64,000 nt of DNA from Stenotrophomonas maltophilia. GTDB lineage: Bacteria > Pseudomonadota > Gammaproteobacteria > Xanthomonadales > Xanthomonadaceae. Both the position numbers and the translations under genes were made by a program. The notes beneath the pieces were generated by a model, which was not told the DNA's origin, did not search any database, and worked only from the letters and a program-made list of their open reading frames with translations. Positions within the stretch are counted from its first letter, which is position 1; the number at the start of each line of letters is the position of its first letter. The stretch lies in NCBI RefSeq assembly GCF_002205165.1, contig NZ_NIVS01000048.1, forward strand, positions 1 through 64,000. Direction: 5' to 3'. Below are positions 1-64,000 of the stretch, piece by piece.

Positions 1-91
1 GGGGGCCCCTTTGCTGGACGCGCCGTAAATACGTCCCTGTAGGCTCGTAAGCGGCATCCATGCCGCTTAACGGTCCTGCAAAGGGGCCCCC
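1..91. repeat. Structured palindromic intergenic repeat, copy 1
   Basis: A 14-bp perfect outer stem (1-14 with 78-91, ending in five Gs/Cs) encloses a core with an inner hairpin (49-56 with 61-68, loop TCCA). A second copy in the opposite orientation lies at 292-387. The cores align closely, but the outer arms are unrelated in sequence while each still pairs with its partner, so the structure rather than the arm sequence is conserved. Similar intergenic units occur in Xanthomonadaceae genomes (from memory). The element sits downstream of nrdB; no transposase is attached. The window begins inside or exactly at its edge. Confidence 0.75.
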
Positions 92-173
92 GACCTCCTC
101 TGGATAGTGCGTCGTTGCGCGGTAGGGAGAGCGGCTTTGGCGGGTGCTTACGCGACTTGGTGGGGGGAAGAGC

Positions 174-196
174 AGCCGAGCATGGCTCGGCTTTAC
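174..196 (-). repeat. SMAG/REP-like palindrome (degenerate)
   Basis: Eight-base stem arms 174-181 and 185-192 around loop ATG, followed by TTAC, which is one base off the CTAC (GTAG on the other strand) tail typical of Stenotrophomonas GTAG repeats. It lies in the gene-free stretch downstream of nrdB. Confidence 0.5.
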
Positions 197-291
197 ACGA
201 TGTATGTGGATACCAAGGGGTGCATTGATGGTCATGGCACGTTGGTAGCAACCGCCTCTCCAACCGCACTGGGAGATCCATGGGAAGTGAC

Positions 292-387
292 CCGGGCAGG
301 CGAATGCAGGACCGTTGGGGCCGCATGGATGCGGCCCACGAGCCCACAAGGACGTGTTTACGGCGGGTCCAGCATTTGCCTGCCCGG
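292..387. repeat. Structured palindromic intergenic repeat, copy 2 (inverted)
   Basis: Outer stem 292-307 with 372-387 (15 of 16 positions pair) and inner hairpin 318-325 with 330-337 (loop TGGA). Read on the minus strand its 64-nt core matches copy 1 at 1-91 almost base for base. In the inner hairpin three base pairs differ between copies and all three changes are compensated on the other arm. The rest of the 92-480 stretch holds no convincing gene; the ORFs there lack ribosome-binding sites and overlap these hairpins. Confidence 0.7.
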
Positions 388-425
388 ATCACTTCTACTC
401 GCAATATCAGGACGCCAACGCTCTT

Positions 426-461
426 GCTTCAACGCTTCAACGCTTCAACGCTTCAACGCTT
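426..461. repeat. Tandem octamer repeat, 4.5 units
   Basis: GCTTCAAC is repeated four times (426-457) plus a half unit, immediately upstream of the nrdB terminator. It is a short simple-sequence tract, perhaps phase-variable in copy number. No coding region appears to depend on it. Confidence 0.8.
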
Positions 462-483
462 AAGCGAGTAAAGCGGGAAACGA

Positions 484-512
484 AAAAGCCCCGGAACAGG
501 TCCGGGGCTTTT
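484..512 (-). terminator. Rho-independent terminator of nrdB
   Basis: Stem 484-495 with 501-512 (AAAAGCCCCGGA and its complement), loop CAGGT region, with a run of T on the minus strand after the stem. It begins 25 nt past the nrdB stop codon. A/T runs on both sides make it potentially bidirectional. Confidence 0.85.
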
Positions 513-536
513 CGGAATCAGGACGTCAGCGTCAGA

Positions 537-1556
537 TCAGAACGACATGTCGAAAGACACTTCGCCCTTCACGCCCACCTGGTAGGCCGACGAACGGCGC
601 TCGAAGAAGTTGGTCAACTCCTGCACATCCTGCAGCTCCATGAAGCTCAGCGGATTGCGCACGTTGTACTTCTTCTCCATGCCCAGGCGATGGAAATGAT
701 TGTCCGCGCAATGCTGCAGATACTGGCGCATGTCACGCGTCGAAATGCCCGCTACACCGCCCGACAGCACGTCCTCGGCGAATTGCACTTCGCACTCGAT
801 CGCCTCGGCCAGCATGTCGTACACCTGCTGCTTCATCGCATCGTCGAACAGGTCCGGCTCTTCCTCGCGGATCACATCCACGCACTCGAAGGCGAACTCC
901 ATGTGCGCGCTCTCGTCGCGGAACACCCAGTTGGTGCCCGAAGCCAGACCGTTGAGCAGGCCGCGCGAACGGAAGTAGTACACGTAGGCGAAGGCCGCAA
1001 AGAAGAACAGGCCCTCGATGCACGCTGCGAAGCAGATCTGGTTGAGCAGGAACTGGCGACGCTCGTCACGGGTCTCGATGCGCTTCAGGTTCTGGATCGA
1101 GTCGATCCACTTGAAGCAGAAGTCCGCCTTCTTCTTGATCGAGTCGATGTTCTCCACCGCGTCGAACGCCTTGGCGCGCTCGTCCGGATCGGGCAGGTAG
1201 TTGTCGAGCAGGGTCAGGTAGAACTGCACGTGCAGCGCTTCTTCGTAAAGTTGGCGCGACAGGTACATGCGCGCTTCCGGCGCATTCAGATGCTGATACA
1301 GATTCAGCACCAGATTGTTGGACACGATCGAATCGCCGGTGGCGAAGAACGCGACCAGGCGGTGGATCAGGTGGCGCTCGCCCGGCGACATCTTGCCGTG
1401 CAGGTCGCTGATGTCGATCTGGAAGTTGATTTCCTCGACCGTCCAGGTGTTCTTGATCGCGTTGCGATACATGTCATAGAACTGCGGGTAGCGCATCGGG
1501 CGCAACGTCAGTTCGAAACCGGGATCGAGCAACATCTGGGTCGGCTTGTCGGCCAT
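537..1556 (-). CDS. nrdB: Ribonucleotide-diphosphate reductase, beta subunit (R2)
   Basis: This is the 339-residue radical-generating subunit of class Ia ribonucleotide reductase, which with NrdA reduces NDPs to dNDPs in the cytoplasm. The di-iron ligands expected for the family are all visible: Asp75, Glu106, His109, Glu181, Glu215 and His218 (EALH and ESAH motifs). Tyr113 lies four residues after the first His ligand, the position of the stable tyrosyl radical in E. coli R2, so this is not a Phe-type or Mn/Fe R2c enzyme. The ATG at 1556 is preceded by an AAGGA-like site. Unusually, nrdB is not directly behind nrdA: a small gene and two hairpins lie between. No promoter-sized gap is left upstream, so expression probably comes from read-through or from a start further upstream. 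Confidence 0.97.
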   Translation of the reverse strand: MADKPTQMLLDPGFELTLRPMRYPQFYDMYRNAIKNTWTVEEINFQIDISDLHGKMSPGERHLIHRLVAFFATGDSIVSNNLVLNLYQHLNAPEARMYLSRQLYEEALHVQFYLTLLDNYLPDPDERAKAFDAVENIDSIKKKADFCFKWIDSIQNLKRIETRDERRQFLLNQICFAACIEGLFFFAAFAYVYYFRSRGLLNGLASGTNWVFRDESAHMEFAFECVDVIREEEPDLFDDAMKQQVYDMLAEAIECEVQFAEDVLSGGVAGISTRDMRQYLQHCADNHFHRLGMEKKYNVRNPLSFMELQDVQELTNFFERRSSAYQVGVKGEVSFDMSF

Positions 1557-1579
1557 GGCCTATATCATCCTTCTTCTAA

Positions 1580-1609
1580 GGCTGGGCCACCAGATTTGGT
1601 GGCCCAGCC
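1580..1609 (-). terminator. Strong hairpin between the small gene and nrdB
   Basis: A perfect 13-bp stem (1580-1592 with 1597-1609) with a 4-nt loop lies ten bases past the stop codon of the small gene at 1619 and about 25 bases before the nrdB start. Only TT follows the stem on the minus strand, so it may act as a partial terminator or an mRNA stability element that sets the NrdB level. Confidence 0.6.
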
Positions 1610-1618
1610 GGTACAGCG

Positions 1619-1867
1619 TTAACGGGCTTTGTTCGCCTGGGAAACGACGCTACCCGCAAGCGCCTTTGTCTCAGCAGAGTACTTATCGCTTCCCAGCACC
1701 TTGGAAGCGATTCCTTCCATATGGGCTCCAGTCTGACTGCCGGTGTTCCTCTGGGCCATAGCTGACCCAGCCAACTGCCGGGCGATGTGAGACGACCCCT
1801 TATCAAGAAGAGTCTTAGAAGCGAGGGACGCGATGGAACCAGAGGTTCCCTTAGTGTTTTTACTCAT
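1619..1867 (-). CDS. Small internally duplicated protein between nrdA and nrdB
   Basis: An 82-residue protein of unknown function. It consists of two copies of one ~28-residue motif: residues 12-39 and 50-77 share IAS-ASK-L-D...LAGS...Q. It has no signal peptide, membrane segment or cysteine, and is Ser/Ala/Lys rich, basic and probably cytoplasmic. The ATG at 1867 is preceded by GGGAG at good spacing; a GTG two codons upstream is the alternative. It lies between nrdA and nrdB on the same strand but is bracketed by strong hairpins (2025-2056 and 1580-1609), so it may be its own transcription unit. Small proteins of this repeat type occur widely in Proteobacteria as hypotheticals (from memory). 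A link to ribonucleotide reduction is not shown by the sequence. Confidence 0.75.
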   Translation of the reverse strand: MSKNTKGTSGSIASLASKTLLDKGSSHIARQLAGSAMAQRNTGSQTGAHMEGIASKVLGSDKYSAETKALAGSVVSQANKAR

Positions 1868-2024
1868 ATTCACTCCCGTGAACGTTTAAGGTTGCATGAG
1901 CTCAAACTTTGATCGGCCCCTAACTAAGTCCCAAGCGAATCGGTATAGTTAGCGAACTTCTTCCACGAAGTAGCTGATCAAAGACGTCCCGCCCAAGCGG
2001 TGATGGACGTTTTGTGAAGCATCT

Positions 2025-2056
2025 AAAGGGCCCCGAGCTACAACTCGGGGCCCTTT
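2025..2056 (-). terminator. Terminator after nrdA
   Basis: A 13-bp stem (2025-2037 with 2044-2056), loop CTACAA. The T run that would support minus-strand termination is short (TTT); on the plus strand eight Ts follow and run into the nrdA stop codon at 2060-2062. It should limit transcription from nrdA into the small gene and nrdB. Confidence 0.75.
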
Positions 2057-2059
2057 TTT

Positions 2060-4444
2060 TTACTGGCACGCCTCGCAGCTTTCCGGGTTTTCCAGCGAGC
2101 AGGCGACGGCTTCGACCGGGGTGTAGCTGCTAACGGTCGTCTTGGCGATCTTGGTCGCCGGGCGCGAACGCAGGTAGTACGTGGTCTTGATGCCCTGCTT
2201 CCAGGCGTACATGTACATGGAGGACATCGCGCCGATGTTCGGGCTTTCCATGAACAGGTTGAGCGAGGCGGACTGGTCGATGAAGGCGCCACGGTCGGCG
2301 GCCATGTCGATCAGCGAACGCATCGGCAGTTCCCAGGCGGTGCGGTACACGTGGCGCAGCGTTTCCGGGATCTGGGTGATGCCCTGGATCGAGCCTTCGG
2401 CCAGCTTGATCGCGTCGCGCATTTCCGGGGTCCAGTGGCCGAGCTTCTTGAGCTCGTTCACCAGGTAACGGTTGACCTGCAGGAAGTCGCCGGACAGCGT
2501 TTCGCGCTTGAACAGGTTGGACACCTGCGGCTCGACGCACTCGTAGCAACCAGCGATCGAGGCGATGGTCGCGGTCGGGGCGATCGCGATCAGCAGCGAG
2601 TTGCGCAGGCCGTGTTCCTTGATGCGCTCACGCAGGGCATCCCAACGCGCGGTGTCTTCGGGCACCACGTTCCAGGCATCGAACTGCAGCTCGCCGCTGG
2701 CCGCACGGGTGTCGGCGAAGGACGGGTGCTTGCCGCGTTCCTGGGCCAGCTCGCACGAGGTTTCCAGCGCGTGGAAGTAGATCGTTTCGGCGATCTGCTT
2801 GGACAGCGCGCGGGCCTCGGCACTGTCAAAGGCCAGACGCTTGCGGAAGAACACGTCCTGCAGGCCCATGCAGCCCAGGCCGACCGGACGCCAGCGCAGG
2901 TTGCCGCGGCGGGCGGTTTCGATCGGGTAGAAGTTCAGGTCGATCACGCGGTCGAGCTGACGCACGGCCAGGCGCACGGTGTCGGCCAGCTTGTCGAAAT
3001 CGAACTCGCCGTGGGTATCGAAATGGTTGCCCAGGTTGATCGAGCCCAGGTTGCACACCGCGGTCTCTTCGGCCGAGGTGATTTCCAGGATTTCGGTGCA
3101 CAGGTTGGACAGGTGGATCACGTTGCCCGGGCGCAGCGTCTGGTTGCTGGCGCGGTTGCACTTGTCCTTGAAGGTCATCCAGCCGTTGCCGGTCTCGGCC
3201 AGGGTACGCATCATCCGCGAGTACAGCTTGCGTGCGGAGATGGTGCGCTGGGCCTTGCCCTGGGCTTCGGCCTGCAGGTAGGCCTGCTCGAAGGCTTCGC
3301 CGAACAGATCGGTGAACTCGGGCACCACGCTCGGATCGAACAGCGACCATTCCTGGTCGGCCTCGACGCGCTGCATGAACAGGTCGGGGATCCAGTTGGC
3401 CAGATTCAGGTTGTGCGCACGGCGTGATTCGTCACCGGTGTTGTCACGCAGTTCGAGGAAGTCCTCGATATCGGCGTGCCAGGTTTCCAGGTACACACAG
3501 GCCGCGCCCTTGCGCTTGCCGCCCTGGTTCACCGCCGCCACGGACGAATCCATGGTCTTCAGCCACGGCACGATGCCGTTGGAATGGCCGTTGGTCGACT
3601 TGATCAGCGAACCGCGCGAACGCACTCGGCTGTAGCTGACGCCGATGCCGCCGCTGAACTTGGAGAGCTGGGCGATATCGCCGTACTTGGCGTAGATCGA
3701 CTCCAGCGAATCCTGCGGCGAATCCAGCAGGAAGCACGAGGACAGCTGCTCATGCGTGGTGCCGGAGTTGAACAGCGTCGGGCTGGACGGCAGGTAATCC
3801 AGGTTGCCCATGCGCTTGTACAGCGCCAGGGTTTCCGGCACGTCTTCGCTCAACGCGCTGGCGATGCGCAGGAAGAACTGCTGCGGGGTCTCGATCACCT
3901 TGCGGGTGTGCGGATGGCGCAGCAGGTAACGGTCGTACAGGGTACGCAGACCGAAGTAATCGAAGTGCAGGTCCAGCGACGGATCGATCGCGTCGTTGAG
4001 CTTGCGGGCGTTGATCTGCACGAACTCGAGCAGACGCGCGTTGATCAGGCCCACTTCGTGGCCGCGGCCGACCGACTGCGAGAACGCATGGATTTCCTGG
4101 CCGGACACTTCCTTGGCGATGAAGTTGGCCAGCAGGCGCGCGGCAAGGCGGCCGTACTCGGGCTCTTCACCGATCAGCAGCGCCGAGGTGCGGATGGACA
4201 GCTCGTCCAGCTCCTGGGTGGTCGCGCCGTTGTACAGGCCGGAGATGGTGCGGGTCGCAACGCGCATCGGATCCACCGCATGCAGACCTTCGCAGCAGCG
4301 CTGGACGGCGCGCACGATCTTGTTCAGGTCCACCAGTTCGGTCGTGCCATTGCGCTTGGTCACGCTCATGGCGGTCGCCGTGGGCGGCGAGGTCAGCAGG
4401 AATTCGCTTTCCTTATCGATAGCTGCGCTGGTTTCGGTGCTCAC
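2060..4444 (-). CDS. nrdA: Ribonucleoside-diphosphate reductase, alpha subunit (R1)
   Basis: The 794-residue catalytic subunit of class Ia ribonucleotide reductase. An ATP-cone allosteric domain occupies about residues 27-115 (SVTKRNG...), after a poorly conserved N-terminal extension. The central barrel contains SSCFLL (first redox cysteine), SNLCTEI (active-site N-x-C-x-E) and the second redox cysteine in the TAVCNLGS segment. The C-terminus ends in CEACQ, the CxxC shuttle reduced by thioredoxin or glutaredoxin. Transcription starts far upstream, at a promoter inside paired NrdR boxes near 4726-4773, giving a leader of about 280 nt. Its partner nrdB follows only after a small intervening gene. 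Confidence 0.97.
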   Translation of the reverse strand: MSTETSAAIDKESEFLLTSPPTATAMSVTKRNGTTELVDLNKIVRAVQRCCEGLHAVDPMRVATRTISGLYNGATTQELDELSIRTSALLIGEEPEYGRLAARLLANFIAKEVSGQEIHAFSQSVGRGHEVGLINARLLEFVQINARKLNDAIDPSLDLHFDYFGLRTLYDRYLLRHPHTRKVIETPQQFFLRIASALSEDVPETLALYKRMGNLDYLPSSPTLFNSGTTHEQLSSCFLLDSPQDSLESIYAKYGDIAQLSKFSGGIGVSYSRVRSRGSLIKSTNGHSNGIVPWLKTMDSSVAAVNQGGKRKGAACVYLETWHADIEDFLELRDNTGDESRRAHNLNLANWIPDLFMQRVEADQEWSLFDPSVVPEFTDLFGEAFEQAYLQAEAQGKAQRTISARKLYSRMMRTLAETGNGWMTFKDKCNRASNQTLRPGNVIHLSNLCTEILEITSAEETAVCNLGSINLGNHFDTHGEFDFDKLADTVRLAVRQLDRVIDLNFYPIETARRGNLRWRPVGLGCMGLQDVFFRKRLAFDSAEARALSKQIAETIYFHALETSCELAQERGKHPSFADTRAASGELQFDAWNVVPEDTARWDALRERIKEHGLRNSLLIAIAPTATIASIAGCYECVEPQVSNLFKRETLSGDFLQVNRYLVNELKKLGHWTPEMRDAIKLAEGSIQGITQIPETLRHVYRTAWELPMRSLIDMAADRGAFIDQSASLNLFMESPNIGAMSSMYMYAWKQGIKTTYYLRSRPATKIAKTTVSSYTPVEAVACSLENPESCEACQ

Positions 4445-4541
4445 GGCGTTTTCCTCTTGGCGTGATTTGGGGTGGTACAGCGTGGGTCTGCCTGGCAGGC
4501 GCCGGAACCGATGCAGAGATGCTCAAGGGTGGACTATCGGC

Positions 4542-4626
4542 GTCGCAGGAGCCGCGACCCGGGCAGGCAAGCCTGCGGGCGGTTCCCCTGCGTCACCGGT
4601 CCTCTCCCCCCGGAGAATCCTGCGAC
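4542..4626 (-). ncRNA. Structured 5' leader of nrdA mRNA
   Basis: The untranslated stretch between the predicted start site (~4723) and the nrdA ATG (4444) is about 280 nt and contains ordered pairing. A perfect 9-bp stem (4542-4550 with 4618-4626) closes a 67-nt loop that itself holds a 6-bp hairpin (4563-4568 with 4571-4576). No match to the B12 box of cobalamin riboswitches could be found, and no other riboswitch class was recognised. Its regulatory role is inferred only from length and pairing. Confidence 0.4.
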
Positions 4627-4725
4627 CGGCACCACACGCTGTACTTCGTGCGGTTGTCAGTAGGTCTTCAGGCCATCGGCGTGAAGGCAATACTCCCGTC
4701 GACTTGTGGTCGGCGGTACCGACGG

Positions 4726-4741
4726 CCACAAGATAGTGGGG
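4726..4741 (-). promoter_or_regulatory. NrdR box 2 (overlaps the -10)
   Basis: Eight of the ten central bases match the NrdR consensus (CAAGATAGTG against CAATATATTG). The box covers the predicted nrdA -10 element. Its start lies exactly 32 bp from box 1, about three helical turns, the spacing typical of NrdR operator pairs. Confidence 0.7.
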
Positions 4742-4758
4742 GTACCAGGTGTCGTCAA
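4730..4758 (-). promoter_or_regulatory. nrdA sigma-70 promoter
   Basis: On the minus strand TTGACG (4758-4753) and TATCTT (4735-4730) are separated by 17 bp. The two NrdR boxes flank and overlap these elements, so repression by the ATP/dATP-sensing regulator NrdR is the expected control. The start site would be near 4723. Confidence 0.7.
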
Positions 4759-4773
4759 CGCCAAATATAGTGA
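4758..4773 (-). promoter_or_regulatory. NrdR box 1
   Basis: ACGCCAAATATAGTGA fits the NrdR consensus acaCwAtATaTwGtgt at nearly all conserved positions. It lies just upstream of the -35 of the nrdA promoter and 32 bp from box 2. Confidence 0.75.
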
Positions 4774-5000
4774 ATTTCCCCAATCCCTTGCGGCGCAAGG
4801 ACCGGGCCGGAAAAGCGTCCGACGAACGGTCTGGACCTGTCGAAAGCGAGTGCGCAGTCAAGGGCAAATGGCCGGATTGTCCTCCTCGAAAACAGAACAA
4901 CGCCCGCTCACGCAGCCCTAACGAATGGCCGCCGGTCAGGGTGACTTCCGACCCGCGCCGGGGGCGCTCCGGGGTGCCACGCTCCGGTTGTCTCCTTTAT

Positions 5001-5834
5001 ATGAACGCGACCATGCGCCTGCCCCTGATCGGCTGTCTGATGGTGGGCCTGACCGTGGCCGGTACCGCCGCGGCGGGCGAGAGCAAGGCCCCGCAGCTCT
5101 CCTCCCGCCAGTGCGGGGTGAGCACGCCTTACAACGTGCTGGTGGACAGTGGTGGGATCTGGCTGCGCAACCGCGACCAGGTGCCGGCGGAGATCTTCTT
5201 CCACGATGGCGAGCTGAACATCGACCGGCAGCCGATCCCCGTCAGCGACGCCGATGCCCAGCGCCTGCGCCAGCTCGAATGGGGCACCCGCCAGCTGGTG
5301 CCTGCGGTGGCCGGAGTCGCCGGGGAAGCCACGGACATCGCCTTCGATGCGCTGGGCGCCACGGTGGAGATCATGACCGGCAGCCGCCGCAAGGCGCGCG
5401 AGGTGGATGGGCTGCGCAAGGATGCCCACGAGTACGTCGGCCGTACCCTGGGCCGCGGGATCTGGGAGCAGGACCTGTTCGGCGAGCAGTTTGAAGCCCG
5501 GATCGAGCAGGCCGCCGAGTCGATGTCGGCCTCGCTCGCCCGCGGCGTGATGTGGACGATGCTGACCGGCGGCTCGGACCGGATCGAGGCCCGCGCCGAG
5601 AAGATGGAGGCCGACCTGGAGCGCCGCATGGAGGCGCGCGGGCAGGCGCTGGAGGCGCAGGCCCAGTCGCTGTGCACCCAGGTGCTGGCACTGGATGCGA
5701 TCCAGCAGTCGCTGGAGGTGCGCTACCAGGGCAAGCCGCTGGCGATGATGGTGATGGACCGCGACGAGGATGCAGCGGTGCCGATCGCGCACGAACAGCC
5801 GCGCGGGGACGCGCTGGTGCTGCCCCCGTTGTAG
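5001..5834 (+). CDS. YggN-like DUF2884 exported protein
   Basis: A 277-residue exported protein resembling the DUF2884/YggN family. The ATG at 5001 gives MNATMRLPLIG... with a hydrophobic signal segment ending near AAA-GE; the in-frame ATG at 5013 is an equally possible start, since neither has a strong Shine-Dalgarno site. The mature part opens with a Cys and a GGIWLRNRD segment and contains long charged helices (about residues 195-235) likely to form a coiled coil. The open frame runs upstream to 4749, but that part overlaps the nrdA promoter and is rejected. Family function is unknown; location is probably periplasmic. About 550 nt separate it from nrdA, holding the divergent regulatory region. 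Confidence 0.85.
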   Translation: MNATMRLPLIGCLMVGLTVAGTAAAGESKAPQLSSRQCGVSTPYNVLVDSGGIWLRNRDQVPAEIFFHDGELNIDRQPIPVSDADAQRLRQLEWGTRQLVPAVAGVAGEATDIAFDALGATVEIMTGSRRKAREVDGLRKDAHEYVGRTLGRGIWEQDLFGEQFEARIEQAAESMSASLARGVMWTMLTGGSDRIEARAEKMEADLERRMEARGQALEAQAQSLCTQVLALDAIQQSLEVRYQGKPLAMMVMDRDEDAAVPIAHEQPRGDALVLPPL

Positions 5835-5839
5835 CAAGC

Positions 5840-5862
5840 ATCCACGCAGGGCGTGGATCTAC
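5840..5862 (-). repeat. SMAG/REP palindrome
   Basis: Arms 5840-5847 and 5851-5858 (ATCCACGC / GCGTGGAT) followed by CTAC. It lies directly after the YggN-like gene and forms a dimer with the element at 5873. Confidence 0.75.
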
Positions 5863-5872
5863 ATCACGGCCT

Positions 5873-5895
5873 ATCCAGGCCCGGCGTGGAGCTAC
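5873..5895 (-). repeat. SMAG/REP palindrome, second of a dimer
   Basis: Imperfect arms around ATCCAGGC / GCGTGGAG ending in GCTAC. It overlaps the last codons of zapE and, with the preceding unit, fills the space between the two convergent genes. Confidence 0.55.
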
Positions 5896-6992
5896 GCGCG
5901 GTGCGGGGTGCCCAGGTACTCGGCGCTCTGCATTTCGATCAGGCGCGAGGCGGTACGTTCGAACGCGCCCTGCAGGCGCACGCCGGAATACAGCCCGACC
6001 GGTGAATCGGTCGCGGTGCAGACCAGGTTGACGTGGCGGTCGTAGAGCTCGTCGATCAGATTGACGAAGCGGCGCGCAGCGTCTTCGTTGAGTTTGTCGA
6101 AGTGTGGGATGTCGCCCAGCAGCACGGTGTTGAACTCGTGCGCGATCTCGATGTAATCCGAGGGGCCGCGCGGGCCTTCGCACAGCGCCTTGAAATCGAA
6201 CCAGACGATGCTCTTGCCGCGGCCGCGCACCGGAATCTTGCGCGCTTCGATCTCGATGTTGCCCGCCTTGGCCGGCTGCCCACCGCTGAGCTCGGCCCAG
6301 CGGCCGGCCAGCCAGGCATCGCTGCCGGCATCGATCGGGGACTGGTACACCGGCGAGCGGGTCAGCGCGCGCATGCGGTAATCCTCGGTGCCTTCGGCGT
6401 ACAACTCTACGCAGTAGGTCTGCAGCAGCCCGATCGCGGGCAGGAAGCTGTCGCGCTGCAGCCCATTGAGGTACAGGTTCTCCACCGCCGTGTTGGAGGT
6501 GGTCACCAGGGTCACGCCCTCGGCGAACATGCGCTCGAGCAGGCGCGCCAGCAGCATTGCATCGCCGATGTCGGTGACGAAGAATTCATCCAGCACCAGC
6601 ACGCGCAGCTTGCTGCGCCATTCCTGGGCGATCTTCGCCAGCGGATCACTCTGCCCCTGGTGCTCGCGCAGGCGCTCGTGGATGCCACGCATGAAGCGGT
6701 GGAAATGGGTGCGGTACTTCTGTTCGATCGGCAGGCCGTCATAGAACAGATCGACCAGGAAGGTCTTGCCGCGCCCCACCCCGCCCCAGAAATACAGGCC
6801 CTTGACCGGCTCGGGCTTCTTCCAGAATGCGGAAAGGCGATCCAGCCAGCCGTCCTGCGCACTGTCGACCAGTGCGAGGTGGATGCGGTCCAGCTCGGCC
6901 AGGGCGGCATGCTGGGCCGGGTCGTTCTGCCATTCGCCCCGGGCCACGCCCTCGGCGTAGCGCTGCGACGGGGTCATCACGGTCTCGCTCAT
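5892..6992 (-). CDS. zapE: Cell division protein ZapE (AFG1-like ATPase)
   Basis: A 366-residue AFG1-family P-loop ATPase. In E. coli, ZapE associates with the Z-ring and matters under low oxygen or high temperature. Walker A reads GGVGRGKT and Walker B VLVLDEF, followed by an arginine-rich sensor region (LLERMF, TTSNT). The start at 6992 (MSETVMTPSQRYAEG) is chosen because its ATG overlaps the stop of the upstream hydrolase as ATGA, indicating translational coupling; a longer frame adds only ten residues inside the hydrolase gene. It is cytoplasmic or peripheral to the membrane. Confidence 0.9.
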   Translation of the reverse strand: MSETVMTPSQRYAEGVARGEWQNDPAQHAALAELDRIHLALVDSAQDGWLDRLSAFWKKPEPVKGLYFWGGVGRGKTFLVDLFYDGLPIEQKYRTHFHRFMRGIHERLREHQGQSDPLAKIAQEWRSKLRVLVLDEFFVTDIGDAMLLARLLERMFAEGVTLVTTSNTAVENLYLNGLQRDSFLPAIGLLQTYCVELYAEGTEDYRMRALTRSPVYQSPIDAGSDAWLAGRWAELSGGQPAKAGNIEIEARKIPVRGRGKSIVWFDFKALCEGPRGPSDYIEIAHEFNTVLLGDIPHFDKLNEDAARRFVNLIDELYDRHVNLVCTATDSPVGLYSGVRLQGAFERTASRLIEMQSAEYLGTPHRA

Positions 6993-7663
6993 GCCGCGTC
7001 GGGGGCGGGGTTGGGCAGCCACTGCTTGAGGCCATGGATGAGCGCGCCGCGCAGGTCGACGATCTTGCGGTGGAAGAAGTGGCTGGTATCGGGCATGCGC
7101 ACCAGTTCGTGCGGTGCATCCAGGCCATCCAGCCAGTCATAGACCGCCTGCGGATCGACGATCTCGTCTTCCTCGCCCTGGATCACCAGCCATTGGGCCG
7201 GCGGCTGCATGCCCTCGAAATCCCAGCGCCCGGCGGGCGGGGCGATCGAGATCAAGGTGGTCGGCTGCAGGTCGCCCGCGGCGCGCAACGAAACATACGC
7301 ACCAAAACTGAAACCGGCCAGCCACAGCGCCTGGCCGGGCCGCTGCGCGCGGACCCAGGCCGCGACGGCCTTGAGGTCGTCCTGCTCGCCCACGCCGTTG
7401 TCGAACGTGCCGGCCGAGTCGCCAACGCTGCGGAAGTTGAAGCGCACGGTGGCGATGCCCAGGTCGCGCAGCGAGCGCGCGGCCATGGTCACCACCTTGT
7501 TGTGCATGCTGCCGCCCTCGGTGGACAGGGGGTGGCAGACGATCGCCACCACCGGCTGCACCGCGACACCGGCCTCGGGCAGATCAACCACGACATCCAG
7601 CGGACCGACCGGTCCGTCCAGCGTCAGCGCACCGCTTTCTTGGGGAAATGGGGGATTGTGCAT
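6989..7663 (-). CDS. Alpha/beta hydrolase family protein
   Basis: A 224-residue single-domain alpha/beta hydrolase. The nucleophile elbow is GFSFGA, the probable acid is in GEEDEIVD and the His is in DTSHFFH, so the triad is complete. The segment CHPLSTEGGSMHNKVV is typical of a family of small, uncharacterised hydrolases. The start is placed at ATG 7663 (MHNPPFPQ); an in-frame ATG 11 codons upstream would run close to the divergent transporter gene. Its stop overlaps the zapE start by ATGA, so the two form an operon. The substrate is unknown. Confidence 0.85.
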   Translation of the reverse strand: MHNPPFPQESGALTLDGPVGPLDVVVDLPEAGVAVQPVVAIVCHPLSTEGGSMHNKVVTMAARSLRDLGIATVRFNFRSVGDSAGTFDNGVGEQDDLKAVAAWVRAQRPGQALWLAGFSFGAYVSLRAAGDLQPTTLISIAPPAGRWDFEGMQPPAQWLVIQGEEDEIVDPQAVYDWLDGLDAPHELVRMPDTSHFFHRKIVDLRGALIHGLKQWLPNPAPDAA

Positions 7664-7719
7664 GGCGTCATAATACCGTCCCTCCGCGTGCTTCACCGCC
7701 GCCCCCGCCGGATCCGTAC

Positions 7720-8586
7720 ATGCACTATCTGGTTTTCAGCGTTCTCTGCAGCGTGCTGGTCTCGGTCCTGCTGAAGCTGGCGCCGCGCCAGCGGCTGGAC
7801 ATGCCGCAGGTGGTGACCTGGAATTACCTGGTCGCCAGCGTGCTCAGCGCGGTGCTGCTGCAGCCCTCGCTGGCCTCGCTGCAGACCGCGCATGCGCCGT
7901 GGGCCGCCCTGCTCTGCCTGGCCGTGGCGCTGCCGGCGATCTTCCTGATGATGGCCCGCGCGGTGACCCGCGCCGGGATCGTGCGCAGCGATGTGGCCCA
8001 GCGGTTGTCGCTGCTGCTGTCGCTGCTGGCTGCGTTCCTGGTGTTCGGGGAGACCGCCAACGGCTGGAAGCTGGCCGGCCTGGGGCTGGGCCTGCTGGCG
8101 ATTCTGGGCATCAGCGTGCGCCCGCGCGCCGGTGCGGCCGAGCCCTCCGGTGGGCGGGCCTGGCCATGGCTGCTGGCGGTGTGGGTGGGCTATGCCCTGG
8201 TCGACATCCTGCTCAAGCAAGTGGCGTTGTCCGGCACACCCTCGATGGCGGCACTGCTGGCCAGTTTCAGCCTGGCTTTCGTGCTGATGCTCATCCTGCA
8301 GCTATGGCGCCACGTGCGCGGTATCGCCCGCCTGCAGTGGCGCAACCTGGCCGGTGGCGCCCTGCTCGGCCTGCTCAACTTCGGCAACATCCTGTTCTAC
8401 GTGCGCGCGCACCAGCACCTGCCGGACAGCCCGGCGGTGGTGTTCGCCGGCATGAACATCGGGGTGGTGGTGCTGGGCGCGCTGGTGGGCATCGTCGGTT
8501 TCCGCGAGCGCACCAGTGTGTGGAGCCGGGTGGGCCTGGGGTTGGCCGTGGTGGCGATCGGGTTGATCGCGTGGGGAACGTGGTGA
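7720..8586 (+). CDS. EamA/DMT-family transporter
   Basis: A 288-residue inner-membrane protein with about nine to ten hydrophobic segments and an internal duplication typical of drug/metabolite transporters of the EamA type. The ATG at 7720 (MHYLVFSVL) starts in the first membrane helix; the upstream frame is proline-rich and non-membrane and is left out. It is divergent from the hydrolase-zapE operon. The substrate cannot be told from sequence. Confidence 0.85.
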   Translation: MHYLVFSVLCSVLVSVLLKLAPRQRLDMPQVVTWNYLVASVLSAVLLQPSLASLQTAHAPWAALLCLAVALPAIFLMMARAVTRAGIVRSDVAQRLSLLLSLLAAFLVFGETANGWKLAGLGLGLLAILGISVRPRAGAAEPSGGRAWPWLLAVWVGYALVDILLKQVALSGTPSMAALLASFSLAFVLMLILQLWRHVRGIARLQWRNLAGGALLGLLNFGNILFYVRAHQHLPDSPAVVFAGMNIGVVVLGALVGIVGFRERTSVWSRVGLGLAVVAIGLIAWGTW

Positions 8587-8632
8587 CTGGTTGATGAGCT
8601 GCCGGCCAGCGGCCAGCACTACCAAAGCAACG

Positions 8633-8656
8633 CGCCGGTGACCGGGCGCACCGGCG
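8633..8656. terminator. Hairpin between convergent transporter and nuclease genes
   Basis: Stem 8633-8640 with 8649-8656 (CGCCGGTG/CACCGGCG). There is no T run, so it may be only an mRNA 3'-end structure shared by the two convergent genes. Confidence 0.4.
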
Positions 8657-8677
8657 TGCCGGCGCACCCGTGCGGGA

Positions 8678-10123
8678 TCAGCGATCAAACCCCAGCAGCA
8701 ACGGATCATGGTCCGAACTGCGCCACGGGCCCGCTTCGTTGCGGTCGCGGTAGCCGACATCGTCGGCTTCATCGGCATTGATGTGCCACTCCGCCGCCGC
8801 GCGCAGGCGCTTGGCCATGCCCGGGCTCAACAGCGCATGGTCCAACCGACCGGTCATGCCGTTGTAGACGTAGCTGTAAGGCCGTTCGACCTTGGCCACC
8901 GCGAACGCATCCCGCCAGCCGGCCGCGTGCAGGGTGCGGATCGGGTCTTCCATCGCGTAGGCGTTGAAGTCGCCCAGCAGCACCGCATCGCGGGTGCCGG
9001 CGCCGGTCGGGTCGGTCGCCAGCCACTGGTCCAGTAGCATGGCCGAGGCGACCCGGGTGGCATTCCAGCAGGCCTGGCCGTCCTTCTGATCGGCATCGGC
9101 GCCGGTCGCGTCCGAGCAGCCCTTGGATTTGAAGTGGTTGGCCACGACCACGAACGGGGCGCCCTTGCCGGCACGGAAAGCCTGCGCCAGCGGCACGCGA
9201 CTGCGCTCGCCGAAGGGCTCTTTTTCCAGCACGGCGGGCGCGCCGACCGGGGTCACGCGCGAGGCGCGATAGATGATGCCGACCCGGATCGGGTTGTCAC
9301 CCGGGCCCTGCTTCGCGTCGATGAAACGCCAGTCGGCACCCTCACCTCGATCGGCATTGAGGGCGTCGACCAGCTGGGCGATGGCCGACTGCGGGCCGTA
9401 GCCGTCGTTCTCCAGTTCCATCAGTGCGGCGACATCGGCGCCGAGCGCGTTGATGGTGGCGACCAGCTTGGCTTTCTGCGCCTGGTGTTCGGCCAGGGTG
9501 CGGGCACCGCGCAGGGTCGGGTAGCCGCCGCCCTGGCCATCGCCGTTGAAGAAGTTCTCCAGGTTGAACGCCGCCACGTGCAGGGCGCCGGCCACCACCG
9601 GCACCGCCGGGCGCTCCAGCGCCGGCAGGTTCAGCGGGCGGGTCACCTGCAGACGCGGGTTGCCCTTGGGATCGATACGGACGGCGCCTTCCACATTGCG
9701 CAACACCATCCCGGTGCGCAGGTTCGCGGCCGCCGGCAGGTAGGCCACCGGGCCCGGGTCGCGGGCGTCACTGCCATCGTCGAGCACCAGCCGGCGGTGC
9801 AGGTTGTCGGCCACCACCTGGGCATGCCCGGCAGTGCCGGGTGCGGCCACTTCGCTGGGCTGCCAGAGGCGGCCGCCGAAGGCCACGGTCAACTCACCGA
9901 AACGCGACAGGCCATCGGTGCCGGCCAGGGTCAGCGGTGCGGCGATGCGCACCTGCTGGCCATCCAGCGTGCGCCAGTCGGTGGGCGGCGCGGTCAGGGT
10001 GACCGTGGCCGACGTGGTCGGCGCCGGGCGCACCTGCGGCGCGGTGGCGGGCTGCGGCTGGGCGGCATGGGCCGCGCCGGACAACGCCAGCGCGAGAGCG
10101 AACACGAGGGGGGTACGGCGCAT
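8678..10123 (-). CDS. Secreted ExeM/NucH-type endonuclease
   Basis: A 481-residue exported protein starting with a clear signal peptide (MRRTPLVFALALALSGAAHA). Residues ~40-165 form an OB-like N-terminal domain seen in extracellular nucleases of the ExeM/NucH group. From ~185 onwards it is an endonuclease/exonuclease/phosphatase domain, with FNLENFF, LMELEND, NHFKSKG, LLGDFNAY and SSDHDP supplying metal and catalytic residues. It likely degrades extracellular DNA for phosphate supply or biofilm turnover. Start 10123 is used because it begins the signal peptide; the 14 residues upstream do not improve it. Confidence 0.88.
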   Translation of the reverse strand: MRRTPLVFALALALSGAAHAAQPQPATAPQVRPAPTTSATVTLTAPPTDWRTLDGQQVRIAAPLTLAGTDGLSRFGELTVAFGGRLWQPSEVAAPGTAGHAQVVADNLHRRLVLDDGSDARDPGPVAYLPAAANLRTGMVLRNVEGAVRIDPKGNPRLQVTRPLNLPALERPAVPVVAGALHVAAFNLENFFNGDGQGGGYPTLRGARTLAEHQAQKAKLVATINALGADVAALMELENDGYGPQSAIAQLVDALNADRGEGADWRFIDAKQGPGDNPIRVGIIYRASRVTPVGAPAVLEKEPFGERSRVPLAQAFRAGKGAPFVVVANHFKSKGCSDATGADADQKDGQACWNATRVASAMLLDQWLATDPTGAGTRDAVLLGDFNAYAMEDPIRTLHAAGWRDAFAVAKVERPYSYVYNGMTGRLDHALLSPGMAKRLRAAAEWHINADEADDVGYRDRNEAGPWRSSDHDPLLLGFDR

Positions 10124-10173
10124 CGGAAGCAGGACTCCAGGGAAGTGCGACAAGGCTAACCACATAACGTGAA

Positions 10174-10193
10174 ACGCCGCCCTTCGGCGGCGT
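10174..10193 (-). terminator. Hairpin downstream of cytochrome c5 gene
   Basis: Stem 10174-10181 with 10186-10193 (ACGCCGCC and complement), 4-nt loop, followed by TTT on the minus strand. It is a weak rho-independent terminator for the cytochrome gene. Confidence 0.55.
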
Positions 10194-10217
10194 CGGTGGC
10201 CTGATCCGGCAAAGCCG

Positions 10218-10736
10218 TCATTTCAGGTTGGCGAGCATCCAATCGACCGTGGCATGGATCTGCTCCTCGGTCAGCGCCGGATTACCGCCCTTGGGCGGCA
10301 TGATGCCACCGTCCGGGCCGGTATAGCCCTCCACGGCATGCTTGTAGAGCGTGTCCTTGCCCTGGGCGATGCGCGCATCCCAATGGCTGTGGTCCAGCGT
10401 GGGCGCATTGCCGACGCCATTGGTATGGCAGGCGGTGCAGAGGTTGTCGAAGATCACCTTGCCATCGGTGGTGCCGCCATAGGCGACCTGCGAGGCGGCT
10501 TTGACCAGCGCCGCGGCATGGGCCGCGGCCTGCGCGGCGGCACCGGTGCTGCCGGCATAGACCGCACCGGCCGGCGCGATGCGCTGCTCGGTACGTTTGG
10601 CCGCCATCGGCGAGACTTCAGGGGGAATGCTGGTATGCAGGTAGGCCGCAAAGAGGATGAGGCCGAGTGTGATGGCCATCAGCAGCGCGATGACCATGGA
10701 AAAGCGTTTCAGGAACTCGAGGTCGTAATTCCGCAC
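10218..10736 (-). CDS. Membrane-anchored cytochrome c5
   Basis: A 172-residue class I c-type cytochrome. One N-terminal membrane helix (residues ~12-32) remains as an anchor, followed by an Ala-rich linker (~55-85) and a cytochrome domain with the haem site C100-T-A-C103-H104. The likely axial ligand is Met146 in GIMPPKGG, a motif typical of cytochrome c5. It should carry electrons in the periplasm between respiratory complexes and a terminal oxidase or reductase. It stands alone, with a hairpin behind it. Confidence 0.88.
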   Translation of the reverse strand: MRNYDLEFLKRFSMVIALLMAITLGLILFAAYLHTSIPPEVSPMAAKRTEQRIAPAGAVYAGSTGAAAQAAAHAAALVKAASQVAYGGTTDGKVIFDNLCTACHTNGVGNAPTLDHSHWDARIAQGKDTLYKHAVEGYTGPDGGIMPPKGGNPALTEEQIHATVDWMLANLK

Positions 10737-10850
10737 TCTCTATACCCCTGGCTGGTAGTCGTTGGACCACGGCTTGTCGGCCGAGTATGACCAGCGTCGG
10801 CGGCGCTGCGCAAGCGACCCGCCGGTGTCGCAATGCAGCATCGGCGCGGC

Positions 10851-11456
10851 TCAGGCGCCGGCGGCACGCAGGCAGAAAATACAGATCGACTCGACCAGCG
10901 CGTCTTCGTCGCCATGCGCGTCGCGGCTGAGCGCGGTCGGGCCGACCAGCGCCTCGGTGAACGCGCCCACGATGCAGGCCGCTGCGACATGCGTGTCCTG
11001 CTGCGGGAAGGTGCCCGCCTCCACGCCATCGGCGACGATGCGCCGGAACACATCGCCGAACAGACGGCGGCAGCGGATGCGCTCGGCTTCCACTTCCGGG
11101 TCGACCGGCTCGGCGATGAAGGCATAGGCCAGCCCGGGGCCGGCCAGCGCGCGGCGCACGAAGGCGGTGATCGCCCGGCGCAGGCGCTCGGGCGCGGGCA
11201 GCGGCTCGGCCGCGATCCCCTCGAAGATGCGCAGTTCGTGCTCGACGGCGGCGGTGAGCACCTCCACGAACAGTTCGGCCTTGGAGGGGAAGTGCCGGTA
11301 GATCAGCCCGGTGGAGACCCCGGCTTCGGCCGCCACCGCGGTCACCGGGGCGTTGCGGTAGCCGCCGGCCGCCACCAGCGCGCGGGTCGCCAGCAGGATG
11401 CGTTCGCGGGCGCCGGCAAGGCGTTCTTCCATCAGGGCGGAGCGTTTATAGGCCAT
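10851..11456 (-). CDS. TetR-family regulator of the liu genes (predicted)
   Basis: A 201-residue TetR-type repressor. The N-terminal helix-turn-helix spans about residues 17-62 (VTAVAAEAGVSTGLIYRHF), and the rest is the helical ligand domain. It is divergent from liuA, with a 146-bp shared regulatory region containing two nested AT-rich palindromes at 11471-11493. A TetR-type regulator (LiuQ) of branched-chain acyl-CoA catabolism is known in proteobacteria, so control of liuABD is the natural inference; the effector would be an acyl-CoA of the leucine pathway. Confidence 0.85.
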   Translation of the reverse strand: MAYKRSALMEERLAGARERILLATRALVAAGGYRNAPVTAVAAEAGVSTGLIYRHFPSKAELFVEVLTAAVEHELRIFEGIAAEPLPAPERLRRAITAFVRRALAGPGLAYAFIAEPVDPEVEAERIRCRRLFGDVFRRIVADGVEAGTFPQQDTHVAAACIVGAFTEALVGPTALSRDAHGDEDALVESICIFCLRAAGA

Positions 11457-11470
11457 TTGTTGATTCTATG

Positions 11471-11493
11471 TTCAATTTTTGAATTTGTATTCA
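11471..11493. promoter_or_regulatory. Nested palindromes, candidate TetR operator
   Basis: TTCAA-N3-TTGAA at 11471-11483 overlaps TGAAT-N4-ATTCA at 11480-11493. Both lie 15-37 bp from the regulator start codon in an AT-rich patch within very GC-rich surroundings, as expected for an autorepressing operator in a divergent promoter. Confidence 0.45.
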
Positions 11494-11602
11494 CTTCTTT
11501 GTCGAACCCGGCTACGCTGGGGGTACATCGCCCGCGGGACGGCCCTGTCAGCCCGTCCATCCCTCCCGGCGCGTCCCATCCCTTGTTGTTGCGGAGTCGC
11601 CC

Positions 11603-12766
11603 ATGCACGTCCCGACCATGAACTTCGATCTCGGCGAAGAGATCGACCTGCTGCGCCAGAGCGTGGCCCATTTTGCCTCCGCTGAAATCGCCCCGCTGGC
11701 GGCCAAGGCCGACGAAGAGAATCTGTTCCCCAATGCGCTGTGGCGCAAGCTCGGCGAACAGGGCCTGCTCGGCCTGACCGTGGAAGAGGAATACGGCGGC
11801 AGCGGCATGGGCTACCTCGCGCACGTGGTGGCGATGGAAGAGATCTCGCGCGCCTCCGGCGGCATCGCGCTGTCCTACGGCGCGCACTCCAACCTGTGCG
11901 TGAACCAGCTGCGCAAGAACGGCAACGAAGACCAGAAGCAGCGCTACCTGCCCGGCCTGTGCAGCGGCGAGCTGGTCGGCGCGCTGGCGATGAGCGAGCC
12001 GGGCGCCGGCTCGGACGTGGTCTCGATGAAGCTGCGCGCGGATAAGCGCGGCGATCATTACGTGCTCAACGGCAACAAGATGTGGATCACCAACGGCCCG
12101 GATGCCGATGTACTGGTGGTCTATGCCAAGACCGATCCCGATGCAGGTGCCAAGGGCATCACCGCGTTCCTGATCGAGAAGGGCATGAAGGGCTTCTCCA
12201 CCGCGCAGAAGCTGGACAAGCTGGGCATGCGCGGCTCCAACACCTGCGAGCTGGTGTTCGAGGATTGCGAAGTGCCCGAAGCCAACGTGCTCGGCGTGGT
12301 CGGCGGTGGCGTCAAGGTGCTGATGTCCGGTCTGGACTATGAGCGCGTGGTGCTCTCCGGTGGCCCGCTCGGCCTGATGGCTGCGGCGATGGACGTGGTG
12401 ATGCCGTACGTGCACGAGCGCAAGCAGTTCGGCGAGGCGATCGGCACCTTCCAGCTGATCCAGGCCAAGCTGGCCGACATGTACGTGGGCCTCAACGCCT
12501 GCCGCGCCTATGTGTACGCGGTGGCACGCGCCTGCGACCAGGGCCGCACCACGCGCCAGGACGCAGCCGGCGCGATCCTGTATTCGGCCGAGAAGGCCAC
12601 CTGGCTGACCGGCCAGGCGATCCAGATCCTGGGCGGCAACGGCTACATCAACGAGTACCCGACCGGACGGCTGTGGCGCGATGCCAAGCTGTATGAAATC
12701 GGCGCCGGCACCTCGGAGATCCGCCGCATGCTGATCGGCCGCGAACTGTTCCAGCGCACCAAGTAA
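11603..12766 (+). CDS. liuA: Isovaleryl-CoA dehydrogenase
   Basis: A 387-residue FAD acyl-CoA dehydrogenase that converts isovaleryl-CoA to 3-methylcrotonyl-CoA in leucine catabolism. The substrate class is told by the catalytic base. The usual Glu of the YEGT loop is Ala368 here (YEIGAGT), and Glu247 in [12 protein letters not shown] takes the alternative position characteristic of isovaleryl-CoA dehydrogenases. FAD-binding segments [12 protein letters not shown] and MWITNG are intact. Electrons pass to ETF and then to the ETF-quinone oxidoreductase encoded at 53031. It leads the liuA-liuB-liuD operon (10-nt gap to liuB). The in-frame ATG at residue 6 is an alternative start. Confidence 0.93.
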
Positions 12767-12776
12767 GGGCCCTGCC

Positions 12777-14387
12777 ATGACCGTACTGAGCACCCAGCTG
12801 CAACCGGGCAGCGACACCTTCGAGGCCAACCGCGCCGCGCTGCAGGCGGTGGTCGACGACCTGCGCGCCACCCTGGCGCAGACCGCGCTGGGCGGCAGCG
12901 AAGCGGCACGCGCCAAGCACACCGCGCGCGGCAAGCTGCTGGTGCGCGACCGCATCGATGCCCTGCTCGATCCGGGCAGCGCCTTCCTGGAAATCGCTCC
13001 GCTGGCCGCACACGGCATGTACGGCGATCCGATCCCCAGCGCCGGCGTGGTGGCCGGCATCGGCCGGGTCTCGGGTGTGGAGTGCGTGATCGTGGCCAAC
13101 GATGCCACGGTCAAGGGTGGCACCTACTACCCGATGACGGTCAAGAAGCACCTGCGCGCGCAGGAAGTAGCCGAACAGAACCGCCTGCCCTGCATCTACC
13201 TGGTGGATTCGGGCGGTGCGTTCCTGCCGCTGCAGGACGAGGTGTTCCCGGACCGCGATCATTTCGGCCGCATCTTCTACAACCAGGCCAACCTGTCCGC
13301 GCAGGGCATCCCGCAGATCGCCTGCGTGATGGGCAGCTGCACCGCCGGTGGCGCCTACGTGCCGGCGATGAGCGATGAAACGGTGATCGTGCGCGAGCAG
13401 GGCACCATCTTCCTCGGCGGCCCGCCGCTGGTGAAAGCGGCCACCGGTGAAGTGGTCACCGCCGAAGAACTGGGCGGTGCCGATGTGCACACGCGCATCT
13501 CCGGCGTGGCCGACCATATGGCCGACAACGACCTGCAGGCGCTGGCCCGGGTCCGCGCGATCATCGCCCAGCTCAACTGGCGCAAGCCCGAGCCGGCGCT
13601 GGCGGTGCAGGCCCCGGTGGAACCACGGCATCCGGCCCACGAGCTGTACGGCGTAATCCCGGCCGACACGCGCAAACCCTACGACGTGCGCGAAGTGATC
13701 CTGCGTTTGGTCGACGATTCGCGCTTCGACGAGTTCAAGCCGCGCTACGGCAACACCCTGGTCACCGGCTTCGCGCATCTGCACGGCTACCCGGTCGGCA
13801 TCATCGCCAACAACGGCATCCTGTTCTCCGAGTCCGCGCTGAAGGGCGCGCACTTCATCGAACTGTGCACGCAGCGCGGCATTCCGCTGGTGTTCCTGCA
13901 GAACATCACCGGCTTCATGGTCGGCCGCAAGTACGAGCACGGCGGCATCGCCAAGGACGGGGCCAAGCTGGTGATGGCCGTGGCCTGCGCCAAGGTGCCC
14001 AAGTTCACCGTGGTGATCGGCGGCTCGTTCGGTGCCGGCAACTACGGCATGTGCGGCCGCGCCTACTCGCCCAACTTCCTGTGGATGTGGCCGAACGCGC
14101 GCATCGGGGTGATGGGTGGCGAGCAGGCCGCCAGCGTGCTGGCCACGGTCAAGCGCGATGGCATCGAAGCCAAGGGCGGGCAGTGGTCGGCCGAGGAAGA
14201 AGACGGCTTCAAATCGCCGATCCGCGAGCAGTTCGAATCGCAGGGCCACCCGTACTACGCCAGCGCCCGGCTCTGGGATGACGGCGTGATCGATCCGGCC
14301 GACACCCGTCGTGTGCTGGGCCTGGCGCTGTCGGCCAGCCTCAACGCCCCGGCGAAGAAGACCGACTTCGGCGTGTTCCGCATGTAA
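12777..14387 (+). CDS. liuB: Methylcrotonoyl-CoA carboxylase, carboxyltransferase (beta) subunit
   Basis: A 536-residue biotin-dependent carboxyltransferase subunit that moves CO2 from carboxybiotin to 3-methylcrotonyl-CoA. The two crotonase-fold halves are visible. The N-half has [17 protein letters not shown] and [16 protein letters not shown]; the C-half has [31 protein letters not shown] and [16 protein letters not shown]. These match methylcrotonyl-CoA rather than propionyl-CoA carboxylase. It is between liuA and liuD in one operon. The usual hydratase gene liuC does not follow it here. Confidence 0.93.
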
Positions 14388-14442
14388 TGCACGGGCGGTG
14401 CCGCCTGGCACCGCCGCCCCTGGCCCGCGCAACGAGACCACC

Positions 14443-16425
14443 ATGTTCACCAAGATCCTGATCGCCAACCGTGGCGAAATCGCCTGCCGCGTCATCGCCA
14501 CCTGCCAGCGCCTGGGCATCGCCACCGTGGCGGTGTATTCCGACGCCGACCGCAACGCGCGCCACGTGCGCCTGGCCGACGAGGCCATTGCGATCGGCCC
14601 GGCGCCGGCGCGTGAGAGCTACCTGCGTGGCGACGCCATCCTGGCCGCCGCCCGCCGCACCGGCGCGCAGGCGATCCATCCCGGCTACGGCTTCCTCTCG
14701 GAGAACGCCGGTTTCGCGCAAGCCTGCGCCGAGGCCGGCATCGTGTTCATCGGCCCCTCCGCTGCGGCGATCCGCGCGATGGGCGACAAGAGCGCGGCCA
14801 AGGCGCTGATGCAGCAGGCCGGCGTGCCGCTGACCCCCGGCTACCACGGCGACGAGCAGATCCCCGAATTCCTGCGCAAGCAGGCCGACAGCATCGGCTA
14901 CCCGGTGCTGATCAAGGCCAGCGCCGGCGGCGGTGGCAAGGGCATGCGCCGCGTGGACGACAGTGCGACCTTCACCGAGGCGCTGGCCAGCTGCCAGCGT
15001 GAGGCGCAGTCGGCGTTCGGCAACGCACACGTGCTGGTGGAGAAGTATGTCGAACGCCCGCGCCACATCGAGATCCAGGTGTTCGGCGACAGCCACGGCA
15101 ACGTGGTGTACCTGTTCGAGCGCGACTGCTCGGTGCAGCGCCGCCATCAGAAGGTGCTCGAAGAAGCGCCTGCCCCCGGCATGACGCCCGAGCGCCGCGC
15201 CGCGATGGGCAAGGCCGCCGTCGATGCCGCGCGCGCGGTCAACTACGTCGGCGCGGGCACGGTGGAGTTCATCGCCGGCCCCGATGGCGATTTCTACTTC
15301 ATGGAAATGAACACCCGCCTGCAGGTGGAGCACCCGGTCACCGAGTGCATCACCGGCACCGACCTGGTCGAGTGGCAGCTGCGCGTGGCCAGCGGTGAGC
15401 CGCTGCCGCTGCAGCAGGATCAGCTGCAGATCCGCGGGCATGCACTGGAAGCCCGCCTGTACGCCGAAGACGCCGACCGCGGTTTCCTGCCGTCCACCGG
15501 CACCCTGCGCCACCTGCGCCTGCCGGCCAACACCGCGCACGTGCGCGTGGATGCCGGTGTCGAACAGGGCGATGCGATCACCCCGTTCTACGACCCGATG
15601 ATCGCCAAGCTGATCGTCTGGGATGTCGACCGCGATGCCGCGCTGCGCCGCATGCAGCAGGCCTTGGCCGAGTGCGAAGTGGTCGGCGTGACCACCAATG
15701 CGGCCTTCCTGCGCCGGCTGGTCATGACCGATTCGTTTACCCAGGCCAAGCTGGATACCGCGCTGATCGAGCGCGAGCAGGCCGCCCTGGCGCCCAACGA
15801 CGGCGACAGCGATCCGGCGCTCTGGGCGCTGGCCGCGATTGCCGGCGTAGCGACCAGCGAGGCTGCCAGCCGTGATGCGCGTGACCCACACTCGCCGTGG
15901 CAGGCCCAGGATGGCTGGCGCCTGGGCGCGGCGGCCGCGCGCGCGCTGACGCTGGAGCACCGGGGTGCCCAGCGCAGTGTGGCCGTGCAGGGTGCGGGCG
16001 AACAGTGGACCGTCCACATGGACGGCAACACGCTGCAGGGCAGCGGCCGCCTGGCCGGTGACGCGCTGCGCGTGCAGATCGGCGAGCAGCTGCACCGTGC
16101 CACCGTCATCCGCGATGGCAACGACCTCTATCTGTTCGGCAGCGAAGGCGTGCAGCGCTTCACGCTGCATGATCCGGTCAGCGAAGCGGACCAGTCCGTT
16201 GCCGATGCCGGCAGCCTGGTCGCGCCGATGCCGGGCCGTATCGTTGCCACGCTGGTGGCGCCGGGCACGGCGGTCAAACGCGGCGCGCCGCTGCTGGTGC
16301 TGGAGGCGATGAAGATGGAGCACACGCTGCAGGCACCGGCCGATGGCACCGTGCAGGGTTACCGGGTCAAGGCCGGGGATCAGGTGGGTGATGGGGCGGT
16401 GCTGGTGGATTTCGAGGCGGGCTGA
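14443..16425 (+). CDS. liuD: Methylcrotonoyl-CoA carboxylase, biotin-containing (alpha) subunit
   Basis: A 660-residue subunit with an N-terminal biotin carboxylase (residues ~1-450, beginning FTKILIANRGEIACRVI; ATP-grasp KASAGGGGKGMR; EMNTRLQVEHPVTE) and a C-terminal biotinyl domain. The biotin attachment site EAMKMEH places the modified lysine at about residue 624. It uses ATP and bicarbonate to charge biotin for LiuB. The start at 14443 is the family start; the longer open frame overlaps liuB out of phase. A terminator hairpin overlaps its stop codon. Confidence 0.94.
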   Translation: MFTKILIANRGEIACRVIATCQRLGIATVAVYSDADRNARHVRLADEAIAIGPAPARESYLRGDAILAAARRTGAQAIHPGYGFLSENAGFAQACAEAGIVFIGPSAAAIRAMGDKSAAKALMQQAGVPLTPGYHGDEQIPEFLRKQADSIGYPVLIKASAGGGGKGMRRVDDSATFTEALASCQREAQSAFGNAHVLVEKYVERPRHIEIQVFGDSHGNVVYLFERDCSVQRRHQKVLEEAPAPGMTPERRAAMGKAAVDAARAVNYVGAGTVEFIAGPDGDFYFMEMNTRLQVEHPVTECITGTDLVEWQLRVASGEPLPLQQDQLQIRGHALEARLYAEDADRGFLPSTGTLRHLRLPANTAHVRVDAGVEQGDAITPFYDPMIAKLIVWDVDRDAALRRMQQALAECEVVGVTTNAAFLRRLVMTDSFTQAKLDTALIEREQAALAPNDGDSDPALWALAAIAGVATSEAASRDARDPHSPWQAQDGWRLGAAAARALTLEHRGAQRSVAVQGAGEQWTVHMDGNTLQGSGRLAGDALRVQIGEQLHRATVIRDGNDLYLFGSEGVQRFTLHDPVSEADQSVADAGSLVAPMPGRIVATLVAPGTAVKRGAPLLVLEAMKMEHTLQAPADGTVQGYRVKAGDQVGDGAVLVDFEAG

Positions 16426-16436
16426 GGCCCGCCTCG
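16413..16436. terminator. Terminator between liuD and the dehydrogenase gene
   Basis: A perfect 10-bp stem (16413-16422 with 16427-16436), loop TGAG, includes the liuD stop codon and is followed by TTGT. It can serve both convergent genes; the next stop codon is at 16444. Confidence 0.6.
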
Positions 16437-16443
16437 TTGTCGC

Positions 16444-17625
16444 TCATCCCACCCGCTGCCAGACCTGCTCGAGCGGATCCAGTTCGGCGGTTTCCATGTG
16501 CTGTGCGCGCCATCCAAAGCCGCAGACGGCCAACGCCCCTTGCTGGATGGGATCAAGACCGAATCCCCTCTCCAGGTGCTTCTCATTGATGGCGCCAGTG
16601 ATGAAAGCACCAAGGCCCAGATCCGTCGCAGACAGATAAAGGGTCTGCGACAGGTGGCCGGCCTCGAGGGTTACTACGCGGTAACCCTTGGCGTGCCGGC
16701 GATACTTCCAGAAGCTGCGGTCGAAGCGGGGAACCATCGTCACCAGACAATGGGCGTTGGCGAACCAATGCTGCTGGCCGACACTTTCCATGATGAAGTC
16801 ACGCAGAGGCTGGTCCGGCGCGGTCAGCGGCAACAGGCTGTGGGAGTCGGCGAGGTACCGGTACAGACCCGGTGCGATACCTTCAACCTGCTGCACGATC
16901 AGGTAGGCCTCCATTGGATGGAGGCCGCCGCCGGAAGGACTGTTCTTTTTGTGGAAGACAAGATCATCGCCTACCCTGATCTTCGCCTGGGCGGCAAACA
17001 CGCGCCCCAGCATGCGGGTAAACAAGGCCATGGGAAGCGGCCGGCTGTCATCGAAATTGCGACAGGTTGCGCGCCGCTGCAGGAGGGCATCGAAGGCATC
17101 GGGTTCGGCGTGCGGCAACGCAACCGCATCGCCCTGGCCTTCTGATCTCGTCACGGCAGGCGGAGGTCCCAATACGTCGCGCATGCCTGCCGCGGTTTCC
17201 GTTCCGGAATCCTGTGTGTTCTTCACCGCGTCCACCGAATCCCAGCGGGTGAAGGCGTGCAGGATGGCGCCGAGGGGGTGCCAATGGGCAGCCCGCAGGC
17301 GATCGTCATCGCGACGCTGACGCTCAGCGACACTACCGACCGCAGGCGCTTCCATCACCACCAGGCCATGGTCTATCAGCGCGTCCAACTCCAGGCGGGT
17401 CGCACTGCCAAGTGTGTCAACATCTGTCCACAGACTCGGACTGAGCGTTCCCAGCACCTCCCGTTGTGCAGAGGAAACCATGACCGAATCGCCCAGATGC
17501 GGCGCCAGCGCCAGCCATTGGAGAGTGCGTACCATCCCGTTGCCACCCTCCAGCAGGCTCTCAAGCTTGAACGCCACTTGTTCTTGAGATTCGAACATCA
17601 GAATTTCACAACGACGAACACGCAC
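16444..17625 (-). CDS. SagB-like putative peptide-maturation dehydrogenase
   Basis: A ~393-residue protein (GTG start 17625, preceded by GGGGAG). The first ~175 residues are helical and unlike known enzymes. The C-terminal half is a SagB-type FMN nitroreductase: RR..CR.F at 184-191, the hallmark SPSGGGLHPMEAYL at 229-242, FWKYRRHAKGYR at 305-316 and EAGHLSQTLYLSATDLGLG at 321-339. SagB/McbC enzymes oxidise azolines to azoles in ribosomal peptides. From memory, it matches the family named putative peptide maturation dehydrogenase (TIGR04511), which co-occurs with a modified-peptide precursor and a cyclase, both present next door. No YcaO cyclodehydratase is in the window, so its substrate chemistry is open. 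Longer starts (to 17721) would overrun the promoter region of the divergent precursor gene. Confidence 0.8.
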   Translation of the reverse strand: MRVRRCEILMFESQEQVAFKLESLLEGGNGMVRTLQWLALAPHLGDSVMVSSAQREVLGTLSPSLWTDVDTLGSATRLELDALIDHGLVVMEAPAVGSVAERQRRDDDRLRAAHWHPLGAILHAFTRWDSVDAVKNTQDSGTETAAGMRDVLGPPPAVTRSEGQGDAVALPHAEPDAFDALLQRRATCRNFDDSRPLPMALFTRMLGRVFAAQAKIRVGDDLVFHKKNSPSGGGLHPMEAYLIVQQVEGIAPGLYRYLADSHSLLPLTAPDQPLRDFIMESVGQQHWFANAHCLVTMVPRFDRSFWKYRRHAKGYRVVTLEAGHLSQTLYLSATDLGLGAFITGAINEKHLERGFGLDPIQQGALAVCGFGWRAQHMETAELDPLEQVWQRVG

Positions 17626-17803
17626 CACGCTTCTCCCCGTTCGCTGGACCTCGGCCAGCACTTTGATCCATATCGACCAACCGGGCGCCATCTTCATGAG
17701 GTACCCGGCTCGAATCGACACTAAAGACTGCGCCCGACAGGTCGATGTTGGCCTGTGAACCTGAAAACGCTGATGAATATCCGTCCCTACTCAAGGAACT
17801 CCG

Positions 17804-18103
17804 ATGTCTTTGCCGTCCATTGAACCCACCATCGCCCTGGAACTCATCTCCCGACTGGGCAGTGATGATGCATTCCGTACGCTCTTCTCGACGGACCCCG
17901 CCGCGGCATTGATCGAAGTCGGGCTGTCCCTGGACGATGCCACCGCGCTGGAAGTCTGCTGCAAGGTCAACGAACTGGCTTCCAAGGCCGACATTCTTCA
18001 GGCCAAGCAGGATCTCCAGATGATGCTGACGGCGAAAGTGAACCAGATCGTCCCGGCGCTGGATGCCAACCCGGATGGCGGCCACACCCTCAAAGGCCCC
18101 TGA
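17804..18103 (+). CDS. Putative RiPP precursor with nitrile-hydratase-like leader
   Basis: A 99-residue peptide with AAGGA six bases before its ATG. Residues 19-41 (DDAFRTLFSTDPAAALIEVGL) have the look of nitrile-hydratase/Nif11-type leader peptides, whose pattern is roughly FR..L..DP.aAL.e.Gl. The following segment carries a Cys-Cys pair (52-53), an amphipathic stretch (59-75) and a polar tail with Gly-Gly at 92-93 and few modifiable residues after it. From memory it fits the family TIGR04509 (putative modified peptide). It is divergent from the dehydrogenase and convergent with the cyclase gene, whose 3' end overlaps it by 14 bp. The mature product and cleavage site are unknown; if GG is the processing site only HTLKGP would remain. 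Confidence 0.75.
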   Translation: MSLPSIEPTIALELISRLGSDDAFRTLFSTDPAAALIEVGLSLDDATALEVCCKVNELASKADILQAKQDLQMMLTAKVNQIVPALDANPDGGHTLKGP

Positions 18104-20624
18104 TGATCGCTGCGGTGGCGGCGTGTTTCGTGCGGTCGCCGCCCCGCAGTTCCTGCGCGAGTCTGGCAGCGTCATTGCTATCCACGACGTTCATGGTCTG
18201 CATGCAGTAGCCACAGTCCAGCTCGGCGTAGGCCATGCCACGTTGGGTACGAAGGAAATCGGCTTGTTCCAGCGCCTCCTCCTCCCGACCCAATGCGAGG
18301 TACGCCCTCATGGCCGCTACGCGCGTCTGGAAGCGGGCGCTGCCCTGAAGAAACGGCTGGAGTCCGCGCAGGGCCCCCGAAGCGTCCCCACCCAACCGGG
18401 CACGTTCGGCTTGGACGACCGCTTCCATTTCATCAAGCAGTCCACCGCTCGTGCTGCCTCTACGGGTACGCACAGCGTGCAGCACGCGCTCGGCAGTCTT
18501 CGTGTCGTTCAGGCGCAGCGCCAGAATGGACGCTCCCAATGCCACCATGGCGTCATCACTGATGTCCGGGTTTCCCGGATCTGCAATTCTGTGCAGCGAA
18601 CTATCCACTGCAAGCTGGATGCTCGTCCTGGTGGCCTGCTCGTCACCGCTCGCCCAGTGCGCGGTGGCCAGAGGCAACAGGTACAGCTGGCGTGCAAAGC
18701 CAGTGTCCCGCGCCATGGCGTTCAAACCTGTGCTCGCCGCCAGCACTGCGCGGGCCCAATGGCCCTGGTCCGCTGCAATGGAAGTTCTCTCAATTCCCGC
18801 GTACTTATTGTCACGCGCTTTGGCGAGCTCCGCCTCGGCAGCGGCGTAGTTGCGTTGGCTGGCCGATACAGTCGCAAGGTAGCGATGGCTGGTCGCGCGA
18901 CCGCCGGACACTGCCATCTCCAGTGCACGCCGGGCCGCCGGGAAGTCGCCATTGGCCAGTGCAATCCGGCCGAGCTGGTCGTAGGCGACGTTGGACAACT
19001 CGAAGCGACCGTCCGCCGCACGAACCGCAAAGGGCAGCGCCTCCTTGAACCGATTGTCGACAAATAGCCACATTGCCGCGTTGTGTTGCGCCGGGAAGTA
19101 ATCCGGATAGAGTCCCGCCAAGCGCATCCAGCCCTGTGCGGCGTTGCCTTGGTTGGTCAGTGTCGTCGACCATGCCTGCACGTACAGCGCTTCACGCGTA
19201 GGCAAGCGATTCGATAGTCCTTTTACCCGTTCAAGGGCGGCGAACGCGGCATCATTGTCCACGTTGGCGACATGTGCGCGCACCAACCCCATCCAGGCCA
19301 AGGCGAACGTGTCATCGAGCGCCACCGCTTGCTCGTACATGGATAGGGCACCCACGTAATCACCGTCCGCATACCGTCGCTGGCCCAGCGCGTAGGCGCG
19401 AAGGGCATCCATGCTCGACGTGGTCACCAACGGCAGTGGTGCAGAGGCTTCCTTGACGCTGCTCTCCTGCTCACCCAGCTGGTCGCGCAACTGTGTGGTG
19501 ACGCTATCGATGGACGCCAGTAGCGACGCCATCCCCTTTCCTTCTGCGGCAACGACGGCGACCGTTCGTTGTGAGTTCGGCTCGAGGACCTGCACATTGA
19601 TACGCGTGCGACCGCCCACTTCGGCAACCGAGGGAAGCAGCACCAGCCGTGCGCCAACCCGGATCGCAACTTCGGAGGCAAGCGGTGCATCCAGTGGAGT
19701 GGCCGCATCGCGACGCATCATCTCGATGACACTGCGCGCCTTCATGTCGCTGATGACATTGACGTAGCGGGACTGCTCCAGGCTGATCCGGAAAGCCTGT
19801 TGCAGCGAATCGTCCAGCACGGTGTTGCCGGTCAGGTTACGCATGTCGCCGACGACGACCCAGTCGCGCTCGGCAAAGGCAATGGCTGGGTCCGGACGGA
19901 TGAGTGTCCAGAGCACGATGCCGAGAATGCCGAAGAATGCCATCTCCGCAAAAAGCGCACCCGGGTGCAACCACAGCGGTCGATCCAGCCACGCCTTCTT
20001 GGTACTTGAGGGTCGTCGCGTGGGTGACGTGTCATCAGCGGCGACCTGCCAGATCTGCTGGGGATCGGCCATGCCCTTGAAGCGCCAGCGACCGTGCGAC
20101 TTCCATTTCAATGCGTTGGCGCGTTCACCAATATCCGAGCTGCTTCGGCGAGCAAGCGACTCGGCAAGTGCGGACAGCAGGATCTGTCCTGGCCTGGCAA
20201 GCTGCATCAACCGGGCGGCCATCGGCTTGGCCAAGCCTTCGACTTCGATCGGCTTCGCTCCGTGCGCGACGGCCTCGGCACTGTTGCTCCACAGAATGAC
20301 TTCGCCGACATGCAAGCCCGCGCGCACGCGCAGTGGCACGCCCAGCGTTTGCCCCAGTGCATGCAGCTGCTGTTGGTAATCCAGGGCAAAACCCAACGCA
20401 TCGATGGTGCGCTCGAACAACAGAAACAAGCCGTCCGAGCGATCGATCTGGTGTCCATTCCACTGCTGCTGCAACGCCAGCACCAGCCGGTCATGCTCCT
20501 GGAACAGCTCCGCCGCCGCCGCATCACCGATGCGCTCCACCAGGATCAGCGAGTCGCACAGATCGGTGAACAACAGCGCCCGCATCTGCGGGGCCTGGGT
20601 CGACGTTCCGTTGTCGCCGTTCAT
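18090..20624 (-). CDS. Membrane class III nucleotidyl cyclase with TPRs (peptide-system cyclase)
   Basis: An 844-residue protein. Residues ~14-165 are a class III cyclase domain: metal Asp21 (FTDLCDS) and Asp64 (SDGLFLLF), Arg101 (RAGLHVGE) and Arg138 (MAARL). The transition-state Asn expected four residues before Arg138 is Pro134. One membrane helix (~223-242) follows, then a TolB-like segment (~255-390) and TPR repeats to the end. The start 20624 has GGGAGA upstream. It lies 13 nt behind the cNMP-binding GGDEF gene. In X. campestris the pair XC_0250/XC_0249 is reported as a cGMP synthase and a cGMP-sensing diguanylate cyclase (from memory), and this looks like the same pair. It also matches the family called peptide modification system cyclase (TIGR04510). 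Whether it makes cGMP, cAMP or neither needs assay. Confidence 0.82.
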   Translation of the reverse strand: MNGDNGTSTQAPQMRALLFTDLCDSLILVERIGDAAAAELFQEHDRLVLALQQQWNGHQIDRSDGLFLLFERTIDALGFALDYQQQLHALGQTLGVPLRVRAGLHVGEVILWSNSAEAVAHGAKPIEVEGLAKPMAARLMQLARPGQILLSALAESLARRSSSDIGERANALKWKSHGRWRFKGMADPQQIWQVAADDTSPTRRPSSTKKAWLDRPLWLHPGALFAEMAFFGILGIVLWTLIRPDPAIAFAERDWVVVGDMRNLTGNTVLDDSLQQAFRISLEQSRYVNVISDMKARSVIEMMRRDAATPLDAPLASEVAIRVGARLVLLPSVAEVGGRTRINVQVLEPNSQRTVAVVAAEGKGMASLLASIDSVTTQLRDQLGEQESSVKEASAPLPLVTTSSMDALRAYALGQRRYADGDYVGALSMYEQAVALDDTFALAWMGLVRAHVANVDNDAAFAALERVKGLSNRLPTREALYVQAWSTTLTNQGNAAQGWMRLAGLYPDYFPAQHNAAMWLFVDNRFKEALPFAVRAADGRFELSNVAYDQLGRIALANGDFPAARRALEMAVSGGRATSHRYLATVSASQRNYAAAEAELAKARDNKYAGIERTSIAADQGHWARAVLAASTGLNAMARDTGFARQLYLLPLATAHWASGDEQATRTSIQLAVDSSLHRIADPGNPDISDDAMVALGASILALRLNDTKTAERVLHAVRTRRGSTSGGLLDEMEAVVQAERARLGGDASGALRGLQPFLQGSARFQTRVAAMRAYLALGREEEALEQADFLRTQRGMAYAELDCGYCMQTMNVVDSNDAARLAQELRGGDRTKHAATAAIIRGL

Positions 20625-20637
20625 GCCGATCTCCCGA

Positions 20638-21684
20638 TCAGGGTGTGGCGGTCGCTGATCGCGACCAGTGCAATCGGTTGCCGCCCAGCCGCTTGGCTTG
20701 ATACAGCGCATTGTCGGCCCGGGCGTACCACTCGCTCCAGTCGGTCTGCGGGTCGATCAGGCAGACGCCGATGCTGACCGGGCACACATGCGGCACGCCG
20801 TGGGCACGGCCGATCAGGCCATGCACTGCGCTGAGAATGAACTCGGCGGCGTGCTGCAGGCTGTCCTGGTCGGCGCTGCGCAGCAGCAGGCAGAATTCGT
20901 CGCCACCGAGGCGGCAGGCTACGTCCGGCTCGGTGGCCACCGAGCGCAGGATGTTGGCCACGCTCTGCAGCACGCGGTCGCCGGCCTGGTGGCCGTGCAC
21001 ATCGTTGACCTGCTTGAAGTGGTCGCAGTCGATCAGCAACAGACCCTGCGGCGCGCCGTCTTCCTGCGCGCGGCATTCCTGCAGGTACAGGGCCAAGCCA
21101 CGCCGGTTGTGCAGGCCGGTCAGTTCGTCGGTGCGCACCAGCTCGCGGGTGTGGGTGAGCTGATGGGTGGTGACGTAGAGGTTGTCCAGCGCGGTTTCGA
21201 GATCGTGGTTGCGGCGGCGGAGCTGGCGGATCAGCACCTGCTCGTTGCTGACCACGCGCATGATCGTGCGGCGCAGGAAGTAGGCCAGCAGGCCGGGGTC
21301 GCGGTCGACCAGGCGCTGGAAATCCTCGTGGTCCAGTTCCAGCACGATGCTGTCCTGGACCGCACGCGCGCCGGCCGTGCGCTGGTGATCGCCGATCAGC
21401 AGGCCCAGCTCGCCGAAGAATTCATTGGGACCGAGCGACTTCACGACGAGGTCTTCGCCGAAGTCCAGTTCGATGCAGCCGCTGACGATCACATACATCG
21501 TGTTGCCGGCGTGCCCGCGGTGGAACAGATGCGTGCCTGAGGGCAGCTTGCGTTGCCGGCCAAATTCGGAGAACAATGCGGACTCGCCGTTGCTCAGGAT
21601 GGCGTGCACGATCTCAGCCATCGCCTTTCGGTCGATGTCTGGTTCCTGTTCGCACATGATCGCCGCCGCACCCTTGCCGGTCAT
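20638..21684 (-). CDS. cNMP-binding domain GGDEF protein (diguanylate cyclase)
   Basis: About 348 residues. The N-terminal half is a CRP-like cyclic-nucleotide-binding domain (LPSGTHLFHRG, GELGLLIGDHQRTAGARA as the phosphate-binding cassette). A coiled linker (RRRNHDLETALDNL) leads to a GGDEF domain with RTDELTGLHNRRGL and an intact RLGGDEF active site. The inhibitory I-site (RxxD) position reads TEPD, so product inhibition is probably lost. It should turn a cyclic-nucleotide signal into c-di-GMP synthesis, as reported for the X. campestris XC_0249 homologue. The cyclase gene follows after 13 nt. The start is uncertain: GTG 21735, ATG 21684 and ATG 21657 are in frame and none has an ideal ribosome-binding site. 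Confidence 0.85.
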   Translation of the reverse strand: MTGKGAAAIMCEQEPDIDRKAMAEIVHAILSNGESALFSEFGRQRKLPSGTHLFHRGHAGNTMYVIVSGCIELDFGEDLVVKSLGPNEFFGELGLLIGDHQRTAGARAVQDSIVLELDHEDFQRLVDRDPGLLAYFLRRTIMRVVSNEQVLIRQLRRRNHDLETALDNLYVTTHQLTHTRELVRTDELTGLHNRRGLALYLQECRAQEDGAPQGLLLIDCDHFKQVNDVHGHQAGDRVLQSVANILRSVATEPDVACRLGGDEFCLLLRSADQDSLQHAAEFILSAVHGLIGRAHGVPHVCPVSIGVCLIDPQTDWSEWYARADNALYQAKRLGGNRLHWSRSATATP

Positions 21685-21908
21685 TTCCGAACACCCGCTT
21701 TCCAGCGCCCCCTGGTGAGCGATGGAGGATAGCACTCCTCAAAACTGTGCGCCCTATCCCATTTCCGACTTTCGGCCCCCAACATCGTGAAAAGACACGG
21801 GTTCTCCGGTGTCCGACGATGTGAAGACCCGGGTCTGAAGACGGCACCGGGCGGCAGGTCCCCCCGACCGGCCGCCCTGCAGGCCTTCCCTGGCCTCCCC
21901 TCTCCGGG

Positions 21909-23201
21909 TCAGGCCGCCCGTTCGGCGTTGAACTGTTCTTCCTCGGTGGACCCGCTCAGGGCGGTGGTCGAGGACTGGCCCTGCTGGATCGCCTGGGTCA
22001 CCGCGTCGAAGTAGCCTGTGCCGACCTCACGCTGGTGCTTGACCGCGGTGAAGCCCCGGTCGGCGGCAGCGAACTCGGCTTCCTGCAGCTCTACGAAGGC
22101 GCTCATCTGGCGGCGGGCGTAGCCGTGGGCCAGGTTGAACATCGAGTAGTTCAGGGCGTGGAAGCCGGCCAGGGTGATGAACTGGAACTTGTAGCCATAT
22201 TTGGCGATCTCCTTCTGGAAGGTCGCGATGGTGGCGTCGTCCAGGTTCTTCTTCCAGTTGAAGCTGGGCGAGCAGTTGTAGGCCAGCAGCTTGCCGGGGA
22301 ACTTCGCATGGATCGCCTCGGCGAACTTGCGGGCAAACTCCAGGTCCGGCTTGCCGGTTTCGCACCAGATCAGGTCAGCATAGGGCGCATAGGCCAGGCC
22401 GCGGCTGATCGCCTGGTCCAGGCCGTTGCGGGTCTTGTAGAAGCCTTCCACGGTGCGCTCTCCGGTGGTGAACGGCTGGTCGTTGGCATCCACGTCGCTG
22501 GTCAGCAGGTCGGCGGCTTCGGCATCGGTACGCGCGACCAGCAGGGTGGGCACGCCCATCACGTCGGCGGCCAGGCGCGCGGCGTTGAGCTTCTCGATGG
22601 CCTCGCGGGTGGGCACCAGCACCTTGCCGCCCATGTGCCCGCACTTCTTGACCGAGGCCAGCTGGTCCTCGAAGTGCACGCCGGCCGCGCCGGCCTCGAT
22701 CATCGCCTTCATCAGCTCGAAGGCGTTGAGCACGCCGCCGAACCCGGCTTCGGCATCGGCCACGATCGGCTGCAGGAAGTCGATGTCATCCTTGCCCTCG
22801 GCATGGTGCAGCTGGTCGGCGCGCAGCAGGGTGTTGTTGATGCGCTTGACCACCGCCGGCACCGAATCGGCCGGGTACAGCGACTGGTCCGGGTACATCT
22901 GGCCGGCCAGGTTGGCATCGGCGGCGACCTGCCAGCCGGACAGGTAGATCGCATTCAAGCCGGCCTTGACCTGCTGCATGGCCTGGTTGCCGGTCAGCGC
23001 ACCCAGCGCGTTGACGAAGTCCTTCTCCTGCAGGTACGTCCACAGCTTCTCCGCGCCCAGCCGCGCCAGCGAGTGCTCCACGTGCACGGTGCCACGCAGG
23101 CGCACCACATCGGCGGCGGTGTAGTTGCGGGTGATCCCGGCCCAGCGCGGGTCGGTGTTCCAAACGTGCTGGATCTGTTCGGCGGTCTGCAGGGTGCTCA
23201 T
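21909..23201 (-). CDS. aceA: Isocitrate lyase
   Basis: A 430-residue glyoxylate-shunt enzyme splitting isocitrate into glyoxylate and succinate. The catalytic loop KKCGHMGGK has Cys187 as the active-site residue, and the TIM-barrel motifs [22 protein letters not shown] and [11 protein letters not shown] are complete. It is transcribed with aceB upstream (60-nt gap). An ATG at 23201 with GGAGATTCGAC upstream is well placed. It lets the cell grow on acetate or on acetyl-CoA from leucine and fatty acids, which fits the liu operon in the same region. Confidence 0.97.
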
Positions 23202-23261
23202 GTCGAATCTCCAAAGGGAACGGATGCGGTTACGGCAGGTGGATGGATGGACGGATGGCGC

Positions 23262-24908
23262 TCAGTCGAGACGGTCGTAGGCGGGCAGGGTCAGGAAGTC
23301 GGTGAGCGCGTCGCGGCGGCTGAGTTCGGCCAGCAGCGCGATGGACTCGGGGATGCGCGCGCCGCCGGGCAGCGCGGCGGTGTCCCCCAGCCGTGCAGGA
23401 AGTTGGGCCAGGGTGGCGTCGAGCAGGGCCAGGTCGATGGCGGTGCCGTCGTCCAGGTGCTGGCCGGGGGTATGCAGCCACTGCCACAGTTGGCTGCGGC
23501 TGATCTCGGCGGTGGCCGCGTCTTCCATCAGGTGGTGGATCGGCACGCAGCCGTTACCGTCCAGCCAGGCGGCCAGGTAACGCACGCAGACTTCGACGTT
23601 GCCCTCGAAACCGGCGCGGGTGATCGTCCCGGTGGGCGCGGCGATCAGATCATCGCGGCTGACCTGCACGTCGTTGCGCAGCACGCGGTGCTGGTTCGGC
23701 CCGGGCATGTGTTCGTCGAAGATCGCCTGCGCGACCGGGATCAGCGCGGGGTGCGCGACCCAGGTGCCGTCATGACCGGCGGCGACTTCGCGCAGCTTGT
23801 CCGCCCGCACCCGCGCCATCGCCTGCTCATTGGCGGCCGCATCGTGGTTGATCGGAATCTGCGCGGCCATGCCGCCCATCGCATGCGCGCCACGGCGGTG
23901 GCAGGTACGGATCAGCAGTTCCGAATAGGCCTTCAGGAACGGCTGGGTCATCGTCACCTGGCCGCGCTCGGGCAGCACCTTGTCGGCGTGGCGGCGGAAG
24001 GTCTTGAGGTAGGAAAAAATGTAATCCCAGCGGCCACAGTTCAGACCGACGATGCGGTCGCGCAGCGCATGCAGGATCTCATCCATCTCGAACACCGCCG
24101 GCAGGGTCTCGATCAGCACGGTGACCTTGATCTGCCCATGCGGCAGGCCGAGCATGCCCTCGATGTGCGACAGCGCGGTCTCCCACAGCGCCGCCTCTTC
24201 CATGCTCTGCAGCTTGGGCAGGTAGAAGTACGGGCCACGCTGCTTGCACATAAGGGTGCGGGCATTGTGGAAGGCGAACACCGCCGCATCGAACAGGCCA
24301 CCGGCGATCGGCTGGCCATCAATGCGCACGTGCTTCTCATCCAGGTGCCAGCCACGCGGGCGCACGATCAGCACCGCCTGCTCGTTGAACGGGCGCAGCG
24401 TGTACTGCTTGCCCGGCTTCCCATCGATGGACGGCCCGGTGTAGGTCAGGTCGCCACGCACCGCGCCGATCAGCGCCTGCTGGCCGGCCAACAGGTTGCG
24501 CCAGGCCGGGGCGGTGGAATCCTCGAAGTCGGCCATGAACACCTTGGCCCCCGAGTTCAGCGCGTTGATGACCATCTTCGGATCGGTCGGGCCGGTGATC
24601 TCCACCCGGCGGTCCTGCAGCGCCTCCGGCAGCGGGGCGACGTGCCAGTCGCCGGCGCGGATCTCGGCGGTATCGGCACGGAAGTCCGGCAGGCCGCCGC
24701 CATCGAAGAAGGCCTGGCGCGCAACCCGTGCCTGCAGCCGACGCTGACGCTCCGGCTCCACCGCCCGGTGCAGCGACACCAGCAGCGCCAGTACCCCCGC
24801 CGGCAGCAGCGCGGACTGGCCGGCCAGCTGGGTGGTGAGAGCGATCCCGGGGGTGGCCGGTGCATCGGCGGGGGTGGGCTGGGCGGTGGCATAAGCGACG
24901 GCGGACAT
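23262..24908 (-). CDS. aceB: Malate synthase A
   Basis: A 548-residue enzyme condensing glyoxylate with acetyl-CoA to malate. Family signatures seen are FMADFEDSTAP, RPRGWHLDEKH, TVLIETLPAVFEMDEILHALRDR and GLNCGRWDYIFS. Start 24908 has AGGAG six bases upstream; the extra 34 codons of the open frame run into the divergent LysR promoter and are rejected. It is the first gene of aceB-aceA. The length and motifs indicate isoform A rather than the longer isoform G. Confidence 0.96.
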   Translation of the reverse strand: MSAVAYATAQPTPADAPATPGIALTTQLAGQSALLPAGVLALLVSLHRAVEPERQRRLQARVARQAFFDGGGLPDFRADTAEIRAGDWHVAPLPEALQDRRVEITGPTDPKMVINALNSGAKVFMADFEDSTAPAWRNLLAGQQALIGAVRGDLTYTGPSIDGKPGKQYTLRPFNEQAVLIVRPRGWHLDEKHVRIDGQPIAGGLFDAAVFAFHNARTLMCKQRGPYFYLPKLQSMEEAALWETALSHIEGMLGLPHGQIKVTVLIETLPAVFEMDEILHALRDRIVGLNCGRWDYIFSYLKTFRRHADKVLPERGQVTMTQPFLKAYSELLIRTCHRRGAHAMGGMAAQIPINHDAAANEQAMARVRADKLREVAAGHDGTWVAHPALIPVAQAIFDEHMPGPNQHRVLRNDVQVSRDDLIAAPTGTITRAGFEGNVEVCVRYLAAWLDGNGCVPIHHLMEDAATAEISRSQLWQWLHTPGQHLDDGTAIDLALLDATLAQLPARLGDTAALPGGARIPESIALLAELSRRDALTDFLTLPAYDRLD

Positions 24909-24989
24909 GGCGGACTCCTGCGGTGCGGTTGAGCTCCACCGTGCGCCGCCGTGCCGATATTTGACAAAGCAGTTATTGCAATGGCTTAC

Positions 24990-25004
24990 ATAAGGTGTGC
25001 TTAT
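24990..25004. promoter_or_regulatory. LysR-type T-N11-A operator in the aceB/LysR divergent region
   Basis: ATAAG-N5-CTTAT is a perfect interrupted palindrome containing TAAGGTGTGCTTA, an exact T-N11-A LysR box. An overlapping CTTA-CA-TAAG palindrome occupies 24985-24994. It sits 13 bp before the regulator start and 82 bp before aceB, consistent with autoregulation plus control of the glyoxylate operon. Confidence 0.6.
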
Positions 25005-25016
25005 ACTCATGACGCC

Positions 25017-25982
25017 ATGACCACGCCGCGCACGCCAAGTCCCCGGTTTTCCTACAAATCCGACCGGCTCAAGCCGCTGCGGGCGTTCTGCCAGACGGTC
25101 CGCTTGGGCTCAGTCTCACGGGCAGCTGAGGCTTTGTTCGTCAGCCAGCCGGCCATCAGCCAGCAGTTGCAGGCCCTGGAGCGCGAACTGGGGGTCAATC
25201 TGTTCGAGCGCAGCGGCCGCCGCCTGGTGCCCAGCCGCGAAGGCCAGCTGCTGTATGAGATGGCGCTGCCGCTGGTGGAGAACCTGGACGGGCTGGAGGC
25301 CAGCTTCCGCGACAAAGTGAAGGGGCTGGATGCCGGCGAGCTCAACATCGCGGCCAACAGCTCGACCATCCTGTACCTGCTGCCGCGCATCGTGGAGCGC
25401 TTCCGCCAGCGCCATCCGGACGTCCGCCTGACCCTGCACAACGCGATCAGCGCCGACGGCACCGACCTGCTGCGCAGCGATGCGGCCGACCTGGCGGTGG
25501 GCTCGATGACCGACGTGCCGGCCGACCTCAGCTACGCCCCGGCCTACCGCTTCGAGCAGGTGCTGATCGCCCCGCCCGAGCACCCATTGGCGCACGGCGA
25601 GCTGAGCCTGGAGGCGATCTCGCAGTACCCGCTGGTGCTGCCGCCCAAACGCCAGATCACCTACCGGCTGGTGGACCAGGTGTTCCAGCGGCATCGGCTG
25701 CCCTACACCGTCGCGCTGGAGGTGGGCGGCTGGGAAGTGATCAAGCAGTACGTCGCGATGGGCATGGGCATCTCGATCGTGCCCGCGCTCTGCCTCCACG
25801 ATGCCGACCGCGAGAAGCTGGTGACGCGCTCGATGAGTGCGTGGTTCCCTGAGCGGAGTTATGGGGTGATCGTGCGGCGCGGGCGTTTTCTGTCACCGCA
25901 GGCGCGGGCCTTCATCGAACTGATCCAGCCGGACCTGTTTAGCCCGCGCAGCTATGATGAGAGTGGGCATTCCGAGCGGTGA
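25017..25982 (+). CDS. LysR-family regulator, divergent from aceBA
   Basis: A 321-residue LysR-type transcription factor. The winged helix-turn-helix covers about residues 15-75 (LRAFCQTVRLGSVSRAAEALFVSQPAISQQLQALERELG), and the rest is the periplasmic-binding-like effector domain. The ATG at 25017 is chosen because the operator lies just upstream; the longer frame would translate through it. Divergence from aceB with a T-N11-A box suggests that it controls the glyoxylate shunt, but target and inducer are inferred. Overall it resembles CysB/CbbR-type LysR proteins. Confidence 0.88.
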   Translation: MTTPRTPSPRFSYKSDRLKPLRAFCQTVRLGSVSRAAEALFVSQPAISQQLQALERELGVNLFERSGRRLVPSREGQLLYEMALPLVENLDGLEASFRDKVKGLDAGELNIAANSSTILYLLPRIVERFRQRHPDVRLTLHNAISADGTDLLRSDAADLAVGSMTDVPADLSYAPAYRFEQVLIAPPEHPLAHGELSLEAISQYPLVLPPKRQITYRLVDQVFQRHRLPYTVALEVGGWEVIKQYVAMGMGISIVPALCLHDADREKLVTRSMSAWFPERSYGVIVRRGRFLSPQARAFIELIQPDLFSPRSYDESGHSER

Positions 25983-26012
25983 GGAAAACGGCGGAAGAAA
26001 CCGGTCGCGCTC

Positions 26013-26477
26013 TCAGCGGCAGTCGGGCAACTTGGACGCCCCTTGGCCGCTGGCTACCGGGCGTAGTTTCCATTTCCCTTCCAAAGTGGCAATCGCGTCC
26101 TTGGCAAACGCTTCAGATGCTTCGGCGTCAGCACCCTGTGTAAAGCCTGCTACCGCTTGATAAGGACCCAAGCTCAAGTTCCCTGCTGCGAGCCCCACAC
26201 CGTCCTCTCCAGTTACGGAAATTCCGATGACTCTGTAACCGGGGTCCATGCCAAGCGTTCGCATCTCCCGCTGGATACCAGAACTCCGATCAACAAAGCC
26301 CAGGGAATTGTCTGAAGCGATCTCTTCGAGAACCCCAATCAGTTCATCGATGCCCCGCTCATCATCAAAGCACAGCTGCAACATACTAGGCCCGACATGA
26401 TGACTCCTGGCACAGCTCAACGCCAAGAATAGAATGGGGAACACAAACAATTTCCTATAACCTGAAACCCAATTCAT
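26013..26477 (-). CDS. Hypothetical lipoprotein
   Basis: About 154 residues, unrecognised. From ATG 26477 it has a basic start and hydrophobic segment (KLFVFPILFLALSC) ending in a lipobox-like LALSC, so it is probably a lipoprotein. The remainder is soluble, with Cys in LQLCFDDE and near the C-terminus (LPDC). The codon use and GC content are lower than in the neighbours, as across the whole 25983-27960 patch. No partner enzyme is evident. Further ATGs 4 and 15 codons upstream are less suitable. Confidence 0.6.
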   Translation of the reverse strand: MNWVSGYRKLFVFPILFLALSCARSHHVGPSMLQLCFDDERGIDELIGVLEEIASDNSLGFVDRSSGIQREMRTLGMDPGYRVIGISVTGEDGVGLAAGNLSLGPYQAVAGFTQGADAEASEAFAKDAIATLEGKWKLRPVASGQGASKLPDCR

Positions 26478-26624
26478 TCGAATCATCCGCCCCACCCCGC
26501 GCCGAGCAACCAATGGCAAGAATCCGAGCTCGCCGCATGACCAAGAAAACGCACCCTATCGTACCCCTGCCGCATTGTTGATTGGTGGGGTAGGTCCGAC
26601 TCCAGTACGAGTGATCGTGATCGT

Positions 26625-26800
26625 TGGACCGGCCAGAGTTTCATGGACACTCAGGAGCCGTTCTGCGCTTAGCGCCGCTCGATCTCTACCGGTGACAGGT
26701 CGCCAATCGAACTCTGCCGGCGGACTGGGTCGTAGAACATCTCGATGTGGTCGAACAGCACTAATCGTCGCTGGTGAGCTGGCTTCCTTGCTCCGAGTGC
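26625..26800 (-). pseudogene. IS3-family transposase 3' relic with terminal repeat
   Basis: On the minus strand the frame ending at TAA 26669-26671 reads LFDHIEMFYDPVRRQSSIG then DLSPVEIERR. This is the C-terminus of an IS3-family OrfB transposase (the usual pattern is D.IE.FYN..RRHS.LG..SP..FE). After the stop, 26625-26649 has the form of an IS end (TGGACCGG...). Only about 40 codons remain; the rest of the element and the second end are absent, so it is an old remnant. It shows past insertion in this accessory patch. Confidence 0.7.
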
Positions 26801-26806
26801 ACCAGT

Positions 26807-27172
26807 CTACGAAGAGCTGGCCGAGCCGGTTCCAGCTCGACTGATCTTCTGCATCACGAAGACCACGACCTCAAAAGCAAAGTACACCGCGCCAAGCATT
26901 GCCAGATACGCCCAGCCGCTTGCAACACCGGGACCGCAGTAGCTTTCAGTCAGGCATCTGAAAATTCGGATGGTGATCTGCATCTCAGCCCAGAGAGCTA
27001 CTGCTGCCATCAATGCAATGAAGACAAGCGATGCCGTTCTTGGTGTTGGAGCTAGGCTGCCCTCAAACACGCTTCTCAGAGCTTTCCAAGCCCGGAGTGG
27101 AAGTATGCCAATCGAAGCAAGGCCAACGAAGCCAAACACGTAAATCAAAGCAGTGAAAAACCATGCACTCAT
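26807..27172 (-). CDS. Hypothetical small membrane protein
   Basis: About 121 residues with three predicted membrane helices (FFTALIYVFGFVGLASIGILPL, ASLVFIALMAAVALWAE, and WAYLAMLGAVYFAFEVVVFVM). The ATG at 27172 has GGAG six bases upstream. The family was not recognised. It lies between the IS3 relic and a second lipoprotein in the accessory patch. The 27215-27415 stretch upstream has no gene that could be supported. Confidence 0.6.
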   Translation of the reverse strand: MSAWFFTALIYVFGFVGLASIGILPLRAWKALRSVFEGSLAPTPRTASLVFIALMAAVALWAEMQITIRIFRCLTESYCGPGVASGWAYLAMLGAVYFAFEVVVFVMQKISRAGTGSASSS

Positions 27173-27415
27173 GGACCGCTCCTGAACTCGCGTACCAGAT
27201 CTCCAGGGAAGCAAGCTCCTGCTTCCACGTACGGGGCTAAGGCTGCCGGCTCAGTGCACTCGAAGACATGATGCGCATCCGAAGATTTCTACGGAGGGAG
27301 ATCCATGGCCTTTTCTTGATGATGTCCCCCACTTCCACCTGAGACATTTCCTTGCAAGTTGGCTCCGCCTTTTCGGCCGCCCCCGAACGCACGCATCGGA
27401 GGCTGTTGGTTTGCC

Positions 27416-27844
27416 CTATTTGCAGCTAACAAGCAAGTTTTCCATCTTCAAAACCTGCTCAACTGGCCCCAGATCGGGCGCCATGAACATCACATACATC
27501 GGCCCCTCCCTGTCACCCCGCTCATTGGCGAACAGCACTTTGTCCTGCTCATCGCTTGTCTCCCTGCCCAGCAGCTTGAACCCACCTCTTGCCGCCACGC
27601 CCGTCTTGATAACCCGGTGAGAGAAGCTTGGGTGACCGCCAATAAAGACATCAACAGTCAACCCTTCTGCCTTCAACTCACCCATATCGAAGTCCGGGCC
27701 AGGCGCGGCAGGCAGGAAAGAAGTAGTGAGCGGAAGGTTTGCACAAACACGATAGCGCTCGCTGAGGGTAGTGACGCTTTGATCAGCGTGGCACCCAGAA
27801 AGAACCGCCAACGCTAGCGCAACAAAGCACCTGGTTGAGTCCAC
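27416..27844 (-). CDS. Hypothetical lipoprotein
   Basis: About 142 residues from GTG 27844, which has GAGGAG ten bases upstream. The start gives MDSTRCFVALALAVLSGC, a compact lipoprotein signal with lipobox LSGC; the longer frame would bury this signal at residue 43. The mature part has no recognised fold and ends in SCK. Its base composition is lower in GC than the core genes. With the lipoprotein at 26013 and the membrane protein at 26807 it forms an accessory patch; function unknown. Confidence 0.6.
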   Translation of the reverse strand: MDSTRCFVALALAVLSGCHADQSVTTLSERYRVCANLPLTTSFLPAAPGPDFDMGELKAEGLTVDVFIGGHPSFSHRVIKTGVAARGGFKLLGRETSDEQDKVLFANERGDREGPMYVMFMAPDLGPVEQVLKMENLLVSCK

Positions 27845-28037
27845 AATCTGTAATCTCCTCGTTGACTGCCTTCGAAGTATTTCTGATTTTCTGCTCACTG
27901 ACGGGAGCAGTGAAGTCACACTCCAGGACCATATTCACTCACGTTAAGCACGTACAGCAATTTTTCCGATGTCCGCCTACCTGCCAGCCATAGGTTCTCT
28001 TGGCCCCCTCAGACCCTGGCAGGGTCATAATCCCCCC

Positions 28038-28940
28038 ATGTCCATCGAACTCCGCCACCTGCGCTACTTCCTGGCCGTCGCCGAGACGCTGCACTTCGGC
28101 CGCGCGGCCGAGCGGCTGGGGATGTCGCAGCCGCCGCTCAGCCAGCAGATCCGCCAGCTGGAAACACTGCTCGGCGCGCGGTTGTTCCTGCGCGCGAACC
28201 GCCGCGTGGAACTCACCGATGCCGGGCGCGTACTGCAGGAACAGGCGCGCGAGGTGCTGGCGCGGGTGGATACCGCGATCGATCTGACCCAGCGCGCGCA
28301 GCGCGGGGAAACCGGTGAGCTGCGCATCGGGCTGACCCGGGCGACGCCGCTGTCCACGCAGATTCCGCGTGCGATCTTCGCCTACCGCCAGCAGTTTCCG
28401 CAGGTGCAGTTGACGCTGCGCGAGATGAACACCCTGCAGCAGATCGATGCGCTGATGGCCGGCGAGCTGGATGTCGGGTTGATCCGCAAACGTGCCCTGC
28501 CCGCGCCGCTGATGTCACGCAAACTGTTCAGTGATCCACTCGCGCTGGTGGTGCACGATCAGCATCCGCTGGTGCGTGAGTTGCCGGCCGATGCGGCGGT
28601 GGCGCTGCGGCTGTTCGCGCATGAGCCGTTCGTCGGGTTCCTGCGCGAGGTCGGTGCGGGCATCCACGATCACTTCATCGCACTGTGCCGGGGCGCCGGC
28701 TTCACGCCGCGCATCGTGCAGGAAGCGGGGGAAGCCTCGACGCTGATCAGCCTGGCGGCCTCAGGCCTGGGCGTGACGGTGCTGCCTGCCTCCTGCAGCC
28801 ATATCCAGGTGGACGGTGCGCGCTTCGTCGCACTCAGTGATCGTGCCGCCAGTTCGGAAGTACACGTGGCCTGCCGACGCGGTGCGGCGTCGCCGCTGAT
28901 CGGTCACTTCACCCGGCTGCTGCAGGGTGTCAGCGGCTGA
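28038..28940 (+). CDS. LysR-family regulator
   Basis: A 300-residue LysR-type regulator starting MSIELRHLRYFLAVAETLHFGRAAERLGMSQPPLSQQIRQLE, typical of the BenM/CatM/CynR branch. The effector-binding domain follows. It is convergent with the MFS transporter gene, and the two 3' ends overlap by 11 bp. Such pairs often work together, but here the transporter promoter is on the far side, at about 30290, where a perfect palindrome lies. Confidence 0.88.
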   Translation: MSIELRHLRYFLAVAETLHFGRAAERLGMSQPPLSQQIRQLETLLGARLFLRANRRVELTDAGRVLQEQAREVLARVDTAIDLTQRAQRGETGELRIGLTRATPLSTQIPRAIFAYRQQFPQVQLTLREMNTLQQIDALMAGELDVGLIRKRALPAPLMSRKLFSDPLALVVHDQHPLVRELPADAAVALRLFAHEPFVGFLREVGAGIHDHFIALCRGAGFTPRIVQEAGEASTLISLAASGLGVTVLPASCSHIQVDGARFVALSDRAASSEVHVACRRGAASPLIGHFTRLLQGVSG

Positions 28941-30204
28941 GCGCGAGCGCGGCGGCCGGTTGCACGCGCTGGCCCAGGCGCCGGGCGATCACGCCACCGG
29001 CCACGGTCAGTACGCCCACGAAGCCGCACACGCCCAGCCAGTCCCAGCGGGTGTAGAACACGCCGCCGAGCACGCCGGCCACGCTGGAACCCAGGTAGTA
29101 GGCGAACAGGTACAGCGCGGACGCTTCGGCACGCATCGCACCGGCGCGGCTGCCGACCCAGCTGCTGGCCACCGAGTGGCCGCCGAAGAAGCCGAAGGTC
29201 ACCAAGGCGATACCGGCGGCCATGCAGCCCAGCCATGGCATCGCCAGCAGCACGATTCCCAGCGCGATCAGCCCGTAGCAGATCGCCAGCACGCGGCTGC
29301 GGCCATGGCGATTGGCCTGCTGCCCCATCCAGGCCGAGCTGAAGGTGCCGACCAGATACACGCTGAAGATCAGCCCGACCACGGTCTGGCTGAGGCCATA
29401 CGGCGGCGCCAGCAGGTGGAAGCCGAGATAGTTGTAGAGGGTGACGAACACGCCCATCAGCACGAAGGCGGTAGCGAACAGCCACGGCAGACCGGGGTCG
29501 CCGAACAGGCTGCGCCAGCGCGCGGGCAGTTCTCGCAGGCCACCACGGCGGCTCTGGAAGTGGCGCGAGGGCGGCAGCTGGATCCACAGCAGCACGGTGC
29601 TGAGCAGCGCGATCAGCGAGACCACGCCGATGCCCCAGCGCCAGCCCCAATGGTCGGCGACGATGCCTGCGATGAGGCGGCCGCTCATGCCGCCGATCGC
29701 GTTGCCGCCGATGTACAGGCCCATCGCCAGGCCCAGCGCGCGGCTGTCCATTTCCTCGGCGAGGTAGGTCATGCCCACCGCCGGTACGCCACTGAGCGCA
29801 ATGCCGAGCAGCGTGCGCAGCACCAGCAACGTGGTCCAGTCATCCACCATCGCGGTGGCCACAGACAACACGCTGGACGCCAGCAGCGCCGCGACCATGA
29901 CGCTGCGGCGCCCGACGCGGTCGGAGATCAATCCCGCGATCAGCATGGAGACCGCCAGCAGACCGGTGGTCAGTGACAGGGTCAGCGCACTGTTGGCCGC
30001 GGAGACGCCGAAGTGGCGACTGAATTCCGGTAGCAACGGCTGCACCGTGTAGAGCAGCCCGAAGGTGGAGAAGCCGGCCAGGAACAGCGCGGCCGCCGTG
30101 CGCCGGAAGGCCGGGGTGCCCTGCTGGATCTGGTCGCCGGCCGCCACTGCGCTGGTGGTAGCCGGAGGGCTGCGGTCCGGGACCGCTGCGGTGTCGCCAT
30201 TCAT
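28930..30204 (-). CDS. MFS transporter (YnfM-like)
   Basis: A 424-residue major facilitator with 12 predicted membrane helices and the MFS signature DRVGRRS after helix 2. It resembles the YnfM/arabinose-exporter-like group of uncharacterised effluxers. The N-terminal ~30 residues are hydrophilic. Tail-to-tail overlap with the LysR gene and a palindrome 87 bp upstream of its start suggest regulated expression. The substrate is unknown. Confidence 0.85.
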   Translation of the reverse strand: MNGDTAAVPDRSPPATTSAVAAGDQIQQGTPAFRRTAAALFLAGFSTFGLLYTVQPLLPEFSRHFGVSAANSALTLSLTTGLLAVSMLIAGLISDRVGRRSVMVAALLASSVLSVATAMVDDWTTLLVLRTLLGIALSGVPAVGMTYLAEEMDSRALGLAMGLYIGGNAIGGMSGRLIAGIVADHWGWRWGIGVVSLIALLSTVLLWIQLPPSRHFQSRRGGLRELPARWRSLFGDPGLPWLFATAFVLMGVFVTLYNYLGFHLLAPPYGLSQTVVGLIFSVYLVGTFSSAWMGQQANRHGRSRVLAICYGLIALGIVLLAMPWLGCMAAGIALVTFGFFGGHSVASSWVGSRAGAMRAEASALYLFAYYLGSSVAGVLGGVFYTRWDWLGVCGFVGVLTVAGGVIARRLGQRVQPAAALALSR

Positions 30205-30290
30205 GCCGGTAGGGCCCGCGTAGACGGGCCGGAGCGAGGAGTCAGCGCTCAGGATAGGCAGCGCCGACAGGTCGATCCATAACCTGATAG

Positions 30291-30304
30291 GTCTTGATCA
30301 AGAC
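30291..30304. promoter_or_regulatory. Perfect 14-bp palindrome upstream of the MFS gene
   Basis: GTCTTGATCAAGAC is fully palindromic and lies in an AT-richer pocket between the MFS start (30204) and the signal peptidase stop (30337). It is a good operator candidate for the MFS gene, possibly bound by the LysR protein at 28038. Confidence 0.45.
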
Positions 30305-30336
30305 GTTGCAGATATCGATTCAGTTCGCGGGCGAGA

Positions 30337-30966
30337 TTACAGCGCCTGCCAGGTCAGGCCTTCACCGCGCCGGTAGTAGACATGCGAGGCCTTGCCGTAC
30401 AGCGCGCTGGCCTGGACCAGGCCGAAGAAGCGGCCGTCGGCACTGTTGCCGCGGTGGTCGCCGAGCATCAGCACCTGCCCGGCCGGCACGGTCAGGCCGG
30501 TGATGTCCGGACCGCCGCCCTGACCCAGATCGAGCTGGGCCAGATGCTGACCGAAGTCTTCGATCTCACCCACGCCGGCCTGGGCCAGCGGATGGCCGTT
30601 GATGCTCAGGTGACCGTCGTGCAGCTCGACCCGATCCCCGCCAACGGCCGCGATGCGCTTGATCAGCCGGGTGCCGTCCTGCGGTGAATCGAAGATCGCC
30701 ACGTCACCGCGCTGCGGCTGGCCGGTGTGCAGCAGCTCCACCGAGGTGAACGGCAGGCGCACGCCATAGGCGCGCATGTCCACCACCACCCGGTCGCCCG
30801 GCATCAGCGTGTGCTGCATCGAGCCGCTGGGCACCTGGTAGTGGTTGGCCAGGGTGTCGCGCGCCGCGGCAAGCAGGCCGAGCATCACCAGCAGCGGCAG
30901 GGCCTCCTTCTTCAGCCAGCGCAGCAGGCGGTGGTCGGCGGGGGCAGAGGCGGCGGGGATGTCCAT
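30337..30966 (-). CDS. Signal peptidase I
   Basis: A 209-residue membrane peptidase that removes signal peptides from secreted proteins. One N-terminal helix (~22-38) precedes the catalytic domain. The nucleophile is Ser49 in PSGSM, the general base is Lys103 in RLIKRIAAVGGD, and box E GDHRGNSADGRFFG is present. At 209 residues and with one membrane segment it is shorter than the E. coli two-helix enzyme, so it is probably an additional copy of LepB rather than the main one. The start has GGAG upstream. Confidence 0.88.
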   Translation of the reverse strand: MDIPAASAPADHRLLRWLKKEALPLLVMLGLLAAARDTLANHYQVPSGSMQHTLMPGDRVVVDMRAYGVRLPFTSVELLHTGQPQRGDVAIFDSPQDGTRLIKRIAAVGGDRVELHDGHLSINGHPLAQAGVGEIEDFGQHLAQLDLGQGGGPDITGLTVPAGQVLMLGDHRGNSADGRFFGLVQASALYGKASHVYYRRGEGLTWQAL

Positions 30967-31144
30967 ACGGGCGCTCCAGGGAGGGTGTGGCTGTGACCGG
31001 GCAGGCGATGGGCAAGTTCCCTGCCCGGGCCTGAAAAAGCTACGCAATGTTTACGCCGGCCCGGCCCGGTCGGCATCGCGGTTTTACGGGCCGCGGCCGC
31101 ATCGTGGCGACACCGCGCCGAAGGGCGCTTCGAAGAGACGTTCC

Positions 31145-31555
31145 ATGACCATCCTGCTGATCCGGCATACACCGTCGAACGCCGTGCCGGACGCGTCGCC
31201 GCTGCCTGCGCGGGTCGCCGGGCACCGCCTGGCCTGCCGCGACTGCGACTCCCTGCCGGCGCTGGTGCGCTGCCTGCAGCGTGCCCAGCGCAGCCGTCCG
31301 GCGCTGGTCCTGATCGCCACCGCGGCGGTCGATGCACCGCAGTGGGCGCGCTACGGCCAGGCGCTGCGCACCGCGCTGGAGGACCTGCCGGCGCCATACA
31401 TCGAGATGGCCAGCAACGATGATGACGCGCTGGACGAGCACCTGCATCCGCAGCATGCCCCGGCCGCGCGGGTGGTGTGCAGCAGCGGCCGCCAGGATGC
31501 GTGTCGCCTGTCGCTGGCGATCGCCGCCCATCGCCTGCAGGCCGTGGAGGGCTGA
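31145..31555 (+). CDS. Degenerate type II dehydroquinase-like protein, first of a tandem
   Basis: A 136-residue protein with the layout of type II 3-dehydroquinases (AroQ). ALVLIATAAVDAPQWARYGQALRTAL matches the INPGAYTHTS...ALRDAL region, APYIEMASND the IEVHLSN motif and RVVCSSGRQDACRLSLAIAA the GVICG.G..GY..AL segment. Catalytic residues are lost: the Asn-Pro and His of the first motif and the His of EVHLSN are replaced, and the N-terminal Tyr/Arg loop is absent. It is therefore unlikely to make dehydroshikimate. It is followed after 3 nt by a paralogue and is divergent from the signal peptidase gene. Role unknown. Confidence 0.65.
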   Translation: MTILLIRHTPSNAVPDASPLPARVAGHRLACRDCDSLPALVRCLQRAQRSRPALVLIATAAVDAPQWARYGQALRTALEDLPAPYIEMASNDDDALDEHLHPQHAPAARVVCSSGRQDACRLSLAIAAHRLQAVEG

Positions 31556-31558
31556 GCC

Positions 31559-32008
31559 ATGTCGATCTTCATCATCCGGGGGCCGGAAGCGGCCGGGCAG
31601 CTGATCCGTACCGCCCAGCCGTTGCCGGCGCTGGTCCTGAAATCCCTGGTGCATCGTGCGATCGATGCGGGCACCACGGTGGCGATCCGCGCCTGCGGCT
31701 CGGAGCAGGAGCTGCTGGATGCGCTGCGCGTGGCCGATCACAGCCGCGGCGAAGTCACCCTGCTCGATCCCGGTGCGTGCGTGGACAGCGCGCGCCTGCA
31801 GCGCCTGCTGCCGCATCTGCACAACGCCTACGTGGAAGTGCACGACGACGATGCGCGCGCTCCGGAGGCGTGCCTGCCGGCGGATGTGGGCCAGCGCATC
31901 GGCGTGGCGCGCGGCTACTGCGCGCAGAGTTACATGCACGCGCTGGAGATCGCGCTGGATCACCTGGGGTGCAGTGAGATCGCCGAGGGCGTGCACGTGG
32001 GGACGTGA
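31559..32008 (+). CDS. Degenerate type II dehydroquinase-like protein, second of a tandem
   Basis: A 149-residue protein that also follows the AroQ layout: LLDPGACVDSARLQRLL at 68-84, AYVEVHDDD at 90-98 and GVARGYCAQSYMHALEIAL at 115-133. The EVH His is kept, but the Asn of the first motif, the HTS His and the active-site Tyr/Arg loop are missing. It is only distantly similar to its neighbour at 31145. The pair forms one operon (TGA then ATG after 3 nt) ending in a strong terminator at 32041. A binding or regulatory role derived from a dodecameric enzyme fold is possible but inferred. Confidence 0.6.
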   Translation: MSIFIIRGPEAAGQLIRTAQPLPALVLKSLVHRAIDAGTTVAIRACGSEQELLDALRVADHSRGEVTLLDPGACVDSARLQRLLPHLHNAYVEVHDDDARAPEACLPADVGQRIGVARGYCAQSYMHALEIALDHLGCSEIAEGVHVGT

Positions 32009-32040
32009 TGCGCCGGGTCGCTGGGGCGGCAATCCAAAGA

Positions 32041-32068
32041 AAAACGGCAGGGTTTCCCCTGCCGTTTT
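32041..32068. terminator. Bidirectional terminator
   Basis: Stem 32041-32052 with 32057-32068 (AAAACGGCAGGG and complement), loop TTTC, with A and T runs at both sides. It separates the dehydroquinase-like tandem from the convergent dcp gene. Confidence 0.85.
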
Positions 32069-32094
32069 CGTTTCAACGTGTACCAGTGGCAGGC

Positions 32095-32119
32095 GTACCG
32101 ACCAACGGTCGGTACCTAC
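32095..32119 (-). repeat. SMAG/REP palindrome
   Basis: Nine-base arms 32095-32103 and 32107-32115 (GTACCGACC and complement), loop AAC, followed by CTAC. It lies between the terminator and the 3' end of dcp. Confidence 0.8.
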
Positions 32120-32132
32120 CGGGATGCCGCGA

Positions 32133-34289
32133 TTACTTCAGGCCACGATTGACCAGCAGCGGCTCCACCGACGGGTCCTTGCCGCGGAACTCGCGGTACA
32201 GATCGGCCAGCTCCACGCTGTTGCCGCGCGAGAGGATCTTGTCGCGGAACACCTGGCCGTTCTCCGGGGTCAGGCCGCCGTTCTCCTTGAACCACTCGAA
32301 GGCGTCATGGTCCAGCACTTCGGCCCAGAAGTAGGCGTAATAGCCGGACGAATAGCCGCCGCCCCAGATGTGATCGAAGTAGCTGGTGCGGTAGCGCGGC
32401 GGCACCTGCGGCAGGTCGACCTTGAACTTCTTCAGCGCGGCCGCTTCAAACGGGGCCACGTCCTGCAGCTTGGCGTCGGCCGGCTGGGTGTGCCAGGCCA
32501 GGTCGAGCAGGGCCGCCGAGAGGTACTCGGTGGTCGCATAGCCCTGGTTGAAGGTGCGCGCCTTGAGGATCTTGTCGACCAGCGCCTGCGGCATCGGCTC
32601 GCCGGTCTTGTAGTTCTTGGCGTAGTTGGCGAAGACCTTCGGGTCCAGCGCCCAATGCTCGTTGAACTGCGAGGGGAACTCGACGAAGTCACGCGAGGTG
32701 CTGGTACCGGCGATGGACGGGTACTTCACCTTCGAGAACATGCCGTGCAGCGCATGGCCGAACTCATGGAACATCGTGGTCACGTCATCGAAGCTCAGCA
32801 GCGCGGGCTGGCCGGCGGCGGGCTTGGTGAAGTTGCACACGTTGTAGACCACCGGCTTGGCACCGGTCAGGCCGTCCTGTTCGACGAACACGTCCATCCA
32901 GGCGCCACCGGACTTGCTGTCACGCTTGAAGTAGTCGGTGTAGAACAGGGCCAGCGAGGTGCCGTCCTTGTCGAACACTTCGTAGACCTTCATGTCCGGG
33001 TGGTAGGTCGGAATGTCGGTACGCGGCTTGAAGGTGATGCCGTACAGCTGCGTGGCGGCGTAGAAGACGCCGTTCTGCAGCACGTTGTCCATCTCGAAGT
33101 ACGGCTTGATCTGCGATTCGTCCAGGTCGTACTGGGCCTTGCGCACCTGTTCGGCGTAGAAATCCCAATCCGATGCGGCCAGCTTGAAACCGCCCTTCTG
33201 TGCGTCGATCACCTTCTGCATTTCGCTGATCTCGCCACGCGCCTTGGCGGTCGCGGCCGGCACGGTGTCGGTCAGCAGCTTGAGCGCGGCGGCCGGGGTC
33301 TTGGCCATCTGGTCGGCCAGGCTGTAGGCGGCGTAATTCTCGAAGCCGAGCAGCTTGGCCTTCTGCGCGCGCAGCTGGGCCAGGCGCTGGATCGTCTCGC
33401 GGGTATCGTTGGCGTCGCCCTTTTCGGCACGGGTTTCCGAGGCCTTGAGCACGGCGGCGCGCTGCTCGCGGTCGCTCAGCGAGCCGAGCACCGGCTGCTG
33501 GGTGGTGTTCTGCAGCGGCAGCAGGTACTTGCCCTCGAGGTTGCGGGCCTTGGCATCGGCGGCGGCGGTGTTGATCGCATCCTCGTCCAGGCCGGCCAGC
33601 TTGGCCTTGTCATCGACGACCACGGCGCCGGCAGCGGTCGCGGCCACCAGACGGGTGTGGAACTGCGTGGCCAGCGTGGTTTCTTCCACGTTGAGCTTGC
33701 GCAGCGAGGCCTTGTCGGCATCGTTCAACTGCGCGCCGGCGCGCACGAACTCCTGGTAGTCACGCTCGACCAGGCGCTTCTGCACCGGGTCCAGGCCCAG
33801 CGCGTCGCGCTGGTCGTAGATGGTCTTGATGCGGGCGAACAGCTTCGGGTCGAGGTTGATCTCGTCCTGGTGCTCGGCCAGCTTCGGGGCGACTTCTTCC
33901 TGCACCTTCTGGCGTGCATCGTTGGTGTCGGCCTGGACCAGGCCAAAGAAGATGCGCGACACCCGGGTCAGGGTCTCGCCGCTGCGCTCCAGCGCTTCGA
34001 TGGTGTTGTCGAAGGTGGCCGGCTCGGGGTTGTCGGCGATCTTGCGGACTTCGGCCAGGTGCTGCTTCATGCCTTCGTTGAAGGCCGGCAGGTAGTCACT
34101 GTCCTTGATCTTGTCGAACGGCGGCGCCTGGAACGGCAGCGTGCTGGCGCTCAACAGGGGGTTGGCGGACGCATCGGCCGGCTGCTGGGTCGGGGCGGGC
34201 TGGGTATCGGTCACGGGGGTGGACTCCTTGCCGGAACAGGCCGCCAGCGCCAGGCTGATGGCAGCGGCCAAAACTACGGTACGCGACAT
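32133..34289 (-). CDS. dcp: M3-family peptidyl-dipeptidase (Dcp-like), lipoprotein
   Basis: A 718-residue zinc peptidase that removes C-terminal dipeptides. The zinc site HEFGHALHG lies near residue 508, with the third ligand Glu in the following helix region (STSRDFVEFPSQFNEHW). The substrate-binding C-terminal GGGYSSGYYAYFWAEVLDHDAFEWF is typical of Dcp. The N-terminus (MSRTVVLAAAISLALAACSG) has a lipobox LAAC, so this copy is anchored to the envelope, unlike the cytoplasmic E. coli enzyme. A long Thr/Pro/Gln linker follows the lipidated Cys. Confidence 0.92.
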   Translation of the reverse strand: MSRTVVLAAAISLALAACSGKESTPVTDTQPAPTQQPADASANPLLSASTLPFQAPPFDKIKDSDYLPAFNEGMKQHLAEVRKIADNPEPATFDNTIEALERSGETLTRVSRIFFGLVQADTNDARQKVQEEVAPKLAEHQDEINLDPKLFARIKTIYDQRDALGLDPVQKRLVERDYQEFVRAGAQLNDADKASLRKLNVEETTLATQFHTRLVAATAAGAVVVDDKAKLAGLDEDAINTAAADAKARNLEGKYLLPLQNTTQQPVLGSLSDREQRAAVLKASETRAEKGDANDTRETIQRLAQLRAQKAKLLGFENYAAYSLADQMAKTPAAALKLLTDTVPAATAKARGEISEMQKVIDAQKGGFKLAASDWDFYAEQVRKAQYDLDESQIKPYFEMDNVLQNGVFYAATQLYGITFKPRTDIPTYHPDMKVYEVFDKDGTSLALFYTDYFKRDSKSGGAWMDVFVEQDGLTGAKPVVYNVCNFTKPAAGQPALLSFDDVTTMFHEFGHALHGMFSKVKYPSIAGTSTSRDFVEFPSQFNEHWALDPKVFANYAKNYKTGEPMPQALVDKILKARTFNQGYATTEYLSAALLDLAWHTQPADAKLQDVAPFEAAALKKFKVDLPQVPPRYRTSYFDHIWGGGYSSGYYAYFWAEVLDHDAFEWFKENGGLTPENGQVFRDKILSRGNSVELADLYREFRGKDPSVEPLLVNRGLK

Positions 34290-34435
34290 GAAACGGGCTC
34301 CTTGGATGAGGGCGCGGGACGGAAAATCCCGCAGCCGGTCACCCTACTCCCAAAGCCCGCAGGCGGCATGTGCCGGACGTGGCGCGTGGCTGTGCGGGCC
34401 GTGGGGGCTACCCCATGCGGCCCGCCCGGCGGCGC

Positions 34436-35038
34436 TCAGACGGTGCCGCGGGTCTTGCCCTGCCAGGGGCGGTAGTACTCGCGGATGGCGGCCATGTCGG
34501 CCACGTCGTTGCCGGTGGGATGGAACAGCGGGCCGATGCCGATGGTCTTTTCCGGGTAGTGGAAATAGGCGGCCAGCACCGGCACATCGGCCATGCGCGC
34601 GATCTTGAGGAAGCCGGCCTTCCAGTGCTGCACCGCCTTGCGCGTGCCCTCCGGGGTGATCGCATACCACAGGCGGTCCGAGCCACGGATCAGGCTGACC
34701 GCCTGCTCCACGGTGCCCTGCGGCGAGCTGCGGTCCAGCGGGATGACGCCGAGCCTGCGCAGCAGCGGGCCCAGTGGCCACCAGAACAGCGAGGCCTTGC
34801 CCAGCACCTTGACCTGCATGCCCAGCGCGATCTTCGCCGCCATGCCCCAGAAGCCGTCCCAGTTGGAGGAATGCGGGGCGATGATGAAGACCAGCTTGGG
34901 TACGTCCGGCAGGGTGCCGGTCACTTTCCAGCCGCCCAGGCGCAACGTGCAGCGGGCCAGCCAGCGGAGGAAGCGGTTCGGTTTGACCTGCGGCATGTTC
35001 GGCGGAACCACCGGCAGCAACGGACTTCGGTTGTTCAA
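34436..35038 (-). CDS. PlsC-like 1-acyl-glycerol-phosphate acyltransferase family protein
   Basis: About 200 residues. The acyltransferase motifs HSSNWD (catalytic H-x4-D) and TPEGTR are present, while the overall form is the short PlsC-like group with no membrane helix beyond an N-terminal amphipathic part. The start is taken as TTG 35038, which is preceded by GGGAG seven bases upstream inside the end of arfB; ATG 34996 is the alternative. It is coupled to arfB by this close spacing. The lipid substrate is unknown. Confidence 0.8.
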   Translation of the reverse strand: MNNRSPLLPVVPPNMPQVKPNRFLRWLARCTLRLGGWKVTGTLPDVPKLVFIIAPHSSNWDGFWGMAAKIALGMQVKVLGKASLFWWPLGPLLRRLGVIPLDRSSPQGTVEQAVSLIRGSDRLWYAITPEGTRKAVQHWKAGFLKIARMADVPVLAAYFHYPEKTIGIGPLFHPTGNDVADMAAIREYYRPWQGKTRGTV

Positions 35039-35042
35039 GCAA

Positions 35043-35483
35043 TCACTCCCAATTGCGTGTGGTGCGCCCGCGCTTGATCTGCGCGCGCCCCTTTTTGGCG
35101 TCCAGACGACGCAGTTTCGACCCATGGGTCGGCTTGGCGGCCACGCGTGCCTTGGGCACGCTCAGCCCCGCCTGGATGAAGGCGGCCAGTCGATCGCGCG
35201 CGTCCTCGCGGTTACGGTCCTGGGTACGGAAACGCTGTGCATCGATGACCAGCACGCCTTCGCCGGTCATGCGCCGGTCGCGGCGGGCCAGCAGGCGCGC
35301 ACGCAACGGCTCGGGCAACGAAGGCGAGCCGGCCACGTCGAAGCGCAGTTCGACGGCGGTGGAGACCTTGTTGACGTTCTGGCCACCGGCGCCGCTGGCG
35401 CGCACGAACCGCTCGACGAGTTCCGTATCCGGAATCGTCAGGTGCGCGCTGATGGTGACTGGCCCGTTGCCCATGGGCGGCAT
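35043..35483 (-). CDS. arfB: Alternative ribosome-rescue factor ArfB (YaeJ)
   Basis: A 146-residue codon-independent peptidyl-tRNA hydrolase that frees ribosomes stalled on non-stop mRNA. The GGQ catalytic motif lies in GAGGQNVNKVST, with the expected basic tail (KLRRLDAKKGRAQIKRGRTTRNW) that enters the empty mRNA channel. The family length (~140) supports the start at 35483 (MPPMGNG) or the ATG three codons later. The longer open frame upstream is not like the family. Confidence 0.93.
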   Translation of the reverse strand: MPPMGNGPVTISAHLTIPDTELVERFVRASGAGGQNVNKVSTAVELRFDVAGSPSLPEPLRARLLARRDRRMTGEGVLVIDAQRFRTQDRNREDARDRLAAFIQAGLSVPKARVAAKPTHGSKLRRLDAKKGRAQIKRGRTTRNWE

Positions 35484-35611
35484 TGTAAGGGGAGGACCCG
35501 CCGGCCGGGTGACTGCAACGTGCGTGGATGTCGCCGATAACGTCCTCAAATACGGCCTGATGACGTCATCGCAGGTATTCTCCGGTGTCCCGCAACGCAG
35601 GATGCTCCGCA

Positions 35612-36148
35612 ATGTTCCCGATCCGCCCGATGGCCCGCCGTGGCCTGATCCGCATGACATTCGCCCTGGCGCTGGGCCTGGGCGCGATCGCGCCGGCCGT
35701 GGCTGCGCCCCCGTCGGATGCCGACATCAACCGCCTGCTGGCCGCCTCGCGCGCGCAGAGCATGCTCGATACGATGCTGCCGCAGATCGAGGCGATGCAG
35801 CGCCAGCAGTTCCAGCAGGTGGCCCAGCAGCGTCAGCTGGATGCGACACAGCAGGCGCAGCTGCAGCGGATCGAGCAGCGGACCAGCCAGACAGTGCGCC
35901 AGGCGCTGTCCTGGAAGGAGCTGCGGCCGATGTATGTGGATCTGTACAAGCAGACCTTCAGCAAGGAGGACGTGCTGGCGATGGCGGAGTTCTATGAGAG
36001 CTCGGCCGGGCAGAGCCTGTTGGACAAGACGCCGGCGCTGATGCAGAACGTGATGGTGGCGATCCAGGCCAAGATGCAGCCACTGTTCGTGGATCTGCAG
36101 AAGGACCTGGAGGCGATCGTGAATGAGCCAACACCAGCAAAAAAGTAG
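35612..36148 (+). CDS. DUF2059 exported protein
   Basis: A 178-residue protein with a signal peptide (…IRMTFALALGLGAIAPAVAA) and a helical DUF2059 domain containing WKELRPMYVDLYKQTFSKEDVLAMAEFYESSAGQSLL. It is probably periplasmic; the family function is unknown. The start 35612 has AGGA upstream. Its stop codon is formed by the GTAG of a SMAG repeat that begins three bases earlier, so the repeat abuts or has shaped the end of this gene. Confidence 0.88.
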   Translation: MFPIRPMARRGLIRMTFALALGLGAIAPAVAAPPSDADINRLLAASRAQSMLDTMLPQIEAMQRQQFQQVAQQRQLDATQQAQLQRIEQRTSQTVRQALSWKELRPMYVDLYKQTFSKEDVLAMAEFYESSAGQSLLDKTPALMQNVMVAIQAKMQPLFVDLQKDLEAIVNEPTPAKK

Positions 36149-36167
36149 AGCCGACCGTTGGTCGGCT
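36145..36167 (+). repeat. SMAG/REP palindrome overlapping a stop codon
   Basis: GTAG (36145-36148) followed by arms 36149-36156 and 36160-36167 (AGCCGACC/GGTCGGCT) and loop GTT. The TAG of GTAG is the stop codon of the DUF2059 gene. Confidence 0.85.
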
Positions 36168-36192
36168 GTCGCGAGGCGTGCGGCGTGCGCCG

Positions 36193-36933
36193 TCAGCCCA
36201 ATTCCCAGCCAAACAGATCCATGGCCTTGCGGAACTCGCCGTCCACCGGCGCGCTGATGTCCATCGGCGTGCCGTCCGGGTGCGGGAAGCGCAGGCGCTC
36301 GGCGTGCAGGAGCATGCGGTGGATGCCCTGCATGCGGAAGCTGCGGTTGTGGCGGCCATCGCCGTGGCTGGTGTCGCCGATCAGGTGATGCGAGAGGTGC
36401 TTGAGGTGGCGGCGGATCTGGCGGAAGCGGCCGGTCTGCGGCTGGCAACGCAGCAGGGCGTAGCGTGAGGTCTCGAACCCGCCCATCGGAATGGCGATCT
36501 CGCCCGCGGCGACGCGCTGGAAGTGGGTGATCGCCTGCTTCTTGACCGGCTTGCCGGGGCCGCCATCGAGGTCGTGATCCACGGTGAAGGCATCTTCGGC
36601 CGGCCAACCGCGGCAGATCGCCAGGTAATCCTTGGTGACGTCGCCGCCCATCAGCGATTTGCCCAGCACGCTGGCGCTTTCGCGATCAAAGGCCAGCAGC
36701 AGGCAGCCGCTGGTGGCGCGGTCCAGGCGGTGGACGAGGAAGATCGGCTTGCCGAGCTGCTCGCGCAGGCGGTCGGCGAGGAAGTCGTCTTCGCCCCGGG
36801 CGAGCTTGCTGTCGTGGACCATCAACCCTGCGGGCTTGTTGACCACGGCGAGCTGGTCGTCCAGGTGCAGCAGCTGCAGGGGGGCCACTGCGGCCGCAGG
36901 AAGGGTTGCGATGTCGGTATCGATGTCGTTCAC
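36193..36933 (-). CDS. RluA-family pseudouridine synthase (TruC-like)
   Basis: A 246-residue pseudouridine synthase. The catalytic Asp is in HRLDRATSGCLLLA; further motifs are VNKPAGLMVH, PQTGRFRQIRRHLKHLSHHLIGD and LLHAERLRFPHP. The absence of an S4 domain and the pattern HLKHLSHHLIGDTSHGDGRHN point to TruC, which modifies U65 of tRNA, rather than RluA/C/D. GTG 36933 is chosen because GGGGA lies about ten bases upstream; TTG 36972 is an alternative. Confidence 0.85.
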   Translation of the reverse strand: MNDIDTDIATLPAAAVAPLQLLHLDDQLAVVNKPAGLMVHDSKLARGEDDFLADRLREQLGKPIFLVHRLDRATSGCLLLAFDRESASVLGKSLMGGDVTKDYLAICRGWPAEDAFTVDHDLDGGPGKPVKKQAITHFQRVAAGEIAIPMGGFETSRYALLRCQPQTGRFRQIRRHLKHLSHHLIGDTSHGDGRHNRSFRMQGIHRMLLHAERLRFPHPDGTPMDISAPVDGEFRKAMDLFGWELG

Positions 36934-36979
36934 CGACCGATTATCCCCGCCCGCTGCAGGCAGCGCCAACAAATGCGAT

Positions 36980-37564
36980 TCAGGCGACGTCGCGTACCGC
37001 GATCAGTTCGCCGTTGCCGATCGGCACCCGCACGCAGTGGAACTGCGGATCGCGGCGCACCTGCCCCTCGAAGGCAGCCATCTGGTCGGCATGCGACACG
37101 GCGTTGTCGACCACCAGCAGGCCACCATGACGCAGCACACGACGCAGGTCCGGCCACCAGCCCAGGTACTGGCTGCGTTCGGAATCCAGGAACAGCAGGT
37201 CGACGCTGGCCTCGGCCGCAGCGCGCAGCCACGCACCGGCATCGATGTGGACCAGCTCGATCCGCTCGGCCAAGCCGCTGCGGGCGAAGGTGGCTGTCGC
37301 CAGGGCGATCTTGTCGGCGGCGTACTCCAGCGTGGTGACCCGCCCGCCGATGGCAGCGCATGCTTCGGCCAACCACAACGTGGAATAGCCGTTGGAGGTG
37401 CCGACCTCCAACACTCGCCGCGCGGCGGTGGCACGCACCAGCACGCCGAGTAGTTCGCCGGTATCCGGGGTGATATTGAGCATGCGCTGGGCACGCTCGG
37501 GATGGGTGGCGTCGTTGTCGGCGCCGAAGCGGGCCAGTTCGTCCTTGAGCGCCTGCAGCGTCAT
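36980..37564 (-). CDS. SAM-dependent O-methyltransferase (COMT-like)
   Basis: A 194-residue class I methyltransferase. The SAM-binding site is RVLEVGTSNGYSTLWLAEA with the acidic end TLEYAADK, and the metal-binding style DLLFLDSERSQYLGWWPDL and GLLVVDNAVSH are typical of the bivalent-cation-dependent O-methyltransferases. The start ATG 37564 lies one base after the ubiB stop, so it is the last gene of a ubiJ-ubiB-methyltransferase operon. Proximity to Ubi genes makes a quinone link tempting, but it is not a UbiG or UbiE homologue. Confidence 0.85.
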   Translation of the reverse strand: MTLQALKDELARFGADNDATHPERAQRMLNITPDTGELLGVLVRATAARRVLEVGTSNGYSTLWLAEACAAIGGRVTTLEYAADKIALATATFARSGLAERIELVHIDAGAWLRAAAEASVDLLFLDSERSQYLGWWPDLRRVLRHGGLLVVDNAVSHADQMAAFEGQVRRDPQFHCVRVPIGNGELIAVRDVA

Positions 37565-37565
37565 C

Positions 37566-39224
37566 TCAGCGGCGCCACCAGGCACTGGCCAGCGAGAACA
37601 CGCCCGCCGCGCCGGTCACCCAGCTCCACACCGGCGCATCGCCGAAGTACCAGCCCCCCGGCTGCAGGCCATACAGCACTGCGGCGACGATCATCAGGCC
37701 GACGCCGGCGATCGCGGCCACCGCGCGCTTCTGCAGCTTCTGCACGCTGACATTCAGCGCGGCCAGATCGCGCGAGCGCATCGACAGTTCGTGATCACCT
37801 TCCACCTGCTGGCGCAGCCAGGCGTGGACCAGGCGCGGCATGTCCGGGGTATGCGTCATGATTTCAGGCAGGCGCTTGCGCACTTCCTTGAGTACGCGGC
37901 GTGGGCTGTAACGCTCGCGCAGGATGCGTTCCAGCACCGGCCGCGCGACCGCCCAGATATCCAGTTCCGGATCGAGCTGACGGCCAACCCCTTCGATGTT
38001 GAGCAACGTCTTCTGCAGCAGGATCAGCTGCGGCTGCAACGTGAGCTCATAACGCTGGGCGACGCGGAACAGCTTGATCAGCACCTCGGCCAGCGAGATC
38101 TGCGACAGCGGGCGGGTGAAATAGGGCTCGCACACCGAACGCGCAGCCGCTTCGAGCTCATCGATGCGCACGTTGTTGGGCATCCAGCCGGCTTCGACAT
38201 GCAGCGCGGCCATGCGCCGGTAGTCCTTGTTGAAGATGGCCATGAAGTTCTCGGCCAGGTAGTACTGATCTTCTTCGGAGAGCTGGCCCATGATGCCGAA
38301 ATCCAGCGCGATGAAGCGCGGGTTGTCGCGGCGTGCCGGATCGGTGTCGACCCAGATGTTGCCGGCGTGCGCATCGGCGTGGAAGAAGTTGTCGCGGAAC
38401 ACCTGGGTGTAGAACACCCGCACGCCCTTGGCGGCCAGCGCCTTGCGGTCGATGCCGGCCTTGTCCAGCGCGACGATGTCGTCCGACGGAATGCCCCACA
38501 CGCGTTCCAGGGTCAGCGCGCGCTCGGCGGTATGGCTCCAGATCACCTCGGGCACATACAGATCGTCCGAATCCATCCAGAACCGGCGCAGCACGCTGGC
38601 ATTGGCGCCTTCGCGCTGCAGATCCAGTTCGGCGGCCAGGGTGTTTTCGACCTCGGCGACCACTTCGCGCGGGCGGATCTTGTCGGCGCGCGGGTGCGCG
38701 CGTTCGATCAGCGCCGCAGCGGACTTGAGCAGCGCGATGTCCGCATCGATCTGCTTTTCGATGTCCGGGCGCAGCACCTTGACCACCACCTGGCGGCCAT
38801 CGGCCAGCATGGCCGCGTGCACCTGGGCGATCGAGGCCGAGGCCAGCGGCTGCAGATCGAAGCTGGCGAAGGCTTCGCTGACCGGGCGGCCAAGCGCACG
38901 CTCGACGATGGCCTGGGCGGTGGCGCCATCGAACGGTTTGACCCGGTCCTGCAGCAGGGTCAGCTCGTTGGCGACGTCGGCCGGGATCAGGTCACGGCGG
39001 GTGGAGAGGATCTGGCCGAACTTGACGAAGATCGGGCCCAGGTCCTGCAGCGCCAGGCGCAGGCGCGCACCGCGCGACTGTGCGGCGATGTCGGCAGAGG
39101 CGCGCGGCACGAACGGCTTGGCCAGGCGCAGCCAGCGTTCGGCCGGGGTGCCCTGGAGCAGATCGTCGAGGCGGTAACGCAGGATGATGCGGCCGATGCG
39201 GCTGGCCCGGAAGATCGCCTTCAT
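37566..39224 (-). CDS. ubiB: Ubiquinone biosynthesis protein UbiB
   Basis: A 552-residue ABC1/ADCK-type atypical kinase that supports ubiquinone synthesis at the inner membrane. The family KxGQ motif is in [14 protein letters not shown], the Ala-rich nucleotide loop in [13 protein letters not shown], the catalytic loop in [10 protein letters not shown] (HADxHAGN instead of the common HADxHPGN) and the metal Asp in ALDFGIMG. Two C-terminal membrane helices anchor it. It overlaps ubiJ by ATGA at its start and precedes an O-methyltransferase. Confidence 0.95.
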
Positions 39225-39865
39225 GCGCCCACCTGCCGCAGGCGCTGGACGCGCACGGCCATGCGTTCAACGTCGTCGCGCATCACGTCCACATCGTCGT
39301 GGAAGGCATCCAGTTCTGCTCGGGGTACCACGTCGCGCGACTCCTCGGTGACAAATTCAGCGGCGCTGTGCGCCAGGTCGGACGCGCCGCGGCGGGCGTG
39401 CTGCAGGGCCGAGCGCAGGGCGTTGGCGATCTGCACGCCCATCACCTCGCCGAACACGCGCACGAACGGCTGCTGCCAGTCCGGATCGAAACGGGTCGCC
39501 AGCTGCTGCAGGCGGCGGGCCAGCTCGGCATCGCCGGACACCTTGACCCGCCCGGCCGGGGCCTCACCGCCACGGCGGGCATTGGCCAGGAACGGCAGCT
39601 GGGCCAGCACCCCGCCCAGCGTGCTGCGCACGGCCAGGTCCGGCTCCTGCTGCGGATCGACCGGGCCGACCGTGAGCCGCTCACCGTCCACCCCGATCCG
39701 CATCGCCAGCGCGGGCGATTCCAGGGTCAGGGCGATGTGGCGGCCATCCAGCGCGGCCAGCGCGCTGCGGGTGTCCGGGTCCAGCGCCAGCGCGCGGTTG
39801 AGCGTGAGCTGCAGCGCATTGCCAGCCAGCGGCTTGAGGGAAGAGAGCAGGGAACGGGCCATCAC
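39221..39865 (-). CDS. ubiJ: Ubiquinone biosynthesis accessory factor UbiJ
   Basis: A 214-residue SCP2-type lipid-binding protein needed to organise late steps of ubiquinone synthesis. The N-terminal SCP2 fold (residues ~10-125) is followed by a C-terminal helical coiled coil (about 170-210). In E. coli it is adjacent to ubiB as here; the start codon of ubiB overlaps its stop. Alternative start one codon later (39862). ubiE, the third gene of the usual trio, is not in the window. Confidence 0.9.
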
Positions 39866-40024
39866 CGCATTCTACCGTGTGCCCTTGAACGGCGGGCGTG
39901 CGCAGGCATCACGCGCCGCCACGCGGGCGGTGCCCGCCGCGTCGACACCGCACCCGCATTTTCCCGGGCGCCGACTCGGTTCATGCTATGGCTCCCCAAC
40001 ACAGCGACAGGAGCGGCAACAGGC

Positions 40025-41131
40025 ATGGGCAAGACCCGGGTAGGCATCATCTTCGGTGGCCGTTCGGCCGAGCACGAGGTCTCGCTGCAATCGGCGAAGA
40101 ACATTCTCGATGCGCTGGACAAGGACCGGTTCGAGGTCAGCCTGATCGGGATCGACAAGCAGGGCCAGTGGCATGTCAGCGACCCGCGCGACTTCCTGCT
40201 CAACGCCAGCGACCCGGCACGGATCGCACTGCACCGCTCAGGCAATGCGGTGGCGGTGCGGCCCGGCCTGGAGCGCCAGCAGCTGGTCCCGACCGATCCG
40301 GCCACCGCGCTGGAGCAGATCGACGTGGTGTTCCCGATCGTGCACGGCACGCTGGGCGAGGATGGCTCGCTGCAGGGCCTGCTGCGCATGGCCAACCTGC
40401 CCTTCGTCGGCTCCGGCGTGCTGGGCTCGGCGGTGGCGATGGACAAGGACGTGGCCAAGCGCCTGCTGCGTGATGCCGGGCTGGCGGTGGCACCGTTCGC
40501 CTGCTTCAACCGGGTTACTGCAGCCCGGGCCGATTACACCGCGCTGGTCGCCGAACTGGGCACGCCATTGTTCGTGAAGCCGGCCAACCAGGGTTCCTCG
40601 GTGGGCGTGAGCAAAGTGCGCAACGAGGCTGAGTTCCACACCGCGCTCGCGCTGGCGCTGTCGTTCGATCACAAGGCGCTGGTGGAATCAGCGATCACCG
40701 GCCGCGAGATCGAGTGCGCCGTGCTCGGCAATGAACACCCCGAGGCCAGCGTCTGTGGCGAGGTGGTCGTGCACGATGATTTCTATTCCTACGACACCAA
40801 GTACATCAGCGAAAGCGGTGCGGACATCGTGGTGCCGGCGGCCATCACCGAGGCCGAGCAGTCCCGTATCCGGGAGATCGCCGTGCAGGCCTACCAGGCA
40901 CTGGATTGTGCCGGCCTGGCCCGCGTGGATGTGTTCCTGACCGCGGCCGGCGAGGTGGTCATCAACGAGATCAACACCCTGCCCGGCTTCACCCGCATCA
41001 GCATGTACCCCAAGCTGTGGGCGGCCAGCGGGCTGGATTACACCGCCTTGATCACGCGGTTGCTGGAACTGGCGATGGCCCGGCATGCGTACGAGCGCGA
41101 CCTGCGCAGTTCCATCGCAACGACGGCCTGA
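40025..41131 (+). CDS. ddlA: D-alanine--D-alanine ligase
   Basis: A 368-residue ATP-grasp enzyme making the D-Ala-D-Ala dipeptide of peptidoglycan. The motifs [65 protein letters not shown] are complete. The long DFLLN-type insert and [10 protein letters not shown] loop place it with the DdlA group of ~365 residues. The ATG at 40025 has AGGAG upstream, with no other promoter elements identified. The upstream frame to 39299 is a shadow of ubiJ. Confidence 0.95.
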
Positions 41132-41168
41132 TCATCGTTGCCGATGTCAGGCCGTCATGGTTTCCGCA

Positions 41169-41206
41169 GCGCGTCCCACGCCGGAGAGAGGTGGCGCGGG
41201 ACGCGC
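41169..41206. terminator. Hairpin between ddlA and DUF1328 gene
   Basis: A 9-bp perfect stem (41169-41177 with 41198-41206; GCGCGTCCC and complement) lies between two convergent genes. It has no T tract on either strand, so its efficiency as a terminator is doubtful. Confidence 0.45.
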
Positions 41207-41212
41207 CGGACA

Positions 41213-41368
41213 CTAGGTCCGCTTGCGGAACATCGACACCACCGCCAGGATCAGGAAGACGACGAACAGGATCCAGGCGACGTTGCTGGCGGCGCCGGCA
41301 ATGCCCGAGAAACCCAGTACCGCCGCGATGATGGCGATGACAAAAAAGATGACGGCGTAATGCAGCAT
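41213..41368 (-). CDS. DUF1328 small membrane protein (YtjA-like)
   Basis: A 51-residue protein made of two membrane helices: [20 protein letters not shown], then after SGIAGAASN a second helix [16 protein letters not shown], with a basic end RKRT. This is the DUF1328/YtjA pattern, a widespread stress-linked small membrane protein of unknown function. GAGG six bases before the ATG supports the start. It stands alone upstream of the oleD 3' end. Confidence 0.9.
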
Positions 41369-41431
41369 GTCGACCCTCGCGTTGATGCGTGCCGGAGTTG
41401 GCGTGGGGCCATGTTCACCAACCTGCGGTGT

Positions 41432-42442
41432 TCAGGGAGTGATGGATTCCTGTGCGTTCGATGAAGATGCCAGCCGGGCCAGCCCTTCTTCGATGCTGAC
41501 CCGGGGCACATAGCCGAAGTCGCGGCGCGCCGGTTCCATGCTGTACCAGTGCGGCGTACACAGCTGCTCGGCCAGGAAGCGGGTCATCGGCGGTTCGCCG
41601 CGCAGGCGCAGCAGCGGCCACAGCCGCTCGCAGACCGCGCCGATCCGGTAAGCGGTCTTGAAGCTGATCGACCTCGTCACCGGCGGGGCACCGACGGCGG
41701 CCAGCAGCTTGTTGAGCAGCTCGCGCATCGGCAGCGGCTCGCCGTTGGAGATGAAGTACGCCTTGCCGGCGCAGGCCGCGCCCGGGGCCAGATGTTCCAG
41801 GGCGAGGAAGTGGGCCAGCGCGGCGTTGTCGATGTAGGTGGTATCGACCTTGTTCTGGCCATCGCCGACGAAGCGCAAACGGCCGGCGCGGGCGCGCTCG
41901 GCCAGGCGCGGCACCAACTGCTGGTCGCCCGGACCCCAGATCAGCCGGGGGCGCAGCGCGATGGTGGCCAGCTGCGCATCATTGGCCGCCAGCACGCGCT
42001 GCTCGGCGATGGCCTTGGTGGCCGCGTACGGCGCCTGGAAGTTCTCGCCATACGGCACTTCGTCCGCGCCCAGGCCCTCGACCGGATGCGTGGCGCGATG
42101 GGTCACGCTGGGCGTGGAGGTGTAGACCAGCTTGCCCACGCCGTGCGCCCGGCAGGCGGCAATGACATTGTCGGTGCCGACCACGTTGGCCTGGTGGTAG
42201 CTGTCATAGCTGCCCCAGGCACCGGCCTTGGCCCCGTTGTGGAAGACCGCATCGACGCCGGCCACCGCGTGCATTACCGCCTGCGCGTCGGCCAGGTCGC
42301 CGCGGATCTGGCCCACGCCCATCGCCTGCAGCGCAGGGTAATGACCGCGGTTGAACGCCAGCACCTGATGACCGCGCTCGATCAGCCCCTTGCACAGGGC
42401 CTGGCCGAGGAAGCCGCCGCCACCGGTAACGAGGATCTTCAT
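41432..42442 (-). CDS. oleD: OleD, NAD(P)-dependent 2-alkyl-3-ketoalkanoate reductase
   Basis: A 336-residue extended short-chain dehydrogenase that reduces the beta-keto acid made by OleA to a beta-hydroxy acid in long-chain olefin synthesis. The nucleotide site is [16 protein letters not shown], and the catalytic pair is in [11 protein letters not shown] (YxxxK). Its ATG overlaps the oleC stop as ATGA. The order oleC-oleD and the 3-beta-HSD-like C-terminal half match known Ole clusters in Stenotrophomonas and Xanthomonas. Confidence 0.94.
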
Positions 42443-44094
42443 GCGTGCTGCTCCAGTTGCGCGGTGGCCCAGACCGCGAGCTTCTCGCGGCCGATCTTGG
42501 CGTTGTGGCGGATGTCGACCGGGAAGGCCGGGTGCGGCAGGAAATGCTCGATGCGCGCGGTATGTGCGTGTGCCGCCGCTTCCCGGCGCAGGCGCTCGAC
42601 CCGGGCGGGCGAATCGACGGTGCCGGGCTGCAGTTCGTAGCACAGCACAGGCTGCTGCCGGCCTGGCGCACCCACGCCGACCAGCGCGGTGCGGGCGATG
42701 CCATCGAGCGCGTTGAACACCGGCTCGACCTGCTCGGTATACAGCGGCCCCTGCGCGGTTTCCACGCGCTGGGTCTTGCGCCCGCAGAACCACAGCCGCC
42801 CCTGCGCATCGAAATAGCCGACATCGCCCATCCGGTGCACGACCCGCGTGCTGCCATCGGTCAGGGTCTCGGTGATCTTCGCCTGCGCGGTCGCCTGCGG
42901 GCGATTGAAGTAGCTGTCGGTGGCGGTGGGACCGGCCACGGTGATCTCGCCCACTTCGCCGGTGGCCAGGACGCGGGCCTGCGACCAGCCCGGCAGCGGC
43001 GCGTCGTCGATGGCGATGATGCGCACCTGGTTCGGCGCGACCACGCGGCCGACGCAGGTCCCGGCGCCGGCCTCGGTGGCCTGGCGGGTGTTCTCCAGCT
43101 CGCGGCCTTCGATCACCGCCACCGGCAGGCACTCGGTGGCGCCGTAGGGGGTCCAGAACTGGGCATCGTCGGGCAGCAGGCGGCGGATGCGTGCGACGAC
43201 GTCCGGCGGCACCGGGGCGCCGGCCGAGGTCACCCGGCGCACATTGGGCAGCGGCTGGCCGTGATCGGCCAGGACCCGCATCAGCGCCGGCGAGCCGAAC
43301 AACTGGGTGACGCCGAACCGGTTGATCGCGTCATGCAGCTTGCGCGGATCGGCCTGGGCCGGCCGGGTCGGGTCCATGTCCGGGATCACCGAGGTCAGCC
43401 CCAGCGCGGGATCGAACAGGGCGAACGGCGGGAAGGTGGGCAGGTCCACCCCGCCCGGCTCCATCCCGAAGGCGGCGCGCAGCAGCTCGACCTGGCCCAC
43501 GAAATGACGGTGGCGGTAGACCACGCCCTTGGGCACGCCGGTGGAGCCGCTGGTGAACAGGATCGCCGCGACCTCCTCGCCATCGGTCGGGGCCAGCGCA
43601 GGGGCGGCCGTGGCGCCCTGGGCTTCCAGCCGGGCCAGGGTGGTGCCACCCCAGCCCCAACGGCGGCCGACAGTCACCAGCAGGCGTGCAGAGCGGCACC
43701 AGCGCAGCGCCAGGCGCGCCACATGGGCCAGGCCGATGCCGATGAAGGCCTCCGGCTGGGCCTCATCCAGGCATTGTTTCAGCGCGCGCTTGTCGATGCC
43801 CGGGTCGACCAGCACCGGGACCGCGCCGTTCTTGAACAGCGCGAACATCAGCAGGAAGAACTCCGGCGAGGGCCGCACCATCACCACCGCGCGCACGCCG
43901 CGGCCGATGCCGTGGGCCGCCAGGCCGGCCGCCATCGCGTCGCTGCGGGCGTTGAGGGTGCGGTAATCCAGGGTGACGTCATAACGCGCCATGCCGCCAG
44001 GCCCGGGCTTGCCGGGGCAGCGGATGGCGATCTGGTCGGGGCGTTCACGGGCCAGCTCGGGCAGGCGCGCGGCGATATTGATGGCGCTGTTCAT
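42439..44094 (-). CDS. oleC: OleC, beta-lactone synthetase (acyl-AMP-ligase fold)
   Basis: A 551-residue ANL-superfamily enzyme. OleC converts the beta-hydroxy acid to a beta-lactone with ATP. The adenylation motifs are [49 protein letters not shown] and the C-terminal catalytic lysine in [12 protein letters not shown]. The start ATG 44094 begins [14 protein letters not shown]. It is coupled to oleD by an overlap. Between it and oleB lies a gene on the opposite strand (44198), so oleC-oleD need their own promoter upstream of 44094 or read-through. Confidence 0.94.
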
Positions 44095-44197
44095 CCGTTC
44101 ATTGTCGCCGCTGCAGAAAATTCTTGCGCGCCGGCCGTTGGCGTGGAAAATTCGCGCCCTTCCCTCCTGCTTCCCTGCCGCCCAAGGCCGGTGCCCC

Positions 44198-44626
44198 ATG
44201 CCCCATCCCTGCCTCACCTGCGGCGCCTGCTGCACCCAATACCGTGTGGCCTTCCACTGGATGGAATCGGACGAGGTCACCCCCGGCGGCGTCCCGCACG
44301 AGCTCACCCAAGTGCTGGACCCGCACCGGCTGTGCATGCGCGGCACCCTGTCCAAGCCGGTCTACTGCGTGGCGCTGGATGCGGAGATCGGGGTGTATTC
44401 GCGCTGCAGCATCCACCCCAACCGCCCCAGCGTGTGCCGTGAGGTGGATGCCTCGTGGGAATACGGCAAGGCCAGCCCGCAGTGCGACAAGGCGCGCATC
44501 GCGCACGGCATGCCGGCGCTGACCCTGGCGGACTGGCGTTGGCGCGACGAGGCGGACAATGACGATGATCATCCCGATGACAACGGCAATTCGCCGGCGC
44601 CGCCGCAGGCACCGATCGCGGCGTGA
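44198..44626 (+). CDS. YkgJ-family cysteine-cluster protein
   Basis: A 142-residue protein with the metal-binding cysteine pattern of UPF0153/YkgJ: CLTCGACC near the start, LCM at ~46, RCSIHPNRPSVCREV at ~70-86 and QCDKAR, suggesting a Zn or Fe-S site. The C-terminal tail is acidic and poorly conserved. It is transcribed against the ole genes, being divergent from oleC and convergent with oleB, and is embedded in the olefin cluster. Function unknown; a role in olefin synthesis is possible only by context. Confidence 0.88.
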   Translation: MPHPCLTCGACCTQYRVAFHWMESDEVTPGGVPHELTQVLDPHRLCMRGTLSKPVYCVALDAEIGVYSRCSIHPNRPSVCREVDASWEYGKASPQCDKARIAHGMPALTLADWRWRDEADNDDDHPDDNGNSPAPPQAPIAA

Positions 44627-44663
44627 AGGGGCCCGTCCGGGTTCATGGCCCGGAACGAAGGGC

Positions 44664-44686
44664 AGCCGACCAACGGTCGGCTCTAC
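44664..44686 (-). repeat. SMAG/REP palindrome
   Basis: Arms 44664-44671 and 44675-44682 (AGCCGACC/GGTCGGCT), loop AAC, followed by CTAC. It forms an inverted dimer with 44720-44743 between convergent YkgJ and oleB genes. Confidence 0.85.
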
Positions 44687-44719
44687 CGGGGGTGGGTTCG
44701 GACCCCACCCGGTTGATGG

Positions 44720-44743
44720 GTAGATGACGACCGTGGGTCGTCA
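44720..44743 (+). repeat. SMAG/REP palindrome
   Basis: GTAG at 44720-44723, then arms 44725-44732 and 44736-44743 (TGACGACC/GGTCGTCA), loop GTG. A third hairpin (44691-44709) lies between the two inverted SMAG units. Confidence 0.75.
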
Positions 44744-44749
44744 CGCCGA

Positions 44750-45640
44750 TCAGATCGGGTTCGCATCCAGGAAGGCGCGGATCTTCGGCACCAGCACCTC
44801 GTGCTTGTCTTCCAGCACGTAATGGCCGGCATCCTCGAAGGCATGCACCTGCGCCTGCGGCAGCGCGGCCTGGAAGCCCTTCAGGAAGTGATGGTCGAAC
44901 ACGAAGTCGCGCAGGCCCCAGCCGATGAACGCAGGGCGATCGGCGTAGCTGGGCAGGGCTTGGCCGGAACGCTCCAGCAGCGACCAGGCCTTGTCGGCCG
45001 GTGACAGCGGGATGTCCTGCATGAAGCGGATGGTGCTGATGCGGTTGGCGTAGCTGTTGTACGGCGACACGTACGCGCGGCGCACATCGGCCGGCATCTT
45101 CCGTTCCACGCCCAGCCACGAGGCACCGGAGGAGAAGGCGTTGAAGGTGCGGATGAGCCACTCGCCGATCTTCCAGTGGCGGCCCAGCGCGATCTGCCAC
45201 GGCATCTTCTTCGCCGCCGGCATCGGGAAGGCGGCGGTGTTGAGTACCACCAGGCGCTTGACCTGTGCGTGGTGCGACAGCGCCCAGCCAAAGCCGATCA
45301 TGCCGCCCCAGTCGTGCACGGCCAGGGTCACCGGGCCGGTAATGCCCAGGTGCGCGAGCAGCGCGTCCAGGTCATCCACGCGCGACTGCAGGGTGTACTC
45401 GTAGTGCGCATCATCGGGCTTGTCCGACAGGCCCATGCCGATATGGTCCGGCACGATGCAGCGGTACTTGTCCGAGAGGCCGGCCACCAGGGTGCGCCAG
45501 TAATAGCTCCACGACGGGTTGCCGTGGACCATTACCACCACCTCGCCATCGCGCGGGCCTTCGTCGAGATAGCTCATCGACAGACCGGGGCGCACCTGGA
45601 AGCGGTGCGGATGGGCGGGGTAACCGGGCAGCTGGGGCAT
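44750..45640 (-). CDS. oleB: OleB, beta-lactone decarboxylase (alpha/beta hydrolase)
   Basis: A 296-residue haloalkane-dehalogenase-like hydrolase that opens the beta-lactone and releases CO2 to give a cis-olefin. The nucleophile is Asp110 in AVHDWGG; the oxyanion loop HGNPSW and the His in FEDAGHYVLED complete the site. It is separated from oleA by ~107 nt containing a terminator-like hairpin. The Asp rather than Ser nucleophile distinguishes it from esterases. Confidence 0.94.
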   Translation of the reverse strand: MPQLPGYPAHPHRFQVRPGLSMSYLDEGPRDGEVVVMVHGNPSWSYYWRTLVAGLSDKYRCIVPDHIGMGLSDKPDDAHYEYTLQSRVDDLDALLAHLGITGPVTLAVHDWGGMIGFGWALSHHAQVKRLVVLNTAAFPMPAAKKMPWQIALGRHWKIGEWLIRTFNAFSSGASWLGVERKMPADVRRAYVSPYNSYANRISTIRFMQDIPLSPADKAWSLLERSGQALPSYADRPAFIGWGLRDFVFDHHFLKGFQAALPQAQVHAFEDAGHYVLEDKHEVLVPKIRAFLDANPI

Positions 45641-45658
45641 TCAATCGCACCTGTGAAA

Positions 45659-45679
45659 AGGGCCGGCAGAACCGGCCCT
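45659..45679 (-). terminator. Hairpin between oleA and oleB
   Basis: Stem 45659-45666 with 45672-45679 (AGGGCCGG and complement), followed by TTTT on the minus strand. It should end part of the oleA transcript before oleB and thereby favour OleA over OleB. Confidence 0.55.
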
Positions 45680-45747
45680 CGATGTTCAATTCCGGTGCGG
45701 CAGAACCGGCCCCGGAAGAAACGCCGCAGCAGGCTGCGGCGAATGGG

Positions 45748-46764
45748 TTACCAGACCACTTCGGCCATCGAGCAGTTCAGGCCCGAGCCGATGCCGAGCA
45801 GCGCGATGCGATCGCCCTTCTTCAGCTTGCCCAGCTGCTTGAGCTTGCTCAACACGATCGGCACCGAGGCCGGGCCGATGTTGCCGTGCTCGCCGAAGAT
45901 CGTCATCACCTTCTTCGGGTCGATGCCGAAGTTCTTGATGAAGGCAGCGGTGTGCGGCTGGCTGACCTGGTGGATCACGAACTGGTCCAGTTCCTCCACG
46001 GCCCAGCCCAGTGCTTCGCGGGCGGCGACGAAGGTCTTCTGCGCCAGCTTGATGCCTTCGATCAGCAGCATGCGGGTGTCGGTGACCATGCGGTCCAGGT
46101 TGCCGCGGCACAGCTGGTTCCACTCGGTCGCCGAGCGGGTCACGCCACCGCGGTAACGCGGGGCATCGGGCACCAGCTCGGTGCGCGCCATGACCATCGC
46201 CGCGGCACCGCAGCCCAGGGTCAGGGCGGCCATCTCGTTGCGGAAGTCATCGGCGGTCACGCCCGGCAGGGCCATGCGCTCTAGGGTCTTCTCGTACACC
46301 AGGTTGGCGGTTTCACCGTCGACGATCAGCGCGTAGTCGATCTCGCCGCGTTCCAGCATGCGGGCGGCGATATCCATGCCGTTGATGAAGGCCAGGCAGG
46401 CATTGGCGACGTCGAAGGTCATGCATTCGTCGCCCACGCCCAGGTTGCCCGAGACGATGCTGGCCGTGGACGGCTCCAGGTAGTCGCGGCTGACCGAGGT
46501 GTTGACCAGCAGGCCGATCTTGTCGGCGCCGATCCCGGCGTCTTCCAGTGCTTTGCGGGCGGCCAGCGTGGCGGCGTCGGAGGCCAGCATGTCGGCATCC
46601 CACAGGCGGCGGGCGTGGATGCCCGCGATATCGCCGAGCACGTCGGTGCGGATGCCAAGGCGATCCAGCGTCGGCTTCAGCCGTTCGTTGATTTCCTTGG
46701 ACGTCAGCGTGTGCGGCGCGTCGATGTGCGCCAGGCCGGCGATCGAGACATTCTTGAAGAGCAT
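45748..46764 (-). CDS. oleA: OleA, thiolase-fold acyl-CoA condensing enzyme
   Basis: A 338-residue enzyme joining two fatty acyl-CoAs head to head in a Claisen condensation. Cys123 (VANACLAF) is the acyl-carrying nucleophile, and His265 (VIHQ) and Asn295 (HGNIGP) complete the thiolase triad. Glu97 (RDYLEPST) is the extra base characteristic of OleA that distinguishes it from FabH. These correspond, with a constant 20-residue offset, to Cys143, His285, Asn315 and Glu117 of the X. campestris enzyme. First gene of the oleABCD order. Confidence 0.96.
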   Translation of the reverse strand: MLFKNVSIAGLAHIDAPHTLTSKEINERLKPTLDRLGIRTDVLGDIAGIHARRLWDADMLASDAATLAARKALEDAGIGADKIGLLVNTSVSRDYLEPSTASIVSGNLGVGDECMTFDVANACLAFINGMDIAARMLERGEIDYALIVDGETANLVYEKTLERMALPGVTADDFRNEMAALTLGCGAAAMVMARTELVPDAPRYRGGVTRSATEWNQLCRGNLDRMVTDTRMLLIEGIKLAQKTFVAAREALGWAVEELDQFVIHQVSQPHTAAFIKNFGIDPKKVMTIFGEHGNIGPASVPIVLSKLKQLGKLKKGDRIALLGIGSGLNCSMAEVVW

Positions 46765-46876
46765 CAGTTAGCGCCAAGGCTCAGGCGAAGGGGGCGCTAT
46801 TGTAAGCCGGCACGGCTTTCACCGCACCTTTACGAATTCACGCCCGGGCGTATGGTCCGGGCGCGGGGTGAAGGGT

Positions 46877-47194
46877 TCAGCGTGGCGGGCACTGGAAGGC
46901 CAGGAAACGCTGGCTGCCATCGGCCGGCAGGCCAGACGCCTGCACGGCATTGGCACCGGCACTGGGTGCCTCGTTGCGGGCCAGGGTTTCCAGCTCTTCC
47001 TGCACGCGCAGCGGGTTGCGGTTGTAGAAGCCGACCTTGCTCTTCACGGTCACCACCACCTCGCCCTTGCTCTGGCAGCCGCTCGGCGCGGGGCCGGCCG
47101 GCAGCACGCGGACCGTCTTGCCGGACGACTCGATCGGCACCCAGGTGCAGGCGGAAACGCTGAGGATCAGGGCGGACAGAAGAAGAATGCGCAT
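46877..47194 (-). CDS. DUF4156 lipoprotein
   Basis: About 105 residues. Start ATG 47194 gives MRILLLSALILSVSACTW with lipobox VSAC, and the mature part contains the DUF4156-like pattern GKTVRVLP…GCQSKGEVVVTVKSKVGFYNRN and ETLARNEAPSAGANAVQA. Such proteins are outer-membrane or periplasmic lipoproteins of unknown role. The start 15 residues upstream in the longer frame would hide the signal. Confidence 0.85.
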   Translation of the reverse strand: MRILLLSALILSVSACTWVPIESSGKTVRVLPAGPAPSGCQSKGEVVVTVKSKVGFYNRNPLRVQEELETLARNEAPSAGANAVQASGLPADGSQRFLAFQCPPR

Positions 47195-47287
47195 GGACAA
47201 GGCCTGGCTGGAATACGTAAGGGAGTGTGCGGGAAACAACTGAATCGAGGGTGATCAGGCGCCGGGAGCAAGCCCGGCACCTGAGCT

Positions 47288-47313
47288 GCTGGCCGGCACG
47301 GTGGCCGGCCAGC
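47288..47313 (-). terminator. Hairpin downstream of the M16 peptidase gene
   Basis: A 10-bp perfect stem (47288-47297 with 47304-47313, GCTGGCCGGC and complement), loop ACGGTG, nine bases beyond the peptidase stop codon. No T run is present. Confidence 0.5.
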
Positions 47314-47321
47314 GGCGGGCG

Positions 47322-50213
47322 TCAGCGGGCCTTCGGCGCCGGAGCAGCCGGAGCAGCCGGAGCAGCCGGAGCATCGACCACCTTGCCTTCGGCATCGATG
47401 ACCTGCACCTGGCCAAGGTTGAGCGCACGCACCGGGGCCTCGGTCTGCTTGAGGTCACCCACCACCACCCAGGTCAGCGCGTTGGGGTCCAGCGTGGCCG
47501 CGGCCTGCTGCACCTGGGCCGGGGTCATCGCCTCGATCTCGGCCTTGCGCTGGACCACATAGTCGTCCGGGCGCTGGTAGCGCACGATCCCGCTGATGGT
47601 GCCCATTACCGCGCTGGCGGTCTCGTAGGCGCCGGGCAGGCTGAGGTTCTGGATGTTGCGGATGCGCGCCACTTCGGCCGGGGTGGCCGGCTTGGCCCCG
47701 CTGGCGAACTCAGCGATCTCCTTTTGCATCTCCTGCATCGCCTCGGCGGTCTTGTCGATCTGCACCGGTGCGCGGGCACCCCACGGGCGCTGGCCCAGGG
47801 TATTGCTGGCACTGCTGCCGGCACCGTAGGACCAATGCTTCTGCTCGCGCAGGTTCATGTTCAGGCGGGAGGTGAAGTCGCCGCCGAGCACGCCGTTGGC
47901 GATATCGAAGCGGGTCGAGCCCGGGTCCTTGGACGAGGGCACCACCTGGCTGGCGAACAGGTTGGCCTGCACTGCGCCCGGCTGATCGATCAGGTACACG
48001 CGGGCATGCGCCGGACGGGCGACATCCACGGGGGCCTTGACCTGCGGCGCCGGGCCTTCGGCCTTCCAGTTGCCGAGCTGGCGCTCCAGCAGCGGCACGA
48101 TTTCCTTCAGCGTGGTGTCACCCACCACGATCAGCGTGCCCTGCTCCGGGCGCAGCCAGTCACGGTGGAAGTCGACCAGGTCTTCGCGGGTCATGGACTG
48201 GATGTCCACTTCATTGCCGCTGCCGGTGAACGGGATCGCATACGGATGGCCCGCGCCGTACAGCAGGGTCGGCATCACCCGCATCGCCACCGCGCTGGGG
48301 TTGACCTTCTCCTGCTGGATGCCGGCGATCCAGGTGGCCTTGACGCGGTCGATCTCGGTCTGGTCGAAGCGCGGCTGGCGCAGCATGTCCGCATACAGGG
48401 CCAGCGACGGGGCCAGGTTTTCCTTCAGCGCGGACAGGTACACGCTGGTGCTGTCCAGCGAGGCGGAGGCATCGAGCTTGGCGCCCAGTGCATCGGCCGC
48501 ATCGGCGAACGGCAGCGCGCCGAGCTTGCCGGCACCTTCGGTGAGCAGGCCCATGGTGAAGTTGGCCGTGCCGGACTTGCGGCCCTGGTCGGCGGTGAAG
48601 CCGCCCGGGAATTCATAGCTGAACTGCACGACCGGGATGTCATGGCGCTCGGCCAGGATCACCTGGGTGCCGTTCTTGAGCGTGGCGCGGTGCAGTTCGG
48701 GGAATTTCAGGTCCGGGAAGGTCTTGGTCTGCGGCACGCCGGTGCTGCGGTCGACCTGCTTGGGCAGGGTCGTGAAGCGGGCATCCACGGCGGGCACGGT
48801 GAACGGCTTGGGCGTTTCCGACGGCAGTTCGGCCAGGGCAACGCGCGCGCCCGGCTCGACCACGATGGTGTGATCGCCAACGCCCAGCCACTTGGCACCG
48901 ACATCACGCACCTGCGCGGCGGTGGCCGCATCGATGGTGGCCAGCGACTTGCGGAAGCAGCCCGGGTCACCTTCGTACACGGTGCACTCGGCCAGCGCGT
49001 CGGCCTTGCCGCCGAAGCCCCCGATGCGCTCGATGCCGCGGATGAAGCCGGCGCGGAAGGCGGTCTTGCCACGGCTCAGCTCATCGGCGGTCGGACCGTC
49101 CTTGGCCAGGCGCTTCACTTCTTCATCGATGATCGCCTCGACCTTGGCCGGATCCACACCCTGCTTGACGCTGGCCATGATCACGAAGTTCGAGCCCAGC
49201 TGCGAGCTGTAGGCACCGGCGCTGATGTTGTCGACCAGCTTGTCCTGGTGCAGCAGGCGCTGGTCCAGGCGCGAGGACTTGGCACCGCCAAGGACCTGCG
49301 CGAACAGCTGCAGCTGGTCGATGTCGGTGGTGCCGACCTGGGCGACGTTCCAGGCGCGGTAGATGCGCGCCTGCGGCACCTTGTCGGTCATCACTTCGCG
49401 CGTGCTCTTTTCGCGCTTGGCCACGTCCACCTTGGGCTGGGCCATGCTCGGGCCGGCCGGGATGTCGCCGAAGTACTTCGCGACCTTTTCCTTCGCGGTG
49501 GCCACGTCGATGTCGCCGGCCAGCACCAGCACCGCGTTGTTCGGGCCGTACCAGGTGCGGAACCAGGTCTTCACGTCATCCAGCGAGGCGGCGTTGAGAT
49601 CGTTCATCGAGCCGATCACGCTGTGGTGATACGGATGGCCGGCCGGATACATCGCGCGGGTCAGCTTTTCCCAGACCTGGCCATACGGCTGGTTCTCGCC
49701 CTGGCGCTTCTCGTTCTGGACCACACCGCGCTGTTCGTCGAGCGCGGCCTGGTCGATCGCGCCGAGCAGATGGCCCATGCGGTCGGACTCCATCCACAGC
49801 GCCATGTCCAGCGCGGTGGTCGGCACGTTCTCGAAGTAATTGGTGCGGTCGGTATTGGTGGTGCCGTTCTGGCCGGTCACGCCGACCTGCTTGAAGGGCT
49901 CGAAATATTCGCCGTCATGGTTCTCGCTGCCCTGGAACATCAGGTGTTCGAACAGGTGCGCGAAACCGGTGCGGCCGGCGGGCTCGTCCTTGCTGCCCAC
50001 GTGGTACCAGATGTTGACGGCCACGATCGGCGCCTTGCGGTCGGTGTGCACCACCACGCGCAGGCCATTGGGCAGAGTGAACTGCTCGAACGGAATGTCG
50101 ACCTTGGCCACCGTGGCCGGCTTGGCCAGGACCGGTGCGGGCGCCAGGGAGCCCAGAGCGGCGGAGAGCGCTACGGCCAGCAGCGCGGCACGCGGTCGAA
50201 GTTGGACGGTCAT
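47322..50213 (-). CDS. M16-family zinc metallopeptidase (two-domain)
   Basis: A 963-residue exported peptidase of the pitrilysin/insulinase family. A signal peptide (MTVQLRPRAALLAVALSAALGSLAPAPVLA) precedes two M16 units. The first is active, with the inverted zinc motif HLFEHLMF, the third ligand Glu in the ~75-residue downstream helix and the typical NGTTNTDRTNYFENVP. The second unit (~from residue 500) lacks HxxEH. A C-terminal Ala/Pro tract (APAAPAAPAAPAP) is encoded by a 9-bp tandem DNA repeat at 47341-47373 and may vary in length. The start has AAGGAA five bases upstream. Confidence 0.9.
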   Translation of the reverse strand: MTVQLRPRAALLAVALSAALGSLAPAPVLAKPATVAKVDIPFEQFTLPNGLRVVVHTDRKAPIVAVNIWYHVGSKDEPAGRTGFAHLFEHLMFQGSENHDGEYFEPFKQVGVTGQNGTTNTDRTNYFENVPTTALDMALWMESDRMGHLLGAIDQAALDEQRGVVQNEKRQGENQPYGQVWEKLTRAMYPAGHPYHHSVIGSMNDLNAASLDDVKTWFRTWYGPNNAVLVLAGDIDVATAKEKVAKYFGDIPAGPSMAQPKVDVAKREKSTREVMTDKVPQARIYRAWNVAQVGTTDIDQLQLFAQVLGGAKSSRLDQRLLHQDKLVDNISAGAYSSQLGSNFVIMASVKQGVDPAKVEAIIDEEVKRLAKDGPTADELSRGKTAFRAGFIRGIERIGGFGGKADALAECTVYEGDPGCFRKSLATIDAATAAQVRDVGAKWLGVGDHTIVVEPGARVALAELPSETPKPFTVPAVDARFTTLPKQVDRSTGVPQTKTFPDLKFPELHRATLKNGTQVILAERHDIPVVQFSYEFPGGFTADQGRKSGTANFTMGLLTEGAGKLGALPFADAADALGAKLDASASLDSTSVYLSALKENLAPSLALYADMLRQPRFDQTEIDRVKATWIAGIQQEKVNPSAVAMRVMPTLLYGAGHPYAIPFTGSGNEVDIQSMTREDLVDFHRDWLRPEQGTLIVVGDTTLKEIVPLLERQLGNWKAEGPAPQVKAPVDVARPAHARVYLIDQPGAVQANLFASQVVPSSKDPGSTRFDIANGVLGGDFTSRLNMNLREQKHWSYGAGSSASNTLGQRPWGARAPVQIDKTAEAMQEMQKEIAEFASGAKPATPAEVARIRNIQNLSLPGAYETASAVMGTISGIVRYQRPDDYVVQRKAEIEAMTPAQVQQAAATLDPNALTWVVVGDLKQTEAPVRALNLGQVQVIDAEGKVVDAPAAPAAPAAPAPKAR

Positions 50214-50390
50214 TCCGGTTCCTTGGTCATGAAAGTGAAGCCGGATGCTAGCGCGCCGCCCGGGCAAAAGGCATCGGCCAACAGTCATTGGGGGCGAAAC
50301 GGACAGCCTCGCGGCCTTCCGGCGGACAAGTGTCCGGACAGCGGACACCGCCTTTGCGCAAAAAACCCTTTGAAATCAACGCCTGAAAGT

Positions 50391-50406
50391 TGGCACGCGA
50401 CCTGCT
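50391..50406 (+). promoter_or_regulatory. Sigma-54-type (-24/-12) promoter
   Basis: TGGCACGCGACCTGCT contains the invariant GG (50392-50393) and GC (50404-50405) exactly ten bases apart and matches TGGCACG-N4-TTGCW at all but one position. It would drive the secreted repeat-protein gene. The transcription start would be near 50418, giving a leader of about 140 nt if translation begins at 50556. Confidence 0.6.
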
Positions 50407-50555
50407 TGGTACATGGCAAGGAAGTGATGGATCAAACCGAAACTGACTGGATGCTGAACAGAAACAAGAAAGTTGAAATTGTTCTTGCAAGCCCCGAATC
50501 GGTGTACTACCTTACTACCACACCACTGCTCACCAACACTAAACAGGACCTCGCC

Positions 50556-51035
50556 ATGAACACCAAGACGCTCGCCATCGCCATCGCCATCGCCGCCGGC
50601 TCCGCATTTGCTTCGTCGGTGCAGGCCGCCCCCGCCATCGTCACCTTCGACACCGTGCAGGTCCGCCCGTCGGCCGACCAGATTGCCCAGGCCGAGGTTG
50701 AGCGCACCAGCAGCATCCCGACCCTGGCCGTCGTGGAAGTCCGCCCGACCGCCGGCATGATCGCCGACTACCGCGCCGAACTGACCGCCAACCGCCGCGT
50801 CACCACGCTGGCGGCTGTCGAAGTCCGCCCGACCGCCGAACAGCGCCAGGCGCTGGCTGCCGAACAGACCCGTGACCGCGGCTACGTCGCCACCTTCACC
50901 GCTGCCGCCACCGCGGTCGCCAACGAGGTGATCATCAACCTGCCGACCCTGCAGGTGCGTCCGTCGGCTGCCGATCTGCAGGCCCTGGCCCTGGAAACCG
51001 CCGCTGCCGCCGCCTCGACCCTGATCCGCCAGTAA
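50556..51035 (+). CDS. Secreted VRP-repeat protein
   Basis: A 159-residue exported protein with signal peptide MNTKTLAIAIAIAAGSAFASSVQA. The mature part carries four copies of a VRP[ST]A motif: TVQVRPSADQIAQ, VVEVRPTAGMIAD, AVEVRPTAEQRQA and TLQVRPSAADLQA, spaced about 30-45 residues and each preceded by a hydrophobic stretch. No known domain was recognised. The region is Ala/Thr rich with no cysteine. The same frame stays open upstream to an ATG at 50427 with an excellent AAGGA site, which would add 43 residues and hide the signal peptide; AGGA is also present before 50556. A sigma-54-type promoter lies upstream, so expression may depend on RpoN. Confidence 0.7.
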   Translation: MNTKTLAIAIAIAAGSAFASSVQAAPAIVTFDTVQVRPSADQIAQAEVERTSSIPTLAVVEVRPTAGMIADYRAELTANRRVTTLAAVEVRPTAEQRQALAAEQTRDRGYVATFTAAATAVANEVIINLPTLQVRPSAADLQALALETAAAAASTLIRQ

Positions 51036-51078
51036 GCCGTAGCTGCGGTCCCCCGCAGCCACGGCGTACACTTCGCCG

Positions 51079-51558
51079 ATGACTGCCACGCCCACGTTCC
51101 ATGTCGTCCTGTTCCAACCCGAAATCCCGCCGAACACCGGCAATGTGATCCGCCTCTGCGCCAACACCGGCGCGCGGCTGCACCTGATCGAGCCGCTCGG
51201 TTTCGACCTGAGCGACAAGCAGCTCAAGCGCGCCGGCCTGGACTATCACGAATACGCTCGACTGCAGGTCCATCCAGATCTGGAGACCGCCCTGCAGGTG
51301 ATTGCGCCCAAGCGCCTGTTCGCGCTGAGTACCCGCGGCAGCGTGCGTTACGACACCCAGCAGTTCGAAGATGGCGATGCCTTCCTGTTCGGCCCGGAAA
51401 CCCGCGGCCTGCCCCAGGACCTGCTCGACAGCCTGCCCCACGGCCGCCGCCTGCGCCTGCCGATGCGCCCGGACAACCGCAGCCTCAACCTGTCCAACAC
51501 CGTTGCGGTGGTGATGTACGAGGCGTGGCGCCAGAACGGGTTCGCCGGCGGGGAATAA
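51079..51558 (+). CDS. trmL: tRNA (cytidine(34)-2'-O)-methyltransferase TrmL
   Basis: A 159-residue SPOUT-class methyltransferase that modifies the wobble base of leucine tRNAs. The deep-knot motifs are IPPNTGNVIRLCANTGARLHLIEPLGF, FLFGPETRGLP and RLPMRPDNRSLNLSNTVAVVMYEAWRQ. Length and order fit the family. It is followed by a degenerate SMAG and the convergent gcdH gene. Confidence 0.95.
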   Translation: MTATPTFHVVLFQPEIPPNTGNVIRLCANTGARLHLIEPLGFDLSDKQLKRAGLDYHEYARLQVHPDLETALQVIAPKRLFALSTRGSVRYDTQQFEDGDAFLFGPETRGLPQDLLDSLPHGRRLRLPMRPDNRSLNLSNTVAVVMYEAWRQNGFAGGE

Positions 51559-51564
51559 GACGCC

Positions 51565-51589
51565 GTGCCGACCAACGATCGGCACCTGC
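51565..51589 (-). repeat. SMAG/REP-like palindrome (degenerate)
   Basis: Arms 51565-51571 and 51579-51585 (GTGCCGA/TCGGCAC) followed by CTGC, one base off the CTAC tail. It lies between trmL and the convergent dehydrogenase gene. Confidence 0.55.
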
Positions 51590-51593
51590 CGGC

Positions 51594-52757
51594 TTAGAAC
51601 GCATTGATCCCCGTCAGCTCGCGCCCGATCACCAGCTGGTGCACGGTCTCGGTGCCCTCGTAGGTGATCACCGATTCCAGATTGAGCGCATGCCGGATCG
51701 CCACGTGTTCGGTCGTGATACCCGCGCCGCCGAGCAGGTCGCGGCACTCGCGCGCGATGTCGATGGCCATACGGCAGTTGTTCCATTTGGCCAGGCTCAC
51801 CTGCTGTGGCTGCAGCTGGCCGGCATCCTTCAGGCGCCCCAGCTGCAGGGCCAGCAGCTGTGCGGTGGTGATCCGCCGCGCCATGTCGGCCAGCTTGATC
51901 TGCGCACTCTGCGTGGCCGCCACCGGCCGGCCGAACAGCACGCGCTGCTTGGTGTACGCCAGGGCTTCATCCAGGCACGCCACCGCGGCACCGATCGGGC
52001 CCCAGCTGATGCCGTAGCGCGCCTGGTTCAGGCAGCCCAGTGGCCCCTTCAGGCCCTGCACGTTCGGCAGGCGGTTGCGGTCGGGCACACGCACGTTGTC
52101 GAAGAACAGCGCACCGGTCAGCGAGGCCCGCAGGCTCATCTTGTGCTTGATCTCCTGCGTGGTGAACCCGGCCATGCCCTTTTCCAGCACGAAGCCCTGG
52201 ATGCCATCTTCGGTATGCGCCCAGACGATCGCGATGTCGGCCACCGGCCCACTGGTGATCCACATCTTGCTGCCGTTGATCAGCCAGTCGCCGCCGTCGC
52301 GCACCGCGCGGGTCTTCATCGCCGCCGGGTCCGAACCGCCATGCGCTTCGGTCAGGCCGAAGCAGCCGATCACCTTGCCGGTGGCCATGTCCGGCAACCA
52401 GCGCAGGCGCTGTTCTTCGCTGCCGTAAGCGTAGATGGGGTACATGCATAGCGAGCTCTGCACCGAGACGAAGCTGCGCAGCCCCGAATCGCCGCGCTCC
52501 AGTTCCTGGCAGATCAAGCCATAGCTGACGGCGTTGAGTCCGCCGCCGCCGTACTGCTCGGGCAGGCTGGAGCCCAGCAGACCGAGTGCAGCCACCTCGG
52601 GAATCAACTCCTCCGGGAAGCGCCCCTCATCAAACGCATCGCCGATGATCGGCAGCACCCGCGTGTCGGTGAAGCGCGCCACCGTCGCCTGCACCGCGCG
52701 TTCCTCCTCGCTGAGCAGCGAACGGATATCGAACAGATCGAACGGATTCAGTGACAT
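51594..52757 (-). CDS. gcdH: Glutaryl-CoA dehydrogenase-like acyl-CoA dehydrogenase
   Basis: A 387-residue FAD acyl-CoA dehydrogenase. The catalytic Glu is in the YEGTETVHQLVIGRELTG loop, in the usual position (unlike LiuA). FAD/substrate motifs are FGLTEAHGGSDPAAMKT and WITSGPVADIAIVWA. The sequence around SLRASLTGALFFDNVRVPDRNRLP and LLGGAGITTEHVAIRH resembles glutaryl-CoA dehydrogenases, which make crotonyl-CoA from lysine or tryptophan breakdown. Divergent ETF-quinone oxidoreductase gene accepts its electrons. Start 52757 (MSLNPFDLFDI). Confidence 0.88.
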   Translation of the reverse strand: MSLNPFDLFDIRSLLSEEERAVQATVARFTDTRVLPIIGDAFDEGRFPEELIPEVAALGLLGSSLPEQYGGGGLNAVSYGLICQELERGDSGLRSFVSVQSSLCMYPIYAYGSEEQRLRWLPDMATGKVIGCFGLTEAHGGSDPAAMKTRAVRDGGDWLINGSKMWITSGPVADIAIVWAHTEDGIQGFVLEKGMAGFTTQEIKHKMSLRASLTGALFFDNVRVPDRNRLPNVQGLKGPLGCLNQARYGISWGPIGAAVACLDEALAYTKQRVLFGRPVAATQSAQIKLADMARRITTAQLLALQLGRLKDAGQLQPQQVSLAKWNNCRMAIDIARECRDLLGGAGITTEHVAIRHALNLESVITYEGTETVHQLVIGRELTGINAF

Positions 52758-53030
52758 GGCATCCCGGCAGGTGGCGGTGGAACAGGCGCCCATTGTGGTC
52801 GTTGTGCCGGAATGGGCCAAGGGACAGCGCCACGACGCGGTTGTTGCGCCGCAGCATCCTGGCGGCGAACACGCAGCGACACCGCTGTCATCGTCGGCGA
52901 TCTAGGCTTAAATGCGCCGTGCCGGTACTCTGGCGCACTGATCCACCGTTTCGCCGTGGTGTGACACGCGCGATTCCCAGGCAACCGCCGCCGTTCAACC
53001 CGCGGCACTACCCACGAGTTACGCAGCCCC

Positions 53031-54707
53031 ATGAGCGAAGAAATCAACGTCCTGCCCCCGCGTGAAGTGATGGAATTCGATGTGGTGATCGTCGGTGGCG
53101 GCCCCGCTGGCCTGGCCACGGCGATCCGGCTGCGCCAGCGCGCCATCGAGGCCGGCCGCGAGCTGTCGGTCTGCATCCTGGAGAAAGGCTCCGAACCCGG
53201 CGCGCACATTCTCTCCGGTGCGGTAATGGATCCGCGGGCACTGAGCGAGCTGTTCCCGGACTGGGCCGCGCGCGGCGCACCGCTGAAGCAGAAAGTCACC
53301 CGCGACGAATTCCTGTTCCTCAACGAGACTGGCGCGCGCAGCACGCCCAACGCCTTGTTGCCGGAGTGCTTCCACAACGAAGGCAACTACATCGTCAGCC
53401 TCGGCGAGGTCACCCGCTGGCTGGCACAGCAGGCCGAAGCGCTGGAAGTGGCGATCTTCCCCGGTTTCCCGGCCGCCGAAGTGCTGTACAGCGAGGACGG
53501 TGCGGTGATCGGCGTGGCCACCGGCGACATGGGCATCGAGAAGAACGGTCAGCCCGGCCCCGCGTTCGAACGCGGCATGGCGCTGCACGCCAAGTACACG
53601 ATCTTCGCCGAGGGCTCGCGTGGCCACCTCGGCCGCCAGCTGATCGCGCGCTTCCAGCTCGATGCCGGCAAGGATCCGCAGGCCTACGGGATCGGCATCA
53701 AGGAGCTGTGGCAGATCGATCCGGCCAAGCACGAACCGGGCCTGGTAGTGCATGCCGCCGGCTGGCCGCTGGACAACGATACCTACGGCGGCGCGTTCCT
53801 GTACCACGCCGAAGGCGGCAAGGTCTCGATCGGCTATGTGGTCGGGCTGGACTACAAGAATCCGTGGTTGAGCCCGTTCGAAGAGTTCCAGCGCTTCAAG
53901 ACCCATCCGGACATCCGCAAACACCTGGAAGGTGGCAAGCGCATCGGCTACGGCGCCCGGGCGATCACCGCCGGCGGCCTGATGTCGCTGCCCAAGACCG
54001 TGTTCCCCGGTGGCGCGCTGGTTGGCTGCGAGGCCGGCTACCTCAACGTGAGCCGGATCAAGGGCAGCCATGCCGCGATCAAGACCGGCATGCTCGCCGC
54101 CGATGCCGCCTTCGATGCGCTCGCCGCCGACCGCCAGCACGATGAGCTCAGCGCCTACCCGCAGGCGTTCGAAACCAGCTGGCTGCACGCCGAGCTGCAG
54201 CAGGCCAAGAATTTCAAGCAGTGGTTCAAGAAGGGCCAGACCGTGGCCACGCTGATGACCGGCATCGAGCAGTGGCTGCTGCCCAAGCTGGGCATCCGCA
54301 ACCCGCCGTGGACGCTGCGCCACAGCACGCCGGACCACGCCTGCCTGGAGCCGGCGTCGAAGCACGCCAGGATCAACTATCCCAAGCCGGACGGCGTGCT
54401 CACCTTCGACCGGCTCAGCTCGGTGTTCCTGAGCAGCACCAACCACGCCGAAGACCAGCCCAGCCACCTGACGCTCAAGGACGCCAGCGTGCCGGTGCGG
54501 ATCAACCTGGCCGAGTACGCCGGTCCGGAAGCCCGCTACTGCCCGGCCGGCGTGTACGAGTTCGTCGGCAGCGATGGGCACGAGCAGTTGCAGATCAACG
54601 CGCAGAACTGCGTGCACTGCAAGACCTGCGACATCAAGGACCCCACCCAGAACATCGTGTGGGTGACCCCGCAGGGCGGCGGCGGCCCGAACTACTCGGG
54701 CATGTGA
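53031..54707 (+). CDS. Electron-transfer flavoprotein-ubiquinone oxidoreductase
   Basis: A 558-residue membrane-associated flavo-iron-sulfur protein that passes electrons from ETF to ubiquinone. FAD binds at VVIVGGGPAGLATAIRL, the quinone region includes AGGLMSLPKTVFPGG, and the 4Fe-4S cluster is held by Cys in RYCPAGVYEF and INAQNCVHCKTCDIKDP. It completes the respiratory outlet for the acyl-CoA dehydrogenases LiuA and GcdH encoded in the same window. A lipo-cytochrome c gene follows after 17 nt. Confidence 0.95.
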   Translation: MSEEINVLPPREVMEFDVVIVGGGPAGLATAIRLRQRAIEAGRELSVCILEKGSEPGAHILSGAVMDPRALSELFPDWAARGAPLKQKVTRDEFLFLNETGARSTPNALLPECFHNEGNYIVSLGEVTRWLAQQAEALEVAIFPGFPAAEVLYSEDGAVIGVATGDMGIEKNGQPGPAFERGMALHAKYTIFAEGSRGHLGRQLIARFQLDAGKDPQAYGIGIKELWQIDPAKHEPGLVVHAAGWPLDNDTYGGAFLYHAEGGKVSIGYVVGLDYKNPWLSPFEEFQRFKTHPDIRKHLEGGKRIGYGARAITAGGLMSLPKTVFPGGALVGCEAGYLNVSRIKGSHAAIKTGMLAADAAFDALAADRQHDELSAYPQAFETSWLHAELQQAKNFKQWFKKGQTVATLMTGIEQWLLPKLGIRNPPWTLRHSTPDHACLEPASKHARINYPKPDGVLTFDRLSSVFLSSTNHAEDQPSHLTLKDASVPVRINLAEYAGPEARYCPAGVYEFVGSDGHEQLQINAQNCVHCKTCDIKDPTQNIVWVTPQGGGGPNYSGM

Positions 54708-54724
54708 TCAGCCCGGCCTGCACC

Positions 54725-55114
54725 ATGGCCCGGGCGTTCCGATCGACGCTGCCGCTGCTGGCCTGCCTGCTGTTGGCCGCGTGTGCACGCGCGCCGCAGA
54801 CGCCGGAGCAGGCGCATCAGCAGGAGCTGCAGCGCGCGTTCGCGATCTGCGCCGGCTGCCACACGGTCAGCGCCGGCGGCGTGCACCGCTTCGGCCCGAA
54901 CCTGCACGGGCTGATCGGCCGGCGCGCCGGCAGTGTCGCCGGCTATCCGTATTCCAACGCGATGCGCGATGCCGGGCTGACCTGGAACGAACAGACCCTG
55001 GATGCGTTCCTGCGCTCGCCCACGCAGGTGATACCGGGCACCCGCATGGTCAACACCACCGCCGACCCCGAACGCCGGCGGCAGGTGATCGAGTACCTGA
55101 AGCAGCAACGCTGA
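54725..55114 (+). CDS. Class I c-type cytochrome, lipoprotein
   Basis: A 129-residue haem protein. The N-terminus (MARAFRSTLPLLACLLLAAC) has a lipobox LAAC and the haem site is CAGCH at about residues 43-47. The distal Met ligand is in IPGTRMVNTTADPERR. The pattern GPNLHGLIGRRAGSVAGYPYSNAM is typical of mitochondrial-like class I cytochromes c. It is in the same transcription direction as the ETF-quinone oxidoreductase; its partner is unknown. It ends 15 nt before the convergent hybrid kinase gene. Confidence 0.9.
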   Translation: MARAFRSTLPLLACLLLAACARAPQTPEQAHQQELQRAFAICAGCHTVSAGGVHRFGPNLHGLIGRRAGSVAGYPYSNAMRDAGLTWNEQTLDAFLRSPTQVIPGTRMVNTTADPERRRQVIEYLKQQR

Positions 55115-55129
55115 TCGCCGTGGCCGCGC

Positions 55130-58100
55130 TCAGGACGCCTGCAGCTGCACCAGATAGGCGCGCAGCGCCGCATCGAACGCGCTGATCGCGCCAGCGTGCG
55201 CCGCCACGCCGTCTTCGTCGACGCTGTCCATCAGGCCGCGCGCCCGGGCCGCCAGCGCGTCCGCACCGAGGGTCGCCAGCCCGCCCACCAGCCGGTGCAG
55301 CACATCCACGAGCGCGGGCCCCGCCTGTGCCTCCAGGGCCGCCTGCAGCTGAACCAGATCGTCGGCGGACGCGGTGCACAGGCTCTCGATCAACACCCCG
55401 GCGACATGCGCCGAGCCGAACCGGCGCACGAGTGCCGCCCGATCCGGCGGTGCGTCGCTTGCGCCCGGGGCCTGCGCGGCGGCAGAGGCCAGCGGATCTT
55501 CATCCGGCAGCCACTGCAGCAGTGCATGGCGCAAGGCGGCCAAGGCCACCGGCTTGGCCAGCAGATCATCCATGCCGGCCTCGCGGCAGCGCTGCAGATC
55601 GTCCTCCATGGCACTGGCGGTCAGCGCGATCACCGGCAGCCGCGCGCTGCCGCGATCGCGCTCCTGTTCGCGGATGCGGCGCGTCATGGCATAGCCATCC
55701 ATGACCGGCATCCGGCAATCGGTGAGGACCAGATCGAAGCGGGTGCGCGCCAGCAGCGCCAGCGCCTGCTCGCCGTTCTCGGCCAGCACGTGGGGCAACC
55801 CCAGCTGCTGCATGCGCCAGCCCATCAGCGCCTGGTTGGTGGGATGGTCCTCGACGATCAATACCCGCCGCTGCAGCAGCGCGGCCGGCAAGGGCAGGGT
55901 CTGCGCCTGTTCTTCGGCGGCACCCGGCTGCTCCTCGAACGGCACCGTGGGCACGGTCAGCAGCACCTCCACGCGGGTGCCTTCCCCGGGCACGCTGTGC
56001 AGCGTCAGCGTGCCGTGCATCATCGCCACCAGGCGCTGGCAGATGCTCAGGCCCAGCCCGGTGCCACCGTACTGCCGGCTCGTGGCCGCGTCGGCCTGCG
56101 CGAACGGGGCGAACAAACGTTCGCGCTGTTCGGCCGAGATGCCGATGCCGGTGTCGCGCACGGTCAGGCGCAGCTGCTGCGCACCCTCCGCGTCGGTGTC
56201 GAGCACCGTCAGCGCGATGTCGACCTCACCGACGTGAGTGAACTTGATCGCATTGCTGAGCAGGTTGAACGCAATCTGGCGCAGGCGCATGCCATCGGTC
56301 AGATGCATGGCCGCAACGTCGTCGTCGATATCGATCCGCAGCTCCAGCCCCTTGGCCATCGCCTGCGGCGCCAGCAGCTGCTGCACGTTGCCGAGCAGCG
56401 CGCGCAGCGCGACCGGGTGCGGTTGCAGTGACAGTGCGCCGGCTTCGATCTTGGAGTAGTCCAGCAGGTCGTCGAGAATCTGCCGCAGCATCTGCGCCGA
56501 GTCTTCGATCACGCCGATGATGCGGCGCTGCTCGCCATCCAGCGACGTGTGCGAGAGCACCTCCACCATTCCCAGCACACCGGACATCGGCGTGCGGATC
56601 TCGTGGCTCATCGTGGCCAGGAATTCGGATTTGGCGGCGGTGGCGCGTTCGGCCGCGGCCTTGGCCAGCGCCAGCGCATCGGCCTGCGCGCGTGCCTCGG
56701 TGACATCGACCCAGTAACCGCTCCACAGCAGTGCGCCATCGTCGGCATCGTAGGGCAGCGCGCGCGAACGCACCCAGCGCAACGTGCCGCGCGGGGACGT
56801 CCGGAATTCCATGTCCAACGCCGTGAAGTCGCGTGCGGCGCGCTCCATCGCCTGGCGGACACCGGCGCGGTCGCGTTCGTCGATGCGGTCCATCAAGACG
56901 CTTTCGTCGGCCATGGCTTCGGCCGAGGTGACGCCGAACAGCGCTTCGGTGTCGCCGGCGATATACGGCAACGACAGCCGCCCGTCGCGCTCGCGTCGCC
57001 CCTGGTACACGATGGCCGGCAGGTTGTCGGTGACCTCGGCCAGGCGCTGCTCGGCACGGCGGCGCATCGCCACTTCGTTGCGCAGGCGCCAGTGGCCCCA
57101 CCCATGCACCAGCAGCGCGGTCAGCAGCACCAGCGCCAGCGGTACCGCCCAGCGCGCGATCCCGCGCCAGTCCAGATCACTGCGGTACTCGGCCGAGAGC
57201 CAGTCGCTGCGGATCGCTTCGTGCTCGCGTGCGCTCATGTTGACCAGCATGCGGTCGAAGGTGGTGGCCAACGGGGCGTACTGGCGTTTGACCGCCAGCG
57301 AGAGGCGGTCGCTGAACCCCGCCGGCGCGGCGACATGCAGCTGCGCCGGGTAACGCTCACGCACGATCCGATCGACCAGCGCCAGATTGCCGATGTAGGC
57401 GTCGGCATCGCCGTGGGCCAGCCGCGCCAGGGCCAGTTCGGCACTGCGCGCCGGCACGATGCGCGCGTTCGGCGCCTGCTGCAGGATGTAGCCACGCAGG
57501 CGGTCCGGATCGGTCAGCAGGATGCTGCGCCCGTCCAGATCGCGGATGCCCAGCACGGACGGGCTGCCGCTGGCGGTGACGATCACATTGGGAACGGTGA
57601 TGAAGGGTTGGCTGAATACCCAATCGTCGCCGAGGTAGGTCGAGTCGTTGGGAATGCCCATGATCGCGTCGACATCACCACGCCGCAGCTGTTCGCGGGT
57701 GTCGAACCAGTCATGCGCAGGCACGTGGTTCAAGTGCGCGCCCACATTGCGCAGTAGACGCAGATACTCGGCCGCCACCCCGCTGGGCTGGTTGGCAGCA
57801 TCGAGGAACGCCAGGGGCGCCGCATTCGGTGCGAACGCCAGCCGCAACGGGGTCGCCAGTACACGCTTCTCGGCATTGCCCAGGATCATCTGCGACTGCA
57901 CCGACCACTCCGGCGTCTTCAGCCAGCGCCGCTGCAGGCGCTCCCGCTCGGTCTCGGCCAGCGCGCCCAAGCCCGCGTCCAGCGCTTCGGCCAGCGGCTG
58001 CTTGGCGTTGGGCACACCGAAGTGCAGGCGTTCGGGCGGCAGGTCGCTGGGGCGCAGCAGCGCGACATCGGTCAGCCGCTGCTCGGCGATCAGCGTCGTC

Positions 58101-58702
58101 GCCACGTAGGCATTGCCGATGTACACATCCGCTTCGCCCTTGCCAACCATGGCCAGCGCGGCAGTGGTATTGGCGGCGATCACGCGCCGGGCCGCGGGAA
58201 AGCGCGCGCGCACTTCCTCGCTGGTGACGAACTCACGCTCGGTGACCACCCGCAGGCCGCGCAGGTCGGGATCGGCCGAGGCCCGGGTATCGCCAGGGCG
58301 ACCGACCAGGGCCAGTGGCGCATCGGCATAGGGACGCGTGTAGACCATGCAGCGGGTGCGGTCGGCGGTCAGGGTGATGTTCATCACCACGTCGACTTCG
58401 CCCCGGCATGCCGCATCCAGCACATCGGTCCAGTCGCGGTACATCCGCACCTTGACCTGCACGCCCAGTTGCTTGGTGAGCAGGCTCAGGTAGTCGTATC
58501 CCAGCCCGACCGGTTTGCCGTCGCGCATCGATTCGAACGGCGGCCAGCCGCTGTCGTACATCCCCAGGATGATGGTAGGGTGCCTGCCAAGCCACTCGCT
58601 CTGCCGGGGCGACAAGGCCGGCGGCGGGGCGGCGGATACCGACACGCTTGCCGCCATTGCGAGCACGAACAGCACCAGCCAGCGAACGACGTGGACACGC
58701 AT
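55130..58702 (-). CDS. BvgS/EvgS-like hybrid sensor histidine kinase
   Basis: A 1190-residue multidomain kinase. After a signal segment (residues 1-25) it has two periplasmic SBP_bac_3 sensor domains in series (~35-265 and ~283-507), a membrane helix (~517-534), a PAS domain (~550-675), a HisKA with phosphorylated His700 (MSHEIRTP), an ATPase (NAIKFT 818-, DTGIGI 850-, GGTGLGL 879-), a receiver with Asp995 (LTDCRMP) and Lys1050, and a C-terminal HPt. The HPt His1136 (LHRLVGG) is kept, although the Lys of the usual H-x-x-K-G is Val. It faces a NarL-type regulator gene 74 bp upstream, which is the evident partner in a BvgAS-like relay. Confidence 0.92.
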   Translation of the reverse strand: MRVHVVRWLVLFVLAMAASVSVSAAPPPALSPRQSEWLGRHPTIILGMYDSGWPPFESMRDGKPVGLGYDYLSLLTKQLGVQVKVRMYRDWTDVLDAACRGEVDVVMNITLTADRTRCMVYTRPYADAPLALVGRPGDTRASADPDLRGLRVVTEREFVTSEEVRARFPAARRVIAANTTAALAMVGKGEADVYIGNAYVATTLIAEQRLTDVALLRPSDLPPERLHFGVPNAKQPLAEALDAGLGALAETERERLQRRWLKTPEWSVQSQMILGNAEKRVLATPLRLAFAPNAAPLAFLDAANQPSGVAAEYLRLLRNVGAHLNHVPAHDWFDTREQLRRGDVDAIMGIPNDSTYLGDDWVFSQPFITVPNVIVTASGSPSVLGIRDLDGRSILLTDPDRLRGYILQQAPNARIVPARSAELALARLAHGDADAYIGNLALVDRIVRERYPAQLHVAAPAGFSDRLSLAVKRQYAPLATTFDRMLVNMSAREHEAIRSDWLSAEYRSDLDWRGIARWAVPLALVLLTALLVHGWGHWRLRNEVAMRRRAEQRLAEVTDNLPAIVYQGRRERDGRLSLPYIAGDTEALFGVTSAEAMADESVLMDRIDERDRAGVRQAMERAARDFTALDMEFRTSPRGTLRWVRSRALPYDADDGALLWSGYWVDVTEARAQADALALAKAAAERATAAKSEFLATMSHEIRTPMSGVLGMVEVLSHTSLDGEQRRIIGVIEDSAQMLRQILDDLLDYSKIEAGALSLQPHPVALRALLGNVQQLLAPQAMAKGLELRIDIDDDVAAMHLTDGMRLRQIAFNLLSNAIKFTHVGEVDIALTVLDTDAEGAQQLRLTVRDTGIGISAEQRERLFAPFAQADAATSRQYGGTGLGLSICQRLVAMMHGTLTLHSVPGEGTRVEVLLTVPTVPFEEQPGAAEEQAQTLPLPAALLQRRVLIVEDHPTNQALMGWRMQQLGLPHVLAENGEQALALLARTRFDLVLTDCRMPVMDGYAMTRRIREQERDRGSARLPVIALTASAMEDDLQRCREAGMDDLLAKPVALAALRHALLQWLPDEDPLASAAAQAPGASDAPPDRAALVRRFGSAHVAGVLIESLCTASADDLVQLQAALEAQAGPALVDVLHRLVGGLATLGADALAARARGLMDSVDEDGVAAHAGAISAFDAALRAYLVQLQAS

Positions 58703-58776
58703 GCTGCCTGATCTCCGTAGAATGATATCCCCATCCCGGCACGGCCCGACGGCTGCCTTACAGGCAATACTAGTCC

Positions 58777-59415
58777 ATGACCCTGCGCATTATCATTGCC
58801 GATGACCATCCGGTCGTACGGATCGGCACCAAGGCCGTGATCGAATCCAGCGGCGTTGGCCAGGTGGTGGCCGAGGCCAGTACCGTGGCCGAGCTGATGT
58901 CCGCCCTGTCCGACCACCCCTGCGATGTGCTGGTCACCGATTACTCCATGCCCGGCGGCCAGCAGGCCGATGGCTTTGCGATGATCGCCATGATCCGCCG
59001 GCGTTTTCCCGACATGCCCGTGCTGATGCTCAGCGTCTCCAACAACCTGGCGATCCTGCGCATGGTGGTGGCCACCGGTGTGCTCGGCCTGGTCGACAAG
59101 ACCTCCTCGATGGATGAGCTGCCGCTGGCGATCCAGACCGTGCAGCGCGGCATGCCCTACGTCAGCCAGTCGCTGAAGGAACGCATTGACGCGATCGGCA
59201 CGAACAGCGTCGAGGAAGGCGAAGCGCGACCGTTGTCGCCACGCGAGGTGGAAGTGCTGCGCCTGCTCGGCAGCGGCATGACGGTCAAAGAGATCGCCAT
59301 CCATCTGCACAAAAGCGTGAGTACCATCAGCCGCCAGAAAGGCGATGCGATGTTGAAGCTCGGCCTCAAAGGCGACGCCGAGTTGTTCGATTACCTGCGC
59401 GACGGCGAACGCTGA
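58777..59415 (+). CDS. NarL/BvgA-type response regulator
   Basis: A 212-residue response regulator. The receiver has acidic pocket ADDHP (Asp9/Asp10), phosphoacceptor Asp55 (VTDYSMPGG) and Lys in LGLVDKTSS. The LuxR-type helix-turn-helix is at ~147-205 (LSPREVEVLRLLGSGMTVKEIAIHLHKSVSTISRQKGDAMLKLGL). It is divergent from the BvgS-like kinase, the arrangement of a cognate pair. Its targets are unknown; the Ax21 gene lies next downstream, with a 257-nt gap. Confidence 0.93.
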   Translation: MTLRIIIADDHPVVRIGTKAVIESSGVGQVVAEASTVAELMSALSDHPCDVLVTDYSMPGGQQADGFAMIAMIRRRFPDMPVLMLSVSNNLAILRMVVATGVLGLVDKTSSMDELPLAIQTVQRGMPYVSQSLKERIDAIGTNSVEEGEARPLSPREVEVLRLLGSGMTVKEIAIHLHKSVSTISRQKGDAMLKLGLKGDAELFDYLRDGER

Positions 59416-59672
59416 GCGCGGCCGTCCGGCAAACGGACCTTGTTCATTACTGCCTGCATCGACGATGCACCGTCATCGTTGCGATGGAGTGCGCGCGTGC
59501 TTAGCAGATCGCGTCAGCAAAGTTCCTTGAAATAGCCTTGTATTTATGTACTGCTCAGTTTGATATTCAGGGCTAATTGGGGTGGCTAACGGATAATTCA
59601 CACCTGTCGCCAGCAGCGATTTCCCCCTCCCTCTGCTGGCGGACAAAACCAAAAAATAAAAAGGTGTCCCCG

Positions 59673-60248
59673 ATGATGAAGACTTCCCTGCTTGCCCTGG
59701 GTCTGCTCGCTGCACTGCCGTTCGCTGCGTCGGCAACCGACGGTCTGTCGTACAACTATGTTGAAGGCGGCTACGTGAACACCGATGCCAAGGGCGGCGA
59801 CGCCGACGGTTGGGCGGTGAAGGGCTCGGTCGCCGTGGCGCCGAACTTCCACGTCTTCGGTGACTACAACGCGCAGGAAACCAAGCGCGGCAGCAATGAT
59901 GTGGACCAGTGGAAGGTCGGTGTCGGCTACAACTACGGCATCGCCCCGACCACCGATCTGGTCGCCCGCGTTGCTTACCAGAAGTTCGATCCGAAGCACG
60001 GTCTGGACTTCAACGGCTACTCGACCGAAGTCGGCGTGCGCAGCGCGTTCACCCCGAACTTCGAAGGCTACGTGATGGCCGGTTACGAGGATTACAGCAA
60101 GAAGCACGGCATCAACCCGGACGGCGAGTTCTACGGCCGCGTCGGCGCCCAGGCCAAGCTCAACCAGAACTGGGGCCTGGCCGGCGAAGTGAAGCTGGCC
60201 AAGGGCGGCGACAAGGAATGGTTCGTCGGTCCGCGCTTCACCTGGTAA
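59673..60248 (+). CDS. Ax21-family outer-membrane protein
   Basis: A 191-residue protein of the Ax21 family of Xanthomonas and Stenotrophomonas. A signal peptide (MMKTSLLALGLLAALPFAASA) is followed by a beta-rich barrel-like sequence with alternating aromatic residues (LSYNYVEGGYVNTD, FHVFGDYNAQETKRG, FVGPRFTW). The terminal aromatic residue is typical of outer-membrane barrels. Earlier claims of Ax21 as a secreted quorum signal were withdrawn; the family is better seen as an outer-membrane/vesicle protein. AAGGTG precedes the first of two adjacent ATGs; 59676 is equally possible. The 59416-59672 gap holds its promoter but no other gene. Confidence 0.88.
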   Translation: MMKTSLLALGLLAALPFAASATDGLSYNYVEGGYVNTDAKGGDADGWAVKGSVAVAPNFHVFGDYNAQETKRGSNDVDQWKVGVGYNYGIAPTTDLVARVAYQKFDPKHGLDFNGYSTEVGVRSAFTPNFEGYVMAGYEDYSKKHGINPDGEFYGRVGAQAKLNQNWGLAGEVKLAKGGDKEWFVGPRFTW

Positions 60249-60309
60249 TACGCGGTACGCAACACCGCGGTACGTTGTTGGATGGCGCGGTCTCTCTCCC
60301 CTGCGCCAT

Positions 60310-60333
60310 GAAGCCCGGCTCACGCCGGGCTTC
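60310..60333 (+). terminator. Hairpin downstream of the Ax21 gene
   Basis: A 10-bp stem (60310-60319 with 60324-60333, GAAGCCCGGC and complement), loop TCAC, about 60 nt past the stop. T content after it is low (ACTTATA), so it is a modest terminator. Confidence 0.55.
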
Positions 60334-60374
60334 ACTTATATGCAGCACCTGGCGACACCCTCGTCGGTACGCCA

Positions 60375-60407
60375 CGAAACGACCCGGCCCCGTGCCGGGT
60401 TGTTTCG
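60375..60407. other. Long perfect hairpin between Ax21 and gpsA
   Basis: A 14-bp stem (60375-60388 with 60394-60407, one G-T pair), loop CCCGT. It lies between two other hairpins in the 60249-60456 gap. It may help to end transcription in either direction. Confidence 0.55.
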
Positions 60408-60422
60408 TTCTGGCCCTGAAAA

Positions 60423-60450
60423 AAAAACCCCGGCGTGTGCCGGGGTTTTT
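60423..60450 (-). terminator. Terminator of gpsA (bidirectional)
   Basis: A 12-bp stem (60423-60434 with 60439-60450, AAAAACCCCGGC and complement), loop GTGT, with A and T runs on both sides, seven bases past the gpsA stop. Confidence 0.9.
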
Positions 60451-60456
60451 GGTGCA

Positions 60457-61482
60457 TCACTTGAACAGCGTGTCCGGATACTCCGGCTTCTGCTCGCGGG
60501 CCAACAGCGCACGCAAGCCTTCTTCCGGGGTCTGCTCACCGTGCAGCACGGCGCGGACACGGTCGGAGATGGGCAGGTCGATGCCGTGACGCCGCGCCTG
60601 GCGCATCACTTCATCGGCGGTCTGCACCGATTCCACCACCTGACCGATCTCACGCACCGCATCGTTCAACGATTGGCCGCGGCCCAGGGCCAGGCCCAGA
60701 CGACGGTTGCGCGAGAGATCGCCCGTGCAGGTCAGCACCAGATCGCCCAGCCCCGCCAGACCCATCAGGGTTTCCGGCTTGGCGCCGATCGCCGCGGCGA
60801 GCCGCAGCATTTCGTTGAGACCGCGGGTGATCAGGCCGGCGCGGGCGTTGAGGCCCAGCTGCATGCCATCGGCCACGCCGGTGGCTACGGCCAGTACGTT
60901 CTTCATCGCACCGCCGAGCTCGGCACCGACCATGTCATCGCCGGTGTAGGCGCGGAACGCCGGGCCGTGCATGGCATCGGCCACCTGCTGGGCGAAGTCC
61001 GGCGCGTCACCGTGCACGGTGATCGCGGTCGGCAGGCCCTGGGTGACTTCCTTGGCGAACGACGGACCGGTCACCACCGCCAGCGGCACATCCGGCCCGA
61101 GGACCTCACGTGCCACTTCGTGCAGGAACCGGCCCGAACCGGGTTCGAAGCCCTTGGTCGCCCACGCCACGCCGGCATCGGCCGGGCGCAGCGGCGCCAG
61201 TGCACGCACGGTTTCACCGAAGGCGTGCGACGGCACCACCACCAGGACCCAGGCGGCGTCCTTGACGGCAGCGGCCAGGTCGGTGGTCGCGCGCAGCGAC
61301 TCGGGCAGCGGAATGCCCGGCAGATAACGGGTGTTCTCGTGGCGCTGGTCGATGGCTTCGACCATCGCCGCGTCGCGCCCCCACAGCACGGTCGGATGAC
61401 CGTGCCGCGCGAGCAGGCTCGCCAGGGCGGTGCCCCAGGAGCCGGCGCCGAGAACCGCGATTTTGTCTGCGTGGTTGCTCAT
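60457..61482 (-). CDS. gpsA: Glycerol-3-phosphate dehydrogenase [NAD(P)+]
   Basis: A 341-residue cytoplasmic enzyme making sn-glycerol-3-phosphate for phospholipids. NAD(P) binds at [21 protein letters not shown], and the catalytic region includes [38 protein letters not shown] and [14 protein letters not shown]. The start 61482 ([12 protein letters not shown]) is at family length; the longer frame lies over secB. It follows secB at 20 nt, a neighbourhood typical for secB-gpsA in proteobacteria. Confidence 0.95.
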
Positions 61483-61502
61483 CCGTACGACTGCAGCGCC
61501 GA

Positions 61503-62018
61503 TCAGGCGTTGCCGGCCGGCTCGGAATCGGCGAGCGAGGTTTCGCCCTGTTCCTGGCGCTGGCGCAGGGTTTCGGCGTACAGGCCTTCGAAGTTGATCG
61601 GCTGCAGGAAGAACGGCGGGAAGCCGCCGGCCTGGATCAGCTCGCTCACCAGCGAACGCACGTACGGGAACAGGATGTTCGGGCACTGGGTGCCGAGCAG
61701 CACGTCGATCGACTGCGGGTCCAGGCCGACCAGGCCGAACACACCGGCCTGCTGCACTTCGGCCACGTAGGCGGTCTTCTCGCCGGCCTTGCAGGTCAGG
61801 GTCACGGCCAGCACGACTTCGAAGGCGCTCTCGCCCAGGCGCTGCACGCGCTGGTTCAGGTTGAGCTGCAGTTCCGGCTGCACGGCGTCATTGAAGACGG
61901 CCGGAGCGTTCGGCGATTCGAACGAAACGTCCTTGACGTAGATCTTCTCGACGGTGAACGAGGGACCGGTAGCGGCGTCGACCGGCGCGACGGCGCCGTT
62001 GGTGTTCTCTTCGGACAT
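61503..62018 (-). CDS. secB: Protein-export chaperone SecB
   Basis: A 171-residue export chaperone keeping preproteins unfolded for SecA. The core (residues ~20-150) matches Sec[101 protein letters not shown]. The start 62018 has an AGGAA just upstream. It forms an operon with gpsA and probably with the rhodanese gene at 62124. Confidence 0.97.
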
Positions 62019-62123
62019 TTCCTGTTGCTCCAAAAATGAATGCTGTAAAAACGGATTGTTACATGCCCTGCGATGGGGGCGCTGTGCGCCGGGCACAAGG
62101 CATGCACTGCAATCGGATGGGGA

Positions 62124-62561
62124 TCAGTTGCGGCCCTTGACCAGCGGCAGCTCGGCCTGCTGCCACGCCGGGATGCCACCGTCGAGCACGTTGACCTGGG
62201 TGAAACCGGCCTTCTTCAGCGCCTTGGCGGCCGTTTCCGAAGCATTGCCGGTGCGGCACACCAGCACGACGGGGCTCTGCTGGGCCTTGGCGACCAGCTT
62301 GTGCTCCGGACCGAACTGGCTCGGCTGCACGTTGCGGCTGCCGGCGATATGGCCCTTCTCGAAATCGCTGCTCGAAGACAGATCGACCACGATGGCGCCA
62401 CCGGCATTCATCAGCTGGGTCAGTTCGGCCGGCTTGAGCGACTTGAAGCCGCGGAACAGGCGACGGACTTCGGTCACGATGATGGCCACGGTCAGGCCGA
62501 CCAGGGCCATCGACAACATCGGGTTTCGGCCGGCAAAGGCCAGCAACTCTTCGTAATTCAC
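62124..62561 (-). CDS. Rhodanese-domain membrane protein
   Basis: About 145 residues. An N-terminal helix (MLSMALVGLTVAIIVTEV) anchors it, and the rest is a single rhodanese domain with active-site loop CRTGNASETA; the persulfide Cys is retained. It resembles YibN, which lies beside secB in E. coli and many relatives, so this is likely the same gene. Start GTG 62561 (NYEELLAFAGRN) is chosen by homology-like pattern; GTG 62570 and 62600 are in frame. Confidence 0.85.
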   Translation of the reverse strand: MNYEELLAFAGRNPMLSMALVGLTVAIIVTEVRRLFRGFKSLKPAELTQLMNAGGAIVVDLSSSSDFEKGHIAGSRNVQPSQFGPEHKLVAKAQQSPVVLVCRTGNASETAAKALKKAGFTQVNVLDGGIPAWQQAELPLVKGRN

Positions 62562-62639
62562 TAAGATCACGGGTCGATAAGCGGGCGCCGATTGTCGCAC
62601 ATGCGGGCGAATCGGCGTCCAGCCCCGTGTGGGCGGGGG

Positions 62640-63074
62640 TCAGCGTTCCTGCCAGAGGTCCGGCAGGCCGTTGGCCTGGAGCCAGCGCTTGCCCTCGGCG
62701 TCCCAGCGCCAGATCTCCCGGACCCGTACCGTCCGCTCGGACTGGGTGTTGTTGTTGATCACCCGCACCTCGGCGTTGCGTCCGACCCGGCCATCGGGCA
62801 GCGGCACGTTGTCGCCGGCGCGATAGCTGGAGATCTTCACCTGCTCGAAGCGGCGCAGTTCCAGGTCGGTCATCGGGTGGGCCCGGGCGTACTCGGGATC
62901 CAGGTACGGCAGCGCGTCCTCGACGGTGCCCCAGCGCATGGTGGCGTCGTACTTGACCTGGGTCTCCTCCAACGCCTTGCGCTGCTTCCTGGTGGTCTTC
63001 TGCTCGGCGGCCAACGCACTCACGCTGGTCAGCGCGAACAGGGCGATCAGCAGGATCTGAAGCGTACGGCGCAT
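62640..63074 (-). CDS. Hypothetical secreted protein
   Basis: A 144-residue protein with signal peptide MRRTLQILLIALFALTSVSALA. The mature part starts with a charged helical stretch (KQRKALEETQVKYDATMRWG) followed by a beta-rich part, RVINNNTQSERTVRVREIWRWDAEGKRW. The family was not recognised. GGGGAA lies eight bases before the ATG. It is probably in the periplasm; no partner is evident. Confidence 0.75.
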   Translation of the reverse strand: MRRTLQILLIALFALTSVSALAAEQKTTRKQRKALEETQVKYDATMRWGTVEDALPYLDPEYARAHPMTDLELRRFEQVKISSYRAGDNVPLPDGRVGRNAEVRVINNNTQSERTVRVREIWRWDAEGKRWLQANGLPDLWQER

Positions 63075-63104
63075 GCGAATTCCCCAATAGGCAAGGCGCC
63101 CATC

Positions 63105-63575
63105 CTACCGCTTGGCGAAGGCCACGAAACGACCGCTGAGCTCGGCCGCCGCCCTGTCGCCCTCGCCCGGCTGGCGGGCGGTGAGACTGATGCGCGCCTT
63201 GCCGCGCTGGGCGAAGGTGGCCAGGAAGCTGTCCCAGTCGGTTTCGGCATCGGCCTGGGCCTGCGCGTGCAGATCGCCATAGACCGGGGCCAGGTAGCGG
63301 ATGTGGCTGTCGGCGACATAGACATCCGCATCGAATCCCGCCAGGCGCAGCCGCAAAGTCACCAGCGCCCACCCGGACAGGGTCAGTGCCGAGGCCAGGC
63401 TGCCGCCGAAGGCATTGCCTTTGTCATTGACGTTGGCCGCCAGCGGAGCATGGATGTGCAGGACGCCCTCGCGGTAGTCGTGGACCCGGATCTGCATGGC
63501 CGCCACCGGCGGCATGGCATCCAGGACATGCTGCAGCGCGGACAACTGCGCCGGCAGGGAATCGGTTGCGGACAT
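63105..63575 (-). CDS. YiiD C-terminal-type thioesterase
   Basis: A 156-residue hotdog-fold protein of the YiiD_C group, a putative acyl-CoA/acyl-ACP thioesterase domain. Seen are the helical start QLSALQHVLDAMPPVAAM and NDKGNAFGGSLASALTLSGWALVTLRLRLAG (the hotdog helix with the substrate pocket). Start 63575 (MSATDSLP) is preferred; the longer frame overlaps the divergent hemD. Substrate unknown. Confidence 0.8.
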   Translation of the reverse strand: MSATDSLPAQLSALQHVLDAMPPVAAMQIRVHDYREGVLHIHAPLAANVNDKGNAFGGSLASALTLSGWALVTLRLRLAGFDADVYVADSHIRYLAPVYGDLHAQAQADAETDWDSFLATFAQRGKARISLTARQPGEGDRAAAELSGRFVAFAKR

Positions 63576-63609
63576 CTGGCTGATCACGTCACATCGAAGG
63601 GCTCGCATA

Positions 63610-64000
63610 ATGCCCGCAATGAACACCGAAACGAAAGTCGCGCCCTGGACCCTGATCTCGCTGCGCCCGCGTGGCCAGCATGCGCCGCTGCGGCGTGCCG
63701 CCAAGGCGGCGGGCGCGCGCGTCATCGCGCTCTCGCCGTGGGCGTTGCAGGCCCGCGGCGATGCGGCCACCCGCGCCACCCTGGAGGCCGCGCTGGCGGC
63801 CGAGCGCGTGGTCTTCAGTAGCCCGGCGGCGGTGCAGGCGGCCGCGCGCCTGGTGAACCTGGCCGCGCCCCACCCGGGTCAGTGGCTTGCGGTCGGTGCG
63901 GGCACGGCCGCGGCACTCAACCGCCAGGGCGCGCAGGACATCGCTGCGCCCGCGCGGATGGACAGCGAGAGCCTGCTCGCGTTGCCGGCATTGGCGGACC
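63610..64000 (+). CDS. hemD: Uroporphyrinogen-III synthase, 5' part (runs off the window)
   Basis: The first 130 codons, truncated by the window end. HemD rearranges and closes hydroxymethylbilane to uroporphyrinogen III in haem synthesis. The visible N-terminal half fits the family pattern: WTLISLRPRGQHAPLRRAAKAAGARVIALSPWAL, RVVFSSPAAVQAA and WLAVGAGTAAALNRQG. Two ATGs are close (63610 and 63619). It is divergent from the thioesterase gene. Confidence 0.9.
   Translation, partial: MPAMNTETKVAPWTLISLRPRGQHAPLRRAAKAAGARVIALSPWALQARGDAATRATLEAALAAERVVFSSPAAVQAAARLVNLAAPHPGQWLAVGAGTAAALNRQGAQDIAAPARMDSESLLALPALAD

What the first reader, a model, noticed from the sequence alone, without database searches (positions are those of the whole stretch)
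16444..21684. Ribosomal-peptide modification genes fused in context to a cyclic-nucleotide/c-di-GMP signalling pair
Seen: a SagB-like dehydrogenase (-), a 99-aa peptide with a nitrile-hydratase-like leader (+), a membrane class III cyclase with TPRs (-) and a cNMP-binding GGDEF protein (-), in about 5.2 kb, with no YcaO, protease or exporter. Known (from memory): the first three match families named TIGR04511, TIGR04509 and TIGR04510, defined as co-occurring but without a solved product; the last two correspond to the X. campestris cGMP synthase and cGMP-binding diguanylate cyclase XC_0250/XC_0249. Inference: the peptide may be a ligand, a regulator or a product controlled by the cyclase, joining a RiPP-like modification to second-messenger signalling.
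Basis: partly seen in the sequence, partly recalled or inferred. Interest (0 to 1): 0.88.

Follow-up and report, generated by a model that had tools for sequence, protein, structure and literature searches.

The report
Swappable peptide-signal cassette on cGMP receptor
A small modified-peptide gene, its presumed modifying enzyme and the sensing half of a cGMP-making membrane protein are exchanged together between related bacteria while the signalling half mostly stays put, which suggests that these bacteria use many private peptide signals to control cGMP and c-di-GMP.

Summary
Three genes match TIGR04511, TIGR04509 and TIGR04510; the fourth is a cNMP-GGDEF protein. The first three co-occur almost strictly in 247 genomes of the family (phi 0.957-0.983). 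In 95 of 101 loci (100 fetched plus the window) the order is GGDEF, cyclase, antisense peptide, dehydrogenase. Loci of an inferred Xanthomonas genus carry the XC_0249/XC_0250 orthologues of the published cGMP to c-di-GMP pathway beside peptide and dehydrogenase.

New here: the locus is modular. The GGDEF protein and catalytic domain follow the genera; the cyclase's sensor half, the peptide and the dehydrogenase do not, and they change together. Two loci of that genus are 97-99% identical in DNA on both sides of a strongly diverged sensor-peptide-dehydrogenase block. The peptide's last ~25 residues are most constrained where the receptor is conserved and least where it differs. This resembles the comQXPA pherotype locus.

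Best reading (0.55): a polymorphic peptide-pheromone system with a receptor guanylate cyclase. Binding, modification and export are not shown. In Stenotrophomonas the exchanged block often begins inside the catalytic domain (18 of 26 pairs).

The parts
16444..17619 (-). SagB/ThcOx-like FMN peptide dehydrogenase; N-terminal domain plus nitroreductase-fold domain. The frame is open to 17721; the likely start is a GTG near 17625-17631, read by eye.
17632..17803 (.). divergent promoter region between dehydrogenase and peptide genes
   Evidence: start-to-start gap median 145 nt in 89 loci; sequence read
17804..18103 (+). 99-aa NHLP-related peptide precursor, antisense to and tail-to-tail with the cyclase gene
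   Evidence: TIGR04509 83 bits; family found in 152 of 247 family genomes
17804..17974 (+). leader part of the peptide (residues 1-57)
   Evidence: alignment of 95 peptides; leader pN/pS 0.27 within and 0.37 between sensor types
18026..18100 (+). C-terminal tail of the peptide (residues 75-99), proposed specificity part
   Evidence: pN/pS 0.16 within sensor types and 0.51 between them; tail distance tracks the TPR part of the cyclase
18090..18103 (.). overlap of the 3' ends of the cyclase and peptide genes
   Evidence: ORF coordinates; overlapping in 55 of 95 loci, median -12 nt
18090..20711 (-). membrane guanylate cyclase, TIGR04510; the likely start is the ATG at 20624, just past the GGDEF stop (inferred from the sequence)
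   Evidence: TIGR04510 1093 bits; AlphaFold model pLDDT 87.5, pTM 0.65
20013..20597 (-). cytosolic class III cyclase domain (residues 39-233)
19902..19964 (-). single transmembrane helix (residues 250-270)
   Evidence: helix 250-270 in the model, hydrophobic by eye; no topology program was run
19476..19865 (-). alpha/beta domain next to the membrane (residues 283-412), inferred periplasmic; usually part of the exchanged block
   Evidence: secondary structure; co-varies with the dehydrogenase
18096..19412 (-). TPR superhelix (residues 434-872), inferred periplasmic; proposed peptide-binding sensor
   Evidence: TPR matches; helices in the model; tracks the peptide tail
   Evidence: PF00027 71.9 bits, PF00990 137 bits; 5h5o_A 163 bits; five cGMP-contact residues conserved

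Best explanation
It is a polymorphic peptide-signalling locus. SHOWN BY SEQUENCE: an output module that follows the genera (cNMP-GGDEF protein plus catalytic domain of a membrane guanylate cyclase) is joined to an exchangeable cassette (sensor half of the cyclase, peptide gene, SagB-like dehydrogenase). SHOWN BY OTHERS for the Xanthomonas orthologues: the cyclase makes cGMP, and cGMP binds and activates the GGDEF protein, raising c-di-GMP (PMC3770947). INFERRED: the dehydrogenase binds the NHLP-like leader and oxidises the precursor without a YcaO partner; the C-terminal tail is released and reaches the periplasm or medium by an unknown route; it binds the TPR superhelix of the receptor cyclase and sets cGMP and hence c-di-GMP. 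Because peptide, modifying enzyme and sensor must match, they are exchanged as a set, so related strains use mutually private signals (pherotypes), as comQ, comX and the sensor half of comP are in Bacillus.
For: Co-occurrence: 150 of 151 genomes with the cyclase over its cut-off have the dehydrogenase and 149 the peptide; of the 96 others, 4 and 3. Order: 95 of 101 loci, all 60 new loci of the genus batch plus the window, 8 of 12 fragments outside the family. Trees of 95 loci in 31 genera: the genus label changes 30 times (the minimum) on the GGDEF and catalytic-domain trees, 46 and 54 on the two sensor parts, 42 on the dehydrogenase, 51 on the peptide. Peptide-tail type (my own pattern classes, 8 of 95 unclassed) changes 29 and 31 times on the first two, 23 on the sensor part next to the membrane, 13 on the TPR part and 16 on the dehydrogenase. 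In 41 loci, one clade for genus g18 is rejected for TPR part and dehydrogenase (p-AU 4e-157, 1e-40) and is present with support 100 and 97.7 for GGDEF and catalytic domain (quick trees). DNA: L051 and L085 are 97.1% identical up to the sensor and 99.1% from 262 bases behind the dehydrogenase domain, with no BLAST match over 150 bases between. The window itself against L139 matches at 92.0% and 94.1% on the two sides, with 29% identity in the TPR part. Tail: pN/pS 0.16 [0.10-0.20] against leader 0.27 [0.20-0.33] within sensor types (19 disjoint pairs), 0.51 [0.39-0.64] against 0.37 [0.29-0.44] between types (26 pairs). Where dehydrogenases are >=85% identical, median tail distance is 0.00 if the TPR part is >=85% identical (34 pairs), 0.34 if 60-85% (32) and 0.63 if <60% (9); these pairs share loci. 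Relics: three loci keep an orphan sensor that starts at the transmembrane helix right behind the dehydrogenase, 32-34% identical to their own active sensor and 68-72% to those of congeners.
Against: In Stenotrophomonas, the window's genus, the left edge of the exchanged block lies inside the catalytic domain in 18 of 26 pairs, so the edge at or beyond the membrane (16 of 16 pairs elsewhere) is not universal. Within that genus the tail also correlates with the catalytic domain given GGDEF (0.47). The tail-coding end abuts the TPR-coding end, so linkage alone predicts part of the co-variation. With one locus per genus, the tail follows the dehydrogenase given the TPR part (0.34) at least as well as the TPR part given the dehydrogenase (0.25); it does not follow the sensor part next to the membrane given the leader (-0.06), whereas the leader does given the tail (0.41). 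No export route is known: no hydrophobic segment in the peptide by eye, no exporter among the annotated window neighbours, and the only C39 peptidase of the genome sits beside genes that look like a functional amyloid operon; other exporters were not searched. In the paper the catalytic domain alone restored biofilm formation, so the sensor is not needed for activity. No pair with TPR parts >=85% identical has catalytic domains <85% identical (0 of 37), so no recent long-distance transfer was caught.
Confidence: 0.55

Rival explanations
1. Matched but not diffusible: the peptide is a small partner protein or internal ligand that stays in the cell that made it, assembles with the sensor half of its own cyclase and tunes it. 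Co-variation comes from complex assembly, not from communication.
For: No exporter or protease among the annotated window genes of the unit and no hydrophobic segment in the peptide by eye; the NHLP-clan protein Os1348 is a folded 85-aa dimer detected in cells (PMC7726476 passages).
Against: The inferred topology puts the TPR half outside the cytoplasm; the large number of types within one genus (39 TPR clusters at 70% in 71 loci, against 3 for the catalytic domain) looks like signal polymorphism.
Confidence: 0.2
2. The peptide is an antagonistic RiPP (bacteriocin-like), and the sensor half senses or protects against it; polymorphism reflects conflict between strains.
For: Os1348 of Pseudomonas affects antibiotic activity and sits with a SagB-type gene (passages); exchange of toxin-like cassettes between near-identical backgrounds is common (recalled).
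Against: No exporter or separate immunity gene among the annotated window genes. The cyclase is kept with the peptide in almost every genome that has it and the GGDEF gene in most loci read.
Confidence: 0.1
3. The peptide and dehydrogenase are an output: cGMP/c-di-GMP signalling controls production of a RiPP-like metabolite.
For: Adjacency; the divergent peptide-dehydrogenase promoter region has a slight excess of CRP-like sites (10 of 89 with up to 2 mismatches against 3.3 expected).
Against: An output would not require the sensor half of the cyclase to change with the peptide. CRP-like sites are in a small minority.
Confidence: 0.08
4. Linkage only: a recombination-prone stretch that happens to hold these genes is replaced by homologous recombination, without functional matching.
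For: Peptide tail and TPR end are adjacent in DNA. In the 16 disjoint pairs the block lies between matching DNA (left match 82.6-97.1% identical, first right match 73.6-99.1%; in some pairs the right match begins within or before the dehydrogenase).
Against: Linkage does not explain the opposite order of pN/pS of tail and leader within and between sensor types, nor 149 of 151 co-retention.
Confidence: 0.07

Closest known systems
XC_0250 / XC_0249 cGMP to c-di-GMP pathway of Xanthomonas campestris (PMC3770947)
   Same: Orthologous cyclase and cNMP-GGDEF protein: an 886-aa cyclase with all six tested residues in L010, a cNMP domain 96% identical to 5h5o, and the five cGMP-contact residues present in the window.
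   Different: The paper's main text does not mention the neighbouring peptide and dehydrogenase (0 hits for XC_0248, XC_0251, XC_0252, 'operon' and 'peptide'); it treats the TPR half as uncharacterised.
TIGR04509 / TIGR04510 / TIGR04511 putative peptide modification system (NCBIfam)
   Same: Three of the four genes are members above the curated cut-offs.
   Different: The family name calls the cyclase part of a modification system; the evidence here makes it more likely the receptor. The GGDEF partner and the exchange of the sensor half are not part of those names.
comQXPA pherotype locus of Bacillus subtilis (PMC6334282, PMC4008528, passages)
   Same: Modifying enzyme, peptide precursor and sensor half of the receptor are polymorphic together; the cytoplasmic part of the receptor is conserved.
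   Different: Different protein families throughout; the receptor output is a guanylate cyclase feeding a diguanylate cyclase, not a histidine kinase; Gram-negative hosts; peptide gene antisense.
ThcOx / BmdC / McbC azoline oxidases
   Different: No YcaO cyclodehydratase was found in 139 of the 151 genomes with the cyclase (12 have one; hand count), so azole formation by the usual route is unlikely there.
Os1348 cluster of Pseudomonas sp. Os17 (PMC7726476, passages)
   Same: NHLP-clan small protein with a SagB-type gene nearby.
   Different: The word cyclase does not occur in that paper's main text; the window peptide scores 26 bits against that family's cut-off of 40.

Membership tests
TIGR04509/04510/04511 system | each protein above the curated NCBIfam cut-off | tested here: met
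   83/34, 1093/400 and 559/240 bits
TIGR04509/04510/04511 system | co-occurrence in one genome and neighbourhood | tested here: met
   phi 0.957, 0.957, 0.983 in 247 genomes; 95 of 101 loci
XC_0249-type cGMP effector | five cGMP-contact residues tested by mutation (F73, E90, H98, N145, E146) | tested here: met
   all five in the window; F, E, H, E in 153 of 153 loci, N in 136 of 153
XC_0250-type guanylate cyclase | six residues needed for activity (D41, D71, L73, A150, L157, A161) | tested here: met
   present in the 886-aa orthologue L010 by position; in the window read by eye against it
XC_0250-type guanylate cyclase | makes cGMP | not testable with these tools
   shown for XC_0250 in PMC3770947, not for this protein
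TOMM (azole-modified) RiPP system | YcaO cyclodehydratase acting on the precursor | tested here: not met
   none in the unit; the family was found in 15 of 247 genomes, 12 of them among the 151 with the cyclase. The window's genome has one elsewhere, so action at a distance is not excluded there.
NHLP leader peptide RiPP | above the cut-off of TIGR03793 | tested here: not met
   16.7 bits against 50.9; related, not a member
peptide-pheromone (pherotype) system | modifying enzyme, precursor and sensor part polymorphic together over a conserved output part | tested here: met
   within Stenotrophomonas the block includes part of the catalytic domain in 18 of 26 pairs
peptide-pheromone (pherotype) system | secreted peptide activates only the matching receptor | not testable with these tools
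   needs culture and cGMP assays
peptide-pheromone (pherotype) system | route of export | tested here: inconclusive
   no exporter among annotated window neighbours; the genome's only C39 peptidase sits beside amyloid-like genes; other exporters were not searched

The most novel reading that the evidence does not exclude
Bacteria of the order that holds Xanthomonas and Stenotrophomonas have a hyper-polymorphic peptide-pheromone system in which a flavin-modified ribosomal peptide is the ligand of a bacterial receptor guanylate cyclase, a counterpart by convergence of animal peptide-hormone receptor guanylate cyclases, with dozens of private types in one genus, writing social identity into cGMP and c-di-GMP.
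Probability: 0.45. Interest if true: 0.93.

Novelty: new variant of a known kind. Interest (0 to 1): 0.82.

Why it matters
PMC3770947 left the TPR half of the Xanthomonas cGMP synthase as 'uncharacterised', and I know of no identified input signal for it (recalled; the searches showed none in their listings). This locus offers a concrete candidate for the signal, its maturation enzyme and its binding site, and predicts strain-specific communication groups in a large order of bacteria. It also gives the TIGR04509-11 families a testable function.

Tried and rejected

Breakpoints were first read from BLAST match ends (16 of 16: 30 of 31 after aligned residue 240). Those ends run through diverged stretches, so they were replaced by a change-point on codon identity, which gave the less tidy result for Stenotrophomonas that is reported. 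The pair choices require a conserved GGDEF protein and a changed TPR part, so only the place of the edge is informative, not its existence. One search also required a conserved catalytic domain.

Operators: no strong shared dyad in 89 intergenic regions. CRP-like TGTGA-N6-TCACA sites with up to 1 mismatch in 3 against 0.35 expected, and up to 2 in 10 against 3.3: weak, not used.

TPR inner against outer helices (assigned by eye from the model): inner ones differ less within types (0.051 against 0.117) and the ratio rises between types (0.401 against 0.568). Compatible with a binding groove, but TPR packing could give the same; not used as proof.

Azole formation: unlikely in most genomes for lack of a YcaO. 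Export by a C39 ABC transporter: the window's genome has one C39 peptidase, next to amyloid-like genes. No solved structure resembles the peptide by sequence (best E 1.2). The alpha/beta domain next to the membrane is not matched in the rows shown; this is not evidence that it is new. Neighbour genes beyond the four were annotated in the window only, not in the other loci.

Rows dropped: 6 of 101 loci; 8 of 161 before (listed). One search used 41 of the 95 loci (six genera). Peptide pairs with tails of unequal length were dropped. The sets were typed by hand; the dehydrogenase and peptide sets are matches at E<=0.001 (149 and 152 genomes over the cut-offs), the cyclase set those over the cut-off.
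Full report
OBSERVATION. The four genes are present. The dehydrogenase matches TIGR04511 with 559 bits, the 99-aa peptide TIGR04509 with 83 bits and the cyclase TIGR04510 with 1093 bits, all above the curated cut-offs. The fourth protein has a cNMP-binding and a GGDEF domain. The peptide lies on the + strand between the cyclase and the dehydrogenase, which are on the - strand. Its 3' end overlaps that of the cyclase by 14 bases. Flanking genes are metabolic: acyl-CoA dehydrogenase-, carboxylase- and isocitrate lyase-like. The organism is close to Stenotrophomonas sp. SAM-B (97% identity in the dehydrogenase).

MORE THAN CHANCE. In 247 genomes of the family, the cyclase is above its cut-off in 151, the dehydrogenase is found in 154 and the peptide in 152. 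Cyclase and dehydrogenase coincide in 150, cyclase and peptide in 149 (phi 0.957 each; peptide and dehydrogenase 0.983). I read 100 of these loci and the window: 75 of 101 have exactly GGDEF, cyclase, antisense peptide, dehydrogenase, and 95 of 101 have this order, counting those with extra peptides, extra genes or an inverted dehydrogenase. Of the other six, four lack the GGDEF gene in the stretch, one has it on the opposite strand, and one lacks peptide and dehydrogenase. A further 60 loci from the window's genus all have the order, some with extra pieces behind (61 of 61 with the window). In a sample of the class, 3 of 274 genomes have the peptide, all in this family. In a sample of the order, 43 of 200 have it, 12 of them in four other families. 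Of 12 fragments fetched from 11 of those 12 genomes, 8 have all four genes; the peptide is antisense to the cyclase in all 11 that have both (one more has only a 21-bit cyclase piece).

LINK TO THE PUBLISHED PATHWAY. The cNMP domain matches PDB 5h5o with 163 bits. That this entry is XC_0249 is inferred: the five residues named in the paper fall at the right places. All five are in the window; four of them are in all 153 loci and N145 in 136. Seven loci of genus g18 are 88-96% identical to it. One of them, L010, encodes an 886-aa cyclase with D41, D71, L73, A150, L157 and A161 exactly as given for XC_0250, with the peptide and dehydrogenase next door. So the published cGMP synthase and cGMP effector very likely belong to this unit. 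I read parts 1 and 2 of 4 of PMC3770947 and searched its main text: no mention of XC_0248, XC_0251 or XC_0252. Searches for the TIGR names (0 papers), the family names (3 papers, none on this system by title and abstract start) and combinations of RiPP, SagB, cGMP, pherotype and receptor terms (7, 5 and 4 papers listed; 8 of 2,323 listed, none of the 8 with the word pherotype) showed no paper joining the two. Only open-licence papers are held, and only listings were seen apart from the papers named in this report.

THE LOCUS IS MODULAR. With 95 loci in 31 genera, distances in the catalytic domain follow the GGDEF protein (r 0.86, one locus per genus), while the part beyond the membrane follows the dehydrogenase and peptide. 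Partial r given GGDEF, for dehydrogenase and peptide: 0.53 and 0.33 for aligned residues 241-380, 0.48 and 0.41 for 381-700, 0.11 and 0.15 for the catalytic domain. The residues just after the membrane are nearly as conserved as the catalytic domain (mean distance 0.31 for 241-300 against 0.21-0.31 for the windows up to 210), so a rate effect alone is unlikely. Trees agree: 31 genera need 30 changes of label on the GGDEF and catalytic trees, but 46, 54, 42 and 51 on the two sensor parts, dehydrogenase and peptide. An AU test on 41 loci of six genera rejects one clade for g18, g7 and g1 in TPR part and dehydrogenase (p at most 3.4e-4), while GGDEF and catalytic trees hold each of them with support 96.8 or more.

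DNA SHOWS THE SWAP. L051 and L085, both g18, have 100% identical GGDEF and catalytic proteins as aligned (rounded) and 24-41% identity in the sensor parts, 33% in dehydrogenase and 26% in peptide. Their DNA is 97.1% identical up to the sensor and 99.1% from behind the dehydrogenase. The window shows the same against L139: 92.0% and 94.1% on the two sides, 29% protein identity in the TPR part. A change-point on codon identity in 42 disjoint pairs puts the left edge at aligned residues 215-409 in all 16 pairs outside Stenotrophomonas. In Stenotrophomonas, 18 of 26 edges are at or before residue 205, inside the catalytic domain. Residue numbers here are those of the aligned part; add 38 for the 873-aa frame. 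Three loci (L058, L134, L135) keep an orphan sensor that begins at the transmembrane helix 12-33 bases behind the dehydrogenase domain end, unlike their own sensor (32-34%) and like those of congeners (68-72%). Others keep extra peptide or dehydrogenase pieces there. These look like relics of replaced cassettes. Within the genus, 71 loci fall into 39 TPR clusters at 70% identity (single linkage) but 3 catalytic-domain clusters.

WHICH PART CARRIES SPECIFICITY. I split the peptide at the conserved LASK motif. Given the leader and GGDEF, the tail follows the TPR part (0.42 one per genus, 0.50 all) and the dehydrogenase (0.40, 0.29), not residues 241-380 (-0.06, -0.13). Given the tail and GGDEF, the leader follows the dehydrogenase (0.51, 0.39) and residues 241-380 (0.41, 0.45) more than the TPR part (0.24, 0.33). 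pN/pS of the tail is 0.16 within sensor types and 0.51 between them; the leader goes from 0.27 to 0.37. Linkage can give the correlations, as the tail end of the gene abuts the TPR end of the cyclase, but not the reversal in constraint.

MECHANISM. Most likely a matched set of signal precursor, maturation enzyme and receptor (0.55). The unsolved steps are the chemistry (YcaO found in 15 of 247 genomes, 12 of them among the 151 with the cyclase), release and export. PMC3770947 reports that the catalytic domain alone restored biofilm formation, so the sensor is likely to regulate, perhaps restrain, the cyclase.

COMPARISON. It works like the comQXPA pherotype locus as described in passages of PMC6334282 and PMC4008528, with different proteins. 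It is a member of the TIGR04509-11 set and of the XC_0249/0250 pathway by sequence.

Noticed in passing
L110 (G000 contig 59, 115270-116250): The window's genome has a separate YcaO gene with a 275-aa reading frame next to it on the same strand that by eye resembles an azoline oxidase, a possible TOMM pair unrelated to this locus.
   Followed up: partly
L111 (G000 contig 20, 7184-7588): The only C39 peptidase of the genome lies between repeat-rich, Asn/Gln-rich proteins, by eye like a functional amyloid (Fap) operon.
   Followed up: partly
L087, L088 (genus g23): Expanded loci with ten and five peptide hits and several dehydrogenases around one and two cyclases, without the GGDEF gene in the stretch read.
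   Followed up: no
L155, L158: Tandem complete second cyclase right behind the dehydrogenase, 69-70% identical to the first.
   Followed up: partly
L058, L134, L135, behind the dehydrogenase: Open orphan sensor domains of about 600 residues that keep the transmembrane helix but no cyclase domain; they could be decoy receptors rather than relics.
   Followed up: partly
L010, cyclase residues 28 and 41: D41, called a metal ligand in PMC3770947, is in VERIGD; by recall of other class III cyclases the first metal Asp would be D28 in LLLTDLCDS. The paper's mutant data stand either way.
   Followed up: no
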